64,000 nt of DNA from Acidimicrobiia bacterium (GTDB lineage: Bacteria > Actinomycetota > Acidimicrobiia > Acidimicrobiales > Poriferisodalaceae): assembly GCA_022821985.1 (NCBI GenBank), contig JAJECP010000035.1:186001-250000 (forward strand), read 5' to 3'. Positions 1-64,000 of this stretch are shown piece after piece. The notes beneath the pieces are model-generated. The model was not told the origin of the DNA. It saw only the letters and a list, made by a program, of their open reading frames with translations, and did not search any database. Numbering within the stretch: the first letter of the stretch is position 1; every line of letters begins with the position of its first letter. A program made the position numbers and the translations under genes.

Positions 1-186
1 CGCTATGTCTTCGCCGATCTCTGCGGGGGTGACATCTACGCGGCGGCGGTGACGCCCGGCACGCAGCCCGACGACGTCTGGCACCTAGGCGTGAGCACGC
101 CCCGACCGGTCGGGTTCGCGGTAGACGCAGCGGGCGAGCTCTACGTGATCGACATGGAAATCGGCGTGTGGCGCCTGACCGGATGA
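1..186 (+). CDS. PQQ-dependent sugar dehydrogenase-like beta-propeller protein, C-terminal end (partial)
   Basis: Open from the first base to the TGA at 184-186 and cut by the window edge, leaving 61 residues. The peptide starts RYVFADLCGGDIYA and ends GELYVIDMEIGVWRLTG. These resemble the last blades of glucose/sorbosone dehydrogenase (GSDH) family propellers, which have YxFgDyCsGxIwA and GElYvldl.G.vyRl. Family members are often secreted sugar or aldose dehydrogenases or HHIP-like proteins. The substrate and any signal peptide lie outside the window. The family call rests only on these two blade motifs. Confidence 0.55.
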   Translation, partial: RYVFADLCGGDIYAAAVTPGTQPDDVWHLGVSTPRPVGFAVDAAGELYVIDMEIGVWRLTG

Positions 187-220
187 CGCACGCAGCACCT
201 GCCGGATCCGGGACGTAGCC

Positions 221-1531
221 GTGTTTCGACGCACGGTCTACGACCGTGAGATCCTGCTGCTCGCGGTGCCGGCGTTCGGGGCGCTGATCGCCGAGCCGCT
301 GTATGTGCTCACCGACAGGGCGATCGTCGGGAGGCTCGGCACGCCCGAACTCGCCGGGCTTGCGATCGCCTCCGCCATCCTGCTCAGTGCTCACGCAATT
401 CTGATCTTCCTCGCCTACGGCACAACCGGCCTCGTCGGCCGGCTGGTGGGCGCCGGATCGCTGCGTCGAGCAGCCGAACAGGGCATCGCCGGCATGTGGC
501 TGTCGATCGGGTTGGGCGTGGTGTTCAGCCTGGGCATGTGGGCCGGCTCGGGCTATCTCGTCGGCGTGTTCGACCCGACCCCCGAAGTCGCTGATCACGC
601 GCTCACGTACCTGAGGATCAGCCTCATCGGCTTTACCGCGTTGCTGGCGGGCATGGCGGCCACGGGTTACCTGCGGGGCACCCAGGACACGGTCACCCCC
701 CTCGTGATCGCCGTCGCTTCAGCGGCAGGGAACTTGCTCATCGAACTCGTGCTGGTGTTCGAGCTCGACATGGGCATCGCCGGCGCGGCATGGTCAACGG
801 TGATCGCGCAGTGGGGTGCCGCCGTGGCGTTCGCCGTCGCCGTCCATCGCCACGTTCGGGCAGTCGGCGCGAGGCTGCGGCTCGTTGCTACCGCGGCGTG
901 GCGTTACGCCCGTGTCGGGGCGCAGATGTTCGTGCGCACGGCATCGTTGCGGGGCGCGTTCGTGCTGGCTGCAGTGTTCGCTTCCCGTATCGGCACCACC
1001 GAGGTGGCATCGCACGAGATCGGCGTGCAGATCTGGTCGTTCTTCTCGCTCGCCCTCGACGCAGTGGCTATTGCGGGTCAGGCCATGGTCGCAAAGGAAC
1101 TCGGCGCCAGCCGACCCGACGTGGCTCGCGCAGCCAGCGTCCGCATGATCGGCATGAGCATCCAGCTCAGCGCGGTATTCGGGCTGGCACTCGTGCTGCT
1201 GCGTGGACCGCTGGCATCGATCTTCAGCAACGACCCTGCTGTCGTCGCGCTCAGCGGCTTCATCCTGCTGTTCGTGGCCGTCGCGCAGCCCATCAATGCC
1301 GCCGCCTTCGCCTTCGACGGCATCTTCATTGGCGCCGGCGACTTGGGCTTTCTGGCACGGGCGATGGCCGGTGCAGCGGCGGGTTTCGCGATCGTCGGCG
1401 GCGCGGTGCGCATCTTCGATCTGGGCATCGGCTGGCTGTGGGTGGCGCTCACCCTGTTCATGTTCTTCCGCGCTGCGCCGCAGTGGATTCGCTTCCGGGG
1501 CGATGCCTGGCTGCGCACCGGGGAAGGCTGA
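221..1531 (+). CDS. MATE family efflux transporter (DinF-like)
   Basis: Predicted 436-residue inner-membrane protein with about 12 hydrophobic helices in two related halves. This is the normal size and layout of MATE/DinF antiporters, which export cationic drugs or metabolites using an H+ or Na+ gradient. The N-terminal AVPAFGALIAEPLYVLTDRA and the GYLRGTQDT segment near residue 150 are typical of DinF-type members. The start is GTG at 221, 34 bases after the preceding gene ends. The gene converges on gatB with 23 bases between stops. The substrate cannot be read from the sequence. Confidence 0.85.
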   Translation: MFRRTVYDREILLLAVPAFGALIAEPLYVLTDRAIVGRLGTPELAGLAIASAILLSAHAILIFLAYGTTGLVGRLVGAGSLRRAAEQGIAGMWLSIGLGVVFSLGMWAGSGYLVGVFDPTPEVADHALTYLRISLIGFTALLAGMAATGYLRGTQDTVTPLVIAVASAAGNLLIELVLVFELDMGIAGAAWSTVIAQWGAAVAFAVAVHRHVRAVGARLRLVATAAWRYARVGAQMFVRTASLRGAFVLAAVFASRIGTTEVASHEIGVQIWSFFSLALDAVAIAGQAMVAKELGASRPDVARAASVRMIGMSIQLSAVFGLALVLLRGPLASIFSNDPAVVALSGFILLFVAVAQPINAAAFAFDGIFIGAGDLGFLARAMAGAAAGFAIVGGAVRIFDLGIGWLWVALTLFMFFRAAPQWIRFRGDAWLRTGEG

Positions 1532-1554
1532 GCGCGAGAGGCGCGCAGCGCGAA

Positions 1555-3009
1555 TCAGGCGCCGCGCCGCTGCGCGAGCAGCTGGGTGACGGCTTGGCCG
1601 TCGGCCTGGCCGCGGGTGGCCTTCATCACTGCTCCCACGAACACGCCGGCCACCTTGGCCTCACCGGCGCAGAACTTCTCCCACGCTTCGGGGTTGTCCG
1701 CGATGGCCTGATCGACCAGCGACTCCAGCTCGGCTGTGTCCATGGCTTCGAAACCCAGCTCGGCGGCGATCGCCGCCGGATCAGCGCTGCCGGCGGCTGC
1801 TCGCTCGCACATGATTCCCAGCACCGTCTTGGCTTGCGTCGCAGTGAGCTGCCCTGAAGTCTCCATCTGGACCAGCGAGGCCAGATGGTCGATGCCAAGC
1901 AGTTCGGCTCCGTCAAGGGCCAAGTTCTGCACGGCATGGGTCATCGTGCGCTTGGCATCGGCTCCCGCCTCGATGGCTTCCAATACCACCGGTGCCAGGC
2001 CGCGGCCCACGATGACCTGGGCATCCTCGGGATCGGCGCCGCATTCGTGCAGGCGTGCACGCTGAGATGCGGGCAGTTCGGGCATGGCGGCGCGAACCTG
2101 GGCGATCCATTCGTCGTCGGGTGCCAGCGGCACGAGGTCGGGCTCGGGGAAGTAGCGATAGTCGTCGGCCTCTTCCTTGGAGCGCAGCGAGTGCGTGCGA
2201 CCGTCTTCGGACCAATGGCGCGTTTCCTGGACAGGGACATCGCCCGCGGCATACAGATCGATGTGGCGCCGGGCCTCGTAGTCGATGGCGTTCCGCAGCG
2301 ACCGCAGCGAGTTCAGATTCTTCACTTCGCAACGGGTACGCAGCTCGCCCGAGCCGGCGGGCCGCACGCTGATGTTCGCGTCGACGCGCATCGAGCCCTC
2401 TTCGAGACGAGCGTCGGATGCGCCGAGCGTCAGCAGGATCGTCCGCAGCTCGTCGACGTACGCGCTGGCCTCGGCTGCCGAGCTGATGTCGGGCCGCGAG
2501 ACGATCTCGAGCAGCGGGGTGCCCGCCCGGTTGTAGTCCACGAGCGCGCCGACGGCACCGTGAATACGACCGTCCGCGCCTCCCAGGTGCGTCGTCTTGC
2601 CGGCATCCTCCTCCAGGTGCGCCCGCTCGATTCCGATACGGCTGCCGCCCGGCACGTCGAGCCACCCGTCGGAGCAGATCGGCTGGTCGTACTGGCTGAC
2701 TTGGTAGTCCTTCGGCATGTCGGGGTAGAAGTAGTTCTTGCGGTGAAACACCGACGGACGGATCTCGCAGTTGAGGGCGAGACCCACCGCCATGGCCAGC
2801 TCGACGGCGCGGCGATTGAGCACGGGCAGCGAGCCGGGCAGACCCAGGCAGACCGGCGTGACGTTGGTGTTCGGTTCGTCGCCGAAGCGGCTGGGCGCAG
2901 CGGAGAACAGCTTCGTGTCGGTCGCCAGCTCGACATGGACTTCGAGCCCGACCACGATCTCCCAGCCCGAAGACGCATTGTCGGCTGCCGAGTGCGAGGT
3001 TGCAGCCAT
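1555..3009 (-). CDS. gatB: aspartyl/glutamyl-tRNA(Asn/Gln) amidotransferase subunit B
   Basis: Subunit B of the GatCAB complex, which amidates misacylated Glu-tRNA(Gln) and Asp-tRNA(Asn). B binds the tRNA and carries the kinase/transamidase site. The 484-residue product has the family start WEIVVGLEVHVELATDTKLF, the central HRKNYFYPDMPKDYQVSQYD block and a C-terminal YqeY-like tRNA-binding domain ending in QLLAQRRGA. A longer in-frame reading exists upstream, but it lies inside gatA and lacks family similarity. The ATG at 3009 shares one base with the gatA stop (TGATG), which fits translational coupling. Last gene of the gatCAB run. Confidence 0.97.
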   Translation of the reverse strand: MAATSHSAADNASSGWEIVVGLEVHVELATDTKLFSAAPSRFGDEPNTNVTPVCLGLPGSLPVLNRRAVELAMAVGLALNCEIRPSVFHRKNYFYPDMPKDYQVSQYDQPICSDGWLDVPGGSRIGIERAHLEEDAGKTTHLGGADGRIHGAVGALVDYNRAGTPLLEIVSRPDISSAAEASAYVDELRTILLTLGASDARLEEGSMRVDANISVRPAGSGELRTRCEVKNLNSLRSLRNAIDYEARRHIDLYAAGDVPVQETRHWSEDGRTHSLRSKEEADDYRYFPEPDLVPLAPDDEWIAQVRAAMPELPASQRARLHECGADPEDAQVIVGRGLAPVVLEAIEAGADAKRTMTHAVQNLALDGAELLGIDHLASLVQMETSGQLTATQAKTVLGIMCERAAAGSADPAAIAAELGFEAMDTAELESLVDQAIADNPEAWEKFCAGEAKVAGVFVGAVMKATRGQADGQAVTQLLAQRRGA

Positions 3010-4544
3010 CAGCTTCCTGCCCTTGCTGAGCCGGCCGCGCCAGCGAGCAGCGGCTTCGACAGCGGCGGCGCGGCACGCTCTAGCGCGGCGGCCACCGTCA
3101 GCATCGTCTCCTCGCCCAGGGCGGGGGCCATGACCTGCACGCCCACCGGCAGATCCTCCGCGCCGGTTCCGAACGGCACCGACATGGCCGGGTCGCCCGA
3201 GAGATTCGACGGGATGGTGCAGGTGTCGCACCGATACATGGTCATCGGGTCAGCGCGCTCGCCGAAACGGAATGCCACGCACGGCGAGGTGGGCGACAGC
3301 AGGACGTCGAAATCGGCGTAGGCAGCGTCGAAGTCTCGCCGGGTCAGCATGCGGACCCGCTGGGCCTTGCCGTAGTAGGCGTCGTAGTAGCCGGCGCTGA
3401 GGGCGAACGTGCCCAGCATGATGCGCGCCTTGACCTCGTCGCCGAAGCCGGCCCGACGAGTCAGGCGATTCATCTCCTCGACGTCAGCACCCTCCACACG
3501 CAACCCGTAACGAGTGCCGTCGTAACGCGCCAGATTGCTCGAGGCCTCGGCCGGTGCGATGAGGTAATACGCCGTGAGGCCGTAGGTGACCGCCGGCACT
3601 GAGACCCTGCCGACGGTCGCCCCGGCATCGGCCAGCGCGTCGGCCGCCTCGAGCACACGCTCGGTCACATCCGCTTCGATTCCGTCGAGCATGTCGCCCG
3701 CTGCGTCCCCCGGCGGGGGGCCACCGTTCGCAGCACCATTGCGGCCGCTCCCGGTCAGCTCACTCACGACACCCACTCGCAAGCCCTCGACACCCCGCGC
3801 CAGCGCGGCCGCAAAGTCGGGCACGGCTGCGGGAATCGACGTGCTGTCGGCCGGATCGTGGCCGCTGATCACCCCGAGTGCGAGCGCAGCATCTGCGACG
3901 TCGGTTGCGAACGGGCCGATCTGGTCGAACGAGCTGGCGAAGGCCACGAGGCCGTAGCGGCTGACGCGGCCGTAGGTGGGCTTGATGCCCACAATGCCGC
4001 ACAGCGATGCAGGCTGGCGGATCGAGCCTCCGGTGTCGGAGCCCAGCGCCAGGGGCGCGAAGCCAGCGGCCACCGCTGCAGCCGAGCCCCCGCTGGAGCC
4101 GCCCGGCACCCGGGTGAGGTCGTAGGGATTGCGCGTGGGGCCGAAGGCCGAGTGCTCGGTGGAGCTGCCCATCGCGAACTCATCGAGATTGGTCTTGCCG
4201 ATCATGACGGCACCGGCGGACGTCATGGCCTGCACGACCGTGGCGTCGTAGGGAGGCTGCCAGCCTTCGAGCATCCGCGATGAGCAGGTGGTGGCGACGC
4301 CGCGCGTGCACAGGTTGTCTTTGAAGGCCACGGGGATGCCCGCCAGCGGTCCGGGGTCGCGGCCCTCGTCGACTGATGCATCGATGGCGGCTGCAGCGGC
4401 TCGAGCCTGCTCGGCAGACACTGTGTTGAAGGCGTGAACGTCGCCGTCGTGAGTCTCGATGCGGCCGAGGAATTCTTCGAGCACGTCCGTTGCTCGGCGG
4501 GTGCCGGCGCGCACTTCGGAGGCGATGACGTGAGCCGAAGTCAT
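3009..4544 (-). CDS. gatA: aspartyl/glutamyl-tRNA(Asn/Gln) amidotransferase subunit A
   Basis: The amidase subunit of GatCAB, which releases ammonia from glutamine for tRNA amidation. The 511 residues match the family length. The amidase signature is complete: Lys in [10 protein letters not shown] (about residue 74), the Gly/Ser block [15 protein letters not shown] (about 150) and [16 protein letters not shown] (about 170), which together hold the Ser-cisSer-Lys triad. A Gly/Pro-rich insertion near residue 255 ([16 protein letters not shown]) is unusual but lies in a variable loop. It follows gatC by 30 bases and overlaps gatB by one base, so the three are one operon. Confidence 0.97.
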
Positions 4545-4574
4545 CGTGCAGTCACCGAGCGGGACACGGCCAGC

Positions 4575-4886
4575 TCAGGCTTCCTCGCCGAGTACCGGCG
4601 GCACTTCGAACTGCCCGCCGGACGCGGCGGGCGCCTGGGAGAGCACCTCGTCCCGGTCCACCGGCGAGCTCGCAACATCGTCACGGAACACGTTGCGGAG
4701 CGGGTAGGGGTGCGCCAGCGGTGGCACATCGTCGAGATCCAGATCTTCCAGCTCGCGGGCATGCTCGAGCACACGTCCCAGGTGGCCCGTGTAGTGCTCG
4801 ATCTCGTCGGAGGTGAGCTCGATCCGGGCAAGCCGCGCCACATGCGCAACATCGTCCGTGCTGATCGCTGCAGTCGGCTCTCCCAT
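4575..4886 (-). CDS. gatC: aspartyl/glutamyl-tRNA(Asn/Gln) amidotransferase subunit C
   Basis: Small subunit (103 residues) that wraps around GatA and clamps it to GatB. Recognised by the N-terminal helix DDVAHVARLARIELTSDEI, the central LEDLDLDDVPPLAHPYPLRN and the LRNVFRDDV segment, all diagnostic for GatC. It is the first gat gene transcribed, 26 bases downstream of a membrane-protein gene on the same strand, so that gene may share the promoter. Confidence 0.95.
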   Translation of the reverse strand: MGEPTAAISTDDVAHVARLARIELTSDEIEHYTGHLGRVLEHARELEDLDLDDVPPLAHPYPLRNVFRDDVASSPVDRDEVLSQAPAASGGQFEVPPVLGEEA

Positions 4887-4912
4887 TGCAGCGGCAGGGT
4901 ACCGGCGCGGCC

Positions 4913-8321
<3,409 letters not shown>

Positions 8322-8324
8322 TCC

Positions 8325-9293
8325 TCAGAGAGGCTCGTCGGCAAGCAAACAATGGAAGTCGTCTTCATCGATGATCTGAATCGCGTGGCCCGCTTGCTGG
8401 AGTTCGTACGCTTTCTTGTGCTGCCCAGTCATCCCGTCCGGACCGACTACGGCCAAGTTGATGGAACCCACGACTAGGTAGTCAGTGGCCCTGTTCGGAC
8501 GCTTAACGGGAATGCCGCCAACTCTGCCGATCGCGTCGAACGCCTCCTCTCGATTCATCGGCGCGAGCTTGCCCGTCACCGCGACATGACTGCCATACAA
8601 CCGTCCACCTGGATCAATCGTCGACGCCGCAGAGTATTGATGCCACGCGGGCTGCTTCGCCGAGGCCGACGCGGCGTTCGAGAATGGCAGATAGTCGAGG
8701 ACGTCGAATTGCCCGAGCCTGTAGTTGTGACGATCCAAGAGACTTCTGTGGCTCAATGCCGCCGATCGAGGCAGAGCGAGCCATAACCGCCCGGCCGCCT
8801 CCGCGTCAGAGAGTGGATCGTGATGTGTCAGCGGAATTGCGAATTCGTCGGCCAGCACATCAAGTCGCCACATACCCATCTCGGGCATATGTGATCGAGA
8901 CAGCCGGTAGGTGCACGCGAACGCGAACCCGCCCGGTCGATACTCGTAGTACTCCGAGCTCCGTCGAAGTACAGACATATCGAAAGACGTGTTGTGCGCG
9001 ATGACGAGCGAGCCTTCGGTGAACGCCTCAATGTCACGCCACACGTCGGGAAACCTCGGCGACGATTGCGTATCTCTCGGCTTGATCCCGTGAATCGAGA
9101 TATTGAATGGGTCGTACTCGTTGCCAGGTGGCTGAATCAGTGAGACAACGCTGTCGACGACAGTGCCCTTCTCAAATCTGACCGCCGCGACGGCACATGC
9201 CGATTCACGTGAACTCGTCGCGGTCTCGAAGTCAATGGCTACGAAGGAGTCATCGAACCGCGCAGACCACTCGGGATGTTCCATGCCATACAC
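8325..9293 (-). CDS. DEDDh 3'-5' exonuclease with C-terminal BRCT domain
   Basis: A 322-residue protein with a DnaQ/epsilon-like exonuclease domain at about 15-180. The acidic residues are visible: D21 and E23 in FVAIDFETA, D105 in HNTSFDMSVL, and H158/D163 in HHDPLSDAEAA, completing the DEDDh set. A BRCT domain follows (about 228-318, GSHVAVTGKLAPM to DDFHCLL), like those in DNA ligases and some actinobacterial epsilon-like proteins. A proofreading or DNA-repair exonuclease targeted by BRCT is the likely role. It is downstream of the restriction-modification genes on the same strand but 158 bases away, so it may or may not belong to that cassette. Confidence 0.85.
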   Translation of the reverse strand: MYGMEHPEWSARFDDSFVAIDFETATSSRESACAVAAVRFEKGTVVDSVVSLIQPPGNEYDPFNISIHGIKPRDTQSSPRFPDVWRDIEAFTEGSLVIAHNTSFDMSVLRRSSEYYEYRPGGFAFACTYRLSRSHMPEMGMWRLDVLADEFAIPLTHHDPLSDAEAAGRLWLALPRSAALSHRSLLDRHNYRLGQFDVLDYLPFSNAASASAKQPAWHQYSAASTIDPGGRLYGSHVAVTGKLAPMNREEAFDAIGRVGGIPVKRPNRATDYLVVGSINLAVVGPDGMTGQHKKAYELQQAGHAIQIIDEDDFHCLLADEPL

Positions 9294-9451
9294 CTTCCCC
9301 TACAGAGAGCCTCAGACTCAGCGGCCAGGTTGCTTCCCTGCTCTCGCCAAATCAACGGTTTCGAATCTGAGCCGGCAACCGCGGTACGGACATGCTTGCA
9401 GCACAACATGCTGATCTCATCGCAGTCGTTTGGCTGGGCTCGCGGTCGGCG

Positions 9452-10429
9452 TCAGCCGAGGTTGTCGGGAATCTCGACTTGCAGCGACGGATCTGGTTCC
9501 GCCACGGCAACTCGCGCGTTGTAGATGTCGAGCAGATCTCGCAGGCGCGCCGCCATCGTGCTGCGCTCGTATTGAGCAGGGACATCGACCGCATCGGCAA
9601 CGAACTCAACTATGTCCCTCACGGAGAGTAAGTCAGCGATGTCGAAGTTGCTCGCAAGCCCTTCAGCTGCAGCGATGCGATCCCGCAGGGTGAGCACTAT
9701 CGGGTAGACGTCGAGCGAGAGGTTTTGGACGCACTTACGCAGTAGGGCTTCGCCTGGCGCGGTGGTCACATGGAATGCGGCGTCGTCGACAACGAAATCG
9801 CCGACACGACCAGTCTGCTCATCAGCCGTCGTGTACGAGTGATTGTCGATCTCCATGTCGGGATAGTGCAGGCACAACGCAGCACCGACGACATGCTGGG
9901 CCACAGCACCGGTGGCGTTACCCCCGCGGTCACCGGCCGCGTCGAGCAATTGGCGGACAGCGGTGCTAGTTGGTTCATGGCTTCGGTACTCGATTTGCAA
10001 CCGTTGCCTGTCGAAGAAGTCAGTTTGAATGCGCTCAACCATCGCTGCTTGCAACAGCTTGATCACTTCGGCCCGCATGTCTTGGTCAGCATCTGCAAAC
10101 GACGCCGCGGCCGTCGATGAGTTGATGGCAGTCTCAAAGCCCCGAGCGAGATCTTGGCTTCCTCGGCTCGTCCTGCCACCTTCGCTCGCGAGCGGCCGAG
10201 TCTCGCCGTGGCGAGCAAGAATCTTGCTGATCTTCGAGCCACTCAGAAGGCGGATTTGAGATCCGCTGAACCACTGCGCCTCGGCGAGCGGAAAATCGGT
10301 TTTCATGTGCTCGCACATAATGAGGCCCACCGTCATCACATTGCGATTGACACCCGTATCGGTGCGCTGCGCCTCGTACCAGTCGTCGATGGCACCGTGC
10401 AGCGCCTCGGCGATCTCACTGGCCGTCAT
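9452..10429 (-). CDS. DUF4928-like protein, probable type II restriction endonuclease partner of the methyltransferase
   Basis: 325 residues. The ATG at 10429 overlaps the methyltransferase stop by four bases (ATGA), the coupling typical of paired restriction-modification genes. The C-terminal half has GRVGDFVVDDAAFHVTTAP followed by LLRKCVQNLSLDVYPIVLT. That GDF...HVT..P....KC..N pattern is what I recall for DUF4928-type proteins found beside cytosine methyltransferases. The region around the GDF aspartate could be a divergent PD-(D/E)XK nuclease core, but the usual ExK is not present. The family name is from memory and restriction activity is inferred from the pairing. Confidence 0.55.
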   Translation of the reverse strand: MTASEIAEALHGAIDDWYEAQRTDTGVNRNVMTVGLIMCEHMKTDFPLAEAQWFSGSQIRLLSGSKISKILARHGETRPLASEGGRTSRGSQDLARGFETAINSSTAAASFADADQDMRAEVIKLLQAAMVERIQTDFFDRQRLQIEYRSHEPTSTAVRQLLDAAGDRGGNATGAVAQHVVGAALCLHYPDMEIDNHSYTTADEQTGRVGDFVVDDAAFHVTTAPGEALLRKCVQNLSLDVYPIVLTLRDRIAAAEGLASNFDIADLLSVRDIVEFVADAVDVPAQYERSTMAARLRDLLDIYNARVAVAEPDPSLQVEIPDNLG

Positions 10430-11583
10430 GCCGCCGCGTAGGTATTGGTCGCGGGCACCCCGAACTCGGGCACAACAAAGCTCTCGACGAGCCAAGTGAT
10501 GACCGGCACAGTGACAGCGTCACCGAAGCCGAACAGCGCCTGCGATTCCGTCACCGGCGATATGTCGAAGCCGTCCGCGACGCCTTGGAGCCGGCCGCAT
10601 TCGCGTGCGGTCATCCAGCGCACGCGGTGGCGGCCTTCGTAGATCTCTACTAGGGCCTGGCGGGAGGAGCCGCCCCTCGCGGTCCGCAGACAGCCTGCAA
10701 TCTCGTCGGCGCGCACCTCCCAGACGGCTCTCCCGCCACGAGTTCGGCGATACCCAGTTCGCCACGCCACGCCGTTCTGATCCTCCAACTCGGCAATCCT
10801 TGCGGCGTGTCGCTCCGGGAGCGTGCTATCGAATGCCGCAAGCCGTTCTGTGCCCCACCAACGTTCGTCATCCTCGGCGAGATGCTCGACGACATCGGCG
10901 AGTCGCGGGTCGGCCGAAGGAGGACAACCGACCATTCGCCGAGTCAGATCGACGCCCGAAGTTTGTGCAAGGAATCGCCGGAGCGATGGGGGGCGCAGCG
11001 CATCAGGTTCACGCCCTCCATCGGTCGTCTCGTCACTCACCAGCGACAAAGGGCGCTCGCTGATCGCTCGATCGGTCCCGAGCAGCCCGAGCACGAACAG
11101 CCGGCAGCGCGACTGCGGCACGAACCAGCGCGAATCGACAACGGCGAGATCGCACACGTAACCCAGGCGATTGAGCGATGCCAACGCATCGTGTAGGTCA
11201 CGACCGCCGCGAGACGAGATGAACGAGGGGACGTTCTCGATGAGCACCGCTCCCGGTCGCCGCTCTCCCATCTCGGCCAGCACACGTATGAACTCGAAGT
11301 ACAGGCCTGATTGCTCGCCGGCCAGTCCGCGACGATGACCTGCCAACGACAGATCGATGCAGGGAAAGCTGGCAGTTGCGACATCGACGCCCGGCACGTC
11401 GTCGCCGCGGATGTCGCGTACGTCGCACAGCCGATAGTCGCTTGCGTCAAAGTTGGCGGCATAGACATCACGCTTCACCGGCGAGATGTCGTTTGCCCAG
11501 ACCACCTCGAAACCTGCCGCTTCCATGCCGGAGCGCACGAGGCCGATACCCGCGAAAAACTCGGCGACGGATAGCTGCGACAT
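10426..11583 (-). CDS. DNA (cytosine-5-)-methyltransferase
   Basis: C5 methyltransferase of 385 residues that modifies cytosine in a specific DNA site. All main motifs are readable: I (SVAEFFAGIGLVRSGM), IV with the catalytic Pro-Cys (SFPCIDLSLAG, C75), VI (LIENVPSF), VIII (PQSRCRLF), IX (ARECGRLQGV) and X (FGDAVTVPV). A variable target-recognition region lies between VIII and IX. The ATG at 11583, just before motif I, is preferred to a TTG 22 codons upstream. The stop overlaps the start of the probable restriction enzyme. The recognition sequence cannot be read from the protein. Confidence 0.93.
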   Translation of the reverse strand: MSQLSVAEFFAGIGLVRSGMEAAGFEVVWANDISPVKRDVYAANFDASDYRLCDVRDIRGDDVPGVDVATASFPCIDLSLAGHRRGLAGEQSGLYFEFIRVLAEMGERRPGAVLIENVPSFISSRGGRDLHDALASLNRLGYVCDLAVVDSRWFVPQSRCRLFVLGLLGTDRAISERPLSLVSDETTDGGREPDALRPPSLRRFLAQTSGVDLTRRMVGCPPSADPRLADVVEHLAEDDERWWGTERLAAFDSTLPERHAARIAELEDQNGVAWRTGYRRTRGGRAVWEVRADEIAGCLRTARGGSSRQALVEIYEGRHRVRWMTARECGRLQGVADGFDISPVTESQALFGFGDAVTVPVITWLVESFVVPEFGVPATNTYAAA

Positions 11584-11662
11584 CGACTCGGACAGTACTG
11601 GCCAAGTGAGACATCGCTGGGGACTGGGATCCGAGGCTCGCTGACGCAACGGTGGATAGCCC

Positions 11663-12196
11663 TTATGCCTGCCGACGCTTCTTGAGCATCGGCCCGTACG
11701 CAGCTGAATCGATCAAGAGCTGCTCAGCGTCCTCGATCGCTCCTCGGAGCGCACTCGCGCTGATGAACTTCGTCTCACCGTCGGAGCCTTGGCAATGAAA
11801 CACAGGTTCGCTCATGCCCGCCAAGAACGTCATGCCGTCGCCATAGTGGGCGTGAACAACCGAGTTGCGAATGTCCCTCAGATCATTGAATCGGTCCACC
11901 ACCGGTTGCAGCTCGGGCACCTCGTGGCAAGTCTGCGACAGCACGTCCTTTCGAAAACTGCCTTCGTCGCGGAACTTGTCCACGAACGCGCGCAAACCGC
12001 CAACCTTTTCGTCGTCAGGAACCTCGCCGATCGATGCGATGATCGCGAACTGAAACTTCAAGCGCTCGAACTGCCGGACCAACCTGCCCGTAAGCACATC
12101 GCACGCCTGCTCGAAGTCCGCTTGCACGGCGTCCATGCGACTCATCGCCTCTGCTACCGGTATTCCGGCTTCGAATGGATCGGAGGTGTCGGCCAT
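11663..12196 (-). CDS. uncharacterized alpha-helical protein with a HEPN-like RNxxxH motif
   Basis: No named family recognised. The 177-residue product is predicted to be mostly helical and has NDLRDIRNSVVHAHYG near residue 105-118. R110-N-x3-H115 fits the Rx4-6H motif, with a polar residue after Arg, that forms the active site of HEPN ribonucleases common in toxin and anti-phage systems. A helical lead and an N-terminal AMSRMDAVQADFEQACDVL segment fit that fold. It is 79 bases upstream of the methyltransferase on the same strand, in first position of the cassette. HEPN nuclease identity is an inference from one motif plus context; a non-catalytic helical protein is possible. Confidence 0.5.
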   Translation of the reverse strand: MADTSDPFEAGIPVAEAMSRMDAVQADFEQACDVLTGRLVRQFERLKFQFAIIASIGEVPDDEKVGGLRAFVDKFRDEGSFRKDVLSQTCHEVPELQPVVDRFNDLRDIRNSVVHAHYGDGMTFLAGMSEPVFHCQGSDGETKFISASALRGAIEDAEQLLIDSAAYGPMLKKRRQA

Positions 12197-12254
12197 TGCA
12201 CCACTGTATGAATGGGGTGCTACACCAACTCCTCGGCATGTTCGAGAAGGTCCC

Positions 12255-12710
12255 TCAGAACGTCGTGAAGCACCATTCGTAGGTGAAGTCGGCTGCTTCG
12301 ACATCGATGGTGGGGGTTGCGATCAGGCGGGCGCACGACCGCCCGGTGCGCAGCTTCTCGATGACCTTGCCGTCCCCGGGCGAAAAGAAGTACTCGCCGA
12401 GCTGGATCGTGCCTGCGTCGAGCTCGCTGGCAGGAACGGTGGTGCCATTGATGACCAGCGTCAGCTTCCAGCCGGGCTCGAGCCGAGCGCCGATGGGACT
12501 CTGGTGCGGCACCTGGGCGCCGGGCACCGGCGTGACTGCCTGCAAGCCGCTCGGGTAGGCCGGTGCGGGCTCGCCCCCGCGGGTCAGCCACACCGCCAGA
12601 ACAACGGCTGCAGCAGCAATGAGCGCACCGAGCGTGATGGCTGTGGAGACACCCTTGCGCAGTGCCCAAGGCACGCTCGGCTGGCCGTCGGCGGACCCGT
12701 CGCGGCTCAT
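12255..12710 (-). CDS. single-pass membrane-anchored protein of unknown function
   Basis: 151 residues: a short cytoplasmic start, one transmembrane helix at about 22-43 (AITLGALIAAAAVVLAVWL), and an external domain containing GLQAVTPVPGAQVPHQSPIG, a VINGTTVP segment and two cysteines (SCARLIA and EWCFTTF) that could form a disulfide. The ATG overlaps the mnmA stop by four bases, so it is co-translated with mnmA, although a link to tRNA thiolation is not obvious. Domains of this shape resemble Ig-like surface folds seen in actinobacterial proteins; function unknown. Confidence 0.7.
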   Translation of the reverse strand: MSRDGSADGQPSVPWALRKGVSTAITLGALIAAAAVVLAVWLTRGGEPAPAYPSGLQAVTPVPGAQVPHQSPIGARLEPGWKLTLVINGTTVPASELDAGTIQLGEYFFSPGDGKVIEKLRTGRSCARLIATPTIDVEAADFTYEWCFTTF

Positions 12711-13807
12711 GTGAGATGTCCGGCGGCGGTCGCGCCGCCGAGCACCTCGTCGCCCTTGTAGAACACGACCGCCTGGCCGGCCGCGACGCGGCGCTGAGGC
12801 TCCGCCCACCGCAACTGCCCCTCGGCATCGACGTGCGCCGGCAACGCCGGACCGTGGGCGCTCGTCTGGGCCAGAACCTCGCCCTCGACGGGGTCGACGG
12901 CCCAGCGATGATCAACCAGCCGTACGCCTCGTGCCGACAGCTCGGAGGCCCCGCCCACCGTGACACGGCGAGCGGCGATGTCCACGTCGACCGCATAGCG
13001 CCGCTGCGGTGCGCCGCCAAGGTCCAGACCCTTGCGCTGGCCGACAGTCACGAGCTCCACCGCAGGAGCGGTGCCAACGCGTTGACCCGCCGCATCGACC
13101 AGCTCCGCCGGATGCAGGTCGATGCGTTCGGCCAGGAAGCGCTCCCTGCCGGCAGCCTCGGTGATGAAGCAGACATCCTGGCTCTCGGGCTTGTGAGCAG
13201 TTCGCAGCCCGAGCTCGGCTGCGAGCGTTCTCAGCTCGTGCTTGCGGTAGTCGCCGACCGGGAACCACAGGTCCGCCAAGTCGGCTTCGGACAGCATGTA
13301 CAGCACGTACGACTGGTCTTTCGCGCTGTCGGCGCCACGCTGCAGCCGTCGCCTGCCGCTCAGTGAGCTGATGCGAACGTGATGACCGGTGACCAGGCGA
13401 TCGAAGCCCAGGCGGCGGGCACGGTCCAGCAGCACGTCGAACTTGACGTGCCGGTTGCAGGCAATGCACGGGTTGGGCGTATGGCCCCGCCGGTGTGCGT
13501 CGACGTACGGCTCGACCACATCGCGCTCGAACTCGGCCGCATAGTTGAAGACGAAATGGTCGATGCCGAGCTGCTGGCACACCCGTCGGGCATCGTCCAC
13601 GTCGGAGACCGCGCAGCAGCCCTGGTCCTGCGGGCCGCCCCACAGCTTCAGGGTGACGCCGACCACGTCGTGCCCAGCGCGCAAGCACAACGCCGCAGCG
13701 ACCGAGCTGTCGACACCGCCCGACATCGCGACGAGCACCCTGCTCCCTGCAACGGCACCATGCCGCTCGGGGCTGGTTTCCGTGGCGTCATGCCGCTCGG
13801 GAGTCAT
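12707..13807 (-). CDS. mnmA: tRNA-specific 2-thiouridylase MnmA
   Basis: Thiolates U34 of tRNA Lys, Glu and Gln using ATP and a persulfide sulfur. The 366-residue product has the PP-loop SGGVDSS (about residue 28), the catalytic Cys in NPCIACNRHVKF (about 109) and the second Cys in SQDVCFI (about 207), followed by the central and beta-barrel domains. The ATG at 13807 overlaps the cysteine desulfurase stop by four bases. A longer in-frame reading lies inside that gene and is not used. The two genes form a sulfur-transfer pair: desulfurase makes the persulfide and MnmA uses it. Confidence 0.96.
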   Translation of the reverse strand: MTPERHDATETSPERHGAVAGSRVLVAMSGGVDSSVAAALCLRAGHDVVGVTLKLWGGPQDQGCCAVSDVDDARRVCQQLGIDHFVFNYAAEFERDVVEPYVDAHRRGHTPNPCIACNRHVKFDVLLDRARRLGFDRLVTGHHVRISSLSGRRRLQRGADSAKDQSYVLYMLSEADLADLWFPVGDYRKHELRTLAAELGLRTAHKPESQDVCFITEAAGRERFLAERIDLHPAELVDAAGQRVGTAPAVELVTVGQRKGLDLGGAPQRRYAVDVDIAARRVTVGGASELSARGVRLVDHRWAVDPVEGEVLAQTSAHGPALPAHVDAEGQLRWAEPQRRVAAGQAVVFYKGDEVLGGATAAGHLT

Positions 13808-14949
13808 CGCAGCTGCTCCACGCAGTTGGGGATAGCGTCGATGGCTCGCTCGATCTCCCACGGTTCGGTGCACCAGCCCAGCGACAGGCGGAGCGAACCG
13901 GCTGCGGCGTGACGCTCAACCCCCATCGCCGCGAGCACATGGCTCGGCTCCATGGCACCCGACGCGCACGAGGCCGCCGCCGATGCCATGACATCGAAGC
14001 GGTCGAGCAACACCAGCAGCGCCTCGGTCTCGATGCCGTCGATGAGCAGCTGGCAGATGCCCGCAGCTCGCCGAGACCGCTCGACCGTCTCAGTGCACCC
14101 GTCGATCGAAGTCAGCAGGCCGTCGGCCAACCGGTCCGCCAGTTCACTGATCCGGCAGATGTCCTCGCTGCGAGTCTCGTGCAACTCCCCGAGCGCGGCG
14201 CCGAGCGCGGCAATGCCCGCTGTGTTGTGCGTGCCGCTGCGCCGATCGGCTTCCTGGCCGCCGCCGAGCTGCTGCGCTGACAGCGTCACGCCGGGACGGA
14301 TGGCAAGAACCCCCACGCCCTTGGGCCCGCCGAACTTGTGGCCGCTCAGCGAAAGCAGATCTGCTGGTTGCGCCGCTGCGGCGATATCGACCCAGTTGAC
14401 TCCTTGCACCGCGTCAGTGTGCAGCAGTGCCTCGGGGGCATGGCGCCCGATCACGTCGGCCACGGCCTCAAGATCGGCAATGACGCCCGATTCGTTGTTG
14501 ACCAGCATCACCGACACCAACCCCACCGGTGGACCCGCATCGGGCGCCAACTGTGCAGCCAGGTGGTCGAAGTCGACCTCGCCGCCGGCGTTGACCTGCA
14601 CGTACCGACCGCCGACCGCTTCGACCGGGTGGAGCACCGCGTGGTGTTCGGTTGCCGGACACAGCGCCGTCGTGCCTGTTGCGGAGGTGACGCCGGTCAC
14701 GGCGAGATTGTCTGCTTCAGTCCCGCCGCTGGTGAACACGATGCCGTGCGGGTCGAAGCCGAGCGCCTCGGCGACGATCTCACGTGCGTCATCGATGGCT
14801 GCCCGCGACTTGCGGGCCATGCGGTGCGCTCCCGAAGGATTGGCGAACTGCTGCTCCAAGTACGGCGTCATGGCCTCGATGGCGCACGGACGCATCGGCG
14901 TCGACGCAGCGCAGTCGAGGTACGCAGGACGATTCCGATCAGCAGTCAC
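13804..14949 (-). CDS. cysteine desulfurase (IscS/NifS-like)
   Basis: PLP enzyme of 381 residues that converts cysteine to alanine and an enzyme-bound persulfide. Visible landmarks are YLDCAASTPMRP at the start, the TSGGTEADNLAV loop, HTDAVQGV, the PLP-lysine motif LSGHKFGGPKG and GGGQEADRRSGTHNTAG. The catalytic Cys is in AAASCASGAMEPSHVLAAMG. It is immediately upstream of and overlaps mnmA, so its likely role is donating sulfur for s2U34; a role in Fe-S assembly is also possible. No iscU or sufU is adjacent. Confidence 0.95.
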   Translation of the reverse strand: MTADRNRPAYLDCAASTPMRPCAIEAMTPYLEQQFANPSGAHRMARKSRAAIDDAREIVAEALGFDPHGIVFTSGGTEADNLAVTGVTSATGTTALCPATEHHAVLHPVEAVGGRYVQVNAGGEVDFDHLAAQLAPDAGPPVGLVSVMLVNNESGVIADLEAVADVIGRHAPEALLHTDAVQGVNWVDIAAAAQPADLLSLSGHKFGGPKGVGVLAIRPGVTLSAQQLGGGQEADRRSGTHNTAGIAALGAALGELHETRSEDICRISELADRLADGLLTSIDGCTETVERSRRAAGICQLLIDGIETEALLVLLDRFDVMASAAASCASGAMEPSHVLAAMGVERHAAAGSLRLSLGWCTEPWEIERAIDAIPNCVEQLR

Positions 14950-15164
14950 ACGCTGAGGTTACGAGCACAGCCCGAGGCGTCCTGCCGGGCGCTTCACGCA
15001 GTCAACAAGGCAGAATCCGCTGCTGCACCGGGTGCGGTGTGACAACGGCCGCATGCGGTGCCACACTTGCCGGTCGCTGGAAACGAACGTCGGCGTGACG
15101 AAGCGCGCCAGCGATCCGAGACGCGATCCGCGTCCAGGCAGACATCGACAGGGCAATCACGGGC

Positions 15165-16289
15165 ATGGGCATCGAGGTCTCCATCGACATTCCGGCACCG
15201 CCGCAGGAAGTCTGGGATTACGTCGCAGATCTCGCGAGCAATGTCGAGTGGATGGCCGACGCTCAGTCGATCGACTTCACGTCTGCCCAGACTGAGGGCG
15301 TCGGCACGACGTTCGAGTGCGTCACCAAGATCGGCCTGCTGAAGACCACAGACAAGCTCGAGGTCACCGAGTGGGACCCGCCGAATACGCTGGGCATCAC
15401 CCATCAAGGCGCAGTCACGGGCACTGGCCGATTCGCGCTCGAGCCCATCGAAGACGGCACTCGCTTCACCTGGAGCGAAGATCTGACACTGCCCTGGTAC
15501 TTCGGCTCGCGGGCCGGCCAGCAACCCGCCTCGCTGGTGCTTGAACGCGTCTGGCGCAAGAACCTGCGGAACCTGCGCGCACGGATGCTCGAACGCCAGC
15601 AGGGGCCGACCGGCCATGAGCCGGGACCGCTGCTGGGGATGGGCCGCGACTCGGAGATGCGCGCCTACGGCCCGCACATCATTCGCATGAGCCTGCGCGG
15701 CCGGGATCTGAGCCACGAGGCCGCGGCAATGCGCCACGTGCGGGCCCACGGATTTCCCGCTCCAGAGGTCATCGAGCAGCCCGACCATCACTCGGTGGTG
15801 ATGGCACGTCTGACCGGTCCGACGATGCTCGACGAACTCGCGGCCAAGCCGTGGCTCCTGACACGCCACGTCAAGGGTCTGGCACGGCTGCACCGGCTGC
15901 TCGGCGACGTGCCTGCCCCAGGCAACTGGGTCAAGGTGTCGGGCGGCAACTCGGTGGTACATCTCGACCTGCAGCCCGACAACGTCAAGCTCACCCCCGA
16001 TGGCCCCGTCGTCATTGACTGGTCGAACGCGGCAGCCGGTGACGCGGCCTTCGACGCTGCGTCCACCTATGTGCGGCTGCGCACTGCAGCGCCCGACAAC
16101 CACGCTGCGGCCCGGGCAGTCATCAACGCGTTTCGTACCCGCTTTGCCCGAGCGTTTCTCAAGGAGTTCGGTACCGACGCGATCCTCTCGAACCTGCGAG
16201 CAGCGGCCGACCTGCGGCTCCTCGACCGCAACCTGCACCCCAACGAGCGCGAGGCAGTGTTCGCGCTCGCCCGCGGCGAACTCGACTGA
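15165..16289 (+). CDS. fusion of START/SRPBCC-like domain with an aminoglycoside phosphotransferase-like kinase domain
   Basis: 374 residues with two domains. Residues about 1-145 look like a polyketide cyclase/SRPBCC ligand-binding domain (MGIEVSIDIPAPPQEVWDYV, WMADAQSIDF, EWDPPNTLGI, TRFTWSEDL). Residues about 165-350 look like an APH/choline-kinase-type small-molecule kinase, with the catalytic loop VVHLDLQPDNV (H266, D268, N273) and the metal-binding VVIDWSNA (D285). The N-lobe is short and no clear Gly loop is seen. The combination suggests the SRPBCC pocket presents or senses a hydrophobic ligand for phosphorylation, which is inference. It stands alone, divergent from the cysteine desulfurase gene with 215 bases between. 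Confidence 0.7.
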   Translation: MGIEVSIDIPAPPQEVWDYVADLASNVEWMADAQSIDFTSAQTEGVGTTFECVTKIGLLKTTDKLEVTEWDPPNTLGITHQGAVTGTGRFALEPIEDGTRFTWSEDLTLPWYFGSRAGQQPASLVLERVWRKNLRNLRARMLERQQGPTGHEPGPLLGMGRDSEMRAYGPHIIRMSLRGRDLSHEAAAMRHVRAHGFPAPEVIEQPDHHSVVMARLTGPTMLDELAAKPWLLTRHVKGLARLHRLLGDVPAPGNWVKVSGGNSVVHLDLQPDNVKLTPDGPVVIDWSNAAAGDAAFDAASTYVRLRTAAPDNHAAARAVINAFRTRFARAFLKEFGTDAILSNLRAAADLRLLDRNLHPNEREAVFALARGELD

Positions 16290-16327
16290 CGAGTTCGCCT
16301 GAGTCGTCCTGACTTGCCGGAGTCAGG
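16277..16327. terminator. two adjacent hairpins between convergent genes
   Basis: Hairpin one: CGAACTCG at 16277-16284 pairs perfectly with CGAGTTCG at 16290-16297 and encloses the stop codon of the upstream gene. Hairpin two: CCTGACT at 16308-16314 pairs with AGTCAGG at 16321-16327 around a six-base loop. They lie between the plus-strand fusion gene and the minus-strand meaB end, so a bidirectional terminator is likely, though no U-tract is present. Confidence 0.5.
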
Positions 16328-16358
16328 AAACCATCTGCCGCAATCGGTCGACTGCGTA

Positions 16359-17324
16359 TCAGCGGTCCTGGTCGAGGAGCATCTCGGCGGCTGCGTAGGG
16401 GTCGATTTCTTGGCAGGCGAGCTGCTGGCGCAGGCGCTCCGCAGCAGGCCCCTCGGTGAGGGTCGCCACGCGTTCGGCAATAGTGGCCCGCAAGACCTCA
16501 TCAAGCTCGGTCTGCACCCTGGCCGCGCGGCGAGACTCAAGCTCGCCCGAGGCAGTGCAGTGTTCACGGTGCGAGCAGATGGCGTCCCACAGCTCCTCGG
16601 CGCCCTCCCCGGTGGTGCCAACCGAGGTCAGGATCGGCGGGTCCCAATCGCCCGGCGCAGACAGATCCAGCATCTGGCGGATGTCCCGGCACGTTTCCGA
16701 TGTGCCGGGCCGATCGGCCTTGTTCACCACGAAGATGTCGGCGATCTCCATGAGGCCCGCTTTGTTGGCCTGCACCGAGTCGCCCCAACCGGGGTTCACC
16801 ACCACCACGGTGGTGTCAGCAGCACCGACGATCTCGGTCTCGATCTGGCCGACGCCGACCGTCTCGATGAGTACCCACGGCCAACCCAGTGCGTCGAGCA
16901 CTCGTACGGCCAGCGGTGTCGCCAATGTCAGGCCGCCGAGGTGGCCCCGAGTCGCCATCGACCGGATGTAGACGTCCTCGTCGAAGGTGTGGTCGGACAT
17001 GCGCACGCGGTCGCCCAGGATCGCGCCGCCGCTGAACGGCGACGACGGGTCGATCGCCAAGACCGCCAGCCGCTCGCCCCGCTCGCGTGCCACGCCGACG
17101 ACGGCTGAGTTGAGCGTCGACTTGCCGGCCCCGGGCGCACCGGTGATGCCGACCGTGTGTGCGCTGCCCGATTGGGCGAACGTGAGCGCGCCCAGCGCAC
17201 GCGCCTGCGAGCCGCCGCGTTCGACCAACGACATCACCCGTGCCAGGGCGCGGCGCTGTCCGCTGCGCGCAGCTTCCAGGAGCTCGGCCACATCGGCGGT
17301 GAGCGGATCGTCGGGTGGTGTCAT
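16359..17324 (-). CDS. meaB: methylmalonyl-CoA mutase-associated GTPase MeaB (ArgK family)
   Basis: G3E-family P-loop GTPase that protects and reloads B12-dependent methylmalonyl-CoA mutase. The 321-residue product has Walker A GAPGAGKSTL, the IDPSSPFSGGAILGDRVRM switch region, GVGQIETEIVGAADTTVVVV and the base-recognition motif NKAD. These match MeaB/ArgK. The start is ATG at 17324; a longer reading 13 codons upstream adds Pro-rich sequence without family similarity. No mutase gene (mutA, mutB) is nearby, so its client enzyme must be elsewhere in the genome. Confidence 0.93.
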   Translation of the reverse strand: MTPPDDPLTADVAELLEAARSGQRRALARVMSLVERGGSQARALGALTFAQSGSAHTVGITGAPGAGKSTLNSAVVGVARERGERLAVLAIDPSSPFSGGAILGDRVRMSDHTFDEDVYIRSMATRGHLGGLTLATPLAVRVLDALGWPWVLIETVGVGQIETEIVGAADTTVVVVNPGWGDSVQANKAGLMEIADIFVVNKADRPGTSETCRDIRQMLDLSAPGDWDPPILTSVGTTGEGAEELWDAICSHREHCTASGELESRRAARVQTELDEVLRATIAERVATLTEGPAAERLRQQLACQEIDPYAAAEMLLDQDR

Positions 17325-17402
17325 CGGCGCGCCGACGGTAGCGAGGCCGGGCGGGGACAGCACGCCGGGCGCATGCGCGCGAGCTGAGCCTCGGGGACCG
17401 AT

Positions 17403-18689
17403 TCAGCGGCGTGAGATCGACGCACCGATGCCGGCGAGCTTGCCGGCCAAGTCCTCATAGCCGCGGTCGATATGGGCAGCGCCGGCAACCTCTGTCTCGC
17501 CCGTGGCAGCGAGGCCCGCCACCACCAGCGCTGCGCCGGCGCGGATGTCGTGTGCACGCACCGGCGCTCCCGACAGCCGCTCCACGCCGCGCACCACAGC
17601 GTGGTGACCCTCAGTGCGGATGTCGGCGCCCATGCGCCGCAGCTCGTCGATGTAGCGGAACCGACCCGTGAAGATGTTCTCGGTGACGATTCCCACGCCG
17701 GAAGCCGTCGTGAGCATCGACACCAGGAACGGCTTGTAGTCGGTCGCGAGACCCGGGAACGGCAAGGTGGAGATGTCGGCTGACGCCAGCCGCTGGGTCA
17801 CGGTTGCCAGCAGTCCCGCGTCTTCGACGACGATGTGCATGCCCATCTCGCTGAGCTTGCGAATGAGCATCGTCATGTGCTCGGCCACCGCATAACGCAG
17901 GAATACCGACCCGCCGCACATGCCGACCGCCGCGAGGAACGTGGCCGCCTCGATGCGGTCAGGAATCACCCGGTAGCCGTCGCCGGAGGGAGCAGGCGCC
18001 AGCTGTTCCACCCCGTCGACCGTCAGACGATCCCCTGACCAGCCGACCCGCGCACCCATCTGGTTGAGGAACTCGACGAGATCGCCGATCTCGGGTTCTC
18101 GTGCCGGATTCACGATGCGCGTGCGGCCCTTGGCTCGCACTGCGGCCATCAGCACGTTCTCGGTCGCCCCGACGGAGGGGTACTCGAGCACAACCTCCGT
18201 CCCCCTCAGCACCTCTGCGGTTCCCGAAATGTCGCCATGGGCGGTGCTGAACGTCGCTCCCAGGCTCTCGAGCGCCTGCAAGTGCATGTCGATCGGTCGC
18301 GGCCCGAAGTCGTCCCCGCCCGGCAGGGCAACCCGGGCAGTGCCGAAGCGTCCCAGCAACGGGCCGAGCACCACGATCGACGCACGCATGCGCTCCACCA
18401 AGTGGTAGGGCGCCTCGGTGTTCAGCTCGGCAGGCACGTCGATGACCAGCCGGTGATCGGCACGCGTCACGGTCACGCCCATGGCCTCGAGCAGCTCGCA
18501 CATGAGCGCTACGTCAGAGATGTCAGGCACGTTGGCCAGGACATGCTGCCCCTCTGCCAACAGGCACGCCGCCATCAGCTTGAGCACGCTGTTCTTGGCG
18601 CCGCCGATGCTGACTTCACCGTCGAGCGCGCGGCTGCGCTGCGTCACGAACGTGTCGCGCTCGCCGCTGGTGGCAAAGTCCACCGACAT
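17403..18689 (-). CDS. murA: UDP-N-acetylglucosamine 1-carboxyvinyltransferase MurA
   Basis: First committed step of peptidoglycan synthesis: transfers enolpyruvate from PEP to UDP-GlcNAc. The 428-residue product has the family start DGEVSIGGAKNSVLKLMAA, RASIVVLGPLLGRFG and the loop ALPGGDDFGPRPIDMH. At the position of the usual catalytic Cys (E. coli Cys115) this protein has Asp126, the same change known in Mycobacterium tuberculosis MurA, where it confers intrinsic fosfomycin resistance. The ATG at 18689 is chosen; upstream in-frame sequence runs into the divergent gene and lacks similarity. Divergent from the MFS gene with 88 bases between starts. Confidence 0.96.
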   Translation of the reverse strand: MSVDFATSGERDTFVTQRSRALDGEVSIGGAKNSVLKLMAACLLAEGQHVLANVPDISDVALMCELLEAMGVTVTRADHRLVIDVPAELNTEAPYHLVERMRASIVVLGPLLGRFGTARVALPGGDDFGPRPIDMHLQALESLGATFSTAHGDISGTAEVLRGTEVVLEYPSVGATENVLMAAVRAKGRTRIVNPAREPEIGDLVEFLNQMGARVGWSGDRLTVDGVEQLAPAPSGDGYRVIPDRIEAATFLAAVGMCGGSVFLRYAVAEHMTMLIRKLSEMGMHIVVEDAGLLATVTQRLASADISTLPFPGLATDYKPFLVSMLTTASGVGIVTENIFTGRFRYIDELRRMGADIRTEGHHAVVRGVERLSGAPVRAHDIRAGAALVVAGLAATGETEVAGAAHIDRGYEDLAGKLAGIGASISRR

Positions 18690-18777
18690 AGCGATACCAC
18701 TGTTGACGGCAGCATCGTGACGCTCTGCGGCACCGCGATGCAGATGCAGGACGTGCGGGTGTGCTAGGCCCGCCGCC

Positions 18778-20361
18778 GTGACCCGCCTCGTGCGCACGTT
18801 CGTGGCCGATGCCGACGAGGTGGATGCCCTCCTGCGCCCCCGCGACGACATCGTGGCCGAGACACCGGCTGCCACGATCGACGGCAGCCACCGTTTCGGG
18901 CTCGCAGAGGGGCCGTTCAACAGCTACTCGCGCCTGGTGGAGATCTCGCCTGCTGCGGCGCAAGCGGCCGGAGGCACACACAACGCAGCAGGCAGCGTCA
19001 CCTCTCGCTACGAGGTCACCGAGACGGTCGAGTGGCGCCTGGCGGTGCCGTGGTTCGGCCCGCTCTTCAACGTCGCCGTCCGGCGCGCGATGCGCACGGG
19101 ACGCACCGGCGACGGCACCCAGCCTGTCTGGGCACCTCCGCGACGATTCACCCCGCGCGCCGCAACCGTCATGGCCATGCTGGCTGCGGCGGCCATGCTG
19201 AGCGGCTACCTGGCGAACGCACCCTCAGAGCTGCACACCTACGCCGCCGACGAATTTGGTGCCGATCAAGCCGCCCAAGGAGTGCTGGGCGCCGTCGTGC
19301 GCATCGGGACGCTGCTCGCGATCGGCGTGTCCGTGCTGGCAGACCGGCATGGCCGTCGACGCATCGTCGCGGGCGCCATAGGCGTGGGCATCACCGCCGC
19401 CGCGCTCGCAGCGCTGGCGCCGAACATGGTGTGGCTGGGCGCGTTCCTGCTGATCGGACGCACGGCGAATGCGGCGCTCGGAGCCACGGTTGTCGTGATG
19501 GCGCTGGAGGAGATTCCCGCCGGCTGCAGGGCGTGGTGCCTGTCGGTGCTGGCCATGTCGGCTGCGCTCGGCGCGGGCGTGGTGGTGTGGCTGCAACCGG
19601 TCTCGGACCTCGCCCCATGGGCCTGGCGCATGCTGTTCGCGTTCCCGCTCATCGCGCTGGCTGCCGCCCGCCCACTGCTGCGGCGGCTACCGGAGAGCCG
19701 GAGGTTTGAGCGGCGCGGCAGGGATGTGACGCTGCGCGGCTACTGGCGGCCGATTGCGTTGCTGGGCGCCATCTACCTGGCATTCGGCTTGTTCCTGGGC
19801 CCGATCGACTGGTTCCGCAACGAGTACCTGCGCGACGAGCACGGATTCAGCGCGGCCCTGGTGTCGCTGTTCGTGCTCGGTACTGCGACGCCCGCCGGCC
19901 TCGCCGTCTATGCCGCAGGCAGACTTGCCGACTCCCGCGGGCGCCGCGTCATCCTCGCCGTCGCCTCGGTGCTGGGGCTTGGCTCTCTGGTGGCACTGTT
20001 CAACGTGTCAGGTGCCACGCTGTGGCTCGCGGGCCTCGTCGGGGCAATGCTGTCGGCGGGACTGCTGCCGGCGCTCGGGGTGTACCGCGGCGAGCTGTTC
20101 CCGACTGCCCTGCGAGCACGCGCCGCAACCATCACCGGTGCCATGGGTGTCGTCGGCGCAGCCGTCGGCGTACTCGTCGCGGGCGCGCTGCGCACCGCTT
20201 GGGGGAGCTTCGGCGATGTGATCGCGCTGCTGTGGGTGGGGCCGCTGGTGGCGGCCGCCGTCGCCGTGCTGTGGCTGACCGAACGCAGCGGGCAGGAACT
20301 CGAAGAGCTGCACCCCGCCGATGCCGCGGCAGATCCCGACGGCCCGTGGTCGCACGGCTGA
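18778..20361 (+). CDS. MFS transporter with an N-terminal soluble domain
   Basis: 527 residues starting at GTG 18778. Residues about 1-110 are soluble (TRLVRTFVADADEVDALLRP, YSRLVEISPAA, YEVTETVEWRLAVPWFGPLF) and suggest a SRPBCC-like lipid- or ligand-binding fold ahead of the membrane part. From about 125 there are 12 hydrophobic helices in two halves. Each half carries the MFS loop motif (LADRHGRRRIV and LADSRGRRVIL) and LPESRRFE sits in the central loop. The later LFPTALRARA segment is typical of the metabolite:H+ symporter group. Substrate unknown. The small hydrolase gene follows 49 bases downstream on the same strand. Confidence 0.8.
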   Translation: MTRLVRTFVADADEVDALLRPRDDIVAETPAATIDGSHRFGLAEGPFNSYSRLVEISPAAAQAAGGTHNAAGSVTSRYEVTETVEWRLAVPWFGPLFNVAVRRAMRTGRTGDGTQPVWAPPRRFTPRAATVMAMLAAAAMLSGYLANAPSELHTYAADEFGADQAAQGVLGAVVRIGTLLAIGVSVLADRHGRRRIVAGAIGVGITAAALAALAPNMVWLGAFLLIGRTANAALGATVVVMALEEIPAGCRAWCLSVLAMSAALGAGVVVWLQPVSDLAPWAWRMLFAFPLIALAAARPLLRRLPESRRFERRGRDVTLRGYWRPIALLGAIYLAFGLFLGPIDWFRNEYLRDEHGFSAALVSLFVLGTATPAGLAVYAAGRLADSRGRRVILAVASVLGLGSLVALFNVSGATLWLAGLVGAMLSAGLLPALGVYRGELFPTALRARAATITGAMGVVGAAVGVLVAGALRTAWGSFGDVIALLWVGPLVAAAVAVLWLTERSGQELEELHPADAAADPDGPWSHG

Positions 20362-20410
20362 GAGGCTGAGCTGTGCCAGCGAGACTGTGCCGGGATTTGA
20401 TGGGGTTGCG

Positions 20411-20989
20411 ATGCGCGCTGCCGAAGCACTCCTGCTGACGCCAGGTGCCGGCGGCGGCGCGGATCATCGCACGCTCGTCGACATCGAAGATTCGCTGTCC
20501 GGCCGCCTGCCGGTGCGCCGGCACGACTTCGCCTACCGGCGAGCCGGGCGGCGGGCACCGCCGCGCGCCCCCAGCGTCGTCGATGAATTGGTGGGCGACC
20601 TGCCCCAGATTGCTGCCGAGATGGGCGTGTCGCCCGACGGCCTGGTGATCGGCGGCCGGTCGTTCGGCGGCCGTGTCTGCTCAATGGCAGTGGCCGACGG
20701 TGCTCGCGCCGCGGGGCTCCTGCTGCTTAGCTACCCGCTGCACCCGCCCGACCGGCCCGAGCGCCTCCGCACCGAGCACTTCCCCCTGATCCGGGTGCCG
20801 TGCCTGTTCGTCTCGGGCACGCGCGACCCGTTTGCCACTCCCGACGAGCTGAGCGAGCACACCGAGGCCATCCCGGGCCTAGTCACACTCAAGTTCATCG
20901 ACGGTGCCCGGCACGATCCCAACTCGGTCGCCGCGCGCCAAGCGGTTGTCGAACACATCGGCAACTGGCTCGACACGCTCGGAGGCTGA
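20411..20989 (+). CDS. small alpha/beta hydrolase (KANSL3/Tex30-like, dienelactone hydrolase-related)
   Basis: 192-residue alpha/beta hydrolase. It has an N-terminal LLLTPGAGGGADH oxyanion loop, the nucleophile elbow GGRSFGGR (Ser in GxSxG), the acidic residue in VSGTRDPFATPDEL and the His in IDGARHDPNS. This short cap-less architecture is typical of predicted hydrolases of the Tex30/KANSL3 group; the natural substrate is unknown. The ATG at 20411 is 49 bases after the MFS stop, so the two are probably cotranscribed. Confidence 0.8.
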   Translation: MRAAEALLLTPGAGGGADHRTLVDIEDSLSGRLPVRRHDFAYRRAGRRAPPRAPSVVDELVGDLPQIAAEMGVSPDGLVIGGRSFGGRVCSMAVADGARAAGLLLLSYPLHPPDRPERLRTEHFPLIRVPCLFVSGTRDPFATPDELSEHTEAIPGLVTLKFIDGARHDPNSVAARQAVVEHIGNWLDTLGG

Positions 20990-21014
20990 GCACGGCGGCG
21001 AGCCGCGCTGCGAT

Positions 21015-22226
21015 TCAGCCGTCGATTCGATCGACGATCATCTTGGCGATCTCGAGGCTCGAGGTGGCTGCAGGACTCGGGGCGTTCAGGACGTGGGTGC
21101 TGCGGCCGGCGACCGTGACGGCGAAATCGTCCTCGAGTTCGCCAGCGGGATCCATGGCCTGGGCACGCACGCCTGCGGGCGAACGCACGAGATCGTCGGC
21201 TTCGATGTCGGGCACCAACCGCTGCAGCGCCCGGGTGAACGCCGCCTTGTTCAGCGAGCGCCACACCTCGCCGGCTCCGGTGCGCCAGTAGCGACGGGCG
21301 AGTCGCCACAGGCCGCGGTTGGTGATGTGCTCACGCACCTGTGCCCTGCTGATGTCGCGCCAGCCGTAGCCCTCGCGGGCCAGTGCAAGCACCGCGTTGG
21401 GGCCGGCGTGGATCGTGCCGTCGATCATGCGGGTCAGGTGCACCCCGAGGAACGGGAAGCTGGGATCGGGCACCGGGTAGATCAGGTTGTTGACGAGGTG
21501 CGAGCGCTCGGGCACCAACTCGTAGTACTCGCCGCGGAACGGGACGATCCGGTAACCATCCGCCGCACCGGCGAGCTCCGCCACCTGGTCGCACCGCAGC
21601 CCCGCACAGTTCACGAGCCATGTCGCTTCGAGGTCGCCGGAGGTCGTGGTGATCCGGACACTGTCCGCGTCCGGCGCGAGCGCGACAACCGCGGCACCGG
21701 TCCGCAGTTCGCCTCCGGAAGCAATGATCTCGTCGATCAGCGCGCGGCACACCGCGCTGTAGTCGACAATCCCGGTGCTGGGAATGAACAGCGCTTCCAC
21801 ACCGGCGCAATGGGGCTCGAGCTCATTGAGGCGACGGGCGTCCACCAGCTCCGCGGGAACGCCGTTGCTGGCCGCTCGCACGGCGAGCGCTGCAAGTCGC
21901 TCCTGCTCGGAGCTGTCCACCGCCACGATGACTTTGCCGCACACCTCGTGCGCAATGCCCCGCTCCCGGCAGAACTCGACCAGCGAGCTGCGCCCGGCAA
22001 CCGCCAGCGAGGCCTTGATCGACCCTGGCCGGTAGTACACGCCTGAGTGCAGCACGCCGGAGTTGCGACCGGTCTGGTGCAGCGCCGGCCGCTCCTCGGC
22101 CTCACAGATCACCACCCGGCGGCCCGGATGGTCGGCCAGATACCTGTGCGCCGTGGCCAAGCCGATGATGCCCGCCCCGACGACCACGAGGTCGGCGCGG
22201 ACCGACGAAGTCGAAGCGCTGGTCAC
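21015..22226 (-). CDS. lhgO: L-2-hydroxyglutarate oxidase/dehydrogenase LhgO-like FAD enzyme
   Basis: FAD-dependent oxidase of the DAO superfamily that converts L-2-hydroxyglutarate to 2-oxoglutarate, feeding electrons to the membrane quinone pool in E. coli. The product has the dinucleotide motif [20 protein letters not shown], then [40 protein letters not shown] and [13 protein letters not shown], all strongly LhgO-like. The GTG at 22226 gives 403 residues, the usual length; a TTG-started extension of 21 codons is less likely. It is divergent from glpX, 130 bases between starts. Confidence 0.88.
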
Positions 22227-22356
22227 CGGGGCGAAGCTATCGGCAGAGGCTGAGCCCGGGCCCGAGCGGCCCGTGAGCGCAGCGAGCAAGAGCGGGATGT
22301 ACGGGGGGCGTAATCAGCAGGCTCATCTCTCCGTGCATCCTCTAGGGTCGGCGGCA

Positions 22357-23397
22357 ATGAATGACAATCGCAGGTTCCGCAGCGGTCGAGGTGGCGTCGG
22401 CGATCCCGATCTCAGCCGTCAGGCGCCCGATCGCAACCTGGCACTCGAACTGGTGCGCACCACCGAAGCAGCGGCAATGGCCGCATCGCGCTGGATGGGC
22501 CGCGGCGACAAAGACGGCGCTGACGGCGCCGCGGTGGACGCCATGCGGGTGGTGCTGTCGAGCGTGCCCATGGACGGCATCGTCGTGATCGGCGAGGGCG
22601 AGAAGGACGAAGCGCCGATGCTGTTCAACGGCGAGCTGATCGGCGACGGCACCGGGGCTCTGACCGACGTCGCGGTGGACCCGATCGACGGCACCACGCT
22701 GACATCGCTCGGACGGGGCAATGCCATCGCGGTGATCGCCGTCTCGCCGCGCGGCACCATGCTGGATCCCGGCCCGTGCGTCTACATGGAGAAAATCGCT
22801 GTGGGGCCCGACGCCAAGGGCGTAGTGGACCTGAACCGGTCGCCCGCAGAGAACCTGCGAGCCATCGCGGAGGCCACCGGCCAAGGTCTGCGCGACCTCA
22901 CCGCGGTGGTGCTCGACCGCGACCGCCACTCCGAGCTGATCGGGGAGATCCGCGAGACCGGCGCTCGCATCAGGCTCATTCCCGACGGCGATGTGGCCGG
23001 TGCCATCTCCGCGGCCGCGAGCGACTCGACCGACGTGCTTTTCGGCATCGGCGGCACGCCCGAAGGCATTATCTCGGCAGCGGCGTTGAAGTGCCTCGGC
23101 GGCGAGCTGCAGGGCCGGCTGTGGCCCCGCAACGACCATGAGCGCCAGGCAGCCGTCGCCGCCGGCTACGACCTCGACCGGGTGCTGCACATCGATGATC
23201 TCGTCCAGTCCGACGACGTCTTCTTTGCTGCCACCGGCATCACTGACGGCGAGTTGCTGCACGGCGTGAAGTTCACAGCGCATCGCGCCACCACCGACTC
23301 GCTCGTGATGCGCTCCCGCAGCGGCACCGTTCGCCACATCAAGGCCACACACGACATCGACAAGCTCAGCGCCTACGCCGCAGTGGACTTCACCTGA
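22357..23397 (+). CDS. glpX: class II fructose-1,6-bisphosphatase GlpX
   Basis: Dephosphorylates fructose 1,6-bisphosphate in gluconeogenesis. The 346-residue protein has the metal and substrate motifs of class II enzymes: [52 protein letters not shown] and [20 protein letters not shown]. The ATG at 22357 is preferred over a longer reading that overlaps the divergent lhgO. hisI follows after only three bases, an unusual pairing of sugar and histidine metabolism. Confidence 0.96.
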
Positions 23398-23400
23398 GCC

Positions 23401-23838
23401 ATGGCTGAGACCCAGAACCCGCCCGCGCACAACGAACTCGAAGAAGGCACGACCGCCCGCATCGACTTCGGCAAGGTGGCTCAGATCGGCCGAGACGGCC
23501 ACCAGGTCGTGCCCGTGGTGCTGCAGGACGCCGACAGCGAGGACGTGCTGTTCATCGGCTATGCCAACGAGGAAGCGCTGCGGCTCACGTTCGAGCGACG
23601 CAGCGCTGTGCTCTATTCCACATCCCGCAACGAGATCTGGCACAAGGGCGCCACCTCGGGCGACACGCTCTCGCTTGTCGAGGTGCGTGTGAACTGCGAG
23701 CAGAACTCGCTGCTGTACCGGGTGCGGCGCGACGGGGGCGGTGCTTGCCACACCCGCGACGCCGACGGCAACTCCCGGCCGGGCTGCTACTACCGAGCCG
23801 TCGACAGCCCCACCGAGCTGCACCACTTAGGCGGCTGA
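23401..23838 (+). CDS. hisI: phosphoribosyl-AMP cyclohydrolase (HisI), variant metal site
   Basis: Third step of histidine biosynthesis: opens the purine ring of phosphoribosyl-AMP. The 145-residue product has LFIGYANEEALRLTFE, YSTSRNEIWHKGATSGDTL and GGGACHTRDADG...RPGCYYR. The zinc cysteines (C99, C116, C129) are kept. The magnesium-binding DCDxD motif of the family reads N98-C-E-Q-N102, losing the three aspartates. I recall a subgroup with the same VNCEQNSLLY block, so this is probably a natural variant and not a damaged gene. Directly downstream of glpX, likely one transcript. Confidence 0.85.
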   Translation: MAETQNPPAHNELEEGTTARIDFGKVAQIGRDGHQVVPVVLQDADSEDVLFIGYANEEALRLTFERRSAVLYSTSRNEIWHKGATSGDTLSLVEVRVNCEQNSLLYRVRRDGGGACHTRDADGNSRPGCYYRAVDSPTELHHLGG

Positions 23839-23891
23839 GCCAACTCTCTGCTGGCGTCGACCGGGCCGGTGCGGCGACCGGCTCGGGGCCG

Positions 23892-25163
23892 CTATTCGTC
23901 GAAGGTCTCGGGCATCAGCACGAACTCGGGGTACGCCTCGATGCCGAGCTCGCCCGAGTCCTGCCCGAGCTGCTCCACCGTCTTCGAGACTCGCAGACCC
24001 AGCACGAGGTCCAGAACCTTCCAGACGATGAACGATGCGATGAACACGAAGGCACCGACTGAGACGATGCCGAGCAGCTGAATGTGGAGCTGAGCGCCGG
24101 CCGCGATCGCGGTTGCGAGCGTGCCCCAGATGCCGCAGACAAGGTGGGCCGGGATGGCGCCGACCACGTCGTCCACCTTGATGAGCTCGAGACCTTTGAT
24201 GGCGGCGGTGCAGATCACGCCGCCGATGGCACCGATGATGATGGCCCACCAGTGCTCGGTGATGTCTGGTCCCGCAGTGATGGACACCAAGCCGCCGAGG
24301 GCGCCGTTGAGCCCTGCGAACAGGTCGATGCGGCCGAGCAAGCTGCGCGAGACCGCCAAGGCTGCGACCACTCCGGCCGCTGCGGCCAGATTGGTATTGA
24401 CCAGCACGTTGCTCATGGCGACTGCGTCGAACACGCTGCCCAGCGCTAGCTGCGATCCGCCGTTGAAACCGAACCAGCCGAGCCACAGGATGAAGACGCC
24501 CAGCGTCACGATCAGCACGTTCGACGGCGGCGTCGGTCTCACCGAGCCGTCCTTGCGGAACTTGCCAAGCCTCGGGCCCACCACCAGCACTCCGGCCAGG
24601 GCTGCCCAGCCGCCGGTGCTGTGCACGATCGTCGACCCCGCGAAATCCTGGAAGCCCTACTGCGCCAGCCAGCCGCCGCCCCACGTCCACGCCCCCACGA
24701 TCGGGTAGATGATGGCGGTGAGAATCAGCGTGAATGCGAAGAACGACCACATCTTGATGCGCTCGGCGATTGCCCCAGAGACCACCGACGCCGCGGTCGC
24801 CACGAACACCATCTGGAAGAACCAGTCCGACATGACCGAGTAGCCGTTGGCGGCAACTGCCGCCTCGGCAGCGGCATCGCCGTCCAGCAAGGCCAGTTCG
24901 TCGCCGCTCGGCCCGTACAGGAACGTGAACGAGCCCCATAGGTCGCCAACGTCGACGTACATGAGGTTGTAGCCGAGGAGATAGAACGCGAGACCGGCAA
25001 TCGAGTAGATGCCGATGTTCTTCAGGCAGATCATCGACGCGTTCTTGGTGCGGACGGCGCCGGCTTCGAGCATGGTGAAGCCAGCGGCCATCCACATGAT
25101 CAGTGCGCCCCACACCAGGAACATGAACGTGTTGAGGATGAACTGGCCCGAGGGCTCGATCAT
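23892..25163 (-). pseudogene. amt: ammonium transporter Amt with an in-frame amber codon
   Basis: One reading frame of 424 codons encodes a typical Amt/Rh channel for ammonium uptake: ILNTFMFLVWGALIMWMAAG, GFTMLEAGAVRTKN, SGAIAERIKMWSFF, then GAIPAHLVCGIWGTLATA and a C-terminal tail ending MPETFDE. It is interrupted at codon 169 by TAG (plus-strand bases 24657-24659), between GGGWLAQ and GFQDFAGSTIVHSTGG. Amt homologues read straight through here with one residue, so a single substitution explains it. No frameshift is seen. Possible explanations are a nonsense mutation, a sequencing error or readthrough. The ATG at 25163 has an AAAGGA ribosome site. No glnK follows. Confidence 0.85.
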
Positions 25164-25301
25164 GAGAAGTCCTTTCCGGGCTGTCGCAGGACTCTCATAT
25201 GTTTGCAGGCACCACGCCTGCGCCACGACATTTTCGGGCTGAACGGCGGGGCCGCGAACAGCGGCTACGCGTGGTGGCTCAGGGAGATGCGGCGGCGGCG
25301 C

Positions 25302-25685
25302 TCAGTCGGCGCTGGCAACTGCGATGCGTGTCTCGGCCCAAGCCAGGGCTGCCTTGGCGTCGTCATCATCATCGTCGGCCGCGACTGCAGCCCGGGCCGC
25401 TTCAAGATCGGCCTGTGCAGCAGCGACATCGATCTCGTCGGCCGCGTACGCCGCGTCGCTGAGGATCGTCACGACGTTGTTGCTGACCTCCACGAAGCCA
25501 CGGTTGAGCGCCAATGTCACGATGCCGTCGGACGCCCACAGCTGGGTTTGTCCGATGTCGAGTGCGCCGATGAAGGCCGCGTGGTGGTCCAAGAAAGCGA
25601 TGTCGCCGTCGACCGTGCGCGTCACCACCTGGCTGCACTCGCCGCTGAACAGCACGGCCTCGGGCGAGACGAGTTCAACCTGCAT
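25302..25685 (-). CDS. atpC: F1F0 ATP synthase epsilon subunit
   Basis: Central-stalk subunit that couples c-ring rotation to F1 and can inhibit ATP hydrolysis. The 127 residues start MQVELVSPEAVLFSGECSQV and include GFVEVSNNVVTILSDAA, standard for the beta-sandwich domain. The C-terminal helical part is shortened and carries an Asp run (AADDDDDDAKAAL). Last gene of the atp operon, 44 bases after atpD. Confidence 0.93.
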   Translation of the reverse strand: MQVELVSPEAVLFSGECSQVVTRTVDGDIAFLDHHAAFIGALDIGQTQLWASDGIVTLALNRGFVEVSNNVVTILSDAAYAADEIDVAAAQADLEAARAAVAADDDDDDAKAALAWAETRIAVASAD

Positions 25686-25729
25686 GCGGCTTGACCTTCA
25701 TCGGGTCCGTCTCGGGGCGCCCGCGCCGC

Positions 25730-27226
<1,497 letters not shown>

Positions 27227-28195
27227 TTACTCGCGTGCACGGAACAGGTCCGCGGTACGGGCTTCGATGGTGTCGGAGAGCAGATCGACTTCGCCGCCGG
27301 TCTGCGCGAGCGCCTCAGCGCCGCCGACGATCTCCATGATCTCGGTGGTGATGGCGTCCTGGCGGGCACGATTCATGACGCGCGTCAGGTTGGTCTTGAG
27401 CTCTTCGGCATTGTCGGTGGCTGCCTTCATGGCGCGCTGGCGCGCTGCATGCTCTGACGCCGAGGCTTCGAGCAGTGCCGAGTAGAGCCGGGCTTCGGCA
27501 TAGCGCGGCAGCAGCCGCTCGAGGATGACGGCGGGTTCGGGCTCGAACTCGTACCCGCCCTCGGGACCGCCCCCCGAGTCCTCGGCGCCGTCTGCTTCGT
27601 CGAATTCGCCCGAGTCGAGCGGCATGAACGGCACGATCGCCACAGACTGATTGCCCATCGAGTGGAACTGGGTGTAGGCCAACATCACCCGCTGGCAGCC
27701 GTTCTCGAACAGCTCAGTCGCCGCCGCAGCTACCTGCTGAGCGTCGGCGTAGCTGGGCTGGTCGCTGAAGCCCTCAAAACCCGCTGCGATGCGGTAGTTG
27801 CGGAAGCGGAAGTACCCGAGCGCCTTGCGCCCCGACAGCACCAGCTCGTAGTCACGGCCCTCCGCTGCGTCGGCAGCGATGGCCCGCTCGGTGGCCCGCA
27901 GGACATTGTTGTTGTAACCGCCGCACAGCCCGCGGTCTGCCGCGATGGCCACGTAGGCGACCTTGGACACCTCGGCCGGCTCGCGCAGCAGCGGGTGGTC
28001 GGCTTCGCCGCCGGCGGACGCCAGGTTGGCGATGACCGCGGTCACTTTGTCGCTGTAGGGCCGGGCGGCACGCACCCGGGCCTGGGCCCGGACGATGCGT
28101 GAGGCAGCGATCAGCTCCATGGCGCGCGTGATCTTCTTGGTGGCGTCGATCGACCTGATGCGACGCCGAAGAATGCGCTCCTGACCGCTTGCCAT
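27227..28195 (-). CDS. atpG: F1F0 ATP synthase gamma subunit
   Basis: Rotating central shaft of F1, 322 residues. The N-terminal helix ERILRRRIRSIDATKKITRA and the C-terminal MNRARQDAITTEIMEIVGGAEAL match the coiled coil that turns inside the alpha3beta3 head, and ADRGLCGGYNNNVLR is the conserved central motif. An acidic, Gly-rich insertion at about 199-220 (FDEADGAEDSGGGPEGGYEF) makes it longer than the usual 285-300 residues; mycobacterial gamma subunits also carry an extra loop, but homology of the two is not shown here. It is 17 bases after atpA. Confidence 0.96.
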   Translation of the reverse strand: MASGQERILRRRIRSIDATKKITRAMELIAASRIVRAQARVRAARPYSDKVTAVIANLASAGGEADHPLLREPAEVSKVAYVAIAADRGLCGGYNNNVLRATERAIAADAAEGRDYELVLSGRKALGYFRFRNYRIAAGFEGFSDQPSYADAQQVAAAATELFENGCQRVMLAYTQFHSMGNQSVAIVPFMPLDSGEFDEADGAEDSGGGPEGGYEFEPEPAVILERLLPRYAEARLYSALLEASASEHAARQRAMKAATDNAEELKTNLTRVMNRARQDAITTEIMEIVGGAEALAQTGGEVDLLSDTIEARTADLFRARE

Positions 28196-28212
28196 CGGTG
28201 CTCAGTCCCCGC

Positions 28213-29807
<1,595 letters not shown>

Positions 29808-29811
<4 letters not shown>

Positions 29812-30335
29812 GACAGGCGCTCCTTCATCTGGTCAAGCCGGGTGCGCACCGAGCCGTCGAAGACTGTGTCGCCGATCTGGGCGGTCAGTCCTCCGATGAT
29901 CTCGGTGTCGACTACGACATGGACGGTCACGTTGCGGCCGCTGGCACGGCTCAGCGCTTCGGCCACCCGGGCAATTTGCTGGTCGGTCAGCGCGACTGCC
30001 GAGCGAACTTCGGCTACTGCCTCGCCGCGCGTGGCTGCGGCGAGCTCCAACGCTTCGGCCGCGATGGACTCAAGGTCGCCGCCCCGGCCGGCACCCACCA
30101 GCATCGCCACCACATTCAGGGTGACCGGTGAGGCCGTCGAAGCCAGCAGGTCTTCCACGATGCCGATGCGACGTGACGCCGGCACCGTGCGGTCCGACAG
30201 CACGCGCCGCAGCTCTTCATTGCTCGATGCGGCCCGTCCCACCGATGCCAGCTCGGAGGTGACGCGGTCGAGCACGTCTTCGGCCTGGGCGATAGCGACC
30301 ACTGCACCGGCGTAGCCCTCGGTTCGCTCGCTCAT
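29808..30335 (-). CDS. atpH: F1F0 ATP synthase delta subunit
   Basis: Peripheral-stalk cap that links the b subunits to F1. The 175 residues have the OSCP-type pattern: [39 protein letters not shown] and the C-terminal [26 protein letters not shown]. It is a separate single-domain gene, unlike the b-delta fusion of mycobacteria. It overlaps atpA by four bases. Confidence 0.94.
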
Positions 30336-30437
30336 CGGTCGATCCTGATCATCAGTTCAACTCCTGTGGGGTCCGCCGCCTGCCGTTGCAGCCATGGCGG
30401 TGCTGCGGGCGACGGCGGGAACCTTCGGCGGGATGGC

Positions 30438-30971
30438 TCAGTTCGCCACCCGCTCGATGTAGTCCTCGATCAACTGGGCATGCGCCGCCTCGTCGATGCT
30501 GGCCATCACTACCTGCTCAGCGGCGCCTACCGCGATCGAAGTGATGTCGGCCCGCACCTCGGCCATGGCACGTTCGCGGGCGGCCTCGATATCGGCCTCG
30601 GCCTGCGCACGTCGCTCGGCGATCTCGGGCTCGATGGCCGCGAGCCGCTCCTGGCGGACCTCCTCGGCCTGCGCGCGCGCTTCCTCGATGATGCGTGCCG
30701 CCTCGGCGTTGGCCTCGGCCAGGCGCGCGTCGTAGGACGAACGCAACTCCTCGGCTTCAGTCTTGGCGGTCGCGGCAGCGTCGAGGTCGCCCTGGATGCG
30801 CTCGGTGCGCGCCTCCATTGCCCGCCTGATCGGCGGCAGCGCCAGCTTCCACATCACGAAGAGGAGAATGAAGAACGCGATCGAACCCCAGATCACCTCG
30901 AACCATGCGGGGATGATTGGGTTGGACGACTCGCCCTCGGACGCTGCGAGCAGACCGGATAGTGCGTTCAC
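30438..30971 (-). CDS. atpF: F1F0 ATP synthase b subunit
   Basis: Peripheral-stalk subunit of 177 residues: one N-terminal transmembrane helix (about 22-42, FEVIWGSIAFFILLFVMWKL) followed by a long charged coiled coil (ERIQGDLDAAATAKTEAEEL onward). LALPPIRRAMEARTERI after the membrane helix is typical of actinobacterial AtpF. It lies 102 bases upstream of atpH and nine bases after atpE. Confidence 0.94.
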   Translation of the reverse strand: MNALSGLLAASEGESSNPIIPAWFEVIWGSIAFFILLFVMWKLALPPIRRAMEARTERIQGDLDAAATAKTEAEELRSSYDARLAEANAEAARIIEEARAQAEEVRQERLAAIEPEIAERRAQAEADIEAARERAMAEVRADITSIAVGAAEQVVMASIDEAAHAQLIEDYIERVAN

Positions 30972-30980
30972 TGCCGCCTC

Positions 30981-31238
<258 letters not shown>

Positions 31239-31341
31239 TTATCTCCTGTGTTGTACGGGATCTTGGGGCAGGGGCCGGAGCGCCGGGGCACTGTGCGGCC
31301 GTTGGTCGATGGGGACTGGATGATCTGGATTGGGGTTGGGC

Positions 31342-32166
31342 CTAGTGCTCGGGGTGCAGCGAGCCGCCGATGTAGACGGCGGTGAGGATGGTGAAGATGA
31401 ACGCCTGCAGGAATGCCACCAAGATCTCGAATCCCGTGAGGCCTATCAGCATCAGGAACGGGGCCGGCGTGATGATGACGAGCCACGTGGGCGTGCTGTC
31501 GGTGAGCGCCAGCCAGAACACCGTGTGAGACAGCACGGCGAACGTCACCAGCAACAGGTGGCCGGCAAGCATGTTGGCAAAGAGCCGCACCGCCAGCGAG
31601 AACGGCCGCACGACGATTGTCGATATGAACTCGATGGGCAAGACGATGATCAACAACGCCTTGGGCACGCCGGGCGGAATGCAGACATTCTTCAGGTAGC
31701 CGAAGAACCCGTGGTGCTTGATGCCGATCGTGTTGTAGATCACCCACACCAGCAGTGCGAGCGTGACCGGCATCGCCATGCGGGCGTTGCCCGGGAAGTG
31801 GATCAGCGGCACAACCTCGGTGATGTTCGAGAAAAGGATGAAGAAGAACATCGTCAGCAAGAACGGCAGGTAGCGCAGGCCGTCCGGTCCGATGGTCTGC
31901 ATGATGATGTTCTCGCGGATGAACCCGACCGAGGTCTCCGCCACGGTTTGGATGCCGCGCGGAGCGACGCTGACCTCGGAACGGTCATAGCGACGCTTGG
32001 CCATCACGAACATCACCACTGGCGCCACGAAGGCGAAGAGGTAGATGATGCCGACTTTGTTGAGCGCGTACCACTCGTTCGTGCCCGTCACCGGGTCGTG
32101 CCCGAACAGGCCCGGCCACTCCAAGAGGTGCCCGATGTCAGGGAAGGTCAGCGCTAGCAGGTTCAC
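31342..32166 (-). CDS. atpB: F1F0 ATP synthase a subunit
   Basis: Proton-channel subunit, 274 residues, with five or six helices. The essential Arg is in FSLAVRLFANMLAGHLLL, and FFILFSNITEVVPLI and the C-terminal FEILVAFLQAFIFTILTAVY match the family. The start is GTG at 32166, overlapping the AtpI-like stop (GTGA). A longer upstream reading in the same frame lies within the preceding genes and is not used. 109 bases separate it from atpE. Confidence 0.95.
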   Translation of the reverse strand: MNLLALTFPDIGHLLEWPGLFGHDPVTGTNEWYALNKVGIIYLFAFVAPVVMFVMAKRRYDRSEVSVAPRGIQTVAETSVGFIRENIIMQTIGPDGLRYLPFLLTMFFFILFSNITEVVPLIHFPGNARMAMPVTLALLVWVIYNTIGIKHHGFFGYLKNVCIPPGVPKALLIIVLPIEFISTIVVRPFSLAVRLFANMLAGHLLLVTFAVLSHTVFWLALTDSTPTWLVIITPAPFLMLIGLTGFEILVAFLQAFIFTILTAVYIGGSLHPEH

Positions 32167-32600
32167 TTCTGCTCCTTGCCGGGACGTTGGAGATCGAGGC
32201 CTGGGGCTGCGAGCCGCAGGGAAACATAGCGGATCTCCCACGCAAGCAAACCGAGATGGCTCGCGACGATGGTGATCGCGAGGGGCACAGGCTCGAAGAA
32301 GCTGAGCTGACTGGCCCCCAGGACAATGCCGGCGAGCACCGCGAGCCGCACGATGAAGCCGCCCAGCGTTGCCCCCATGAGCGCGACGGGCGACGTGCGC
32401 GCGCCCCACGCCATCAGCACCGCGGCCGCCGCAAGGTTGCCGATGACCAGCACGTAGCCGAGTGCCGACGAGAGCGCCCCGCCCATGCCCCAGATGAACC
32501 CGCTGGCGACAACCCAGGCCGGAAACACCCAGAGACTGCGGCGCGCCATGTCGAATGCAAGGTCGCGCTCAGGAGAGCGGTCGACGACGGCGGAACTCAC
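32163..32600 (-). CDS. atpI: AtpI-like membrane protein of the ATP synthase operon
   Basis: 145 residues with four hydrophobic helices (LWVFPAWVVASGFIWGMGGA, LGYVLVIGNLAAAAVLMAWG and two more), the layout of ATP synthase protein I, which helps c-ring assembly in some bacteria. The start GTG at 32600 and the stop both overlap the neighbouring genes in GTGA form, so this small protein is tightly coupled between the AtpZ-like gene and atpB. Sequence similarity to AtpI is weak and the name leans on position. Confidence 0.7.
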   Translation of the reverse strand: MSSAVVDRSPERDLAFDMARRSLWVFPAWVVASGFIWGMGGALSSALGYVLVIGNLAAAAVLMAWGARTSPVALMGATLGGFIVRLAVLAGIVLGASQLSFFEPVPLAITIVASHLGLLAWEIRYVSLRLAAPGLDLQRPGKEQK

Positions 32601-32956
32601 GCTGCCGCCGGCGGAGTCGGTTCGGGCGGTTCCGAGGCGTCGAGCGACACGCCGGTCGGCAGCGATGCGGGATCGTCGAGGTCGGTGTCGCGATGAATGC
32701 CCCGCTGCTGGGAGGGACGGCTCGCAGCCAGCTCCTGCTCGTGGACCTGCATGCGCTCGGCATAGCGCTGCCACTCGACGAGGATCTTCACGACGAAAGC
32801 GGTCATGCCGAGACTGAGCGCGAGCCATGGTCCGGTGCCCCACCAGCGATCCAAGCCGAAGCCCGCTGCCGCAAAGATGGCCGGCGTCACCACGATCTCG
32901 ATGGCCTTGGCCAGACCGTCCTCGCTGCCGTTGCTGCCGACGAGGCCGCGTGCCAT
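32597..32956 (-). CDS. AtpZ-like small membrane protein
   Basis: 119 residues: two helices near the start (AIEIVVTPAIFAAAGFGLDRW and PWLALSLGMTAFVVKILVEW), then a charged tail. The first helix followed by GLDRWWGT resembles the AtpZ/AtpQ family encoded just ahead of atpI, which has been linked to magnesium or assembly functions of ATP synthase. The ATG at 32956 is chosen; a GTG two codons earlier is possible. First gene of the atp run, 18 bases from the glyA stop. Confidence 0.7.
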   Translation of the reverse strand: MARGLVGSNGSEDGLAKAIEIVVTPAIFAAAGFGLDRWWGTGPWLALSLGMTAFVVKILVEWQRYAERMQVHEQELAASRPSQQRGIHRDTDLDDPASLPTGVSLDASEPPEPTPPAAA

Positions 32957-32974
32957 GCGCACAGGCTACGAGTG

Positions 32975-34243
32975 TCAGCGGTCGTAAGGCGGGTGAGCAG
33001 CGCAGAGTTCGGCGACTTCGGCGCGCACCTGGGCGATGGCGGCCTCGTCGTCGGGGGTGCGCAGCACGCGCGCGGTGAACTCGGCAATCTTCGCCATCTC
33101 GTCTGGCCCCATGCCCTGGGTGGTGACCGATGGGGTGCCCATCCGCACGCCGCTCGTCACGAAGGGCGAACGCGGGTCGTCGGGGATGGCGTTGCGGTTC
33201 AGCGTGATGCCGGCCGCATCGAGCGCCTCCTGGGCCACCTTGCCCGTCAGGTCGGCGTCGAAGGTGCGCAGGTCGATCAGCAGCAGGTGGTTGTCGGTAC
33301 CGCCCGAGACCAAACGGAAGCCGTGATTGCCGAGCGCGTCGGCCAGCGCCGCGGCGTTGGCGACGATGCGCGCTTGGTAGTCAGCGAACTCAGGACGGGC
33401 GGCCTCGGCGAAGCCCACCGCCTTGGCCGCGACAGCATGATCGAGCGGCCCGCCTTGGCTGCCGGGGAACACCGCCGAGTCGACGCGCTTGGCGTATTCC
33501 TGGGTGGACAGGATCGCTCCGCCGCGCGGCCCGCGCATCGTCTTGTGCGTGGTGAACGTGACGATGTCGGCGAACGGGACCGGATTCGGGTGCACCCCTC
33601 CCACGATCAACCCGGCGATATGGGCTGCATCGAACATGAACACCGCTCCGGTCTCGTCGCAGATCTCGCGGAACGGTGCCGGGTCGATGCGGCGGGGATA
33701 CGCCGTGGCGCCTGCCACGATCAGCTTGGGCCGGTGCTCACGAGCCAGCCCGGCCATGGCTTCGTAGTCGATGCGCTCGTCGCTGCGAGTCAGTCCGTAG
33801 CTGACGAAGTTGTAGAGCTTGCCGCTGGCATTCACCGGCGATCCGTGGGTGAGGTGGCCGCCGTGATCGAGGCTCATGCCCATCACCGTGTCGCCGATGT
33901 CGAGCAGCGCGAGGTACACCGCGGCGTTGGCCTGCGACCCTGAATGGGGCTGCACGTTCGCATGCTCTGCGCCGAAGAGCGCCTTCACCCGGTCGATCGC
34001 CAGCTGCTCGGCCGTGTCGGCATTGGCATTGCCGCCGTAGTAGCGACGGCGGGGGTAGCCCTCGCTGTACTTGTTGGTGAGCACGCTGCCGGTGGCCGCC
34101 ATGACCGCAGGCGAGGCGAAGTTCTCCGAGGCGATGAGCTGGATCGTGGTCATCTGGCGCTCGAGTTCGGCTGCCAGCACGGCATCGATCTCGGGATCGC
34201 CGAGCGGTGCCCAGCTCGCTGCAGTGGGGTGCATTCGGGTCAT
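32975..34243 (-). CDS. glyA: serine hydroxymethyltransferase
   Basis: PLP enzyme interconverting serine and glycine with transfer of a one-carbon unit to tetrahydrofolate. The 422-residue product has [49 protein letters not shown], the PLP lysine K234 in [14 protein letters not shown] and [13 protein letters not shown]. The ATG at 34243 has an AAGGAG ribosome site ten bases upstream; a second ATG lies three codons in. Confidence 0.97.
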
Positions 34244-34298
34244 GAAGCTGTGTCTCCTTGCGGTGTTCCTCGGTGAGCTCTCGGAGGCCGGGGCGGTT

Positions 34299-34772
34299 TC
34301 AGCGCCGGCCCAGTGCGTCGATCTTGTCCACCCGTCGCTGATGCCGTCCGCCTTCGAACGCCGCTGCGAGGTACGCATCGAGCGCCGCTACCGCGCCGCC
34401 GGGATCCAACAGACGGGCGCCGAGGCAGATCACGTTGGCATCGTTGTGCTCGCGAGCGAGCCGGGCCGATGTCTCGTCGTGCACGGTGGCCGCACGGATG
34501 CCGGCCACCTTGCCGGCGGCCATCGCGATGCCGATGCCGCTGCCGCACACGGCCACACCGAGGTCTGCCGTCCGGTTCGCCACCGCCATTCCGACGGCCT
34601 CGCCGAAATCGGGGTAGTCGACCGACTCCGGGCCGTTGGTGCCCAGGTCGACCACCTCGTATCCGCTGCCACGCAAGTGCTGCGCCAAGCGGTCTTTGAG
34701 TTCCCAGCCGGCGTGATCGGCAGCAAGCGCGATGGCCAGCGTCGGGGGCGTGTGCGGGTCGTCGTGAGCCAC
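34299..34772 (-). CDS. rpiB: ribose-5-phosphate isomerase B
   Basis: Interconverts ribose 5-phosphate and ribulose 5-phosphate in the pentose phosphate pathway. The 157-residue protein shows [35 protein letters not shown], the active-site loop [20 protein letters not shown] and [15 protein letters not shown]. Lies between glyA and the prmC-tsaC fusion, 29 bases from the latter. Confidence 0.94.
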
Positions 34773-34801
34773 CGCGCAAGTCTCGCAGCGGCCGCCGCCG
34801 C

Positions 34802-36369
34802 TCAGGTGCCGGTTTCGGTAGGAATTTCAGGGAATTCCAGCGCTTCGGCTGGGACGGCGCCGGCTCGCAGGATGATCGGCTTGTCTCCGGTGACATCCAC
34901 GACGGTGGAAGCGGTCTCCCCCGCCGCGCGGCCGCCGATGACCCGCCCGGGCACCGTTGTTTCGCCCTCGGGAGCGGCCAGGAGCGCCGCTGCCTCGGAC
35001 GCCTCGGCCGGTGTGGGCAGACCGTGCCGATTCGCGCTGGTGCCCGTGACCGGCCCGACGTCGTCGATGAGCCAGCGCAGCCAGCCCAGCGCGGGTGCGC
35101 GCACGCCCAGCGTTTCGCGGCCGTGCAGCCGGTCGGGACCGCCCCGGCGTTTCGCGACCAGCGTCAGGCCGCCGGGCCAGTGCTGCTGGGCCAGCACGCG
35201 GGCAGCCGCGCTCAGCTCTACCAGCTCATCGGCCTGCGCCAGCCCCGAGACCAGGATCGGCATCGGTTCGGTGCGAGGACGCTCCTTGGCTTCGCATACC
35301 CGGGCCACAGCTTCGGTGTCGGCGTAGCGAGCCATGATCCCGCAGAGGGTGTCCGTGGGCACGACCACAAACCCGCCCTCGCGCAGCCATTCGGCGGCGG
35401 CGTTCAGCTCGAGCGCATCGGGCTCAGACTGCGGGCGCGACGCAACCAGCACTCGATCGGAGCCGGCCAGGTCCCGCTCGATTCGCACGCTTTCGTAGCC
35501 GCGGGCGATGGCCATGGCGGTGGCCGCCGGTGCCTGCGTCGCCCCGATTTCCAGCACCAGCAGGCCGCCCGGCGCCAGCCACCCACGGGCATCCCGGAGA
35601 ATCGTGCGGAGCGCGCTCAGCCCGTCGGTGCCGGCATACAACGCCTCGTGCGGTTCCCAGTCGTGGATCTCAGGAGCCAGCACATCGCCGTCGGCCACGT
35701 ACGGCGGGTTGGACACCACGAGATCGAGCCGTCCGCGCAGCGGCCCTGCGACGCGGCCGTCTGTGTGCGGATCCTGGACGCCCCCCAGTGCTTCGAACCA
35801 ATCTCCGTGATGGAGCGAGACGCGACTCGCCGCACTTCCCAAGCCGGCCAGGTTGGCTGCGGCCAGCGCCAGCGCGTCGGCGGAGCTGTCGGTGGCGAAC
35901 ACCCGGGCGTCGGGGACCTCGTGCGCTATCGACATGGCGATCGCGCCGCAGCCCGTGCCGAGATCGGCCACGTTCAATCCGATGGGATGCCGATGCCGGG
36001 CTGTCTCATTGAGCCAGTCGATCGCGAAGCCCGCAACCACCTCGGTTTCGGGGCGAGGAATGAGCGCCCGCCGGTCGGTTGCCAGGTCGAGCTCTCGGAA
36101 TCCCCAGCTGCCGAGCACGTACTGCAGCGGCTCGCCCGCCACCCGACGCGTGGCCATGGCGTCGGCGTGCGCGACCATCCGCACGGTCATCGGAGTCTGC
36201 GGTGCCAGTGCAACCTCGGCGGCACTGGTACCGCTGGCCTCCGCCGCGATGCGGCGCGCGCTCACTTCGGGCTCGGGCATGCCGGCTGCTGCGAACTGCT
36301 CGCGCAGCCCCCGGTACAGATCGCCCAGCGTCAGCCCGTCCTTTGAGGACATAGTCGAGCCGGGTCGGC

Positions 36370-36373
<4 letters not shown>
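34802..36373 (-). CDS. prmC: fusion of PrmC (release-factor glutamine methyltransferase) and TsaC/Sua5 (threonylcarbamoyl-AMP synthase)
   Basis: 523 residues. The N-terminal half (about 10-315) is PrmC, which methylates the GGQ glutamine of release factors: YVLGSWGFRELDLATDRRAL, PRPETEV, the SAM motif VADLGTGCGAIA and catalytic NPPY (222-225). The C-terminal half (about 318-523) is YrdC/TsaC, making threonylcarbamoyl-AMP for t6A37 of tRNA: VVVPTDTLCGIMARYAD, AKERPRTEPMPILVSG and TGTSANRHGLPTPAE. In mycobacteria these are adjacent separate genes. The start GTG at 36373 overlaps the prfA stop (GTGA); an ATG seven codons later is also possible. The product acts on the protein made by its upstream neighbour. 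Confidence 0.9.
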
Positions 36374-37467
<1,094 letters not shown>

Positions 37468-37500
37468 GCGTTCAGGCTAACTGGGGGGTTTCAGGCCGGA

Positions 37501-38586
37501 TCAGGCACCCGCGGTGGACAGCGTGCGCCATTCGTCGTCGATCTCGACGATCTCTGCAGGACTGTCCAGCCTGGCCGCCATGGCTCTGATGACCTCGTGG
37601 GCGTCGCGTCGCGGCAGGGCCACAGTCAGCTCGGCATCGGGGTCGAGGAAGAGCCGTGCGTCTGCAGCGAATGGCACCACGTCGAGGTCGATGCCGACGC
37701 AGACCACCACGATCAGGCGGCGGCCGTCGGGCGTCAGGCCGTAGGCCACCGCCGGAGCCGGGTCCTTCGGGCCCCCTCGGGGCACTGGCGACGACGCCGC
37801 CCGCAGGCGGCCCGCGTCGACAAGTTCTGGCTGGCGGATGAGCAGAGAGCGCAGCCAGCGGGCGGCACCCATCCGGTTGAGCGGATGCGGAGATGCGCCT
37901 GGCGAGCGGTGAGTTCGCACGACCTCGGCGACCCGGCCGATGGCCTCGGCGGTGGGCTCGTCTGCGTGCAGCAGCGCGAAGGCCTCCCGGTCATGCGTAC
38001 CGACGCCGACCTCGATCTGCCACGCAGTCGCAGGTTCGTAGTCGTCGTCAGGGTCGATGCCGCCGCTGCCCTCACCGGCGCCGCTGGCTTCGCCAACCGG
38101 CGCAGCGGGGACGATGCGGGCCACTTCGAGACCCTCCACCTCACCGGTGATGACGCCGTGCTCGACCGCAATCTCGACACCGGCGCTGGCGAGCAGCGAC
38201 ACGAGCTCAGGCACGCGCGGCGGGGCCGGCTCGGTCGGTCTCGGCAACGACTCAGCAGGCACCGCAGTGTCGTCGCGGATCTGCCACACCACGGGCGGCT
38301 GGGAGAAGCAGGCTGCCCGCCTCGCCAGCAGGCCGCTGTGATCGTCGGCGAAGACATGCGCAGCATCGCACCCGCTGCGAATTGCCAATGCCAGCGCTCC
38401 ACCGAGCGCACGTTCGGGGCGCTCTTGCGCGAGGCATACCACCGCAGGCTCAGCACCGCCGGCTACAGCGAGCGCGCCGTCGTCGGTACCTGAGACTCCG
38501 GCCAACTCCACATCAAGCACGTTGCGGGCCAACACTCGCAGCTTGGCCGCGTGCAGAGCCCGGATGCGATCGGCGTCAAGTGTCAT
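37501..38586 (-). CDS. uncharacterized protein at the prfA-rpmE locus
   Basis: 361 residues, not recognised. It is soluble and acidic, with an N-terminal alpha/beta part (LDADRIRALHAAKLRVLARN, PAVVCLAQERPERALGGALA), a central acidic loop (GEGSGGIDPDDDYEP) and a C-terminal part with RRLIVVVCVGIDLDVVPFAA and VIRAMAARLDSPAEIVEIDD. No catalytic motif or membrane segment is evident. It sits between rpmE and prfA, where mycobacteria have no extra gene, and is spaced 33 and 82 bases from them, so it is probably read with them. Confidence 0.65.
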   Translation of the reverse strand: MTLDADRIRALHAAKLRVLARNVLDVELAGVSGTDDGALAVAGGAEPAVVCLAQERPERALGGALALAIRSGCDAAHVFADDHSGLLARRAACFSQPPVVWQIRDDTAVPAESLPRPTEPAPPRVPELVSLLASAGVEIAVEHGVITGEVEGLEVARIVPAAPVGEASGAGEGSGGIDPDDDYEPATAWQIEVGVGTHDREAFALLHADEPTAEAIGRVAEVVRTHRSPGASPHPLNRMGAARWLRSLLIRQPELVDAGRLRAASSPVPRGGPKDPAPAVAYGLTPDGRRLIVVVCVGIDLDVVPFAADARLFLDPDAELTVALPRRDAHEVIRAMAARLDSPAEIVEIDDEWRTLSTAGA

Positions 38587-38668
38587 CGCGGCTGCCGGCC
38601 GTCACGAGTCGTGCCTGACCGTTCGCGACGCTCGCCGCGCACTGGGGCCGCGTGGTGGCCCGACGGCG

Positions 38669-38926
38669 TCAGCTCCGCCGCTTGCGCTGGCCGTAGCGGC
38701 GCTCGAAGCGTTCCACCCGGCCCGCCGTGTCCACGATCTTCATCTGGCCGGTGAAGAAGGGATGACTGGCGCTGGACAGTTCGACGTTGGCCAGCGGGTA
38801 CGTGTTGCCGTCTGTCCACTCGATCGTGTCGCTGGTCTCGATCGTGGACTGCGTCAGGAAGGCAAAGTCGGCGCTGGCATCGCGGAAGACCACGGGCCGG
38901 TAGTTCGGATGGATGTCGCTCTTCAT
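38669..38926 (-). CDS. rpmE: 50S ribosomal protein L31 type B
   Basis: 85-residue ribosomal protein. [20 protein letters not shown] and [21 protein letters not shown] are diagnostic for the zinc-independent (type B) L31, which lacks the CxxC of type A. In many bacteria type B is used under zinc limitation; here it occupies the standard rho-rpmE-prfA locus, so it may be the only L31 (not checkable here). Confidence 0.95.
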
Positions 38927-38993
38927 CGTGATTCCTGATTCGAAGGCTCTTGGCTCATCAGCCTAAGGATTCTTGGCCGTTGCGACGAGTTGC

Positions 38994-40427
38994 TCAGCGG
39001 TGGTCGCCGAGGCTGAAGCTGCGGTCGCCGTCGAGGGAAACCTCGCCGGCGTCCAGCTCAGCGATCCCCGGCAGGCCCTCCCCGAACGCGATCTCCAGAT
39101 TCGCAGCCTCTCGCAGGCGGGCCGCCACGAGGTCATCGACCTGGTTGCCCGTCGAAGTACGCGCTGTCGCCACCATCGTGATGGAACCTGCGTCTTCCAA
39201 GTTGCGGGCGCCGCCGAAGAATCTCAGCGTCGAGGTGATGGCCGTACCCACGGCGTCGGCCGGTTGGTGCCGCCCGTTCCCGCCGGCGGCGTAAGCACGT
39301 GCGAGCCGCGTCAAGCCGTCGAAGAGGATGACCACGTCGGCCCCGGCCTCTGCCATGCGCTTCGTGCGCTCCAGCGTGAGCTCGGCCACCGCAAGGTGCT
39401 CCTCGGGAGGCCGATCGAAGGTCGATGCCAGAACCTCGCCGGACGTCTCGAGCCGGCGCGTCATGTCGGTGACGTCCTCGGGCCGCTCCGCAATGAGCAG
39501 GACAATCAGGTGAATGTCGGGATGCTGATCGCCGACCGCAGCGGCCATGGACGCAATCAGCGGAGACGCCGACCGCGTCCCGCTCGCGGTCAGCAAGCCG
39601 CGAGAGCCCAGTCCGATCAACGAGAGGTAGTCGATGGGTGCCAGGGCGCCGGCGCCCTGCTCGCCGGCCAGCGGCAACGCGTCGGTGGGCAGCACCGGCG
39701 TGAGGTCGTCGAACAGCGGTCGTTCAGGTTGCTCGGGCGGCGGCTCGCCATTGAGCGTGTCGAGGCGCAGCAGCGCAGGGTTGCGCTCGCTGCGGGCGGC
39801 CGGGCGGCTGACACCGGTGATCCGGTCGCCGCGGCGCAGGTCGTACTGGCGCACCTGGCGGGCTGCGACGTAGACATCGTCGGCCGACGGCAGCGGACCG
39901 TTCGTGCGCAGGAAGCCGTAGCCCTCGTCGCGCAGGTCGAGCAGGCCGTCGCAGTGAACGGTCTCGCCGACGATCTGCGTGTCGTCGCGCCCTCGACCTC
40001 GCCGGCGGCTCCGTCGGTTGCCTTCCTCGGCTACCGGAGCATCGGGCGCGGCCGCCCCGGCGTCGGCTGCTTCGCCAGCTTCCCCCTCCGCTTCGGCGGC
40101 ACTTTCGGTTGACGCACCTGGGTCGTTCGCCTCGGCTGGCTGTTCTGCAGGGGCGTCATCACCGGTTGCAGGTGCGGCGTCGGCTGGCGGTGCCGGCGTA
40201 CGGGTGCGCTTGGTGACTGCCGGAGCCTTGGACACGGGCGCGGCTTCAGCAGAGCCGTCACCGGTTTCCTCACCGGTGCCCGCCTCGCCGTCGGGGGCCA
40301 AGATCGCGCCGATGATGGTGTTCTTGCGGGCGCGGGGGTTGACCTCGACGCCGAGTGCTGCGGCGATCTGCAGCAGCTCGTCTCGCTCCTTGGATTCCAG
40401 CAAGGCACGATCCGGCATGTCTGACAT
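38994..40427 (-). CDS. rho: Rho transcription terminator homologue lacking the Walker A motif
   Basis: 477 residues at the conserved thrC-rho-rpmE position. Rho_N helices at about 6-44 (ERDELLQIAAALGVE), then a low-complexity Ala/Glu/Arg linker (45-148), and a cold-shock-type RNA-binding domain at 153-228 (CDGLLDLRDEGYGFLRTNGP). The ATPase domain is recognisable (VLLIAERPEDVTDMTRR, GEVLASTFDRPPEEH, DVVILFDGLTRLARAYA, RFFGGARNLEDAGSITMVAT). The Walker A segment, PPKAGKT in ordinary Rho, reads ASGTRSA (281-287), with no Lys or Thr. The C-terminal RNA-motor and arginine-finger region (RKIAERRVFPA...SGTR) is also lost or degenerate and the protein ends about 60-90 residues early. ATP-driven termination is unlikely. 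Confidence 0.85.
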   Translation of the reverse strand: MSDMPDRALLESKERDELLQIAAALGVEVNPRARKNTIIGAILAPDGEAGTGEETGDGSAEAAPVSKAPAVTKRTRTPAPPADAAPATGDDAPAEQPAEANDPGASTESAAEAEGEAGEAADAGAAAPDAPVAEEGNRRSRRRGRGRDDTQIVGETVHCDGLLDLRDEGYGFLRTNGPLPSADDVYVAARQVRQYDLRRGDRITGVSRPAARSERNPALLRLDTLNGEPPPEQPERPLFDDLTPVLPTDALPLAGEQGAGALAPIDYLSLIGLGSRGLLTASGTRSASPLIASMAAAVGDQHPDIHLIVLLIAERPEDVTDMTRRLETSGEVLASTFDRPPEEHLAVAELTLERTKRMAEAGADVVILFDGLTRLARAYAAGGNGRHQPADAVGTAITSTLRFFGGARNLEDAGSITMVATARTSTGNQVDDLVAARLREAANLEIAFGEGLPGIAELDAGEVSLDGDRSFSLGDHR

Positions 40428-40607
40428 TGCTTCCTCGCAAGCTCCAGCCTGCTCTCGCTGCGCCCGGCGGGTCAGCGAAGTAAGTCTGTGTTTGCTGTGA
40501 CAGGCCTTGTCGCCCGACCCAGCGATCCGGTCCCGCGACGCCCGAGCGAACCCTGCACTAGGGAACCGTCGATCGGCGCCGACGCTACCGCCACCCAGCC
40601 GATGCCA

Positions 40608-42005
40608 CTACTGCACAGCCGACCTGACGAAATCGCGGAGCGTGGCGAGGTCGTTCGGGAGCGCAGTGACGTGCTCGTCCCGGTTTGCGAGGCTCGCCAG
40701 CGCGGGCGGGAGATCGGGTTGGCGACCGGTGGCCTCGAGTACTGCTTCGCCGAACTTGGCGGGGTGCGCGGTGGACATCACGGCGATCGGTGTGGTCCAG
40801 CCGCCAGCGGGAGCATCTCGACGCGCGACGGTCAGTGCTACCGCCGTGTGGGGATCGATGAGCCGCTCGTCGACCTCGTTCACTGCTGCGATGGTGGCCG
40901 ATACCTCGTCCTCGCTCGCCGAGCCGGCGTCGAAGCCTGCACGCAGACCTGCCAGCGCCTCAGGCGCCAGTGCGAGCGAGTTCTCGGCCCGGAAGCGGGC
41001 CATGTCGGCAGCCAGTGCAGCACCTCGCCGGTCTCCCAGCTCGAACAGCAGCCGCTCGAAGTTGCTCGACACCTGGATGTCCATCGCCGGGCTGGTGGAA
41101 GGACAAACCTCGCTGATCGACATGTCACCCGTGCGGTAGGTGCGAGCCAGGATGTCGTTGTGGTTGGTGGCCACCACCAGCCGGTCGATGGGCAGACCCA
41201 TGCGCCGGGCCACATCACCCGCGAGGACGTTGCCGAAGTTGCCGGTCGGCACGCAGAACGAGACGGCCCGCTCGGGGGCGCCGAGTCTGACTGCCGTGGT
41301 CACGTAGTAGACGGTCTGCGCTGCGACGCGCGCCCAGTTGATGCTGTTGACCGCACCCAGCCGCATCTGCTCGCGGAACGGCCGATCGGCGAACAGCGCC
41401 TTCACCAGGTCCTGGCAGTCGTCGAACGTGCCGTCGATGGCCACGTTGTGGATGTTCGGGCTGTCCACCGTGGTCATCTGGCGTCGCTGGATCTCGGTGA
41501 CCCGGCCAGCGGGGTGCAGCATCACCAACTCGATGCCCGCCCGGTCCCGACAAGCTTCGATCGCGGCAGACCCGGTGTCTCCCGAAGTGGCTCCCACGAC
41601 GGTCATGAAGCTGCTGCGCCGGGCCAGCTCGTGCTCGAATAGGCGGCCCAGCAGCTGCAGGGCGACATCCTTGAATGACAGCGTCGGCCCCCAGAACAGC
41701 TCGACCAGGTGCTCGCCGGCCGCCAGCGCGCTGAGGGGAACAACATCGGGGTGCGCGAACGTCGAGTAGGCGTCTTGCACCAGTGGCGCCAGATCATCGA
41801 CGCTCAGCGACGGCGCCACGAACGGTGCCAACACCCGTGTCGCCACCTCGTGGTACTCAAGCCCGGCAAATTCCCGCAGCTCGCCCACGCTGAGCACAGG
41901 GAACTCGCGAGGCACGTACAGCCCGCCGTCGGCGGCCAAGCCTTCGAGCAGCACATTGCCGAATTCGAGGACCGGGGCGTCACCCCGCGTGCTCACGTAG
42001 CGCAT
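40608..42005 (-). CDS. thrC: threonine synthase
   Basis: PLP enzyme forming threonine from O-phosphohomoserine. The 465-residue product is of the long, fold-type II group with the N-terminal MRYVSTRGDAPVLEFGNVLL, PLP lysine K112 in GPTLSFKDVALQLLG, TVVGATSGDTGSAAIEA and VPTGNFGNVLAGDVARRMG. It follows hom by 24 bases. The enzyme that supplies its substrate, homoserine kinase (thrB), is not in the 180 bases between this gene and rho. Confidence 0.96.
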   Translation of the reverse strand: MRYVSTRGDAPVLEFGNVLLEGLAADGGLYVPREFPVLSVGELREFAGLEYHEVATRVLAPFVAPSLSVDDLAPLVQDAYSTFAHPDVVPLSALAAGEHLVELFWGPTLSFKDVALQLLGRLFEHELARRSSFMTVVGATSGDTGSAAIEACRDRAGIELVMLHPAGRVTEIQRRQMTTVDSPNIHNVAIDGTFDDCQDLVKALFADRPFREQMRLGAVNSINWARVAAQTVYYVTTAVRLGAPERAVSFCVPTGNFGNVLAGDVARRMGLPIDRLVVATNHNDILARTYRTGDMSISEVCPSTSPAMDIQVSSNFERLLFELGDRRGAALAADMARFRAENSLALAPEALAGLRAGFDAGSASEDEVSATIAAVNEVDERLIDPHTAVALTVARRDAPAGGWTTPIAVMSTAHPAKFGEAVLEATGRQPDLPPALASLANRDEHVTALPNDLATLRDFVRSAVQ

Positions 42006-42029
42006 GGTCGCCTCGGCAGATCCCGGCAG

Positions 42030-43373
42030 TTACTCGCCGATCACGCGTATCGCGTTGCCGATACGCCGCACCGCGTCGAGCTCGCGCACATCCCGCAGCG
42101 TGGAGGCCACATCGGCTTCGCGGGCGCGGTGGGTGATGAATTCCAGGTGAGCGATGTCGTCGGCCGCCCCGGCCCGGGTGGTCTGCTCAACCGAGCGGAT
42201 CGACACTCCGTGCTCACCGAACACACCGGCCACCGCGGCGAGCACGCCTGGCTTGTCGGTGACATCGAATTGCAGGTGGTAGGCGGTGTAGGTCTCGTCA
42301 ATTGGGCGCAGCCGCGCAGCGCTCAACGAGCCGAACCCGTCGCACACTCCCCGGCGGAGATTCTGCGACACGGTGATGAGGTCGCCCAGCATGGCGCTGG
42401 CTGTGGGGAACCCGCCTGCGCCGCGCCCATACAGCATCAGGTCCTCGACAGCCTCACCCTCCAGAAACACCGCGTTGAAGGCATCGCGCACCGAGGCCAG
42501 TGGGTGGTCGACCGGCACCATCGCCGGGTGTACCCGTACGGCGATCTCGCCGTTCTGACGCTCGGCCACGGCAAGCAGCTTGATGACGTGGCCCATGCGG
42601 GCGGCTGCTGCGATGTCGCCCTTGCCGATGCCGCTGATGCCCTCCTGGTAGACGTCGCCGGCCACCACCTTGGCGCCGAACGCCGTCATGGCCAGGATCG
42701 CCGCCTTGGCGCCCGCATCGAAGCCCTCCACGTCAGCGGTCGGATCGGCCTCGGCATAGCCCAGCCGCTGCGCCTCGCCCAGCACGTCGGCGTAGTCGGC
42801 CCCGTCCTCGGTCATGCGGGTGAGGATGTAGTTGGTGGTGCCGTTCACGATGCCCATCACGCGGGTGATGCGTTCGCCGATGAGCGAGTTGCGCAGCACG
42901 CCGATGAGCGGGATGCCGCCGGCGACAGCCGCCTCGAATGCCAGGTCGACGCCGTTGGCAGCAGCCAGGGCGAACAGCTCCTCGCCGACGTTGGCGATGA
43001 GCTCCTTGTTGGCCGTCACGACCGGCTTGCCTGCACCGAGCGCGGCGCTGACCAAGTGCCGGGCGGGCTCGATGCCGCCCATTGCCTCAACGACGACGTC
43101 CACATCGTCGGCCGCCACCAGCGACTCGCTGTCGCGGGTCAGCACGCCGTCGGGCAGCTCCACCGAGCGCTCGGCGCTGAGATTGCGGACCGCGACCCGG
43201 CCGACTTCGAAGTCCAATCCGGTGCGGCTCGCCAGGTGCGCAGCGTCGCGCCGCAGGATCGCAACGAGCGCGGCACCGACGTTTCCGCAGCCCAGGATGC
43301 CGACGCGCAGCGGCCGCGGCCCGCTCGCATGAGCGGCGGAGGACGGCGCAGGCTCGACAGCAGCTTCAGGCAC
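42030..43373 (-). CDS. hom: homoserine dehydrogenase with ACT domain
   Basis: Reduces aspartate semialdehyde to homoserine, shared by threonine and methionine synthesis. The 447-residue product has the NAD(P) fold PLRVGILGCGNVGAALVAIL, VVTANKELIANVGEELFA, GIVNGTTNYILTRM and AEADPTADVEGFDAGAKAAI. The C-terminal ACT domain (DKPGVLAAVAGVFGEHGVSI, about 355-430) is the usual feedback site for threonine. The start is either GTG 43373 (used) or GTG 43406; neither has a clear ribosome site. Confidence 0.95.
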   Translation of the reverse strand: MPEAAVEPAPSSAAHASGPRPLRVGILGCGNVGAALVAILRRDAAHLASRTGLDFEVGRVAVRNLSAERSVELPDGVLTRDSESLVAADDVDVVVEAMGGIEPARHLVSAALGAGKPVVTANKELIANVGEELFALAAANGVDLAFEAAVAGGIPLIGVLRNSLIGERITRVMGIVNGTTNYILTRMTEDGADYADVLGEAQRLGYAEADPTADVEGFDAGAKAAILAMTAFGAKVVAGDVYQEGISGIGKGDIAAAARMGHVIKLLAVAERQNGEIAVRVHPAMVPVDHPLASVRDAFNAVFLEGEAVEDLMLYGRGAGGFPTASAMLGDLITVSQNLRRGVCDGFGSLSAARLRPIDETYTAYHLQFDVTDKPGVLAAVAGVFGEHGVSIRSVEQTTRAGAADDIAHLEFITHRAREADVASTLRDVRELDAVRRIGNAIRVIGE

Positions 43374-43462
43374 GGCCGAAACGGTACCGCCAGCACACCC
43401 GCACACCCGCAGCGTTTTCTGCGACGCTCATCCCGACGCCGATGCGCAGAGACCGCCGAATC

Positions 43463-44860
43463 TCAGCGAACGTCGAGGGCGAGCATGTCGTCGACGGTTT
43501 CGCGGCGGATGACGAGCCGGGCGTCGCCGCCGCCCACGAACACGACTGCCGGGCGACCGATGCGGTTGTAGGGCGCGCCCATCGAATAGCCGTAGGCCCC
43601 CGTCACCGGCGTGGCAACGAGATCGCCCGGGGCGAGTCCCGCCGGCATCGGAGCAGAGCGCACGATCACGTCGCCCGACTCGCAGTGCTTGCCCACCAGC
43701 CGCACTCGATCGGGACGGGGCTCGCCCGCACGAGCGGGCATGAATGCGGTGTAGTCGCTGCCGTACAGCATCGGGCGCGGGTTGTCGCCGTAGCCGCCGT
43801 CGACGGCGACATAGGTCCGCACGCCCGGCACCTCCTTGATGCTGCCCGCCGTGTAGAGCGTCACGGCGGCCGCTGCGGCAATGGCTCTCCCCGGCTCGGC
43901 AACGAGCCGTGCTCCAAGGCCGTGCTGTCGAGCGAGCGCAGCCCACCTGCTCGACAGGACATCTCCCCATTCGGTGATCGTGGGCGCCTGCTCCGATTCG
44001 ACGTACGCGACGCCGAGTCCGCCGCCGATGGACAGCTCTTCGAGGCGACCGGCAGCCGGACCAGCTTCGCCGAACAGCGGCGCTGCGAACTCGGCGACGA
44101 CATCAAGCGCCTTGGCCAGACTCTCCACGCGGAACACCTGGCTGCCGATATGGCAGTGGATACCCACGAGTTCGATCGACGACATCGCAGCCGCACGTTC
44201 AACGGCAGCTATCGCGACGCCCTGGCCGATGCCGAAGCCGAACTTGGAATCGGCCTGCCCGGTCGAGATGTACTCGTGAGTCTCGGCCCGGACACCCGGA
44301 GTGACCCGCAGCAGGACCCGGGGCACTGCCCCATCGGCACGGTGCAGCTCGTCGAGACGGTCCAGCTCGGCAAAGGAATCGACCACGATGCGGCCCACGC
44401 CTGCTTCGCGCGCCATCGTCAGCTCGGCGACCGATTTGTTGTTGCCGTGCAGCACGACGCGCTGCGCCACGTCGCCGTCAGCCGCGGCATCGTCGTCGCC
44501 CAAGGCTCGCAATACCGTCTGCAGCTCTCCGCCGCTGGCTACGTCGATGTCCATGCCCTCGGAGATCGCGAGCCGAGCCATGGCGGCGCAGAGGAACGCC
44601 TTGGCGGCATAGGCCGCTCCCCCGTCGAAGGCCCCCACGGCCTTGCGGCAGCCGGCGCGCAAGTGTGCTTCGTCGTACACGAACAGCGGCGTGCCGAATT
44701 CGGCGGCGAGGTCGACGAGGTCGCACCCACCGATGTGCAGGTGGCCATGCCCGGACACGCGAGCTGTGTCGGGGAGCAGGCGCAACGGGATCGGACCGCT
44801 GGGATCATCACCCGGCACCTCGCCTTCAGCGGCTGCCGCGCTGTGCGGCTCAGTAGTCAT
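43463..44860 (-). CDS. lysA: diaminopimelate decarboxylase
   Basis: Last step of lysine synthesis: decarboxylates meso-diaminopimelate. The 465-residue PLP enzyme has PLP lysine K87 in AAYAAKAFLCAAM, HGNNKSVAELTMA, SKFGFGIGQG, GIHCHIGSQVF, SIGGGLGVAY, EPGRAIAAAAAVTLY and the CESGDVI active-site Cys. The 20-base gap to argS upstream indicates cotranscription, as in mycobacteria. Confidence 0.96.
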   Translation of the reverse strand: MTTEPHSAAAAEGEVPGDDPSGPIPLRLLPDTARVSGHGHLHIGGCDLVDLAAEFGTPLFVYDEAHLRAGCRKAVGAFDGGAAYAAKAFLCAAMARLAISEGMDIDVASGGELQTVLRALGDDDAAADGDVAQRVVLHGNNKSVAELTMAREAGVGRIVVDSFAELDRLDELHRADGAVPRVLLRVTPGVRAETHEYISTGQADSKFGFGIGQGVAIAAVERAAAMSSIELVGIHCHIGSQVFRVESLAKALDVVAEFAAPLFGEAGPAAGRLEELSIGGGLGVAYVESEQAPTITEWGDVLSSRWAALARQHGLGARLVAEPGRAIAAAAAVTLYTAGSIKEVPGVRTYVAVDGGYGDNPRPMLYGSDYTAFMPARAGEPRPDRVRLVGKHCESGDVIVRSAPMPAGLAPGDLVATPVTGAYGYSMGAPYNRIGRPAVVFVGGGDARLVIRRETVDDMLALDVR

Positions 44861-44881
44861 CGCCGGACCGTCGCTTCCCGC

Positions 44882-46549
44882 TCACATTGTCTCGGGCGCG
44901 TCCACGCCGAGCAAGTCGAGGCCGATCGCCAAGCCGATGCGCGTGCCCTCGGTGAGGCAGAGCCGGGCGTCTCGCACCTCAGGCGGGATCTGGCTATGCA
45001 GGATCGGGCAGTCGTGGTAGAAGCCGTGGAACGCAGCCGCCAAGTCGCGCACCCAGGTCGTCACCTTGTGCGGCGCGCGCTCTCGGAGCGCGATCTCCAC
45101 AACCGACGGCAGCACTTCGAGCGCCCGCAAGAGCGCCAATTCCCGGTCGCCGCTGAGCGGGGAGAGATCGGTGCCTGGCGGTGGCACGGGGGCAACGCCG
45201 TCCGCTTCAGCGCGGCGAGCGACCGATGCGATGCGGGCGTGCGCGTATTGCACGTAGAAGACCGGGTTCTCCGCAGCCTGCGCCGACAACAGGTCGATGT
45301 CGATGGTCTGGCGTGAATCAATCGACTGCAGCAGGAACGCGAAACGCGCCACATCGGGACCCACCGCGTCGATGAGCTCGCGCACCTCGACCATCGTGCC
45401 GGTGCGCTTGGACAGCTCGATGACCTTGCCGTCACGCATCAGCGTCACGTTCTGGCCGACGATGGCCTCATAGGCCTCGGGCGCGTGCCCGAGCATCTGC
45501 ATCGCCGCCGCGATGCGCGGCACGTAGCCGTGGTGATCGGCGCCCAGCACGTCGATGACGCGATCACCGCGGCCGAACTTGGCGTGGTGGTAGGCGATGT
45601 CGGGCACGAAGTACGTGGGCTCGCCGTCACTGCGACGCAAGACCCGGTCCTTGGCATCGTCGAACTCGCTGGTCGCGAGCCAGACGGCGCCGTCCTGTTC
45701 GTACACCCGCCCCGCATCGCGAAGCCGCTCGATCACATCGTCCATGGCGCCCGAATCCACGAGCGATGCCTCGCTCTGCCAACGGTCGAAGCCCACGTTC
45801 ATGGCCGCCAGCGACTCTGCGACGTCGCGCAACGCCCGCTCGCGACCCCACGATGCCGCGAAGGCGGTGCCACCCCGGGCCTCAACTACGGCCAGAGGAC
45901 CTGCATCGCCAACAACGGAGTTGGCCTCAAGCTCGACGGCCAACTCGTTCGCCCACTCAATGACGTACTCGCCGTGATAGCCGTCGTCGGGCACCGGTTC
46001 GCCGGCCAAGCGAGCCGCCAGCGACCGTCCGAACAGTTCCATCTGCGCGCCGCGGTCGTTGACGTAGTACTCGGTGACGGTGGCATAGCCGCAGCGGCGG
46101 AACAGGCGGGCGAGGCTGTCGCCGAATGCGCCCCAGCGGCCCCCGCCAGCGTGCAGCGGGCCGGTGGGATTGGCAGAAACGAACTCCAGATTGACGGTCT
46201 GTCCGCTGCCAATGTCGCTGCACGCGTACCCGTCGACTCCCTCGAGCAAGACCTCGGCCAGTACCTCGTGCAGCCACGACGGCGCCAGGTGCAGGTTCAC
46301 GAATCCGGGACCGGCCACCTCGGTTCGTTCGAGATGCGGCAAGCCGGCACCGTCGAGCTCCGCGGCGAGTTGCTGGGCCAGCTCGCGAGGCGGCAACCCC
46401 GCTCCCTTCGCGCTCACCAACGCGGCGTTTGTGGACCAGTCGCCGTGATCGGTGCGAGCCGGACGTTCGAGGCCGATGCGCGACGGATCTGCGTCGACGC
46501 CGAGGCGCGTCAACGCTGTCGAGATAGCGCCAGCCAGCACTGCTTCCAT
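44882..46549 (-). CDS. argS: arginyl-tRNA synthetase
   Basis: Class I synthetase of 555 residues that charges tRNA-Arg. It has the N-terminal Add1 domain, the HIGH-type motif in NPTGPLHAGGGRWGAFGDSL, YYVNDRGAQMELFGRSLAAR, GADHHGYVPRIAAAMQMLGH and the KMSKS-equivalent region ELSKRTGTMVEVRELI. DALR anticodon-binding helices close the protein. The ATG at 46549 has a GGAG ribosome site eight bases upstream; a GTG two codons earlier is possible. It is close to a divergently oriented tRNA-Arg gene, probably chance. Confidence 0.96.
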   Translation of the reverse strand: MEAVLAGAISTALTRLGVDADPSRIGLERPARTDHGDWSTNAALVSAKGAGLPPRELAQQLAAELDGAGLPHLERTEVAGPGFVNLHLAPSWLHEVLAEVLLEGVDGYACSDIGSGQTVNLEFVSANPTGPLHAGGGRWGAFGDSLARLFRRCGYATVTEYYVNDRGAQMELFGRSLAARLAGEPVPDDGYHGEYVIEWANELAVELEANSVVGDAGPLAVVEARGGTAFAASWGRERALRDVAESLAAMNVGFDRWQSEASLVDSGAMDDVIERLRDAGRVYEQDGAVWLATSEFDDAKDRVLRRSDGEPTYFVPDIAYHHAKFGRGDRVIDVLGADHHGYVPRIAAAMQMLGHAPEAYEAIVGQNVTLMRDGKVIELSKRTGTMVEVRELIDAVGPDVARFAFLLQSIDSRQTIDIDLLSAQAAENPVFYVQYAHARIASVARRAEADGVAPVPPPGTDLSPLSGDRELALLRALEVLPSVVEIALRERAPHKVTTWVRDLAAAFHGFYHDCPILHSQIPPEVRDARLCLTEGTRIGLAIGLDLLGVDAPETM

Positions 46550-46705
46550 CACCACAGCTCCGTCACCGAAGCGAACCTATCCCTGCCGGGTGCCGAACCT
46601 CGGGACAATTTTGGGCGCCAGCCTCGGCCTCGTCGCCGGAGTGGGGCGCGACGGCGGTCGGTAGCTTGACCGGGCGGTGGGCCTGGGCAACTGTCCGGGC
46701 GTTCA

Positions 46706-46777
46706 GCCCTCGTAGCTCAGGGGATAGAGCAGTGGCCTCCGGAGCCATGTGCGCAGGTTCGAATCCTGCCGAGGGCG
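46706..46777 (+). tRNA. tRNA-Arg (anticodon CCG)
   Basis: A complete cloverleaf: acceptor GCCCTCG paired with CGAGGGC, D-arm GCTC/GAGC, anticodon stem GTGGC/GCCAT with loop CTCCGGA (anticodon CCG, reads CGG), and T-arm GCAGG-TTCGAAT-CCTGC. 72 bases with a four-base variable loop and discriminator G; no encoded CCA. Confidence 0.95.
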
Positions 46778-46834
46778 CTGAGCCGGCACCATGCCGACGT
46801 GCTGGCGGCGCCGGCACCATGCCGGCCGGGGCGC

Positions 46835-47251
46835 TCAACCCGTGGCGGACCAGCCTGTGAGCTCGGTGCGCTGGATGACGATGGCGGCGCCGACGGGCGG
46901 CTCGGCGGCGTACTGCGGGTAGCGCTTGCACAGCAGCTCGATCGCATGCCGGTGCTGTGCACCCTCGGTGTGCACCGCAGCGCGCCCGCGCAGGCGCACC
47001 CACCACAGGCGCTCCCAGTCTGTGTCGTCGTAGTGCTCGATCAGCATCGTGACCTCGGGGAAGCGCCGAACGTTGTCGAGCCGCTTGAGGTCCATAGTCG
47101 TCTTGGGCTTGTGGTCGACCGCTGTCACCACCACGTCGTCCTCGAACGCATAGGTGCATGGCACCAGGTCGACGCGACCGTCGGACCGGATCGTCGCGAG
47201 GGTCGCCACCCGTCCCTGCTCAAGGAGCTCCAGCAGTTCAGCCTCTGTCAC
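46835..47251 (-). CDS. PPOX-class F420-dependent enzyme, Rv0121-like
   Basis: 138-residue split-barrel flavin/deazaflavin protein. ELLEQGRVATLATIRSDGRV, VPCTYAFEDDVVVTAVDHKP and KRLDNVRRFPEVTMLIEHYD followed by WVRLRGRAA are typical of the pyridoxamine-phosphate-oxidase-like group that uses coenzyme F420 in actinobacteria (the Rv0121 type). It probably reduces an unknown small molecule. Its presence with the FrhB-like gene nearby supports F420 use by this organism. Confidence 0.82.
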   Translation of the reverse strand: MTEAELLELLEQGRVATLATIRSDGRVDLVPCTYAFEDDVVVTAVDHKPKTTMDLKRLDNVRRFPEVTMLIEHYDDTDWERLWWVRLRGRAAVHTEGAQHRHAIELLCKRYPQYAAEPPVGAAIVIQRTELTGWSATG

Positions 47252-47369
47252 GGCGCGCCACCCTAGAGCCCTGAGCAGCGGTTTCAGCGCTCCGCGGGCC
47301 TAGGCCGGTCGTGTCGCCCTGCGAGGTCGTCGCTGTTCGTTCTCGAGACGCCTGCCGTAGTCTGGCGAC

Positions 47370-48554
47370 ATGGCAATGACCGGGGAAACGACCGAGGCCC
47401 CTCCCGCATCCAACGGGGCGCCGCAGCGATGGACCTTCCAGTGGAAAGAGCTGTACGACGAGGTCATCACCACCGGGCTGTGCACCGGATGTGCCGGCTG
47501 CGTGATCTCCTGCCCGCACGACGTCATCGGCTACGAGCACGTGCAGGGCGGGTTCACGCCATTCCACCTCGAAGAGGAACTCGGTCTCGAAGACTGCGGC
47601 CACGGCCAGAAGGGCTGTACGAGCTGCACCCGTGCCTGCCCTCGCTTCCGTACATGGGAAGACGAGGCCGACGACTTCATGTTCGGCCGCCACCGCACCG
47701 TCGACGAGCCATCGGGTGTATTCAAGGACATCATCCTGACCAGGGCGTCCGACGACTTCGTCCACGAGATCGGTCAGGACGGCGGGCTGGTGTCGGCGAT
47801 CCTCATCTGGGCGCTCGACCATGGCTATATCGACGCCGCCCTCACGTCGTACGTCGGCGAGGGCGAAGGCAACCAGTGGACCGCCTCGCCGGGCGTGGCC
47901 TTCAACCGCGACGACGTGCTGCGCGGTGCGGGCAGCCGCTACACGTACTCAGCCAACACGCTCGCCTACGACGAGGCAATGGAGGCCGGCGCACAGAAGA
48001 TCGCGCTGGTCGGCATGAGCTGCCAGAGCTCGATCGTGCCGGTCGCCAAGTCGCGCAAGGTCGGCAAGGTCGGCAACCGCTTCGTGCTGAACATCGGCTT
48101 GCTGTGCTCGAAGTCGTTCGACGAAGCCATCTTCGAGGAGTTGTTCGAGCAGAAGTACGGCCTCGACCGCCACCGGATCCGCAAGACCAACATCAAGGGC
48201 GTCTTCCAGATCTGGACCCACGACGGCGGCTACTACGAGATCAACCTCAAGGAGTGCCACGCCTGGACCCGCGAAGGCTGCAACCACTGCCCCGACTTCG
48301 CCGCCGAGCATGCCGACATCTCCACCGGCGGCATCGGCAAGTACAGCGACTGGACCCTCACGATCGTCCGCACCGACATCGGCCGCGAGATCATCATGAA
48401 GATGCTCGCCGACGGCTCGCTGATCGGGCGCCCCGGCGACGAGGACCCGGGTGCCATCGCGCTCATGCACAAGCTCAGCGAGAAGTCGCGTGTCCGCTGG
48501 CCGAAGTTCGCGTGGGAGAAGCCGGCGCTGCTGCCCGAGCCCACCAAGAAATAG
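47370..48554 (+). CDS. coenzyme F420 hydrogenase/dehydrogenase beta-subunit family protein (FrhB-like)
   Basis: 394-residue iron-sulfur flavoprotein. Two ferredoxin-type clusters lie near the start: CTGCAGCVISCP (about 38-49) and CGHGQKGCTSCTRACP (about 72-87). The FrhB N- and C-terminal domains follow (EIGQDGGLVSAILIWALDHG, FVLNIGLLCSKSFDE, CNHCPDFAAEHADISTGGIG). Relatives transfer electrons between F420H2 or ferredoxin and a partner enzyme; the partner is not visible. Two possible ATGs (47370 and 47376). Monocistronic by position. Confidence 0.88.
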   Translation: MAMTGETTEAPPASNGAPQRWTFQWKELYDEVITTGLCTGCAGCVISCPHDVIGYEHVQGGFTPFHLEEELGLEDCGHGQKGCTSCTRACPRFRTWEDEADDFMFGRHRTVDEPSGVFKDIILTRASDDFVHEIGQDGGLVSAILIWALDHGYIDAALTSYVGEGEGNQWTASPGVAFNRDDVLRGAGSRYTYSANTLAYDEAMEAGAQKIALVGMSCQSSIVPVAKSRKVGKVGNRFVLNIGLLCSKSFDEAIFEELFEQKYGLDRHRIRKTNIKGVFQIWTHDGGYYEINLKECHAWTREGCNHCPDFAAEHADISTGGIGKYSDWTLTIVRTDIGREIIMKMLADGSLIGRPGDEDPGAIALMHKLSEKSRVRWPKFAWEKPALLPEPTKK

Positions 48555-48557
48555 GGG

Positions 48558-49145
48558 CTAGAGGCAGAGGTTCAGGAAGTCGACGATGCCGGGCTGAACC
48601 TCGTTGCTCGCGAGGAAGTCGTTCAGCCGATGGGCGGGGATGACCTCCTGAGCACGAGCCAGCGAGCAGGCGCACAAGCTCCTCATCCGGTCTGAACCGG
48701 CCGAGCACGCATCCAGGTACGTCTGCCGTTGGGCATCGGACCATTCGGGCGGCGGCCCGGCCTCACGGCAGTCCACCAAGGCGCCCGCCAGTTCAGGAGA
48801 GAACTCCAGCGCACCCGACATGCGGTCCTCGAACACCTCGAGATCGATGACGGTCAGGCTGCCCTCGATGCGGTCGGCCGCACAGTGGCAAGGCCCGACG
48901 AGACCTGCGTCTCCCACGCACGCATCCATGAAAGCGATAAGCGGTTCGATCGCGAGCAACCCCGGCGCGCCATCGACGGTGACGGTCGGCGGAACCAGCG
49001 TGCCGGGATTGCCAAGCAGCACATCAGCATCGGTATCGCCGGTTGCCGGCTCCACCTCGATCACGGTGGCCGAGCACGCCAACATTGCCGCCGATGCCAG
49101 CAGGGCAGCCAACAGACATGCACCCCGCTTCAGGTGGGGCCTCAT
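48558..49145 (-). CDS. secreted lipoprotein of unknown function
   Basis: 195 residues with a lipoprotein signal: positive start MRPHLKRG, hydrophobic core ACLLAALLASAAM and lipobox LAC at about residue 24. The mature part is acidic, with several cysteines (DACVGDAG, GPCHCAADRIEG, DACSAG, SLCACSLARA) that could form disulfides, and PPEWSDAQRQTYLDAC. No family recognised. Four bases after the uracil-DNA glycosylase stop, so cotranscribed with it, and convergent with the FrhB-like gene (three bases between stops). Confidence 0.7.
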   Translation of the reverse strand: MRPHLKRGACLLAALLASAAMLACSATVIEVEPATGDTDADVLLGNPGTLVPPTVTVDGAPGLLAIEPLIAFMDACVGDAGLVGPCHCAADRIEGSLTVIDLEVFEDRMSGALEFSPELAGALVDCREAGPPPEWSDAQRQTYLDACSAGSDRMRSLCACSLARAQEVIPAHRLNDFLASNEVQPGIVDFLNLCL

Positions 49146-49149
49146 CGAT

Positions 49150-49899
49150 TCAGCCAGGCGACAGATTCGCCAGCCGGCGCGCATCGCGGAGCACCGTATC
49201 GGCCATGTCCGCAGTGAGACGGCCAGTGAAGGTGTTCTGCTGGCTGGGATGGAACGAGCAGATGATGCGGGAGATGCCGCCGAGCGGCGGGGGCTTGGCT
49301 GACCCGTCGGCGGCAGGCACGTCGGCGATCACACCGTGGCCGAAGCGGGGCCGGGGCCGCACGCCGCCGATCGTGCACAGCACGCCGTACGCGAATGCGC
49401 CCAGGGCGACTGCGACGCGAGCATTGACCAGCAGCGCCAGCTCGCGCTCGAGGAATGGCCGGCAGGCGTCCCGCTCGGTGGGAGTGGGCTTGTTGGCCGG
49501 CGGCGCGCAGCGAACCGCCGCCGTGATGTAGGCGTCGCGCAGCGCAAGCCCGTCGCCGGCGCGCACGGATGTCGGCTGGTTGGCGAAGCCACAGCGGTGC
49601 AGGGCCGCGTAGAGAAAGTCGCCCGAGCGATCGCCGGTGAACATCCGGCCCGTGCGGTTCGCGCCATGTGCAGCCGGCGCCAAGCCGACGAGCACGACCG
49701 CTGCTGCAGGGTCGCCGAAGCCGGGCACGCCGCGGCCCCAATACTCGTCCTCGGCGAACGCCGCCCGCTTGTCGGCGGCGGTCTGCTCGCGCCACGTGAC
49801 GAGGCGGTCGCAACGCTTGCATGCCACGACCTCGTCGTTGAGCAAGCGCAAGGCCGCGGTGCTTGTGACATCGCCGGGCTGGCTCGGTGGAGCGCTCAC
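49150..49899 (-). CDS. family 5 uracil-DNA glycosylase (UdgB)
   Basis: DNA repair glycosylase with an iron-sulfur cluster that removes uracil and related bases. The 249-residue product has CKRCDRLV near the N-terminus and CAPPANKPTPTERDAC as cluster cysteines, motif GLAPAAHGANRTGRMFTGD (family 5 GLAPaxHG) and the C-terminal SFHPSQQNTFTGRL. The start is GTG at 49899; it is divergent from the phosphomutase gene with 34 bases between starts. Confidence 0.92.
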   Translation of the reverse strand: MSAPPSQPGDVTSTAALRLLNDEVVACKRCDRLVTWREQTAADKRAAFAEDEYWGRGVPGFGDPAAAVVLVGLAPAAHGANRTGRMFTGDRSGDFLYAALHRCGFANQPTSVRAGDGLALRDAYITAAVRCAPPANKPTPTERDACRPFLERELALLVNARVAVALGAFAYGVLCTIGGVRPRPRFGHGVIADVPAADGSAKPPPLGGISRIICSFHPSQQNTFTGRLTADMADTVLRDARRLANLSPG

Positions 49900-49933
49900 C
49901 CTGCGAGTGTGCCAGGCAAGTAGCTTCGGCCCG

Positions 49934-50572
49934 GTGCCGAACCGAACTCGACCCACACTGCTGCTGTTCGTCCGGCACGGACTCACGCCGACCACCGGCG
50001 TCGAGCTCTACGGCCGGCGACCCGGCGTGCACCTGTCGGAGGCCGGAACGCAACAAGCGCAGCGCGCTGCGGAACGCATCGCCGCAGGCGGGCGCCGGGT
50101 GGCGGCTGTCTATGCCAGCCCACTGGAGCGTGCCCAGGAGACCGCCGCGCCGATTGCTGCCGCGCTCGGACGCCGCGTGCGCACCCATGACGGCCTCAAC
50201 GAAGCAGATATGGGCCGCTGGACAGGCCGCAAGCTCAATCAGCTGCGCAAGCTGGCGGCGTGGTCGCAGGTGCAGCGCTACCCCAGCGGCTTTGGCTTCC
50301 CCGACGGCGAGACGTTCCGCCAGATGCAGGCGCGCATAGCGGCGACGGCGAGCGAGCTGGCGGCCCGCCATCGCGGCGCGACCGTTGTCGCCGTCAGCCA
50401 CGCCGACCCCATACGGGCGCTGGTGGCAGACGCCATGGGCACCCATCTGGATCTCTTCCAGCGGATCGTGGTGTCGCCGTGCTCGGTGACTGCGATCCTG
50501 TACACCGCTGACGGCCCCGTCGTGCTGGCCACCAACAGCACGTCTGACCTCGCAGCGTTGGCTCCGGCATGA
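49934..50572 (+). CDS. histidine phosphatase/phosphomutase family protein (MSMEG_4193-like)
   Basis: 212 residues of the phosphoglycerate-mutase superfamily: catalytic LLLFVRHGLTPTTG (RHG), RAAERIAAGGRRVAAVYASP, LERAQETA, and the second His in AVSHADPIRALVADAMG. First of three overlapping or closely spaced genes (then DUF3090 and an SCO1664-like protein), a trio repeatedly found together in actinobacteria but of unknown purpose. The GTG at 49934 is used. Confidence 0.85.
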   Translation: MPNRTRPTLLLFVRHGLTPTTGVELYGRRPGVHLSEAGTQQAQRAAERIAAGGRRVAAVYASPLERAQETAAPIAAALGRRVRTHDGLNEADMGRWTGRKLNQLRKLAAWSQVQRYPSGFGFPDGETFRQMQARIAATASELAARHRGATVVAVSHADPIRALVADAMGTHLDLFQRIVVSPCSVTAILYTADGPVVLATNSTSDLAALAPA

Positions 50573-51081
50573 GTGACGATTTCGACCTCCGCAATCCCGA
50601 CACGTTCGTGGCGGGCACCGTCGGGCCGCCCGGCCAGCGGATCTTCTTCCTGCAGGCAACCGAGGCCGGTCATGTGGTCTCGCTGAAGCTGGAGAAGGGG
50701 CAGGTCTGGGCGCTGGCGAACCTGCTCAGCGAGCTGCTTGAGGGCGAGAGCTACGAGGGACCCGCGGCGGCCTTCGGCGAGCTGGTCGAACCGGTTACCG
50801 CCGCGTGGACTGTCGGCCGCCTCGCCACCGGCATGGACACCGAGGGCAAGGTGATCGTGGTCATCGCCGACGAGATCGATGACGATGACGACGACGATGC
50901 CGACGCCGACACGGGCGCTGCAGGAGAGATGTCGCCCGAGGACGACGAACGCACCGGCGGTCGAGCCCGCATCCATCTCGACTACGCGACGGCACTCGGA
51001 TTCGCTCAGCAAGCACTGCTGCTCGTCGAAGAGGGCCGAGACTTCGGCATGCGCAACGGGCACCGTCCGCCCCGCACCTGA
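50569..51081 (+). CDS. DUF3090 family protein
   Basis: 170-residue actinobacterial protein of unknown function. Recognised by the N-terminal DTFVAGTVGPPGQRIFFLQA and the LEKGQVWALANLLSELLE block, with the late DYATALGFAQQALLLVEEGR. An acidic insertion (DDDDDDDADAD) sits at about 104-114. The ATG overlaps the phosphatase stop by four bases. Part of the conserved trio with the phosphomutase and the SCO1664-like kinase relative. Confidence 0.85.
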   Translation: MSDDFDLRNPDTFVAGTVGPPGQRIFFLQATEAGHVVSLKLEKGQVWALANLLSELLEGESYEGPAAAFGELVEPVTAAWTVGRLATGMDTEGKVIVVIADEIDDDDDDDADADTGAAGEMSPEDDERTGGRARIHLDYATALGFAQQALLLVEEGRDFGMRNGHRPPRT

Positions 51082-51106
51082 TGGCTCCACGACCCAATGG
51101 TTCGGC

Positions 51107-51880
51107 GTGAACGAACCGGCCCCGCACCATGTGCTGCCCCGCAGCGAAGACGGTGAGCAACTCGAGCTGCCGGTCGTCTGGGACGCGCCCACCACCGTTG
51201 CCTTGGAGGTGCTGCAGCAGGGCGACATCTCGATCCTGGGACGGATGCCCTACAGCAGCAACGCCACCTTCTTGGTGCGGATCGATCACGCCACCACTCC
51301 GACGGCCGCGATCTACAAGCCGGAGCGGGGAGAGCGACCGCTGTGGGATTTTCCGTCTGGCCTGTACCGGCGCGAGATCGCTGCGTTCGAGCTGTCGGAG
51401 GCCTTGGGTTGGCAGGTTATCCCGCCCACAGTCGAGCGCGACGGCCCGCTCGGGGTGGGGTCGGTCCAGCTCTTCATCGACGCGGACTTCACAGAGCACT
51501 ACTTCACGCTGGTTGCCGAGGACCGGCACCATGACGACCTGCGGCGGATCTGCGCGTTCGATTTCATCGCCAATAACACCGACCGCAAGTCGGGTCACTG
51601 CTTGGCGTCGCGCTGGGGGCCGATCTATGGCATCGACCAGGGCCTGTGCTTCGCCAGCGACTTCAAGCTGCGGACGGTCATCTGGGATTTCGGGGGCGAA
51701 CCGTTCGACGACGAGCTTGGCGCCGCCATCGGATCGGCAGCCGATCCGCCTGCCGAGCTCGCGACATGGCTGCGGCCTGACGAACTCGGCGCGCTCGCTG
51801 AACGCGCCGAATGGCTCGCCAGCTTCGGCAAGTTCCCCGATGACGACGGCGGCCGCCGCTGGCCCTGGCCGCTGGTCTAA
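51107..51880 (+). CDS. SCO1664 family protein, distant PI3/4-kinase relative
   Basis: 257 residues; GTG at 51107, 25 bases after DUF3090. It has an N-lobe like region (LEVLQQGDISILGRMPYSSN, AIYKPERGERPLWDFPSGLY with a candidate ATP-binding Lys), then EIAAFELSEALGWQVIPPTV, ICAFDFIANNTDRKSGHCL (a catalytic-loop-like DFxxxNxDR) and YGIDQGLCFASDFKLRTVIW (a GIDxGL metal-binding-loop-like motif). These resemble HipA/PI3-4-kinase type folds. Function unknown. Its stop codon lies inside the first of three tandem hairpins. Confidence 0.82.
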   Translation: MNEPAPHHVLPRSEDGEQLELPVVWDAPTTVALEVLQQGDISILGRMPYSSNATFLVRIDHATTPTAAIYKPERGERPLWDFPSGLYRREIAAFELSEALGWQVIPPTVERDGPLGVGSVQLFIDADFTEHYFTLVAEDRHHDDLRRICAFDFIANNTDRKSGHCLASRWGPIYGIDQGLCFASDFKLRTVIWDFGGEPFDDELGAAIGSAADPPAELATWLRPDELGALAERAEWLASFGKFPDDDGGRRWPWPLV

Positions 51881-51948
51881 CCAGCGGGAAATGCTGCGGC
51901 CGCTGGTCTAACCAGCGGGAAATGCCGCGGCCGCTGGTCTAACTAGCG
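51867..51948. repeat. tandem 31-bp repeats, each a hairpin, between convergent genes
   Basis: Two full 31-base units (51867-51897, 51898-51928) and a partial third (51929-51948). Each contains CGCTGGT-CTA-ACCAGCG, a 7-bp stem with a three-base loop; the third has ACTAGCG, keeping pairing with one G-U. Unit 1 holds the stop of the SCO1664-like gene and unit 3 the stop of etfA. The first two units differ by one base. Probably a multiplied bidirectional terminator. Confidence 0.85.
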
Positions 51949-52905
51949 CGATTTGAGGGCTTCGATCAGCGCTGGCATCACCTTGTGAACATCGCCGACG
52001 ATGCCCAGGTCGGCGACGCCGAAGATCGGCGCTTCTGGATCCTTGTTGATGGCCACGATGTTCTTGGAGCCCTTCATGCCCACCAGATGCTGGGTGGCGC
52101 CTGAGATGCCGCAGGCGATGTAGACACTGGGCTTCACCACCTTGCCGGTCTGGCCCACCTGCTTGGCATAGGGAACCCAGCCGGCATCCACGATGGCGCG
52201 CGACGCGCCGGACGCGGCCCCCAGCAAGCCCGCCAGCTCGTCGACCATCGAATACGCCTCGGGCTGGCCCAGCCCCCGACCGCCCGACACCACCACAGCG
52301 GCGTCATCGAGCTGCGGGCCCGAGCGCTCCTCGGCATGGCGACCAGTCACGGTCGCACGTCCTGCCTCGCCGGGGTCGACTGCTGCCACGCTCTCGACCG
52401 CAGCAGCCCCGCCGCCGCTTGGCTCGGCCTCGAAGCTCTTCGGGCGGAACATCGCAAGCGCCGGTGCCGATGCCCGGTACGCAGTGAAGATGTTCTGCGT
52501 GCCGCCGAAGATGGGCTCCTCGGTGACGAGGCCTCCATCGACGACCTCGGCGCCCACGTTGTTGGTGGACACGGGACGATCCGCCAGCACTGCCAACCGG
52601 GCGGCGGTGTCGCGCCCGTCGGTGGTCTGGCCGAAGAACACGGCATCGGGCGAGGTGGCTTCGATGTGCCCGGCCAACGCCGCGGCGGCGTGAACGCCGA
52701 CCAGCCCGTCACCGAGCCCTTCGAGTGCGTACACGGTCGACACGCCGTGCGCGCCCAGCTCGGCAGCCATGGCTTCGCCGTGTGCCGGTGCGAATGCGGT
52801 GACGGTGTCGGCCAGCGTGCGGGCCTTGGTGGCCAGTTCCAGCGTGAGGCCGGAGGCACCGTCGGCATCGCCTTCAGCAAAGAGCAGAATCTGTGCAAGC
52901 GTCAT
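51943..52905 (-). CDS. etfA: electron transfer flavoprotein alpha subunit
   Basis: FAD-binding subunit of ETF, which accepts electrons from acyl-CoA dehydrogenases. The 320-residue product has the FAD signature [20 protein letters not shown], then [20 protein letters not shown] and [20 protein letters not shown]. The N-terminal half is less conserved ([20 protein letters not shown]). Follows etfB by 72 bases; its stop is inside the hairpin array shared with the convergent gene. Confidence 0.95.
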
Positions 52906-52977
52906 TGCGGGTGGTTCCAGTCGGTTTCGTGGGTGAGTGGATCAGGAGGCTCAGTCAGCCGGCAGCTGGCGGGCGGG

Positions 52978-53757
52978 TCAGATGACCTTGAGCTCGGTCA
53001 GGAACTCGACGATGTTGGCGTGCGCATCGCCCTCGTCGGTGATGATCTCGCCGGCCTCGCGCTCGGGCGCATCGGTCACCTCGACCGTCTCCTGGCGTGC
53101 CCCGGCCACGCCGACCGCGGCCGCATCGATGCCGAGGGCTGCGAGGTCCTTCGAGTCGACCGGTTTCTTCTTGGCCGCCATGATCCCCTTGAATGAGGGG
53201 TAGCGAGGCTCGACCACACCCGCGGTCACCGATACAACGGCCGGAAGCGCGCACTCCACCTGGTCGTAGCCAGCCTCGGTCTGCCGCTGGACGCTGGCGA
53301 CACCGTCGGATATCTCGATCTGCTTCGCGAATGTGATCGACGGCAGCCCCATCACGCCAGCGATCATCTCGGGGACGGTGCCGGTGTACCCGTCGCTGGA
53401 CTCGACACCCGCGAGCACGAGGTCGGCTTCGAGCTCGGAGATCGCGGCGCCCAGCACCTTGGCCGTGCCGAGCGCGTCGCTGCCGGCGAGCGCATCGTCG
53501 CTGATGAGCACCGCATCGTCGGCGCCCATGGCGAGCGCGGTCCGCAGACCGCTCGTCTCCGAACGGGGTGCCATCGACACCAGCGACACCTGGCCGCCGC
53601 CGGCCGCCTCGGCAAGCTGCAGCGCCATCTCGACGCCGTACGAGTCGGATTCGTCCAGGATCAGCTTGTCGTCCCGGTTCAGCGTCCCGGTCTCGGGGAC
53701 CAGCTCGCCCGGGATAGCCGGGTCTGGGATCTGCTTGACGCACACAACGACCTTCAT
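52978..53757 (-). CDS. etfB: electron transfer flavoprotein beta subunit
   Basis: AMP-binding subunit of ETF, 259 residues: MKVVVCVKQIPDPAIPGELV, ALQLAEAAGGGQVSLVSMAP, GADDAVLISDDALAG, VLAGVESSDGYTGTVPEMIA and VVEPRYPSFKGIMAAKKKP, all typical. The ATG at 53757 is clear; upstream in-frame sequence lies in the divergent gene. First gene of the etfBA operon, probably linked to fatty-acid or branched-chain oxidation elsewhere in the genome. Confidence 0.95.
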   Translation of the reverse strand: MKVVVCVKQIPDPAIPGELVPETGTLNRDDKLILDESDSYGVEMALQLAEAAGGGQVSLVSMAPRSETSGLRTALAMGADDAVLISDDALAGSDALGTAKVLGAAISELEADLVLAGVESSDGYTGTVPEMIAGVMGLPSITFAKQIEISDGVASVQRQTEAGYDQVECALPAVVSVTAGVVEPRYPSFKGIMAAKKKPVDSKDLAALGIDAAAVGVAGARQETVEVTDAPEREAGEIITDEGDAHANIVEFLTELKVI

Positions 53758-53845
53758 GGCTCGGCAGTCTGCCGACTCACGGCTTCGATGCCACACCCGT
53801 TGTCTGATGGCGCTCGCAGGCTCGCGCCGGGGCGAGACTTGCGCA

Positions 53846-54784
53846 GTGCGTGTCTTGCTGCTGGTCAACGATTCGGCATCGTCGACAACGGCCCGTACGC
53901 GCGTGCTCATCCACACGGCGCTCTCGGAGCGGCACGACACCGAGGTGGCCTTTACCAACCGGCGAGGCCACGCGGCTCGCCTAGCACGCGGGGCGGCGGC
54001 GACTGGCACCGACGCGGTGGTCGTGCTCGGCGGCGACGGCACGCTCAACGAAGCCGCCAACGGGGTCGCCGGCACCGACTGCGTGCTCGCCGCATTGCCG
54101 GGCGGTTCCACCAACGTGTTCGCACGGACGATCGGCACGCCCGACGACCCGCTGGCGGCGACTCAAGCCGTCCTCGACGCACTCGAGATCGGCAGCATCA
54201 CCTCAGCGGGACTCGGACGCACCTCCAGTCGTTATTTCCTGTTCCACTGCGGCATGGGACTCGACGCCGCGATCGTGGAGCAGGTCGAGCGCCACCCGAC
54301 GTTCAAGCGGTATCTCGGCCACCCGCTGTTCCTCCTCGCGGGCATCGACACATTGCTGCGCCGTTACGACCGCCGGACCGGCGCGCTGAGCGTCCGCACG
54401 ACGGCTCCGGCAGCAGCAACCATCGACGGCTGCTTCGTCGTCGTCGCGGCGAACACTGATCCCTACACCTTCCTTGGCAGCCGTCCGGTGCGGATCGCTC
54501 CCGCGGCGACGCTGCACACCGGACTGTCGGTGGTCGGGTTGAGGTCGCTCCGATTCGCCGATTCGCTGGACGTGCTCTCCGCGGTGTTCCGAGCCAACGG
54601 CAGCCTGAGCGACACCGATCCGAGGGTCGTGCAGCGCATCGACGACGTGCGCGACGTCACCGTGACCGGGATGTACCCGTTCGGTCACCAGCTCGACGGT
54701 GACCACCTCGGTGCCGTCGACGAGCTCCAGCTCGAGTGGGTGCCCGACGTGCTGCGACTCGCCATTCCCACGACATCTCGTTGA
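53846..54784 (+). CDS. diacylglycerol kinase family lipid kinase (YegS/DagK-like)
   Basis: 312 residues with the DAGK catalytic fold: RVLLLVNDSASSTTARTRVL, the nucleotide motif VVLGGDGTLNEAANGVAGTD, PGGSTNVFARTIGTPDDPLA, RYFLFHCGMGLDAAIVEQVE, and GDHLGAVDELQLE at the C-terminus. It phosphorylates diacylglycerol or a related lipid at the membrane; which lipid is unknown. The start is GTG at 53846, or an ATG 13 codons earlier. Divergent from etfB (88 bases). Confidence 0.88.
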   Translation: MRVLLLVNDSASSTTARTRVLIHTALSERHDTEVAFTNRRGHAARLARGAAATGTDAVVVLGGDGTLNEAANGVAGTDCVLAALPGGSTNVFARTIGTPDDPLAATQAVLDALEIGSITSAGLGRTSSRYFLFHCGMGLDAAIVEQVERHPTFKRYLGHPLFLLAGIDTLLRRYDRRTGALSVRTTAPAAATIDGCFVVVAANTDPYTFLGSRPVRIAPAATLHTGLSVVGLRSLRFADSLDVLSAVFRANGSLSDTDPRVVQRIDDVRDVTVTGMYPFGHQLDGDHLGAVDELQLEWVPDVLRLAIPTTSR

Positions 54785-54842
54785 GTCTGGCGGCATTCCG
54801 GTACCAGACAACCGAGCGGAGCTCCGACTCCTTGTGACCTGA

Positions 54843-55222
54843 AACCGCTGGTCAGAGGCTGTTTCTGACCGGCCGGTAAACGTTCGTATAGTAACCGGCC
54901 CCAACAAGCCCCGCAACCCAGCCCCACCGCCGCTGCCCGCCGACCCGGCGCCATCGGCTCGACAGGCCGCAAACCCTTGCAGCCGCTGGGCATCGGCTCC
55001 AAAACGCCCTGCCGGCCGTAGTGCACAGCCGACGGCCTCCAGGCGCGCGCTGCGGCCCGTCTTGCGCGCTCGCAAAACGAACGATTCACGGCCGCGTCGG
55101 CCGCACGGACGGCACAGATGCATGGGTCCCTCCGTATCGGGCGACGCGGCCGTGGATCACACACAACCGCCCGCTCGGCAACGGAGGACTCCCGCCATGA
55201 CCAAACGACCCCTCGCAGCGCT
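54843..55222 (+). repeat. left arm of a 380-bp inverted repeat (promoter/leader of module 1)
   Basis: Read 5' to 3' on the plus strand this 380-base stretch matches the reverse complement of 62536-62915 without any gap; by hand count about 36 mismatches, so roughly 90% identity. It fills almost all the 412 bases between the lipid-kinase gene and the first secreted-protein gene. Contents: an operator-like inverted repeat, a TATAGT box, about 300 bases without a clear gene, a GGAGG ribosome site and the first nine codons of module 1. Confidence 0.92.
54848..54892 (+). promoter_or_regulatory. candidate operator and promoter of module 1
   Basis: CTGGTCAGA (54848-54856) and TCTGACCGG (54864-54872) form an inverted repeat with one mismatch around seven bases, followed by a TATAGT -10-like box at 54887-54892. 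The TATAGT box and its surroundings (AAACGTTCGTATAGTAACCG) are identical in the right arm. The TATAGT lies about 305 bases upstream of the ATG in both arms. No good -35 is evident. Promoter role is inference. Confidence 0.4.
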
Positions 55223-56888
55223 GTGCGCGCTGCTGGCCTTCATGGCCGTGCTCGTCGCGGTGCCGCTTGCCACCTCGGAGACTGCCGAGGCGCACACCAA
55301 GACCGCCAAGCGCTGCGCCTATGACCCGTTCACGAACGTTCAGCAATGCTGGAACGAGAACGTCGCGCACACGCACTCTTGCGGCGCGGGGCTGACGGGC
55401 ACCTATCCGAACTGCTACCCGATACCGCCCGACAACGACGGCGATGACGGCCGCAACGACGACGAACGCGAGAAGGAAGCCGAGCGCAAGCGCAAAGAGG
55501 CCGAGGCCAAACGCAAGGCCGAGGAAGAACGCAAGCGCGAAGAGGCTGAGGCTGAGGCCGAGCGGAAACGCAAGGCAGCCGAGGCAGAGGCAGAGCGGAA
55601 ACGCAAAGAGGCTGAGGCCGAGCGCAAGCGCAAAGCAGACGAGGCAGAGGCAGAGCGCAAGCGAAAAGCGGCAGAGGCCGAGCGCAAGCGCAAAGCAGCC
55701 GAGGCAGAGGCAGAGCGGAAACGCAAAGAGGCTGAGGCCGAGCGCAAGCGCAAAGCAGCCGAGGCAGAGGCAGAGCGCAAGCGAAAAGCGGCAGAGGAAG
55801 CCGCTAAGAAGGAGTGCCCCTCGGGCGAGCATCGCCACGGCAGCGGCGGCTGCGGCCCTGACCATGTGCCGCCGTGCGGGGTGGGCAAATGGGACCCCGG
55901 CCACGGCCACGCGAGCGTCGACCGGCCAGCCTGCACCTACGCCGACGCGAGCCACGCAACGGGGCCGATCACCTACTGCGGGAACCAATCGCACACGCAT
56001 ATGACCCGCCACTTTCACTACGGCGGCGACGGCTGCCACGCCGTCGCGGACGCACACCCCACCGATCCGCCCCGCTACACCGGAGCGAACGCGTGCGACA
56101 ACTGGAAAGCCGACGTGAACAAGGCGATACAGAGCGCCAGCAGCACCTACCCGCTGCCGCCGAGGGGTACGGACTGCGGCACTCTCGGAACGCTGCTGAA
56201 GGAAACCGTCGGGGCAGTCAAGGGAGGCATCGACGCCCTCATCGACGCGGTTAAGGAAGGGCAGGAGATGAAGGCTGAGAGCTACGAGAGGCTTGGCGAC
56301 ACCGCGATTCAGGCCAATATCGAGGCGCAAGAGCTGTGGAACAAACTGCCGCGCGACGCCCGAACCGCCGGCGGCGTGCTCGTATGCGCCCCGGCGGGCT
56401 ATCTAGGTGCTGTCGGGGGCGCTGCGGCGGGCACCGCTGTGAGCGGCCCAGGCGTCGGCACCACTGTTGGCGGCGTTACCGGCATGCTCGCCTTAGAGGC
56501 GGCGTGTGCCATCGCAGTAAACAGGTGGGCCAATGCCGACTTTGAGAGCCTGCTGTCAGAGAACAGGCAGAAAAGCGACAACGACGACGACTCGGGCACC
56601 GATGACGACAGCGGCGATGGCACCGACAGCTCCGACGGCACCGACGACGACTCGGGCGACGGCACCGACGACAGCGGCGACGGCTCCGAACAGGACGCGG
56701 ACCCTGAGCCGGAGGCCGATCCGAAGCCGACCGCCGCGGAGATCAAGCAGAATGACGACGAGCTGAGCGAGGCAGCCCGCCGTTACCGGGACGAGGAGAT
56801 CACCTTGGCGGAATATCAGGCGGCGTTTCGGCGCTGGATGCGCTGGCGCTGCGAGGAAATGGGCCAAACGAAGTGGTGCAACCGATGA
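55197..56888 (+). CDS. secreted coiled-coil, Cys/His- and Asp-rich protein (module 1)
   Basis: 563 residues, no named family. Signal peptide MTKRPLAALCALLAFMAVLV...AEA, then a short Cys motif shared with its paralogue (RCAYDPFTNVQQCWNENVAH, HTHSCG). Residues about 85-205 are a charged coiled coil of ERKRKAAEAEA repeats. Next is a Cys/His-rich part (KKECPSGEHRHGSGGCGPDH, NQSHTHMTRHFHYGGDGC) that could bind metal, a Gly-rich hydrophobic stretch (GAVGGAAAGTAVSGPGVGTT), an Asp/Ser/Gly acidic stretch and a C-terminal helical domain (YRDEEITLAEYQAAFRRWMR...CNR). The ATG at 55197 follows a GGAGG site; longer upstream reading is rejected. A small membrane-protein gene follows after 23 bases. Confidence 0.75.
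   Translation: MTKRPLAALCALLAFMAVLVAVPLATSETAEAHTKTAKRCAYDPFTNVQQCWNENVAHTHSCGAGLTGTYPNCYPIPPDNDGDDGRNDDEREKEAERKRKEAEAKRKAEEERKREEAEAEAERKRKAAEAEAERKRKEAEAERKRKADEAEAERKRKAAEAERKRKAAEAEAERKRKEAEAERKRKAAEAEAERKRKAAEEAAKKECPSGEHRHGSGGCGPDHVPPCGVGKWDPGHGHASVDRPACTYADASHATGPITYCGNQSHTHMTRHFHYGGDGCHAVADAHPTDPPRYTGANACDNWKADVNKAIQSASSTYPLPPRGTDCGTLGTLLKETVGAVKGGIDALIDAVKEGQEMKAESYERLGDTAIQANIEAQELWNKLPRDARTAGGVLVCAPAGYLGAVGGAAAGTAVSGPGVGTTVGGVTGMLALEAACAIAVNRWANADFESLLSENRQKSDNDDDSGTDDDSGDGTDSSDGTDDDSGDGTDDSGDGSEQDADPEPEADPKPTAAEIKQNDDELSEAARRYRDEEITLAEYQAAFRRWMRWRCEEMGQTKWCNR
55561..55800. repeat. 60-bp tandem repeats (120-bp higher order) encoding the coiled coil
   Basis: Four consecutive 60-base units (20 residues each) encode ERKRKxAEAEA-type sequence. 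Units 1 and 3 (55561, 55681) resemble each other, and units 2 and 4 (55621, 55741) are nearly identical, giving a 120-base period. This is evidence of recent in-frame duplication; copy number may vary between strains. Confidence 0.85.
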
Positions 56889-56911
56889 ACGCCCCAAACT
56901 AGACTGACACC

Positions 56912-57247
56912 ATGACCGACGAGGCGCACACCGGCACGACAGACCCCGTCGGCATGACTTACTGGCAGGCGATTCGGTGGAGCATCGGGCTGGCGCCGTT
57001 CCTGGTCGGCCCTACCTTCCTGCTGATCTGGCTCTACGGGACGGCGTGGCTGGAACCGTTCGGCGACAACCGGATCACCGCGGTGCCGACCAGTGCAACT
57101 CAGCTAGCCGTGTTCGCGAGCGCTGGCGCTGCTGCTGCGGGCATGAGTTGGCTGAGCTTCGTGTGGCGGAAGCGGAGGCATCCCGAACGCTACGCAGCCT
57201 GCATGGCCACGCTCACCGCGGCGAGGAAGCTCGGGTCGCGTGGCTGA
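56912..57247 (+). CDS. small two-helix membrane protein (module 1 partner)
   Basis: 111 residues, unrecognised. Two hydrophobic segments, at about 22-45 (RWSIGLAPFLVGPTFLLIWL) and 62-85 (TQLAVFASAGAAAAGMSWLS), with a basic C-terminus (VWRKRRHPER...AARKLGSRG) predicted cytoplasmic. It lies 23 bases downstream of the secreted coiled-coil gene and is probably cotranscribed. The other module ends with an analogous two-helix protein, though the two do not look clearly homologous in sequence. Confidence 0.65.
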   Translation: MTDEAHTGTTDPVGMTYWQAIRWSIGLAPFLVGPTFLLIWLYGTAWLEPFGDNRITAVPTSATQLAVFASAGAAAAGMSWLSFVWRKRRHPERYAACMATLTAARKLGSRG

Positions 57248-57377
57248 GGCGGGGCGGCCGGTCTAGCTGAGGCTCAGCGCCCCGGTTGTTCGCTAGGAGC
57301 GCGCTGACAGACCCGGTGGCCGCGTGGCAGAAGCGGCGCTCGCGGACATCAAGCCGCCGCGCTGAGCACAAACGCTG

Positions 57378-57602
57378 TCAGTGCCTCATCTCTGAGCGCG
57401 CTTGGGCCACCTCAGTCTCGGTGAACTTCCCGTGCACGGCTTCCCAATCTGCGACGACGTCGCTGAGGTCCCGGGTGACGAGCCGACTGCGTGCTGCGTC
57501 GGCCAGCCATAGGGACACGCTCGGATCCTTGGCTGCAGCGGCTTCGCGAACCATTGCCGCGAGTTCTGACTCGAGCGAGAGGGTGAAGCGTTCGATGGCC
57601 AC
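57378..57602 (-). CDS. ribbon-helix-helix antitoxin-like protein without a visible toxin
   Basis: 74 residues. ERFTLSLESELAAMVREAAA followed by SVSLWLADAARSRLVTRDLS resembles the RHH/CopG-type DNA-binding antitoxins that precede PIN (VapC) toxins in actinobacteria, including the VADWEAVHGKFTETEVAQA tail. The toxin normally follows directly, but only 130 bases remain before the next gene and they are not open for a PIN domain. It is therefore an orphan antitoxin or the remnant of a toxin-antitoxin pair. Confidence 0.6.
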   Translation of the reverse strand: MAIERFTLSLESELAAMVREAAAAKDPSVSLWLADAARSRLVTRDLSDVVADWEAVHGKFTETEVAQARSEMRH

Positions 57603-57705
57603 GGTCAGAATCGTACGCTTTCGTGACTGCAGGTGATCTCAGACGTCACGGCTCAGCGCAACGAGCCTGGTGTCTCGGCAGGCCAAGCCATCGCCCAAGC
57701 GGCTG

Positions 57706-59316
57706 TCAGGCGATCGTGCGCAGGGGGATCTGCACCACGGCTTCGGATCCCGGCAGGGGCGTTCGGCGCCGAACCTCGAAGGTGCCGCCGAGATCGGACC
57801 CGCACAGCGCCCGGACGATCGAGGTGCCGAGCCCGCCTGATCGCTGCGAGTCGTAGTCGGCCGGGATGCCGACACCGTCATCACGCACAACCATCGACAG
57901 CAGATCCGGCGACGGCCGGGAGATCTCCACCTCGACGTGGCCAATGGGGCTCTCGTCGAGCGCCGGCGCCGCCTCAAGCGCCTGGTCCTCGATCTCCCAC
58001 AACTGGGGAAAGGCGTGGTCCACAGCATTCTGGAGCAGCTCGTTGAGCACCACGGCCAGCGAAGTGGCCGTCTGCGATCGCAGCATCCCCGCTTCGCAGG
58101 AGACGGTGAAGTCGATGGGTCGCTCCGGGAACGTGATGCTCTGGCGCATCGTCTCGGTCAGCGTCTCGGCCACATCGCAGAAGTCGACATCGTCGGTGGT
58201 CTCGGTCGACAGCGTCTGGTGCACGAGCGCGATGGCGCGGATGCGTCGCACTGCCTCGTCGAGCGCCCGGTTCGCCTCGCGCGACTCCAAGCGGCGGGCC
58301 TGGATGCGCAGCAGCGACGAGACCGTTTGCAGGTTGTTGGTGACCCGGTGGTGAATCTCTCGGATCGTGGCGTCCTTCGAGATGAGCAGCCGGTCGCGGC
58401 GGCGCAGTTCGGTCACGTCGCGCAGAAGCACCAGAGCGTTGCGCACGGGCGTGTCGGTGAGCGGCAGCGCCTGCAGCTGCACCGTCACCGACTGGTGCTC
58501 CACCTCGTCCACTACGGGAATACCGCCACTCATCGCCCGCCCCACGACGTCTGGTCCGAGATCCAGGTCTCGCACGCGGCGCCCTTGCACATTGCCGCCG
58601 ACCCCGATGCGGTGCAGGGCGCTGACCGCATTGGGCGTGGCGAATCCGATGCGTGTCGTCTCGTCGGTGAGGAACAGGCCGTCGCCTACCCGCGGGGCTT
58701 CTTCGTGGGTGACATCGGCCCCCCGATACGGAAATGAGCCGGCTGCGACCATGCGGGCGAGGCGCCCGAACGTCGCGATGTAGGTCCGCTCGAGTTCGCC
58801 GGGATCACGGATGTCGGTGAAGCGCGGCGTCACCTCGCTGCTCATCACGGCAATCGTCACGCCGTCGAACGTCACCGGCACCGCAGTGATGCGTGCGCGC
58901 CGGTCGCCTGGCACGCGCAGGCCCTCGCCGGTCACGATGACGCCGCGGGCGAAGGCCTCTGACACCAGTGGCCGTTCGCCGGCGGCGACGCAGAGCCCGA
59001 TGTGATCGTCGCGGTACAGCGTGCGGCCGGTCGTCGGCCGGATCTGGCCGATCACCGTCAGCGGAGTCTCGGGACCGAGGCGGCGCCACGGACGGGGCGG
59101 GCCGTCGGGATGGTTCGAGTCGGCGTCTGCGATTTCGTCGGGCAGTTCGTCGAGCGCGGTCACCTGTCCAGGCACGAAGAGCAGCAGGTCGGAGAACGAC
59201 AGGTCGGCCAGCAGCGACCACCATGCGAGCAGGCGGCGCAGGTGCTCGCGCGGGCCGTCGCCGGAGTTGTCGCGCACGCTGTCTGCGGGCAGCGGCCGGT
59301 CGGCGGGCGCCCGCAT
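57706..59316 (-). CDS. PdtaS-like sensor histidine kinase
   Basis: 536 residues, cytosolic (no transmembrane helix). N-terminal GAF-like domain of the H_kinase_N type (EHLRRLLAWWSLLADLSFSD, LLLFVPGQVTALDELPDEIA), a PAS-like domain (about 225-325, FLTDETTRIGFATPNAVSAL), a HisKA_2 phosphoacceptor region (TIREIHHRVTNNLQTVSSLL) and a HATPase domain (VVLNELLQNAVDHAF, VVRDDGVGIPADYD, GLGTSIVRAL). In mycobacteria PdtaS phosphorylates PdtaR, an ANTAR RNA-binding antiterminator; no such regulator is nearby. It lies seven bases after the DUF3107 gene on the same strand. Confidence 0.9.
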   Translation of the reverse strand: MRAPADRPLPADSVRDNSGDGPREHLRRLLAWWSLLADLSFSDLLLFVPGQVTALDELPDEIADADSNHPDGPPRPWRRLGPETPLTVIGQIRPTTGRTLYRDDHIGLCVAAGERPLVSEAFARGVIVTGEGLRVPGDRRARITAVPVTFDGVTIAVMSSEVTPRFTDIRDPGELERTYIATFGRLARMVAAGSFPYRGADVTHEEAPRVGDGLFLTDETTRIGFATPNAVSALHRIGVGGNVQGRRVRDLDLGPDVVGRAMSGGIPVVDEVEHQSVTVQLQALPLTDTPVRNALVLLRDVTELRRRDRLLISKDATIREIHHRVTNNLQTVSSLLRIQARRLESREANRALDEAVRRIRAIALVHQTLSTETTDDVDFCDVAETLTETMRQSITFPERPIDFTVSCEAGMLRSQTATSLAVVLNELLQNAVDHAFPQLWEIEDQALEAAPALDESPIGHVEVEISRPSPDLLSMVVRDDGVGIPADYDSQRSGGLGTSIVRALCGSDLGGTFEVRRRTPLPGSEAVVQIPLRTIA

Positions 59317-59323
59317 CCGAATC

Positions 59324-59554
59324 TCAGTCGGCTGCGAAGCCGATGCGCCGATCGCCGGCCGGACCCAGCTCCAGGTAGGCGAGCTTGTCGATGGGCACGC
59401 CGACGCGGCGCCCGCTGCGATCGTTCAGCCAGAGCACCGTGTCGTCGCCGCTGAGCGCGCCTTCGAGCGATGCCGCCGCGTCTTCAGCAGCCTCGTCGTC
59501 GATCTCGACGCTGAGCTCCCGACCGCCGTGCGTGATGCCGATCCGGATGTCCAT
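59324..59554 (-). CDS. DUF3107 family protein
   Basis: 76-residue small actinobacterial protein of unknown function: MDIRIGITHGGRELSVEIDD, an acidic middle, and GRRVGVPIDKLAYLELGP near the end. The family is widespread and conserved in actinobacteria. It directly precedes the PdtaS-like kinase with a seven-base gap, so the two are probably cotranscribed. Interior of the inverted-repeat region. Confidence 0.85.
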   Translation of the reverse strand: MDIRIGITHGGRELSVEIDDEAAEDAAASLEGALSGDDTVLWLNDRSGRRVGVPIDKLAYLELGPAGDRRIGFAAD

Positions 59555-59675
59555 GCCCGCAGGCTACCGGTGGGGTTCGGCGCGAACGCCGAGTCGCACC
59601 GAGTGCGCCTGGCTCCGTCGCCCGTTTTCGGCAGCTTGTGCGACAAGGGTGAGAGGCCTGCAACATGCCCGCGTC

Positions 59676-59720
59676 TTCACCCCTACGTGGACGTAACGGT
59701 ATAACTCTCTATATAGTGAG
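59676..59720 (+). promoter_or_regulatory. candidate promoter and operator/site of the serine recombinase gene
   Basis: A TTCACC (-35-like) at 59676-59681 and TATAAC (-10-like) at 59700-59705, spaced by 18 bases, lie just upstream of the GTG at 59724. Overlapping the -10 is CTCTCTATATAGTGAG (59705-59720), palindromic except for one pair, which could be an operator or a recombinase-binding half-site pair. Neither role is proven. Confidence 0.4.
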
Positions 59721-59723
59721 CCA

Positions 59724-60506
59724 GTGATCACGAAATCTGTCGCCTCAGAGCGATTGTCCGCAGCGGGTTCCCAGCCGTTCGAGGCGGTTGCCTTGGGTTA
59801 TGCGCGTGTCTCGACGGCCGAGCAGTCGCGTAGCGGGCTGGGTATTGCTGCGCAGCGATCTGCCATCGATGGCTGGGCCGCCAGTCGCCTGGGCCAGTTC
59901 GCTGTGGAGCACCACGAAGAGAATGGCACCAGTGGGATGGTGGCCCCTGAGAAGCGGCGCGTGCTCAGCAAGCTGCTGAACCGACTGGCCGATCCCGCCG
60001 ATCCTGCCGAGGTGCTCGTTGTTTCACGGCTCGACCGGCTCGGGCGCAACGTCATCGACGTGCTCGATTTGATGGACCGCGCAGAGCGGGAGGAATGGTC
60101 GGTGGTGATGCTCGACTTGGGCGTCGATGCCACCACACCTGGCGGGCGCACGGTTGCGACCGTCATTGCCGCCATGGCGCGCATGGAACGAGACATGACG
60201 TCTGAGCGCACCCGATTGGCGCTTGCAGAACGCGTCGCTGCCGGGGTGCGGCTGGGTCGTCCGGTCAGCGACGAGACACGGGCGGCTGCTCGGCGTGCAG
60301 AGGCGCTGGCAGCCGATGGGTTGACGCTGCGGGCAATCGCCGACGCACTCACCGCCGAACGCTTTCCTCGTGCCACGGGCGACCGGCAGCGTCCATGGAA
60401 TTCCATGGCCGTCAATCGCGCGCTGCACACGCTGCATCTCGACCGCGAAGCCGAAGCCAAGGCAGCAGACGCCTCCAGTTCGGCACCCGCCGCAGGCGCT
60501 CGCTGA
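59724..60506 (+). CDS. small serine recombinase (resolvase/invertase family)
   Basis: 260 residues. The catalytic domain (about 23-165) has the nucleophile Ser in LGYARVSTAEQ and VVSRLDRLGRNVIDVLDLMD, followed by the E-helix region TVATVIAAMARMERDMTSER. A HTH-like C-terminal part (about 185-235, DGLTLRAIADALTAER) follows, with GDRQRPWNSMAVNRAL like the end of resolvase-type proteins. Members recombine short inverted or direct sites to invert, excise or resolve DNA. It lies between the two inverted-repeat arms. Start GTG 59724. Confidence 0.88.
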   Translation: MITKSVASERLSAAGSQPFEAVALGYARVSTAEQSRSGLGIAAQRSAIDGWAASRLGQFAVEHHEENGTSGMVAPEKRRVLSKLLNRLADPADPAEVLVVSRLDRLGRNVIDVLDLMDRAEREEWSVVMLDLGVDATTPGGRTVATVIAAMARMERDMTSERTRLALAERVAAGVRLGRPVSDETRAAARRAEALAADGLTLRAIADALTAERFPRATGDRQRPWNSMAVNRALHTLHLDREAEAKAADASSSAPAAGAR

Positions 60507-60510
60507 CGCG

Positions 60511-60801
60511 TCAGCCCGACGAACCCTCAACATGAACCGGCGAAGGCCGCGGGAACTCACGCCGACGGCGGCGGGTCGTGTCGCCCATAGAACGAATGAC
60601 CCTCGGCCTCGGGGTGCGTCGCCGCATCCACGCGAACAGCGGCGGCCAGAGAACGAGAAGCAGAAAGAGAGACACGAGCGTGAATGACAGCAAGTATCCA
60701 AAGGGCAACACCTCTGCGTCTGTTAACCAATGTGCGGGTAGAAACGCCAAGCAGATCGTTCCGCTGCGTGCCAGCGTTTCGCGCCAGTCGCGGGGACGCA
60801 T
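60511..60801 (-). CDS. small membrane protein of unknown function
   Basis: 96 residues (ATG 60801), convergent with the recombinase gene with four bases between stops. Two hydrophobic segments (ARSGTICLAFLPAHWL and FGYLLSFTLVSLFLLLVLWP) followed by a basic tail (WMRRRTPRPRVIRS, TTRRRRREFP). No family recognised. A longer reading from 60915 would start inside the inverted-repeat element and is not used. Confidence 0.45.
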   Translation of the reverse strand: MRPRDWRETLARSGTICLAFLPAHWLTDAEVLPFGYLLSFTLVSLFLLLVLWPPLFAWMRRRTPRPRVIRSMGDTTRRRRREFPRPSPVHVEGSSG

Positions 60802-60817
60802 CGTGAGACACTGCCGC

Positions 60818-60947
60818 CACAGCGCACCTAGCAGGCTGCTGAAAGAGTCGGTCTTCGTCAACCGCCCAACTCTCTGACCTGCGGTTTTGCATTCGCGATA
60901 TCGCGAATGCGGCACCTTTTCAGCAGCCTGCTAGGTGCTCACAGCGC
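60818..60947. mobile_element. short element with 21-bp terminal inverted repeats (MITE- or IS-remnant-like)
   Basis: Bases 60824-60844 (GCACCTAGCAGGCTGCTG...) are an exact reverse complement of 60918-60938. The outer sequence CACAGCGC occurs at both edges (60818-60825 and 60940-60947), suggesting a target-site duplication, although the spacing of the right copy is offset by one or two bases. The core is about 73 bases with no gene. The ...CAGGCTGCTGAAA ends resemble termini of several insertion-sequence families. Confidence 0.65.
60889..60910. repeat. 22-bp perfect palindrome inside the mobile element
   Basis: Bases 60889-60910 are a perfect palindrome (centre GATATC, arms GCATTCGC). On the transcript it would form an 11-bp helix with no loop bases, so a protein-binding or cruciform DNA site is more likely than a terminator. 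Confidence 0.8.
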
Positions 60948-61075
60948 CCGCCTAGGGTGTCCGCCCATCGAGGGGCAGCCGACGCGCTCCGATGAGGATT
61001 CAGCCAACAATCCGCGTCGGCTGCCCCGGCCAACAGGCAAACAAGCCGAACCAACAACAGCGCTGGTGGCCGCCG

Positions 61076-61399
61076 TCAATGGCGAGGGTCGTACGGCTGT
61101 CCGCCTTCGATTGGCTCTGTCACGTCCGGCGTTCGCCGACGCTGCCATGCCTCGAATGCCGCTACGGTCGCGACGCCGACGGCTAGCGCCAAGAGCACGC
61201 CGAGCCAGACGCGCTCCGGGAACAGCACGCGCCACAGCGCGATGGTCGCGAACATCGGCAGCAATGCGAGCGAACCGGTTGCTTTCTCGGTTTTGTCCCG
61301 GAACGAATCGCCGAGCCATTTTCGGCCGGGCTTTTCGGCGGGGCGTCGCGCTCGGCGCACGTCGGCGCTCATGGCGTCAGGGTAGCTCGGGGCGCTCAT
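61076..61399 (-). CDS. small two-helix membrane protein (module 2 partner)
   Basis: 107 residues, unrecognised. Charged N-terminus (RRARRPAEKPGRKWLGDSFR), two hydrophobic segments (about 42-60 GSLALLPMFATIALW and 64-86 WLGVLLALAVGVATVAAF) and a short C-terminus. It starts 13 bases after the stop of the second secreted coiled-coil gene, mirroring module 1 on the opposite strand. Sequence similarity to the module 1 partner is weak, so the pairing is by layout. Confidence 0.6.
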   Translation of the reverse strand: MSAPSYPDAMSADVRRARRPAEKPGRKWLGDSFRDKTEKATGSLALLPMFATIALWRVLFPERVWLGVLLALAVGVATVAAFEAWQRRRTPDVTEPIEGGQPYDPRH

Positions 61400-61412
61400 C
61401 GTCGTTCCCGCC

Positions 61413-62561
61413 TCACTCGTTGCAGTAGTCGGTGTCGCCGCGGTCGCACCAGAACCCTTTGAGAATCCGGATGTACGCCGCGTCGGTGATCTCGTTGGCT
61501 TGGTGTTTGATGGCTGCCTCGGTTGCTTCCTGGGCCGTGGTCTTGCCGTCGCCGTCGTAGTCGCCGTCGGGATCGTTCGGATCAGGCGTCGGCACAGGGT
61601 CCGCGTCCTCGGTGCCGCTGTCGTCGTCATCGTCGGGGGTTGTGGTCCCGGTCGGCGGCGGCTGCGCGTCGCTGCCGCTGTCGTCGGTCTTGTCGGGGTC
61701 GGGCGGCTGAATCTTGCCGCGATCCGCTCCGAGGTTTGAGAGCCTTTTGATGGCGTCCGTCAGAGGGTCCACGACGATGGTGATGCCGACGCAAGTGACC
61801 TTCACACGCACATTGCCGCCCACCTTGTAGCAAACTGCCCAAGCGCCGGCGTCGCGCAGAACCTCGGCCTCGTTGGTGTTCCCTCCGACGCCGCTGATTA
61901 AGACCGGCGTGGCGAAGGTGACGGCATCGCAGGCAAGGCCGAGCTTGTCGTTGGCCTCGGCGATCCATTCGCAGGTGAGAACCGAGCCGAACTCGTTGAT
62001 GATCTCCTGAACGGTCATGCTGCTGCCGTTCTTGGGCTTGTCGTCATCGTCGCCGGCGTTCTGGTTCCCCTGTTGGTGCGGCCGACAGTTCGCCGGCCGC
62101 GGGCTGACCGCGCAACGCTCTCGCTCTGCCTTCTCCCTGGCTTCGCGCTCGGCCTTCTCCCGGGCCTCTCGCTCTCTGGTCTCGCGTTCGGCCTTCTCTC
62201 TGGCCTCCCGCTCAGCTTGCTCTCTGGCTGCCTTCTCCCTGGCCTCTCGCTCGGCTCGCTGTCTGGCTTCGCGTTCGGCTGCGGCTTGCTGGCGCTGACG
62301 CTCGGCTTCGGCTCGCTGTTCCGGCGTTGCTGACTGGCCGCCGTTGCGCGGCCCGTCGCTGTCGCCGTTGCGGCCCGAAGGCGTGTTGTCGGAGTGAGTG
62401 TGGCTCACGCTTTCGTTCCAGCATTGCTGGCCTGCGAATGGGTCATAGGCGCACAGGCGCACCGTTTGAGTGTGCGCCCCAGCGGGCGACACAGCGACGA
62501 TGGCGAGCGTGGAAGCGGCCACAAGCAGCGCCATGAGCGCTGCGGGGGTTCGTTTGGTCAT
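61413..62561 (-). CDS. secreted coiled-coil, Cys/Asp-rich protein (module 2, paralogue of module 1)
   Basis: 382 residues. Signal peptide MTKRTPAALMALLVAASTLA...GAHT, then the motif shared with module 1 (LCAYDPFAGQQCWNESVSHT, HTHS). A charged coiled coil of EREAREKAER-type repeats follows (about 80-150), then a mixed domain with several cysteines, an Asp-rich linker, and a perfect EF-hand-type loop DYDGDGKTTAQE. The C-terminal helical segment (HQANEITDAAYIRILKGFWC...DYCNE) matches the module 1 C-terminus. The ATG has a GGAG site. Unlike module 1 there is no Cys/His-rich block. No known family. Confidence 0.75.
   Translation of the reverse strand: MTKRTPAALMALLVAASTLAIVAVSPAGAHTQTVRLCAYDPFAGQQCWNESVSHTHSDNTPSGRNGDSDGPRNGGQSATPEQRAEAERQRQQAAAEREARQRAEREAREKAAREQAEREAREKAERETREREAREKAEREAREKAERERCAVSPRPANCRPHQQGNQNAGDDDDKPKNGSSMTVQEIINEFGSVLTCEWIAEANDKLGLACDAVTFATPVLISGVGGNTNEAEVLRDAGAWAVCYKVGGNVRVKVTCVGITIVVDPLTDAIKRLSNLGADRGKIQPPDPDKTDDSGSDAQPPPTGTTTPDDDDDSGTEDADPVPTPDPNDPDGDYDGDGKTTAQEATEAAIKHQANEITDAAYIRILKGFWCDRGDTDYCNE
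62100..62330. repeat. degenerate tandem repeats encoding the module 2 coiled coil
   Basis: Repeated EREAREKAER-type codons (about 30-base units) run through 62100-62330. Individual units are degenerate, more so than in module 1. Confidence 0.6.
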
Positions 62562-62915
62562 GGCGGGAGTACTCCGTTGTCAAGCAGGTGGATATGCGTT
62601 ATCCACGGCCGCGTCGCCCGATACGGAGGGACCCATGCATCTGTGCCGCCCGCGCGGCCGACGCGGCCGTGAATCGTTCGTTTTGCGAGCGCGCAAAACA
62701 GGCCGCAACGCATGCCTGGGGGCCGTCGGCTGTGCGCTACGGCCGGCAGGGCGTTTTGGAGCCGATGCCCAGCAGCCACACGGGCTTGGGGCCTGTCGAG
62801 CCGATGGCGCCGGGTCGGCGGGCAGCGGCGGTGGGGCTGGGTTGCAGGGCCTGTCGGGATCGGTTACTATACGAACGTTTAGCAACCGGCCAGAAACAAC
62901 CTCTGACCAGCGGTT
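62536..62915 (-). repeat. right arm of the 380-bp inverted repeat (leader of module 2)
   Basis: The reverse complement of 54843-55222 without gaps at about 90% identity (hand count). It fills most of the 458 bases between module 2 and selO. The remaining bases 62916-63019 hold no gene or repeat that I can support. The conserved part covers the TATAGT box, the long leader, the ribosome site and the first nine codons. Confidence 0.92.
62866..62871 (-). promoter_or_regulatory. candidate -10 element of module 2
   Basis: TATAGT on the minus strand, 305 bases upstream of the ATG at 62561, exactly the spacing in module 1. The companion inverted repeat is less perfect here because TCTGACC reads TCTGGCC. 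Weak evidence for promoter function. Confidence 0.35.
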
Positions 62916-63019
62916 ATGAATCGCCGCAGAGCGTCAGAGACGGCCTCTCGGAGGCCTTGAATTCGATATCTCGACTCTGAGGGCCGCTCGGATCGCCGGG
63001 TTTGCTTGGCAGTGACTCC

Positions 63020-64000
63020 CTAGGAGCTGCAGGAGAGCTGGCTGCAGCCGACTCGGGTGCGGGCCCAGTCGGGGCGCAGTGCCGCGTAGGACTCCCGGTC
63101 GGGCTGTTCGTCGTAAGGGCGACGCATCAGGTCGAGCAACTCACCGATGGCCTCGGGGCGGCCGCCGGTGGCGGCGTCGATGGCCAGCTGGGCCAGGTAG
63201 TTACGCAGGACGTACTTGGGATTGACCCGGTTCATCGCCTCGGCCCGTGCGGCGTCCGCGATGCCCAGCGCTCGCAACCGTGCCGCATAGCGCTCGACGA
63301 ACTCAGCGGTGGCTGAGCGCTGCTCGTCGGTGACCTCCGAAGGCTGGTAGTACGCGTCGGCGAGCGGGGCGATACGCGCAGCAGGCTCGACGCTCTCCGC
63401 GGTGTCCACGGTGGCGAGCCGTCGCCAGAAGACCGTCATGTCGGTCTCCACCAGCCGCAGCACTTCCAGCACGCCGTTCGCCAGCTCGCGGTCGGCTTCG
63501 GTCTCCAGCTCCGGCAGCCCGAGCTTGGCGGCCATCATCACCGACCATTGCGCCTCGAAGTAGGGCACGTAGCCGTCGAGGGCTGCCTGCAGCGGCTCGG
63601 CTTCGCCCACGAGCGGGTACAGCGCATTGGCGAGCTGCATGAGATTCCACTGGGCGACGGCCGGCTGGGTGCCGAAGCGGTAGCGGCGGTGCGCCGCATC
63701 GGTGGTGTTCGGGGTCCAATCGGGGTCGTAGTTGTCGAGCCAGCCGTAGGGGCCGTAATCGATCGTGAGGCCCAGGATCGACATGTTGTCGGTGTTCATG
63801 ACCCCGTGGACGAAGCCGACCCGCAGCCACTCGCACACCATGTCCGCCGTGCGCCGCACCACCTCGTCGAAGAAGCGCGCATACCGCTCCGGCGACGAGC
63901 TGCCGGACTCGGTGTGGGCAGCCAGGTCAGGAAAGTCGGCGCTGATGACGAAGTCGGTGAGCGTGCGCAACGTGTCGATGTCGCCGCGGGAAGCGAAGAT
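63020..64000 (-). CDS. selO: SelO/YdiU family protein (C-terminal part)
   Basis: Open through the window edge; 326 residues are visible. SelO is a pseudokinase fold that AMPylates proteins. Recognised by FASRGDIDTLRTLTDFVI near the edge, FVHGVMNTDNMSILGLTIDYGP (catalytic-loop region with GVMNTDNM), DNYDPDWTPNTTD, RYRFGTQPAVAQWNLMQLANA and the C-terminal NPKYVLRNYLAQLAID, ending GCSQLSCSS, the family's Cys-rich tail. It converges with nothing; the right arm lies upstream of module 2 next to it. Confidence 0.9.
   Translation of the reverse strand: MFASRGDIDTLRTLTDFVISADFPDLAAHTESGSSSPERYARFFDEVVRRTADMVCEWLRVGFVHGVMNTDNMSILGLTIDYGPYGWLDNYDPDWTPNTTDAAHRRYRFGTQPAVAQWNLMQLANALYPLVGEAEPLQAALDGYVPYFEAQWSVMMAAKLGLPELETEADRELANGVLEVLRLVETDMTVFWRRLATVDTAESVEPAARIAPLADAYYQPSEVTDEQRSATAEFVERYAARLRALGIADAARAEAMNRVNPKYVLRNYLAQLAIDAATGGRPEAIGELLDLMRRPYDEQPDRESYAALRPDWARTRVGCSQLSCSS

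Follow-up and report, generated by a model that had tools for sequence, protein, structure and literature searches.

A Rho orthologue without a Walker A motif is conserved at the rho locus of an Acidimicrobiia genus

The termination factor Rho forms a well-known family and enzymes that have lost activity are familiar from elsewhere, but a catalytically dead Rho has usually been regarded as a laboratory mutant. According to D'Heygere 2015 (PMC4499133), conservation of most key Rho residues extends across more than 1200 species, which makes motor-less exceptions notable. The P-loop lysine is needed for ATP binding and the arginine finger for hydrolysis at the ring interface (PMC4499133, PMC8828861), and it is disputed whether Rho pulls RNA or sits on polymerase and inactivates it (PMC4499133, PMC9908020). 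Mycobacterial Rho resembles the protein described here in coming from Actinomycetota, in carrying an N-terminal insertion that aids RNA binding and in having a residue other than lysine in the R-loop, and there is an earlier claim of motor-uncoupled action (PMC4499133, PMC8828861). It differs in keeping Walker A, together with the catalytic Glu and the Arg finger, and in reportedly requiring ATP hydrolysis; the insertion raises RNA affinity, and the catalytic-Glu mutant E386A, in which ATP hydrolysis is abolished, binds RNA at nanomolar Kd and is inefficient in termination or transcript release (PMC4499133). Structures or models place Rho on polymerase before translocation (PMC9908020, PMC8828861). 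Among the papers listed by searches of open-licence literature, judged by title and abstract opening, we recognised no natural Rho without a Walker A and none that is the sole Rho, conserved and repeatedly arisen without a motor, a search that does not establish absence from print.

We analysed a 64,000-nucleotide stretch of an Acidimicrobiia genome, referred to as the window, in which an open reading frame of 477 amino acids with an ATG start (38994-40427, minus strand), referred to as pseudo-Rho, lies where rho is expected. One strand carries, in this order, lysA, hom, thrC, the pseudo-Rho frame, rpmE, an orf, prfA and a prmC-tsaC fusion. This matches the syntenic rho locus hom-thrC-rho-rpmE-orf-prfA-prmC, and the syntenic rho position given by the first-pass annotation holds. 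The locus comprises the following features:

36370..37467, minus strand: prfA, syntenic marker, in 11 of 11 genus stretches
38669..38926, minus strand: rpmE, encoding type B bL31, a syntenic marker found in all 11 genus stretches
38994..40427, minus strand: coding sequence of pseudo-Rho (477 aa); no other Rho-family match was found in the assembly
40608..42005, minus strand: thrC, syntenic marker, in 10 of 11 genus stretches (the contig of G001 stops early)

The 361-aa orf between rpmE and prfA (37501-38586, minus strand) is present in 11 of 11 genus stretches with a dN/dS of 0.207, and Pfam and NCBIfam profiles give no match to it. A release factor glutamine methyltransferase (PrmC) and a Sua5/TsaC domain (threonylcarbamoyl-AMP synthase) are fused in one 523-aa frame (34802-36373, minus strand). 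In three genus members (L034, L037 and L038, of G002, G005 and G006) the distance from thrC to rho is about 0.9-1.5 kb greater than in the other members with thrC, perhaps through an insertion.

Within pseudo-Rho, we located these elements, listed from the N-terminus onwards:

39987..40016, minus strand: basic patch RRSRRRGRGR, closing the low-complexity N-terminal insertion and invariant in the 9-sequence genus alignment
39738..39950, minus strand: Rho RNA-binding domain PF07497, residues 160-230 (76.5 bits, cut-off 27), primary-site residues kept
39567..39587, minus strand: former Walker A (P-loop), ASGTRSA replacing PPKAGKT, Walker A missing in 11 of 11 genus genomes
39462..39503, minus strand: VLLIAERPEDVTDM, from alignment and translation
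39405-39425, minus strand: STFDRPP, confirmed in the translation
39288..39338, minus strand: DVVILFDGLTRLARAYA, the Walker B strand and following helix with D265 kept, from alignment
39135..39155, minus strand: former R-loop STGNQVD with K326 replaced, from alignment
38997..39020, minus strand: new C-terminal end SFSLGDHR at the expected place of RhoC and the arginine finger, SFSLG[D/E]HR in 11 of 11 genus sequences

The three core segments that the first reading had recognised in the ATPase domain are thus present, at confirmed coordinates, and alignments agree with it that ASGTRSA stands in place of PPKAGKT. Pseudo-Rho shares with canonical Rho (TIGR00767 / PRK09376) its locus, the Rho RNA-binding domain, an alignable core (131-345) and the residues E211, R212 and D265, but it lacks Walker A and RhoC, has degenerate Q- and R-loops and misses both curated cut-offs (268.9 bits against TIGR00767, cut-off 509.45; 278.6 bits against PRK09376, cut-off 315). 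Besides the lost P-loop, DERP is changed to AERP, the Q-loop is remodelled and the R-loop lysine is replaced by Gln. In the genus alignment the Q-loop has lost the conserved glycines 287-288 and retains G282 and R283.

As the first-pass annotation had proposed, the protein ends early and its arginine region (RKIAERRVFPA/SGTR) is degenerate: phmmer alignment to solved E. coli Rho chains spans pseudo-Rho residues 154-449, the final 28 residues are unrelated to RhoC, and RhoC is absent, with the caveat that column 366 is Arg in 9 of 11 genus rows (His in G001 and G006), outside an S/G-T-R context. Since only 67 bp separate the stop codon from the rpmE start, the remaining ~70 Rho residues are physically absent. 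A frameshift or hidden motif was also rejected, in line with the earlier reading, as none of the alternative frames across the P-loop and tail regions encodes a Walker A or RhoC motif. An AlphaFold monomer model built from the shallow 9-sequence genus alignment had a mean pLDDT of 39.3; judged from its sequence, pseudo-Rho probably retains a RecA-like fold.

We next asked how the protein is distributed among relatives. When the assembly that contains the window (3.31 Mb, 89.87% complete) was searched with TIGR00767, the pseudo-Rho frame scored 263 bits and a single further match 27 bits; the latter we take to be ATP synthase. Among 61 genomes searched, all 11 of the genus, whose members are uncultured, carry the same low-scoring protein (257-279 bits) with an intact open reading frame, and no second Rho match was found in these 11 genomes (84-98% complete). 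Their second-best hits, at 24-27 bits and mostly in frames of 492-550 aa (355 in G007), are presumably ATP synthase as well. The search for a second, intact rho that the first-pass annotation had called for was therefore negative in the window's assembly and in the 10 other genus members. That an intact rho lies elsewhere and was missed is very improbable: the window's assembly is incomplete, which leaves some room for it, but pseudo-Rho occupies the rho locus itself and the other ten assemblies are equally devoid of a further match.

The P-loop loss is likewise shared. All 11 genus genomes have [A/T]-x-G-T-x-x-A-S-P-L at the site of the former P-loop, D210 is A in 7 and S in 4, and K326 is Q in 5, A in 5 and D in 1, while the catalytic Glu E211, the Arg valve R212 and the Walker B Asp D265 are kept in all 11. 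So are the primary RNA-site positions 62, 64, 66, 78, 80 and 108 (62 being Tyr for Phe); position 110 holds Asn, which most of the live relatives in the alignment also have. The first-pass annotation had allowed for a local sequence error, to be betrayed by homologues with intact P-loops; such P-loops were seen in other genera only, and inside the genus this explanation fails. The loss is not a local error, and sequencing or assembly error in general is refuted in practice, with a probability we put at next to nothing, by the same losses in 11 separate assemblies, a purifying-selection signal and the lack of any hidden frame in the window.

Two further groups of Rho proteins bear comparison. 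The short-form paralogue NF041509 (paralog_Rho2) shares the Rho core profile, and pseudo-Rho scores 242.4 bits against it but lies far under its cut-off of 628; because no second Rho was found, pseudo-Rho does not accompany a normal Rho as its paralogue. The next most similar proteins fetched, variant Rhos of the same-family sister genera g2 and g4-g7 (354-375 bits to P0001), also have a divergent R-loop and C-terminus but keep GKT, E211 and R366. In these f1 genera (L025-L032, L043-L052) the P-loop reads PPECGKT or PPDCGKT, with the Walker lysine kept, and the R-loop GW[RHL]LD.

We then determined which parts of pseudo-Rho are conserved, using 190 positions that 90% or more of 41 reference rows share, all of them rows whose P-loop is intact. 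Of these positions the genus retains 94% in the RNA-binding domain (48-130), 76% in 196-229 and 86% in 230-277, against 35% in the P-loop zone, 45% in the Q-loop zone, 36% in the R-loop zone and 14% in RhoC. Selection was measured by pairwise NG86 over 55 genus pairs, which are not independent (median dS 0.45-0.74 for the RNA-binding domain, 201-277 and 278-345). dN/dS was 0.065 in the RNA-binding domain and 0.091 over 131-345, the latter divided into 0.172 for the P-loop zone, 0.026 for 201-277 (around E211-D265) and 0.060 for 278-345, compared with 0.030 for rpmE, 0.073 for hom, 0.090 for prfA and 0.126 for thrC in the same genus. Some parts are loosely held, as the whole gene including the low-complexity N-terminus gave 0.173 and the tail 0.508. 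In a genus with live Rho (f18 g40), the P-loop zone was at 0.029 and the RNA-binding domain at 0.104. Constraint has thus been lifted at the former ATP site and the new tail and retained elsewhere, and pseudo-Rho is kept under purifying selection. The earlier suggestion of a lineage that lost Rho function would accordingly stand for the motor and not for the RNA-binding domain or much of the ATPase core.

The strongest conservation, in 201-277, lies within the ATPase core, and it would be needless for a mere RNA binder. This speaks against a job away from the elongation complex, such as an mRNA chaperone, a condensate scaffold or a ribosome-linked factor, which we consider unlikely; such a job would suit the intact RNA-binding domain and the basic, low-complexity N-terminal insertion, and a Bacteroides Rho is reported to form condensates (PMC13269538).

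We built a tree of 99 Rho rows, E. coli included, leaving out ten phylum rows and the fragments G019, G103, G236 and G241 (G020 was never aligned). The catalytic P-loop lysine K184 is missing in 31 of the 99 rows, and the tree needs at least 7 changes at this position, 4 of them forced by well-supported branches; 7 was obtained again from a second tree that omitted the motif columns and G066. Long branches meet in the tree, and mutual attraction of dead rows would tend to lower the count. All 31 K184-less rows keep Y62, F64, R66, D78, Y80 and E108. The lineages differ in their losses, since of the 31 rows only 18 retain E211 and 21 retain R366. In 8 rows K184 has become Arg, a milder loss than replacement by A, S, T or Q. 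By comparison, K184 was present in 38 of 38 above-cut-off Rhos checked in the alignment, a set that covers a minority of the 153 over the cut-off in the order sample.

That sample, an even draw of 198 genomes, contained a Rho at E 1e-40 in 183. Of 30 Rhos below the cut-off, 29 were inspected (all but G247): 17 are without K184 and 12 keep it (3 being fragments). The 17 comprise G053, G066, G118, G124, G193, G151 and G248, together with five genomes of the window's genus and five f27-g46 species (in which DERP has also changed to DTPP). In family f18, 31 genomes were searched and 30 had a Rho match, with K184 lost in 10 (G053 and G063 of g27; G071, G079, G084 and G088 of g44; G064 and G081 of g37; G066 of g39; G078 of g43). 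Families f1, f18, f20, f27, f41 and f59 each contain rows with and without K184, the K184 row of f41 being a fragment. In the phylum sample, 227 of 246 genomes had a Rho at 1e-40 and 211 were over the cut-off; among 10 aligned low scorers, 8 are without K184 (G456, G356, G406, G291, G409, G307, G398, G460) and 2 keep it (G349, G368), the fragments G343, G361, G463, G471 and G481, as well as G479 and others such as G435 and G461, being left unaligned.

Retention of the RNA-binding domain is strong in the window's order and weaker in f92 (67% of conserved positions) and f100 (57%). Rho is extremely eroded in L155-L158 (f100) and L153-L154 (f92), with the Q-loop shortened away, and in f100 it matches the profile only up to position ~268. 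Among other observations in the phylum sample, seven genomes of family f80 (G267, G329, G339, G378, G388, G440, G470; 96-99% complete) had no Rho match at 1e-40; when two of them were searched again, no match reached 1e-15 in G267, and G329 yielded nothing beyond a match of 69 bits, apparently to a different RecA-like ATPase. The Rho frame L143 (G479:C3:511221-512279) contains 2 in-frame TGA codons in a genome 98% complete, reflecting either recoding or error.

The recurrence of K184 loss in several lineages would also be expected if Rho-dependent termination had been abandoned and the gene were eroding to loss, with the RNA-binding part eroding last. Such slow decay is in keeping with the 15 order-sample genomes that had no Rho match at E 1e-40 (11 of them <90% complete), with the relaxed P-loop zone and tail of the genus, and with the erosion of the RNA-binding domain itself in f92 and f100. 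Other dead-Rho lineages are indeed less tightly held than the window's genus: f18-g44 has a core dN/dS of 0.125, constraint in f59-g78 is weak throughout (0.20-0.37 across the RNA-binding domain and core; core 0.31, RNA-binding domain 0.35; 3 pairs, with 1 of 3 rows retaining K184), and in f27-g46 dS is saturated, so that its low ratios rest on 1-3 pairs. For the window's genus, however, the frame is open in 11 of 11 genomes and the ratios of three conserved regions fall in the range of the housekeeping neighbours, and we judge decay improbable there.

We also explored whether the genus differs in other determinants of transcript ending. U-tract hairpins numbered 9 in 304 kb of the genus, where three shuffles predict ~8, and 3 in 400 kb of five canonical genomes, where ~4 are expected; the same scan without shuffles found 8 in 49 kb of E. 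coli. The density per kb is higher in the genus than in the canonical genomes, yet not above the expectation from its own composition. Folding after gene ends, based on crude gene calls (198 genes in 304 kb), was not stronger than inside genes in the genus (mean z, convergent 0.05, n=30; tandem -0.14, n=57), compared with -0.84 (n=38) and -0.41 (n=58) in four canonical genomes of other families and 0.07 (n=4) and -1.61 (n=10) in the E. coli control. As the same-family genome G018, with a live Rho, shows no signal either (convergent -0.09, n=10; tandem 0.00, n=12), the difference is not attributable to motor loss. These weak tests gave no sign of compensation by classical intrinsic terminators in the genus stretches scanned, and coding-strand purine content, at 0.496-0.508 for five genomes of the genus and 0.483-0.495 for five canonical genomes, was not informative.

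Other motors occurred in dead-Rho and live-Rho genomes alike. Mfd was over its cut-off in 25 of 25 genomes, and HelR-profile matches, which we read as HelD-like proteins, occurred in 25 of 25 (best 1.9e-27, G001) with none over the cut-off. In 10 of the 11 genus genomes (for example, G000:C26:18901-20949) the Mfd match starts late, between profile positions 228 and 236, and in G009 it is whole; this differs from the relatives searched, and the N-terminal part of the genus Mfd may have diverged. Of 28 genomes searched for NusG, 27 have it. The KOW loop of NusG is NIFGRETPVELDF in 11 of 11 genus genomes, in keeping with a retained contact to Rho, though this loop also serves other partners. Genome G050 (99% complete) had no NusG match and only a 23-bit match to Rho; its genus-mate G133 has a 602-bit Rho.

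Taken together, these data favour, in our estimate with somewhat better than even confidence, a rho orthologue turned into a maintained pseudo-ATPase that binds RNA, probably faces the polymerase and lacks ATP-driven translocation. The first-pass idea of a non-catalytic Rho relative is supported by what can be read from the protein and from the search for a second Rho. Because the P-loop lysine is lost and the arginine-finger region is gone, pseudo-Rho is predicted to be unable to hydrolyse ATP or move along RNA. We do not class it among the Rho termination factors, because it falls short in family score, Walker A, secondary-site loops and RhoC; it would work like the RNA-binding half of Rho. 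Its RNA-binding domain would still grip C-rich single-stranded nascent RNA, and the conserved RecA-like core most plausibly still docks on a partner, the elongation complex and NusG being the likeliest candidates. Since the dead mycobacterial enzyme binds RNA and Rho docks before translocation, pseudo-Rho could occupy nascent RNA and the elongation complex without exerting a pull, acting as a motor-free roadblock, pausing or standby factor rather than a helicase.

Its effect on RNA polymerase might be slowing or inactivation, that is, translocation-independent termination, or else shielding of the transcript. We rank motor-free inactivation or pausing first, somewhat short of an even chance; RNA protection or anti-termination comes second as a distinct possibility, the antiterminator-like factor of the first-pass annotation being a putative reading; and a role outside elongation is the least likely of the three. 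Full motor-free termination is disfavoured because the catalytic-Glu mutant of mycobacterial Rho terminates poorly. Extending the argument to the phylum, Rho may have become a motor-free elongation-complex factor more than once, in several actinomycetotal lineages, pausing or inactivating RNA polymerase from the nascent-RNA-bound state alone, a generalisation that we advance tentatively and regard as doubtful.

Evolution appears to have made a catalytically dead Rho repeatedly and to have kept it. A homology-based call of 'rho present' is thus not equivalent to Rho-dependent termination, and the genus poses the question of how transcripts end in cells for which neither a Rho with a complete ATPase site nor, in the stretches scanned, above-chance U-tract hairpins were found. 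It also raises the question of what purpose a Rho that cannot move would serve. Pseudo-Rhos would allow a direct test of the motor-independent part of Rho action and, if they do pause or inactivate polymerase as suggested for several lineages, would be a natural demonstration that part of the work of Rho needs no translocation.
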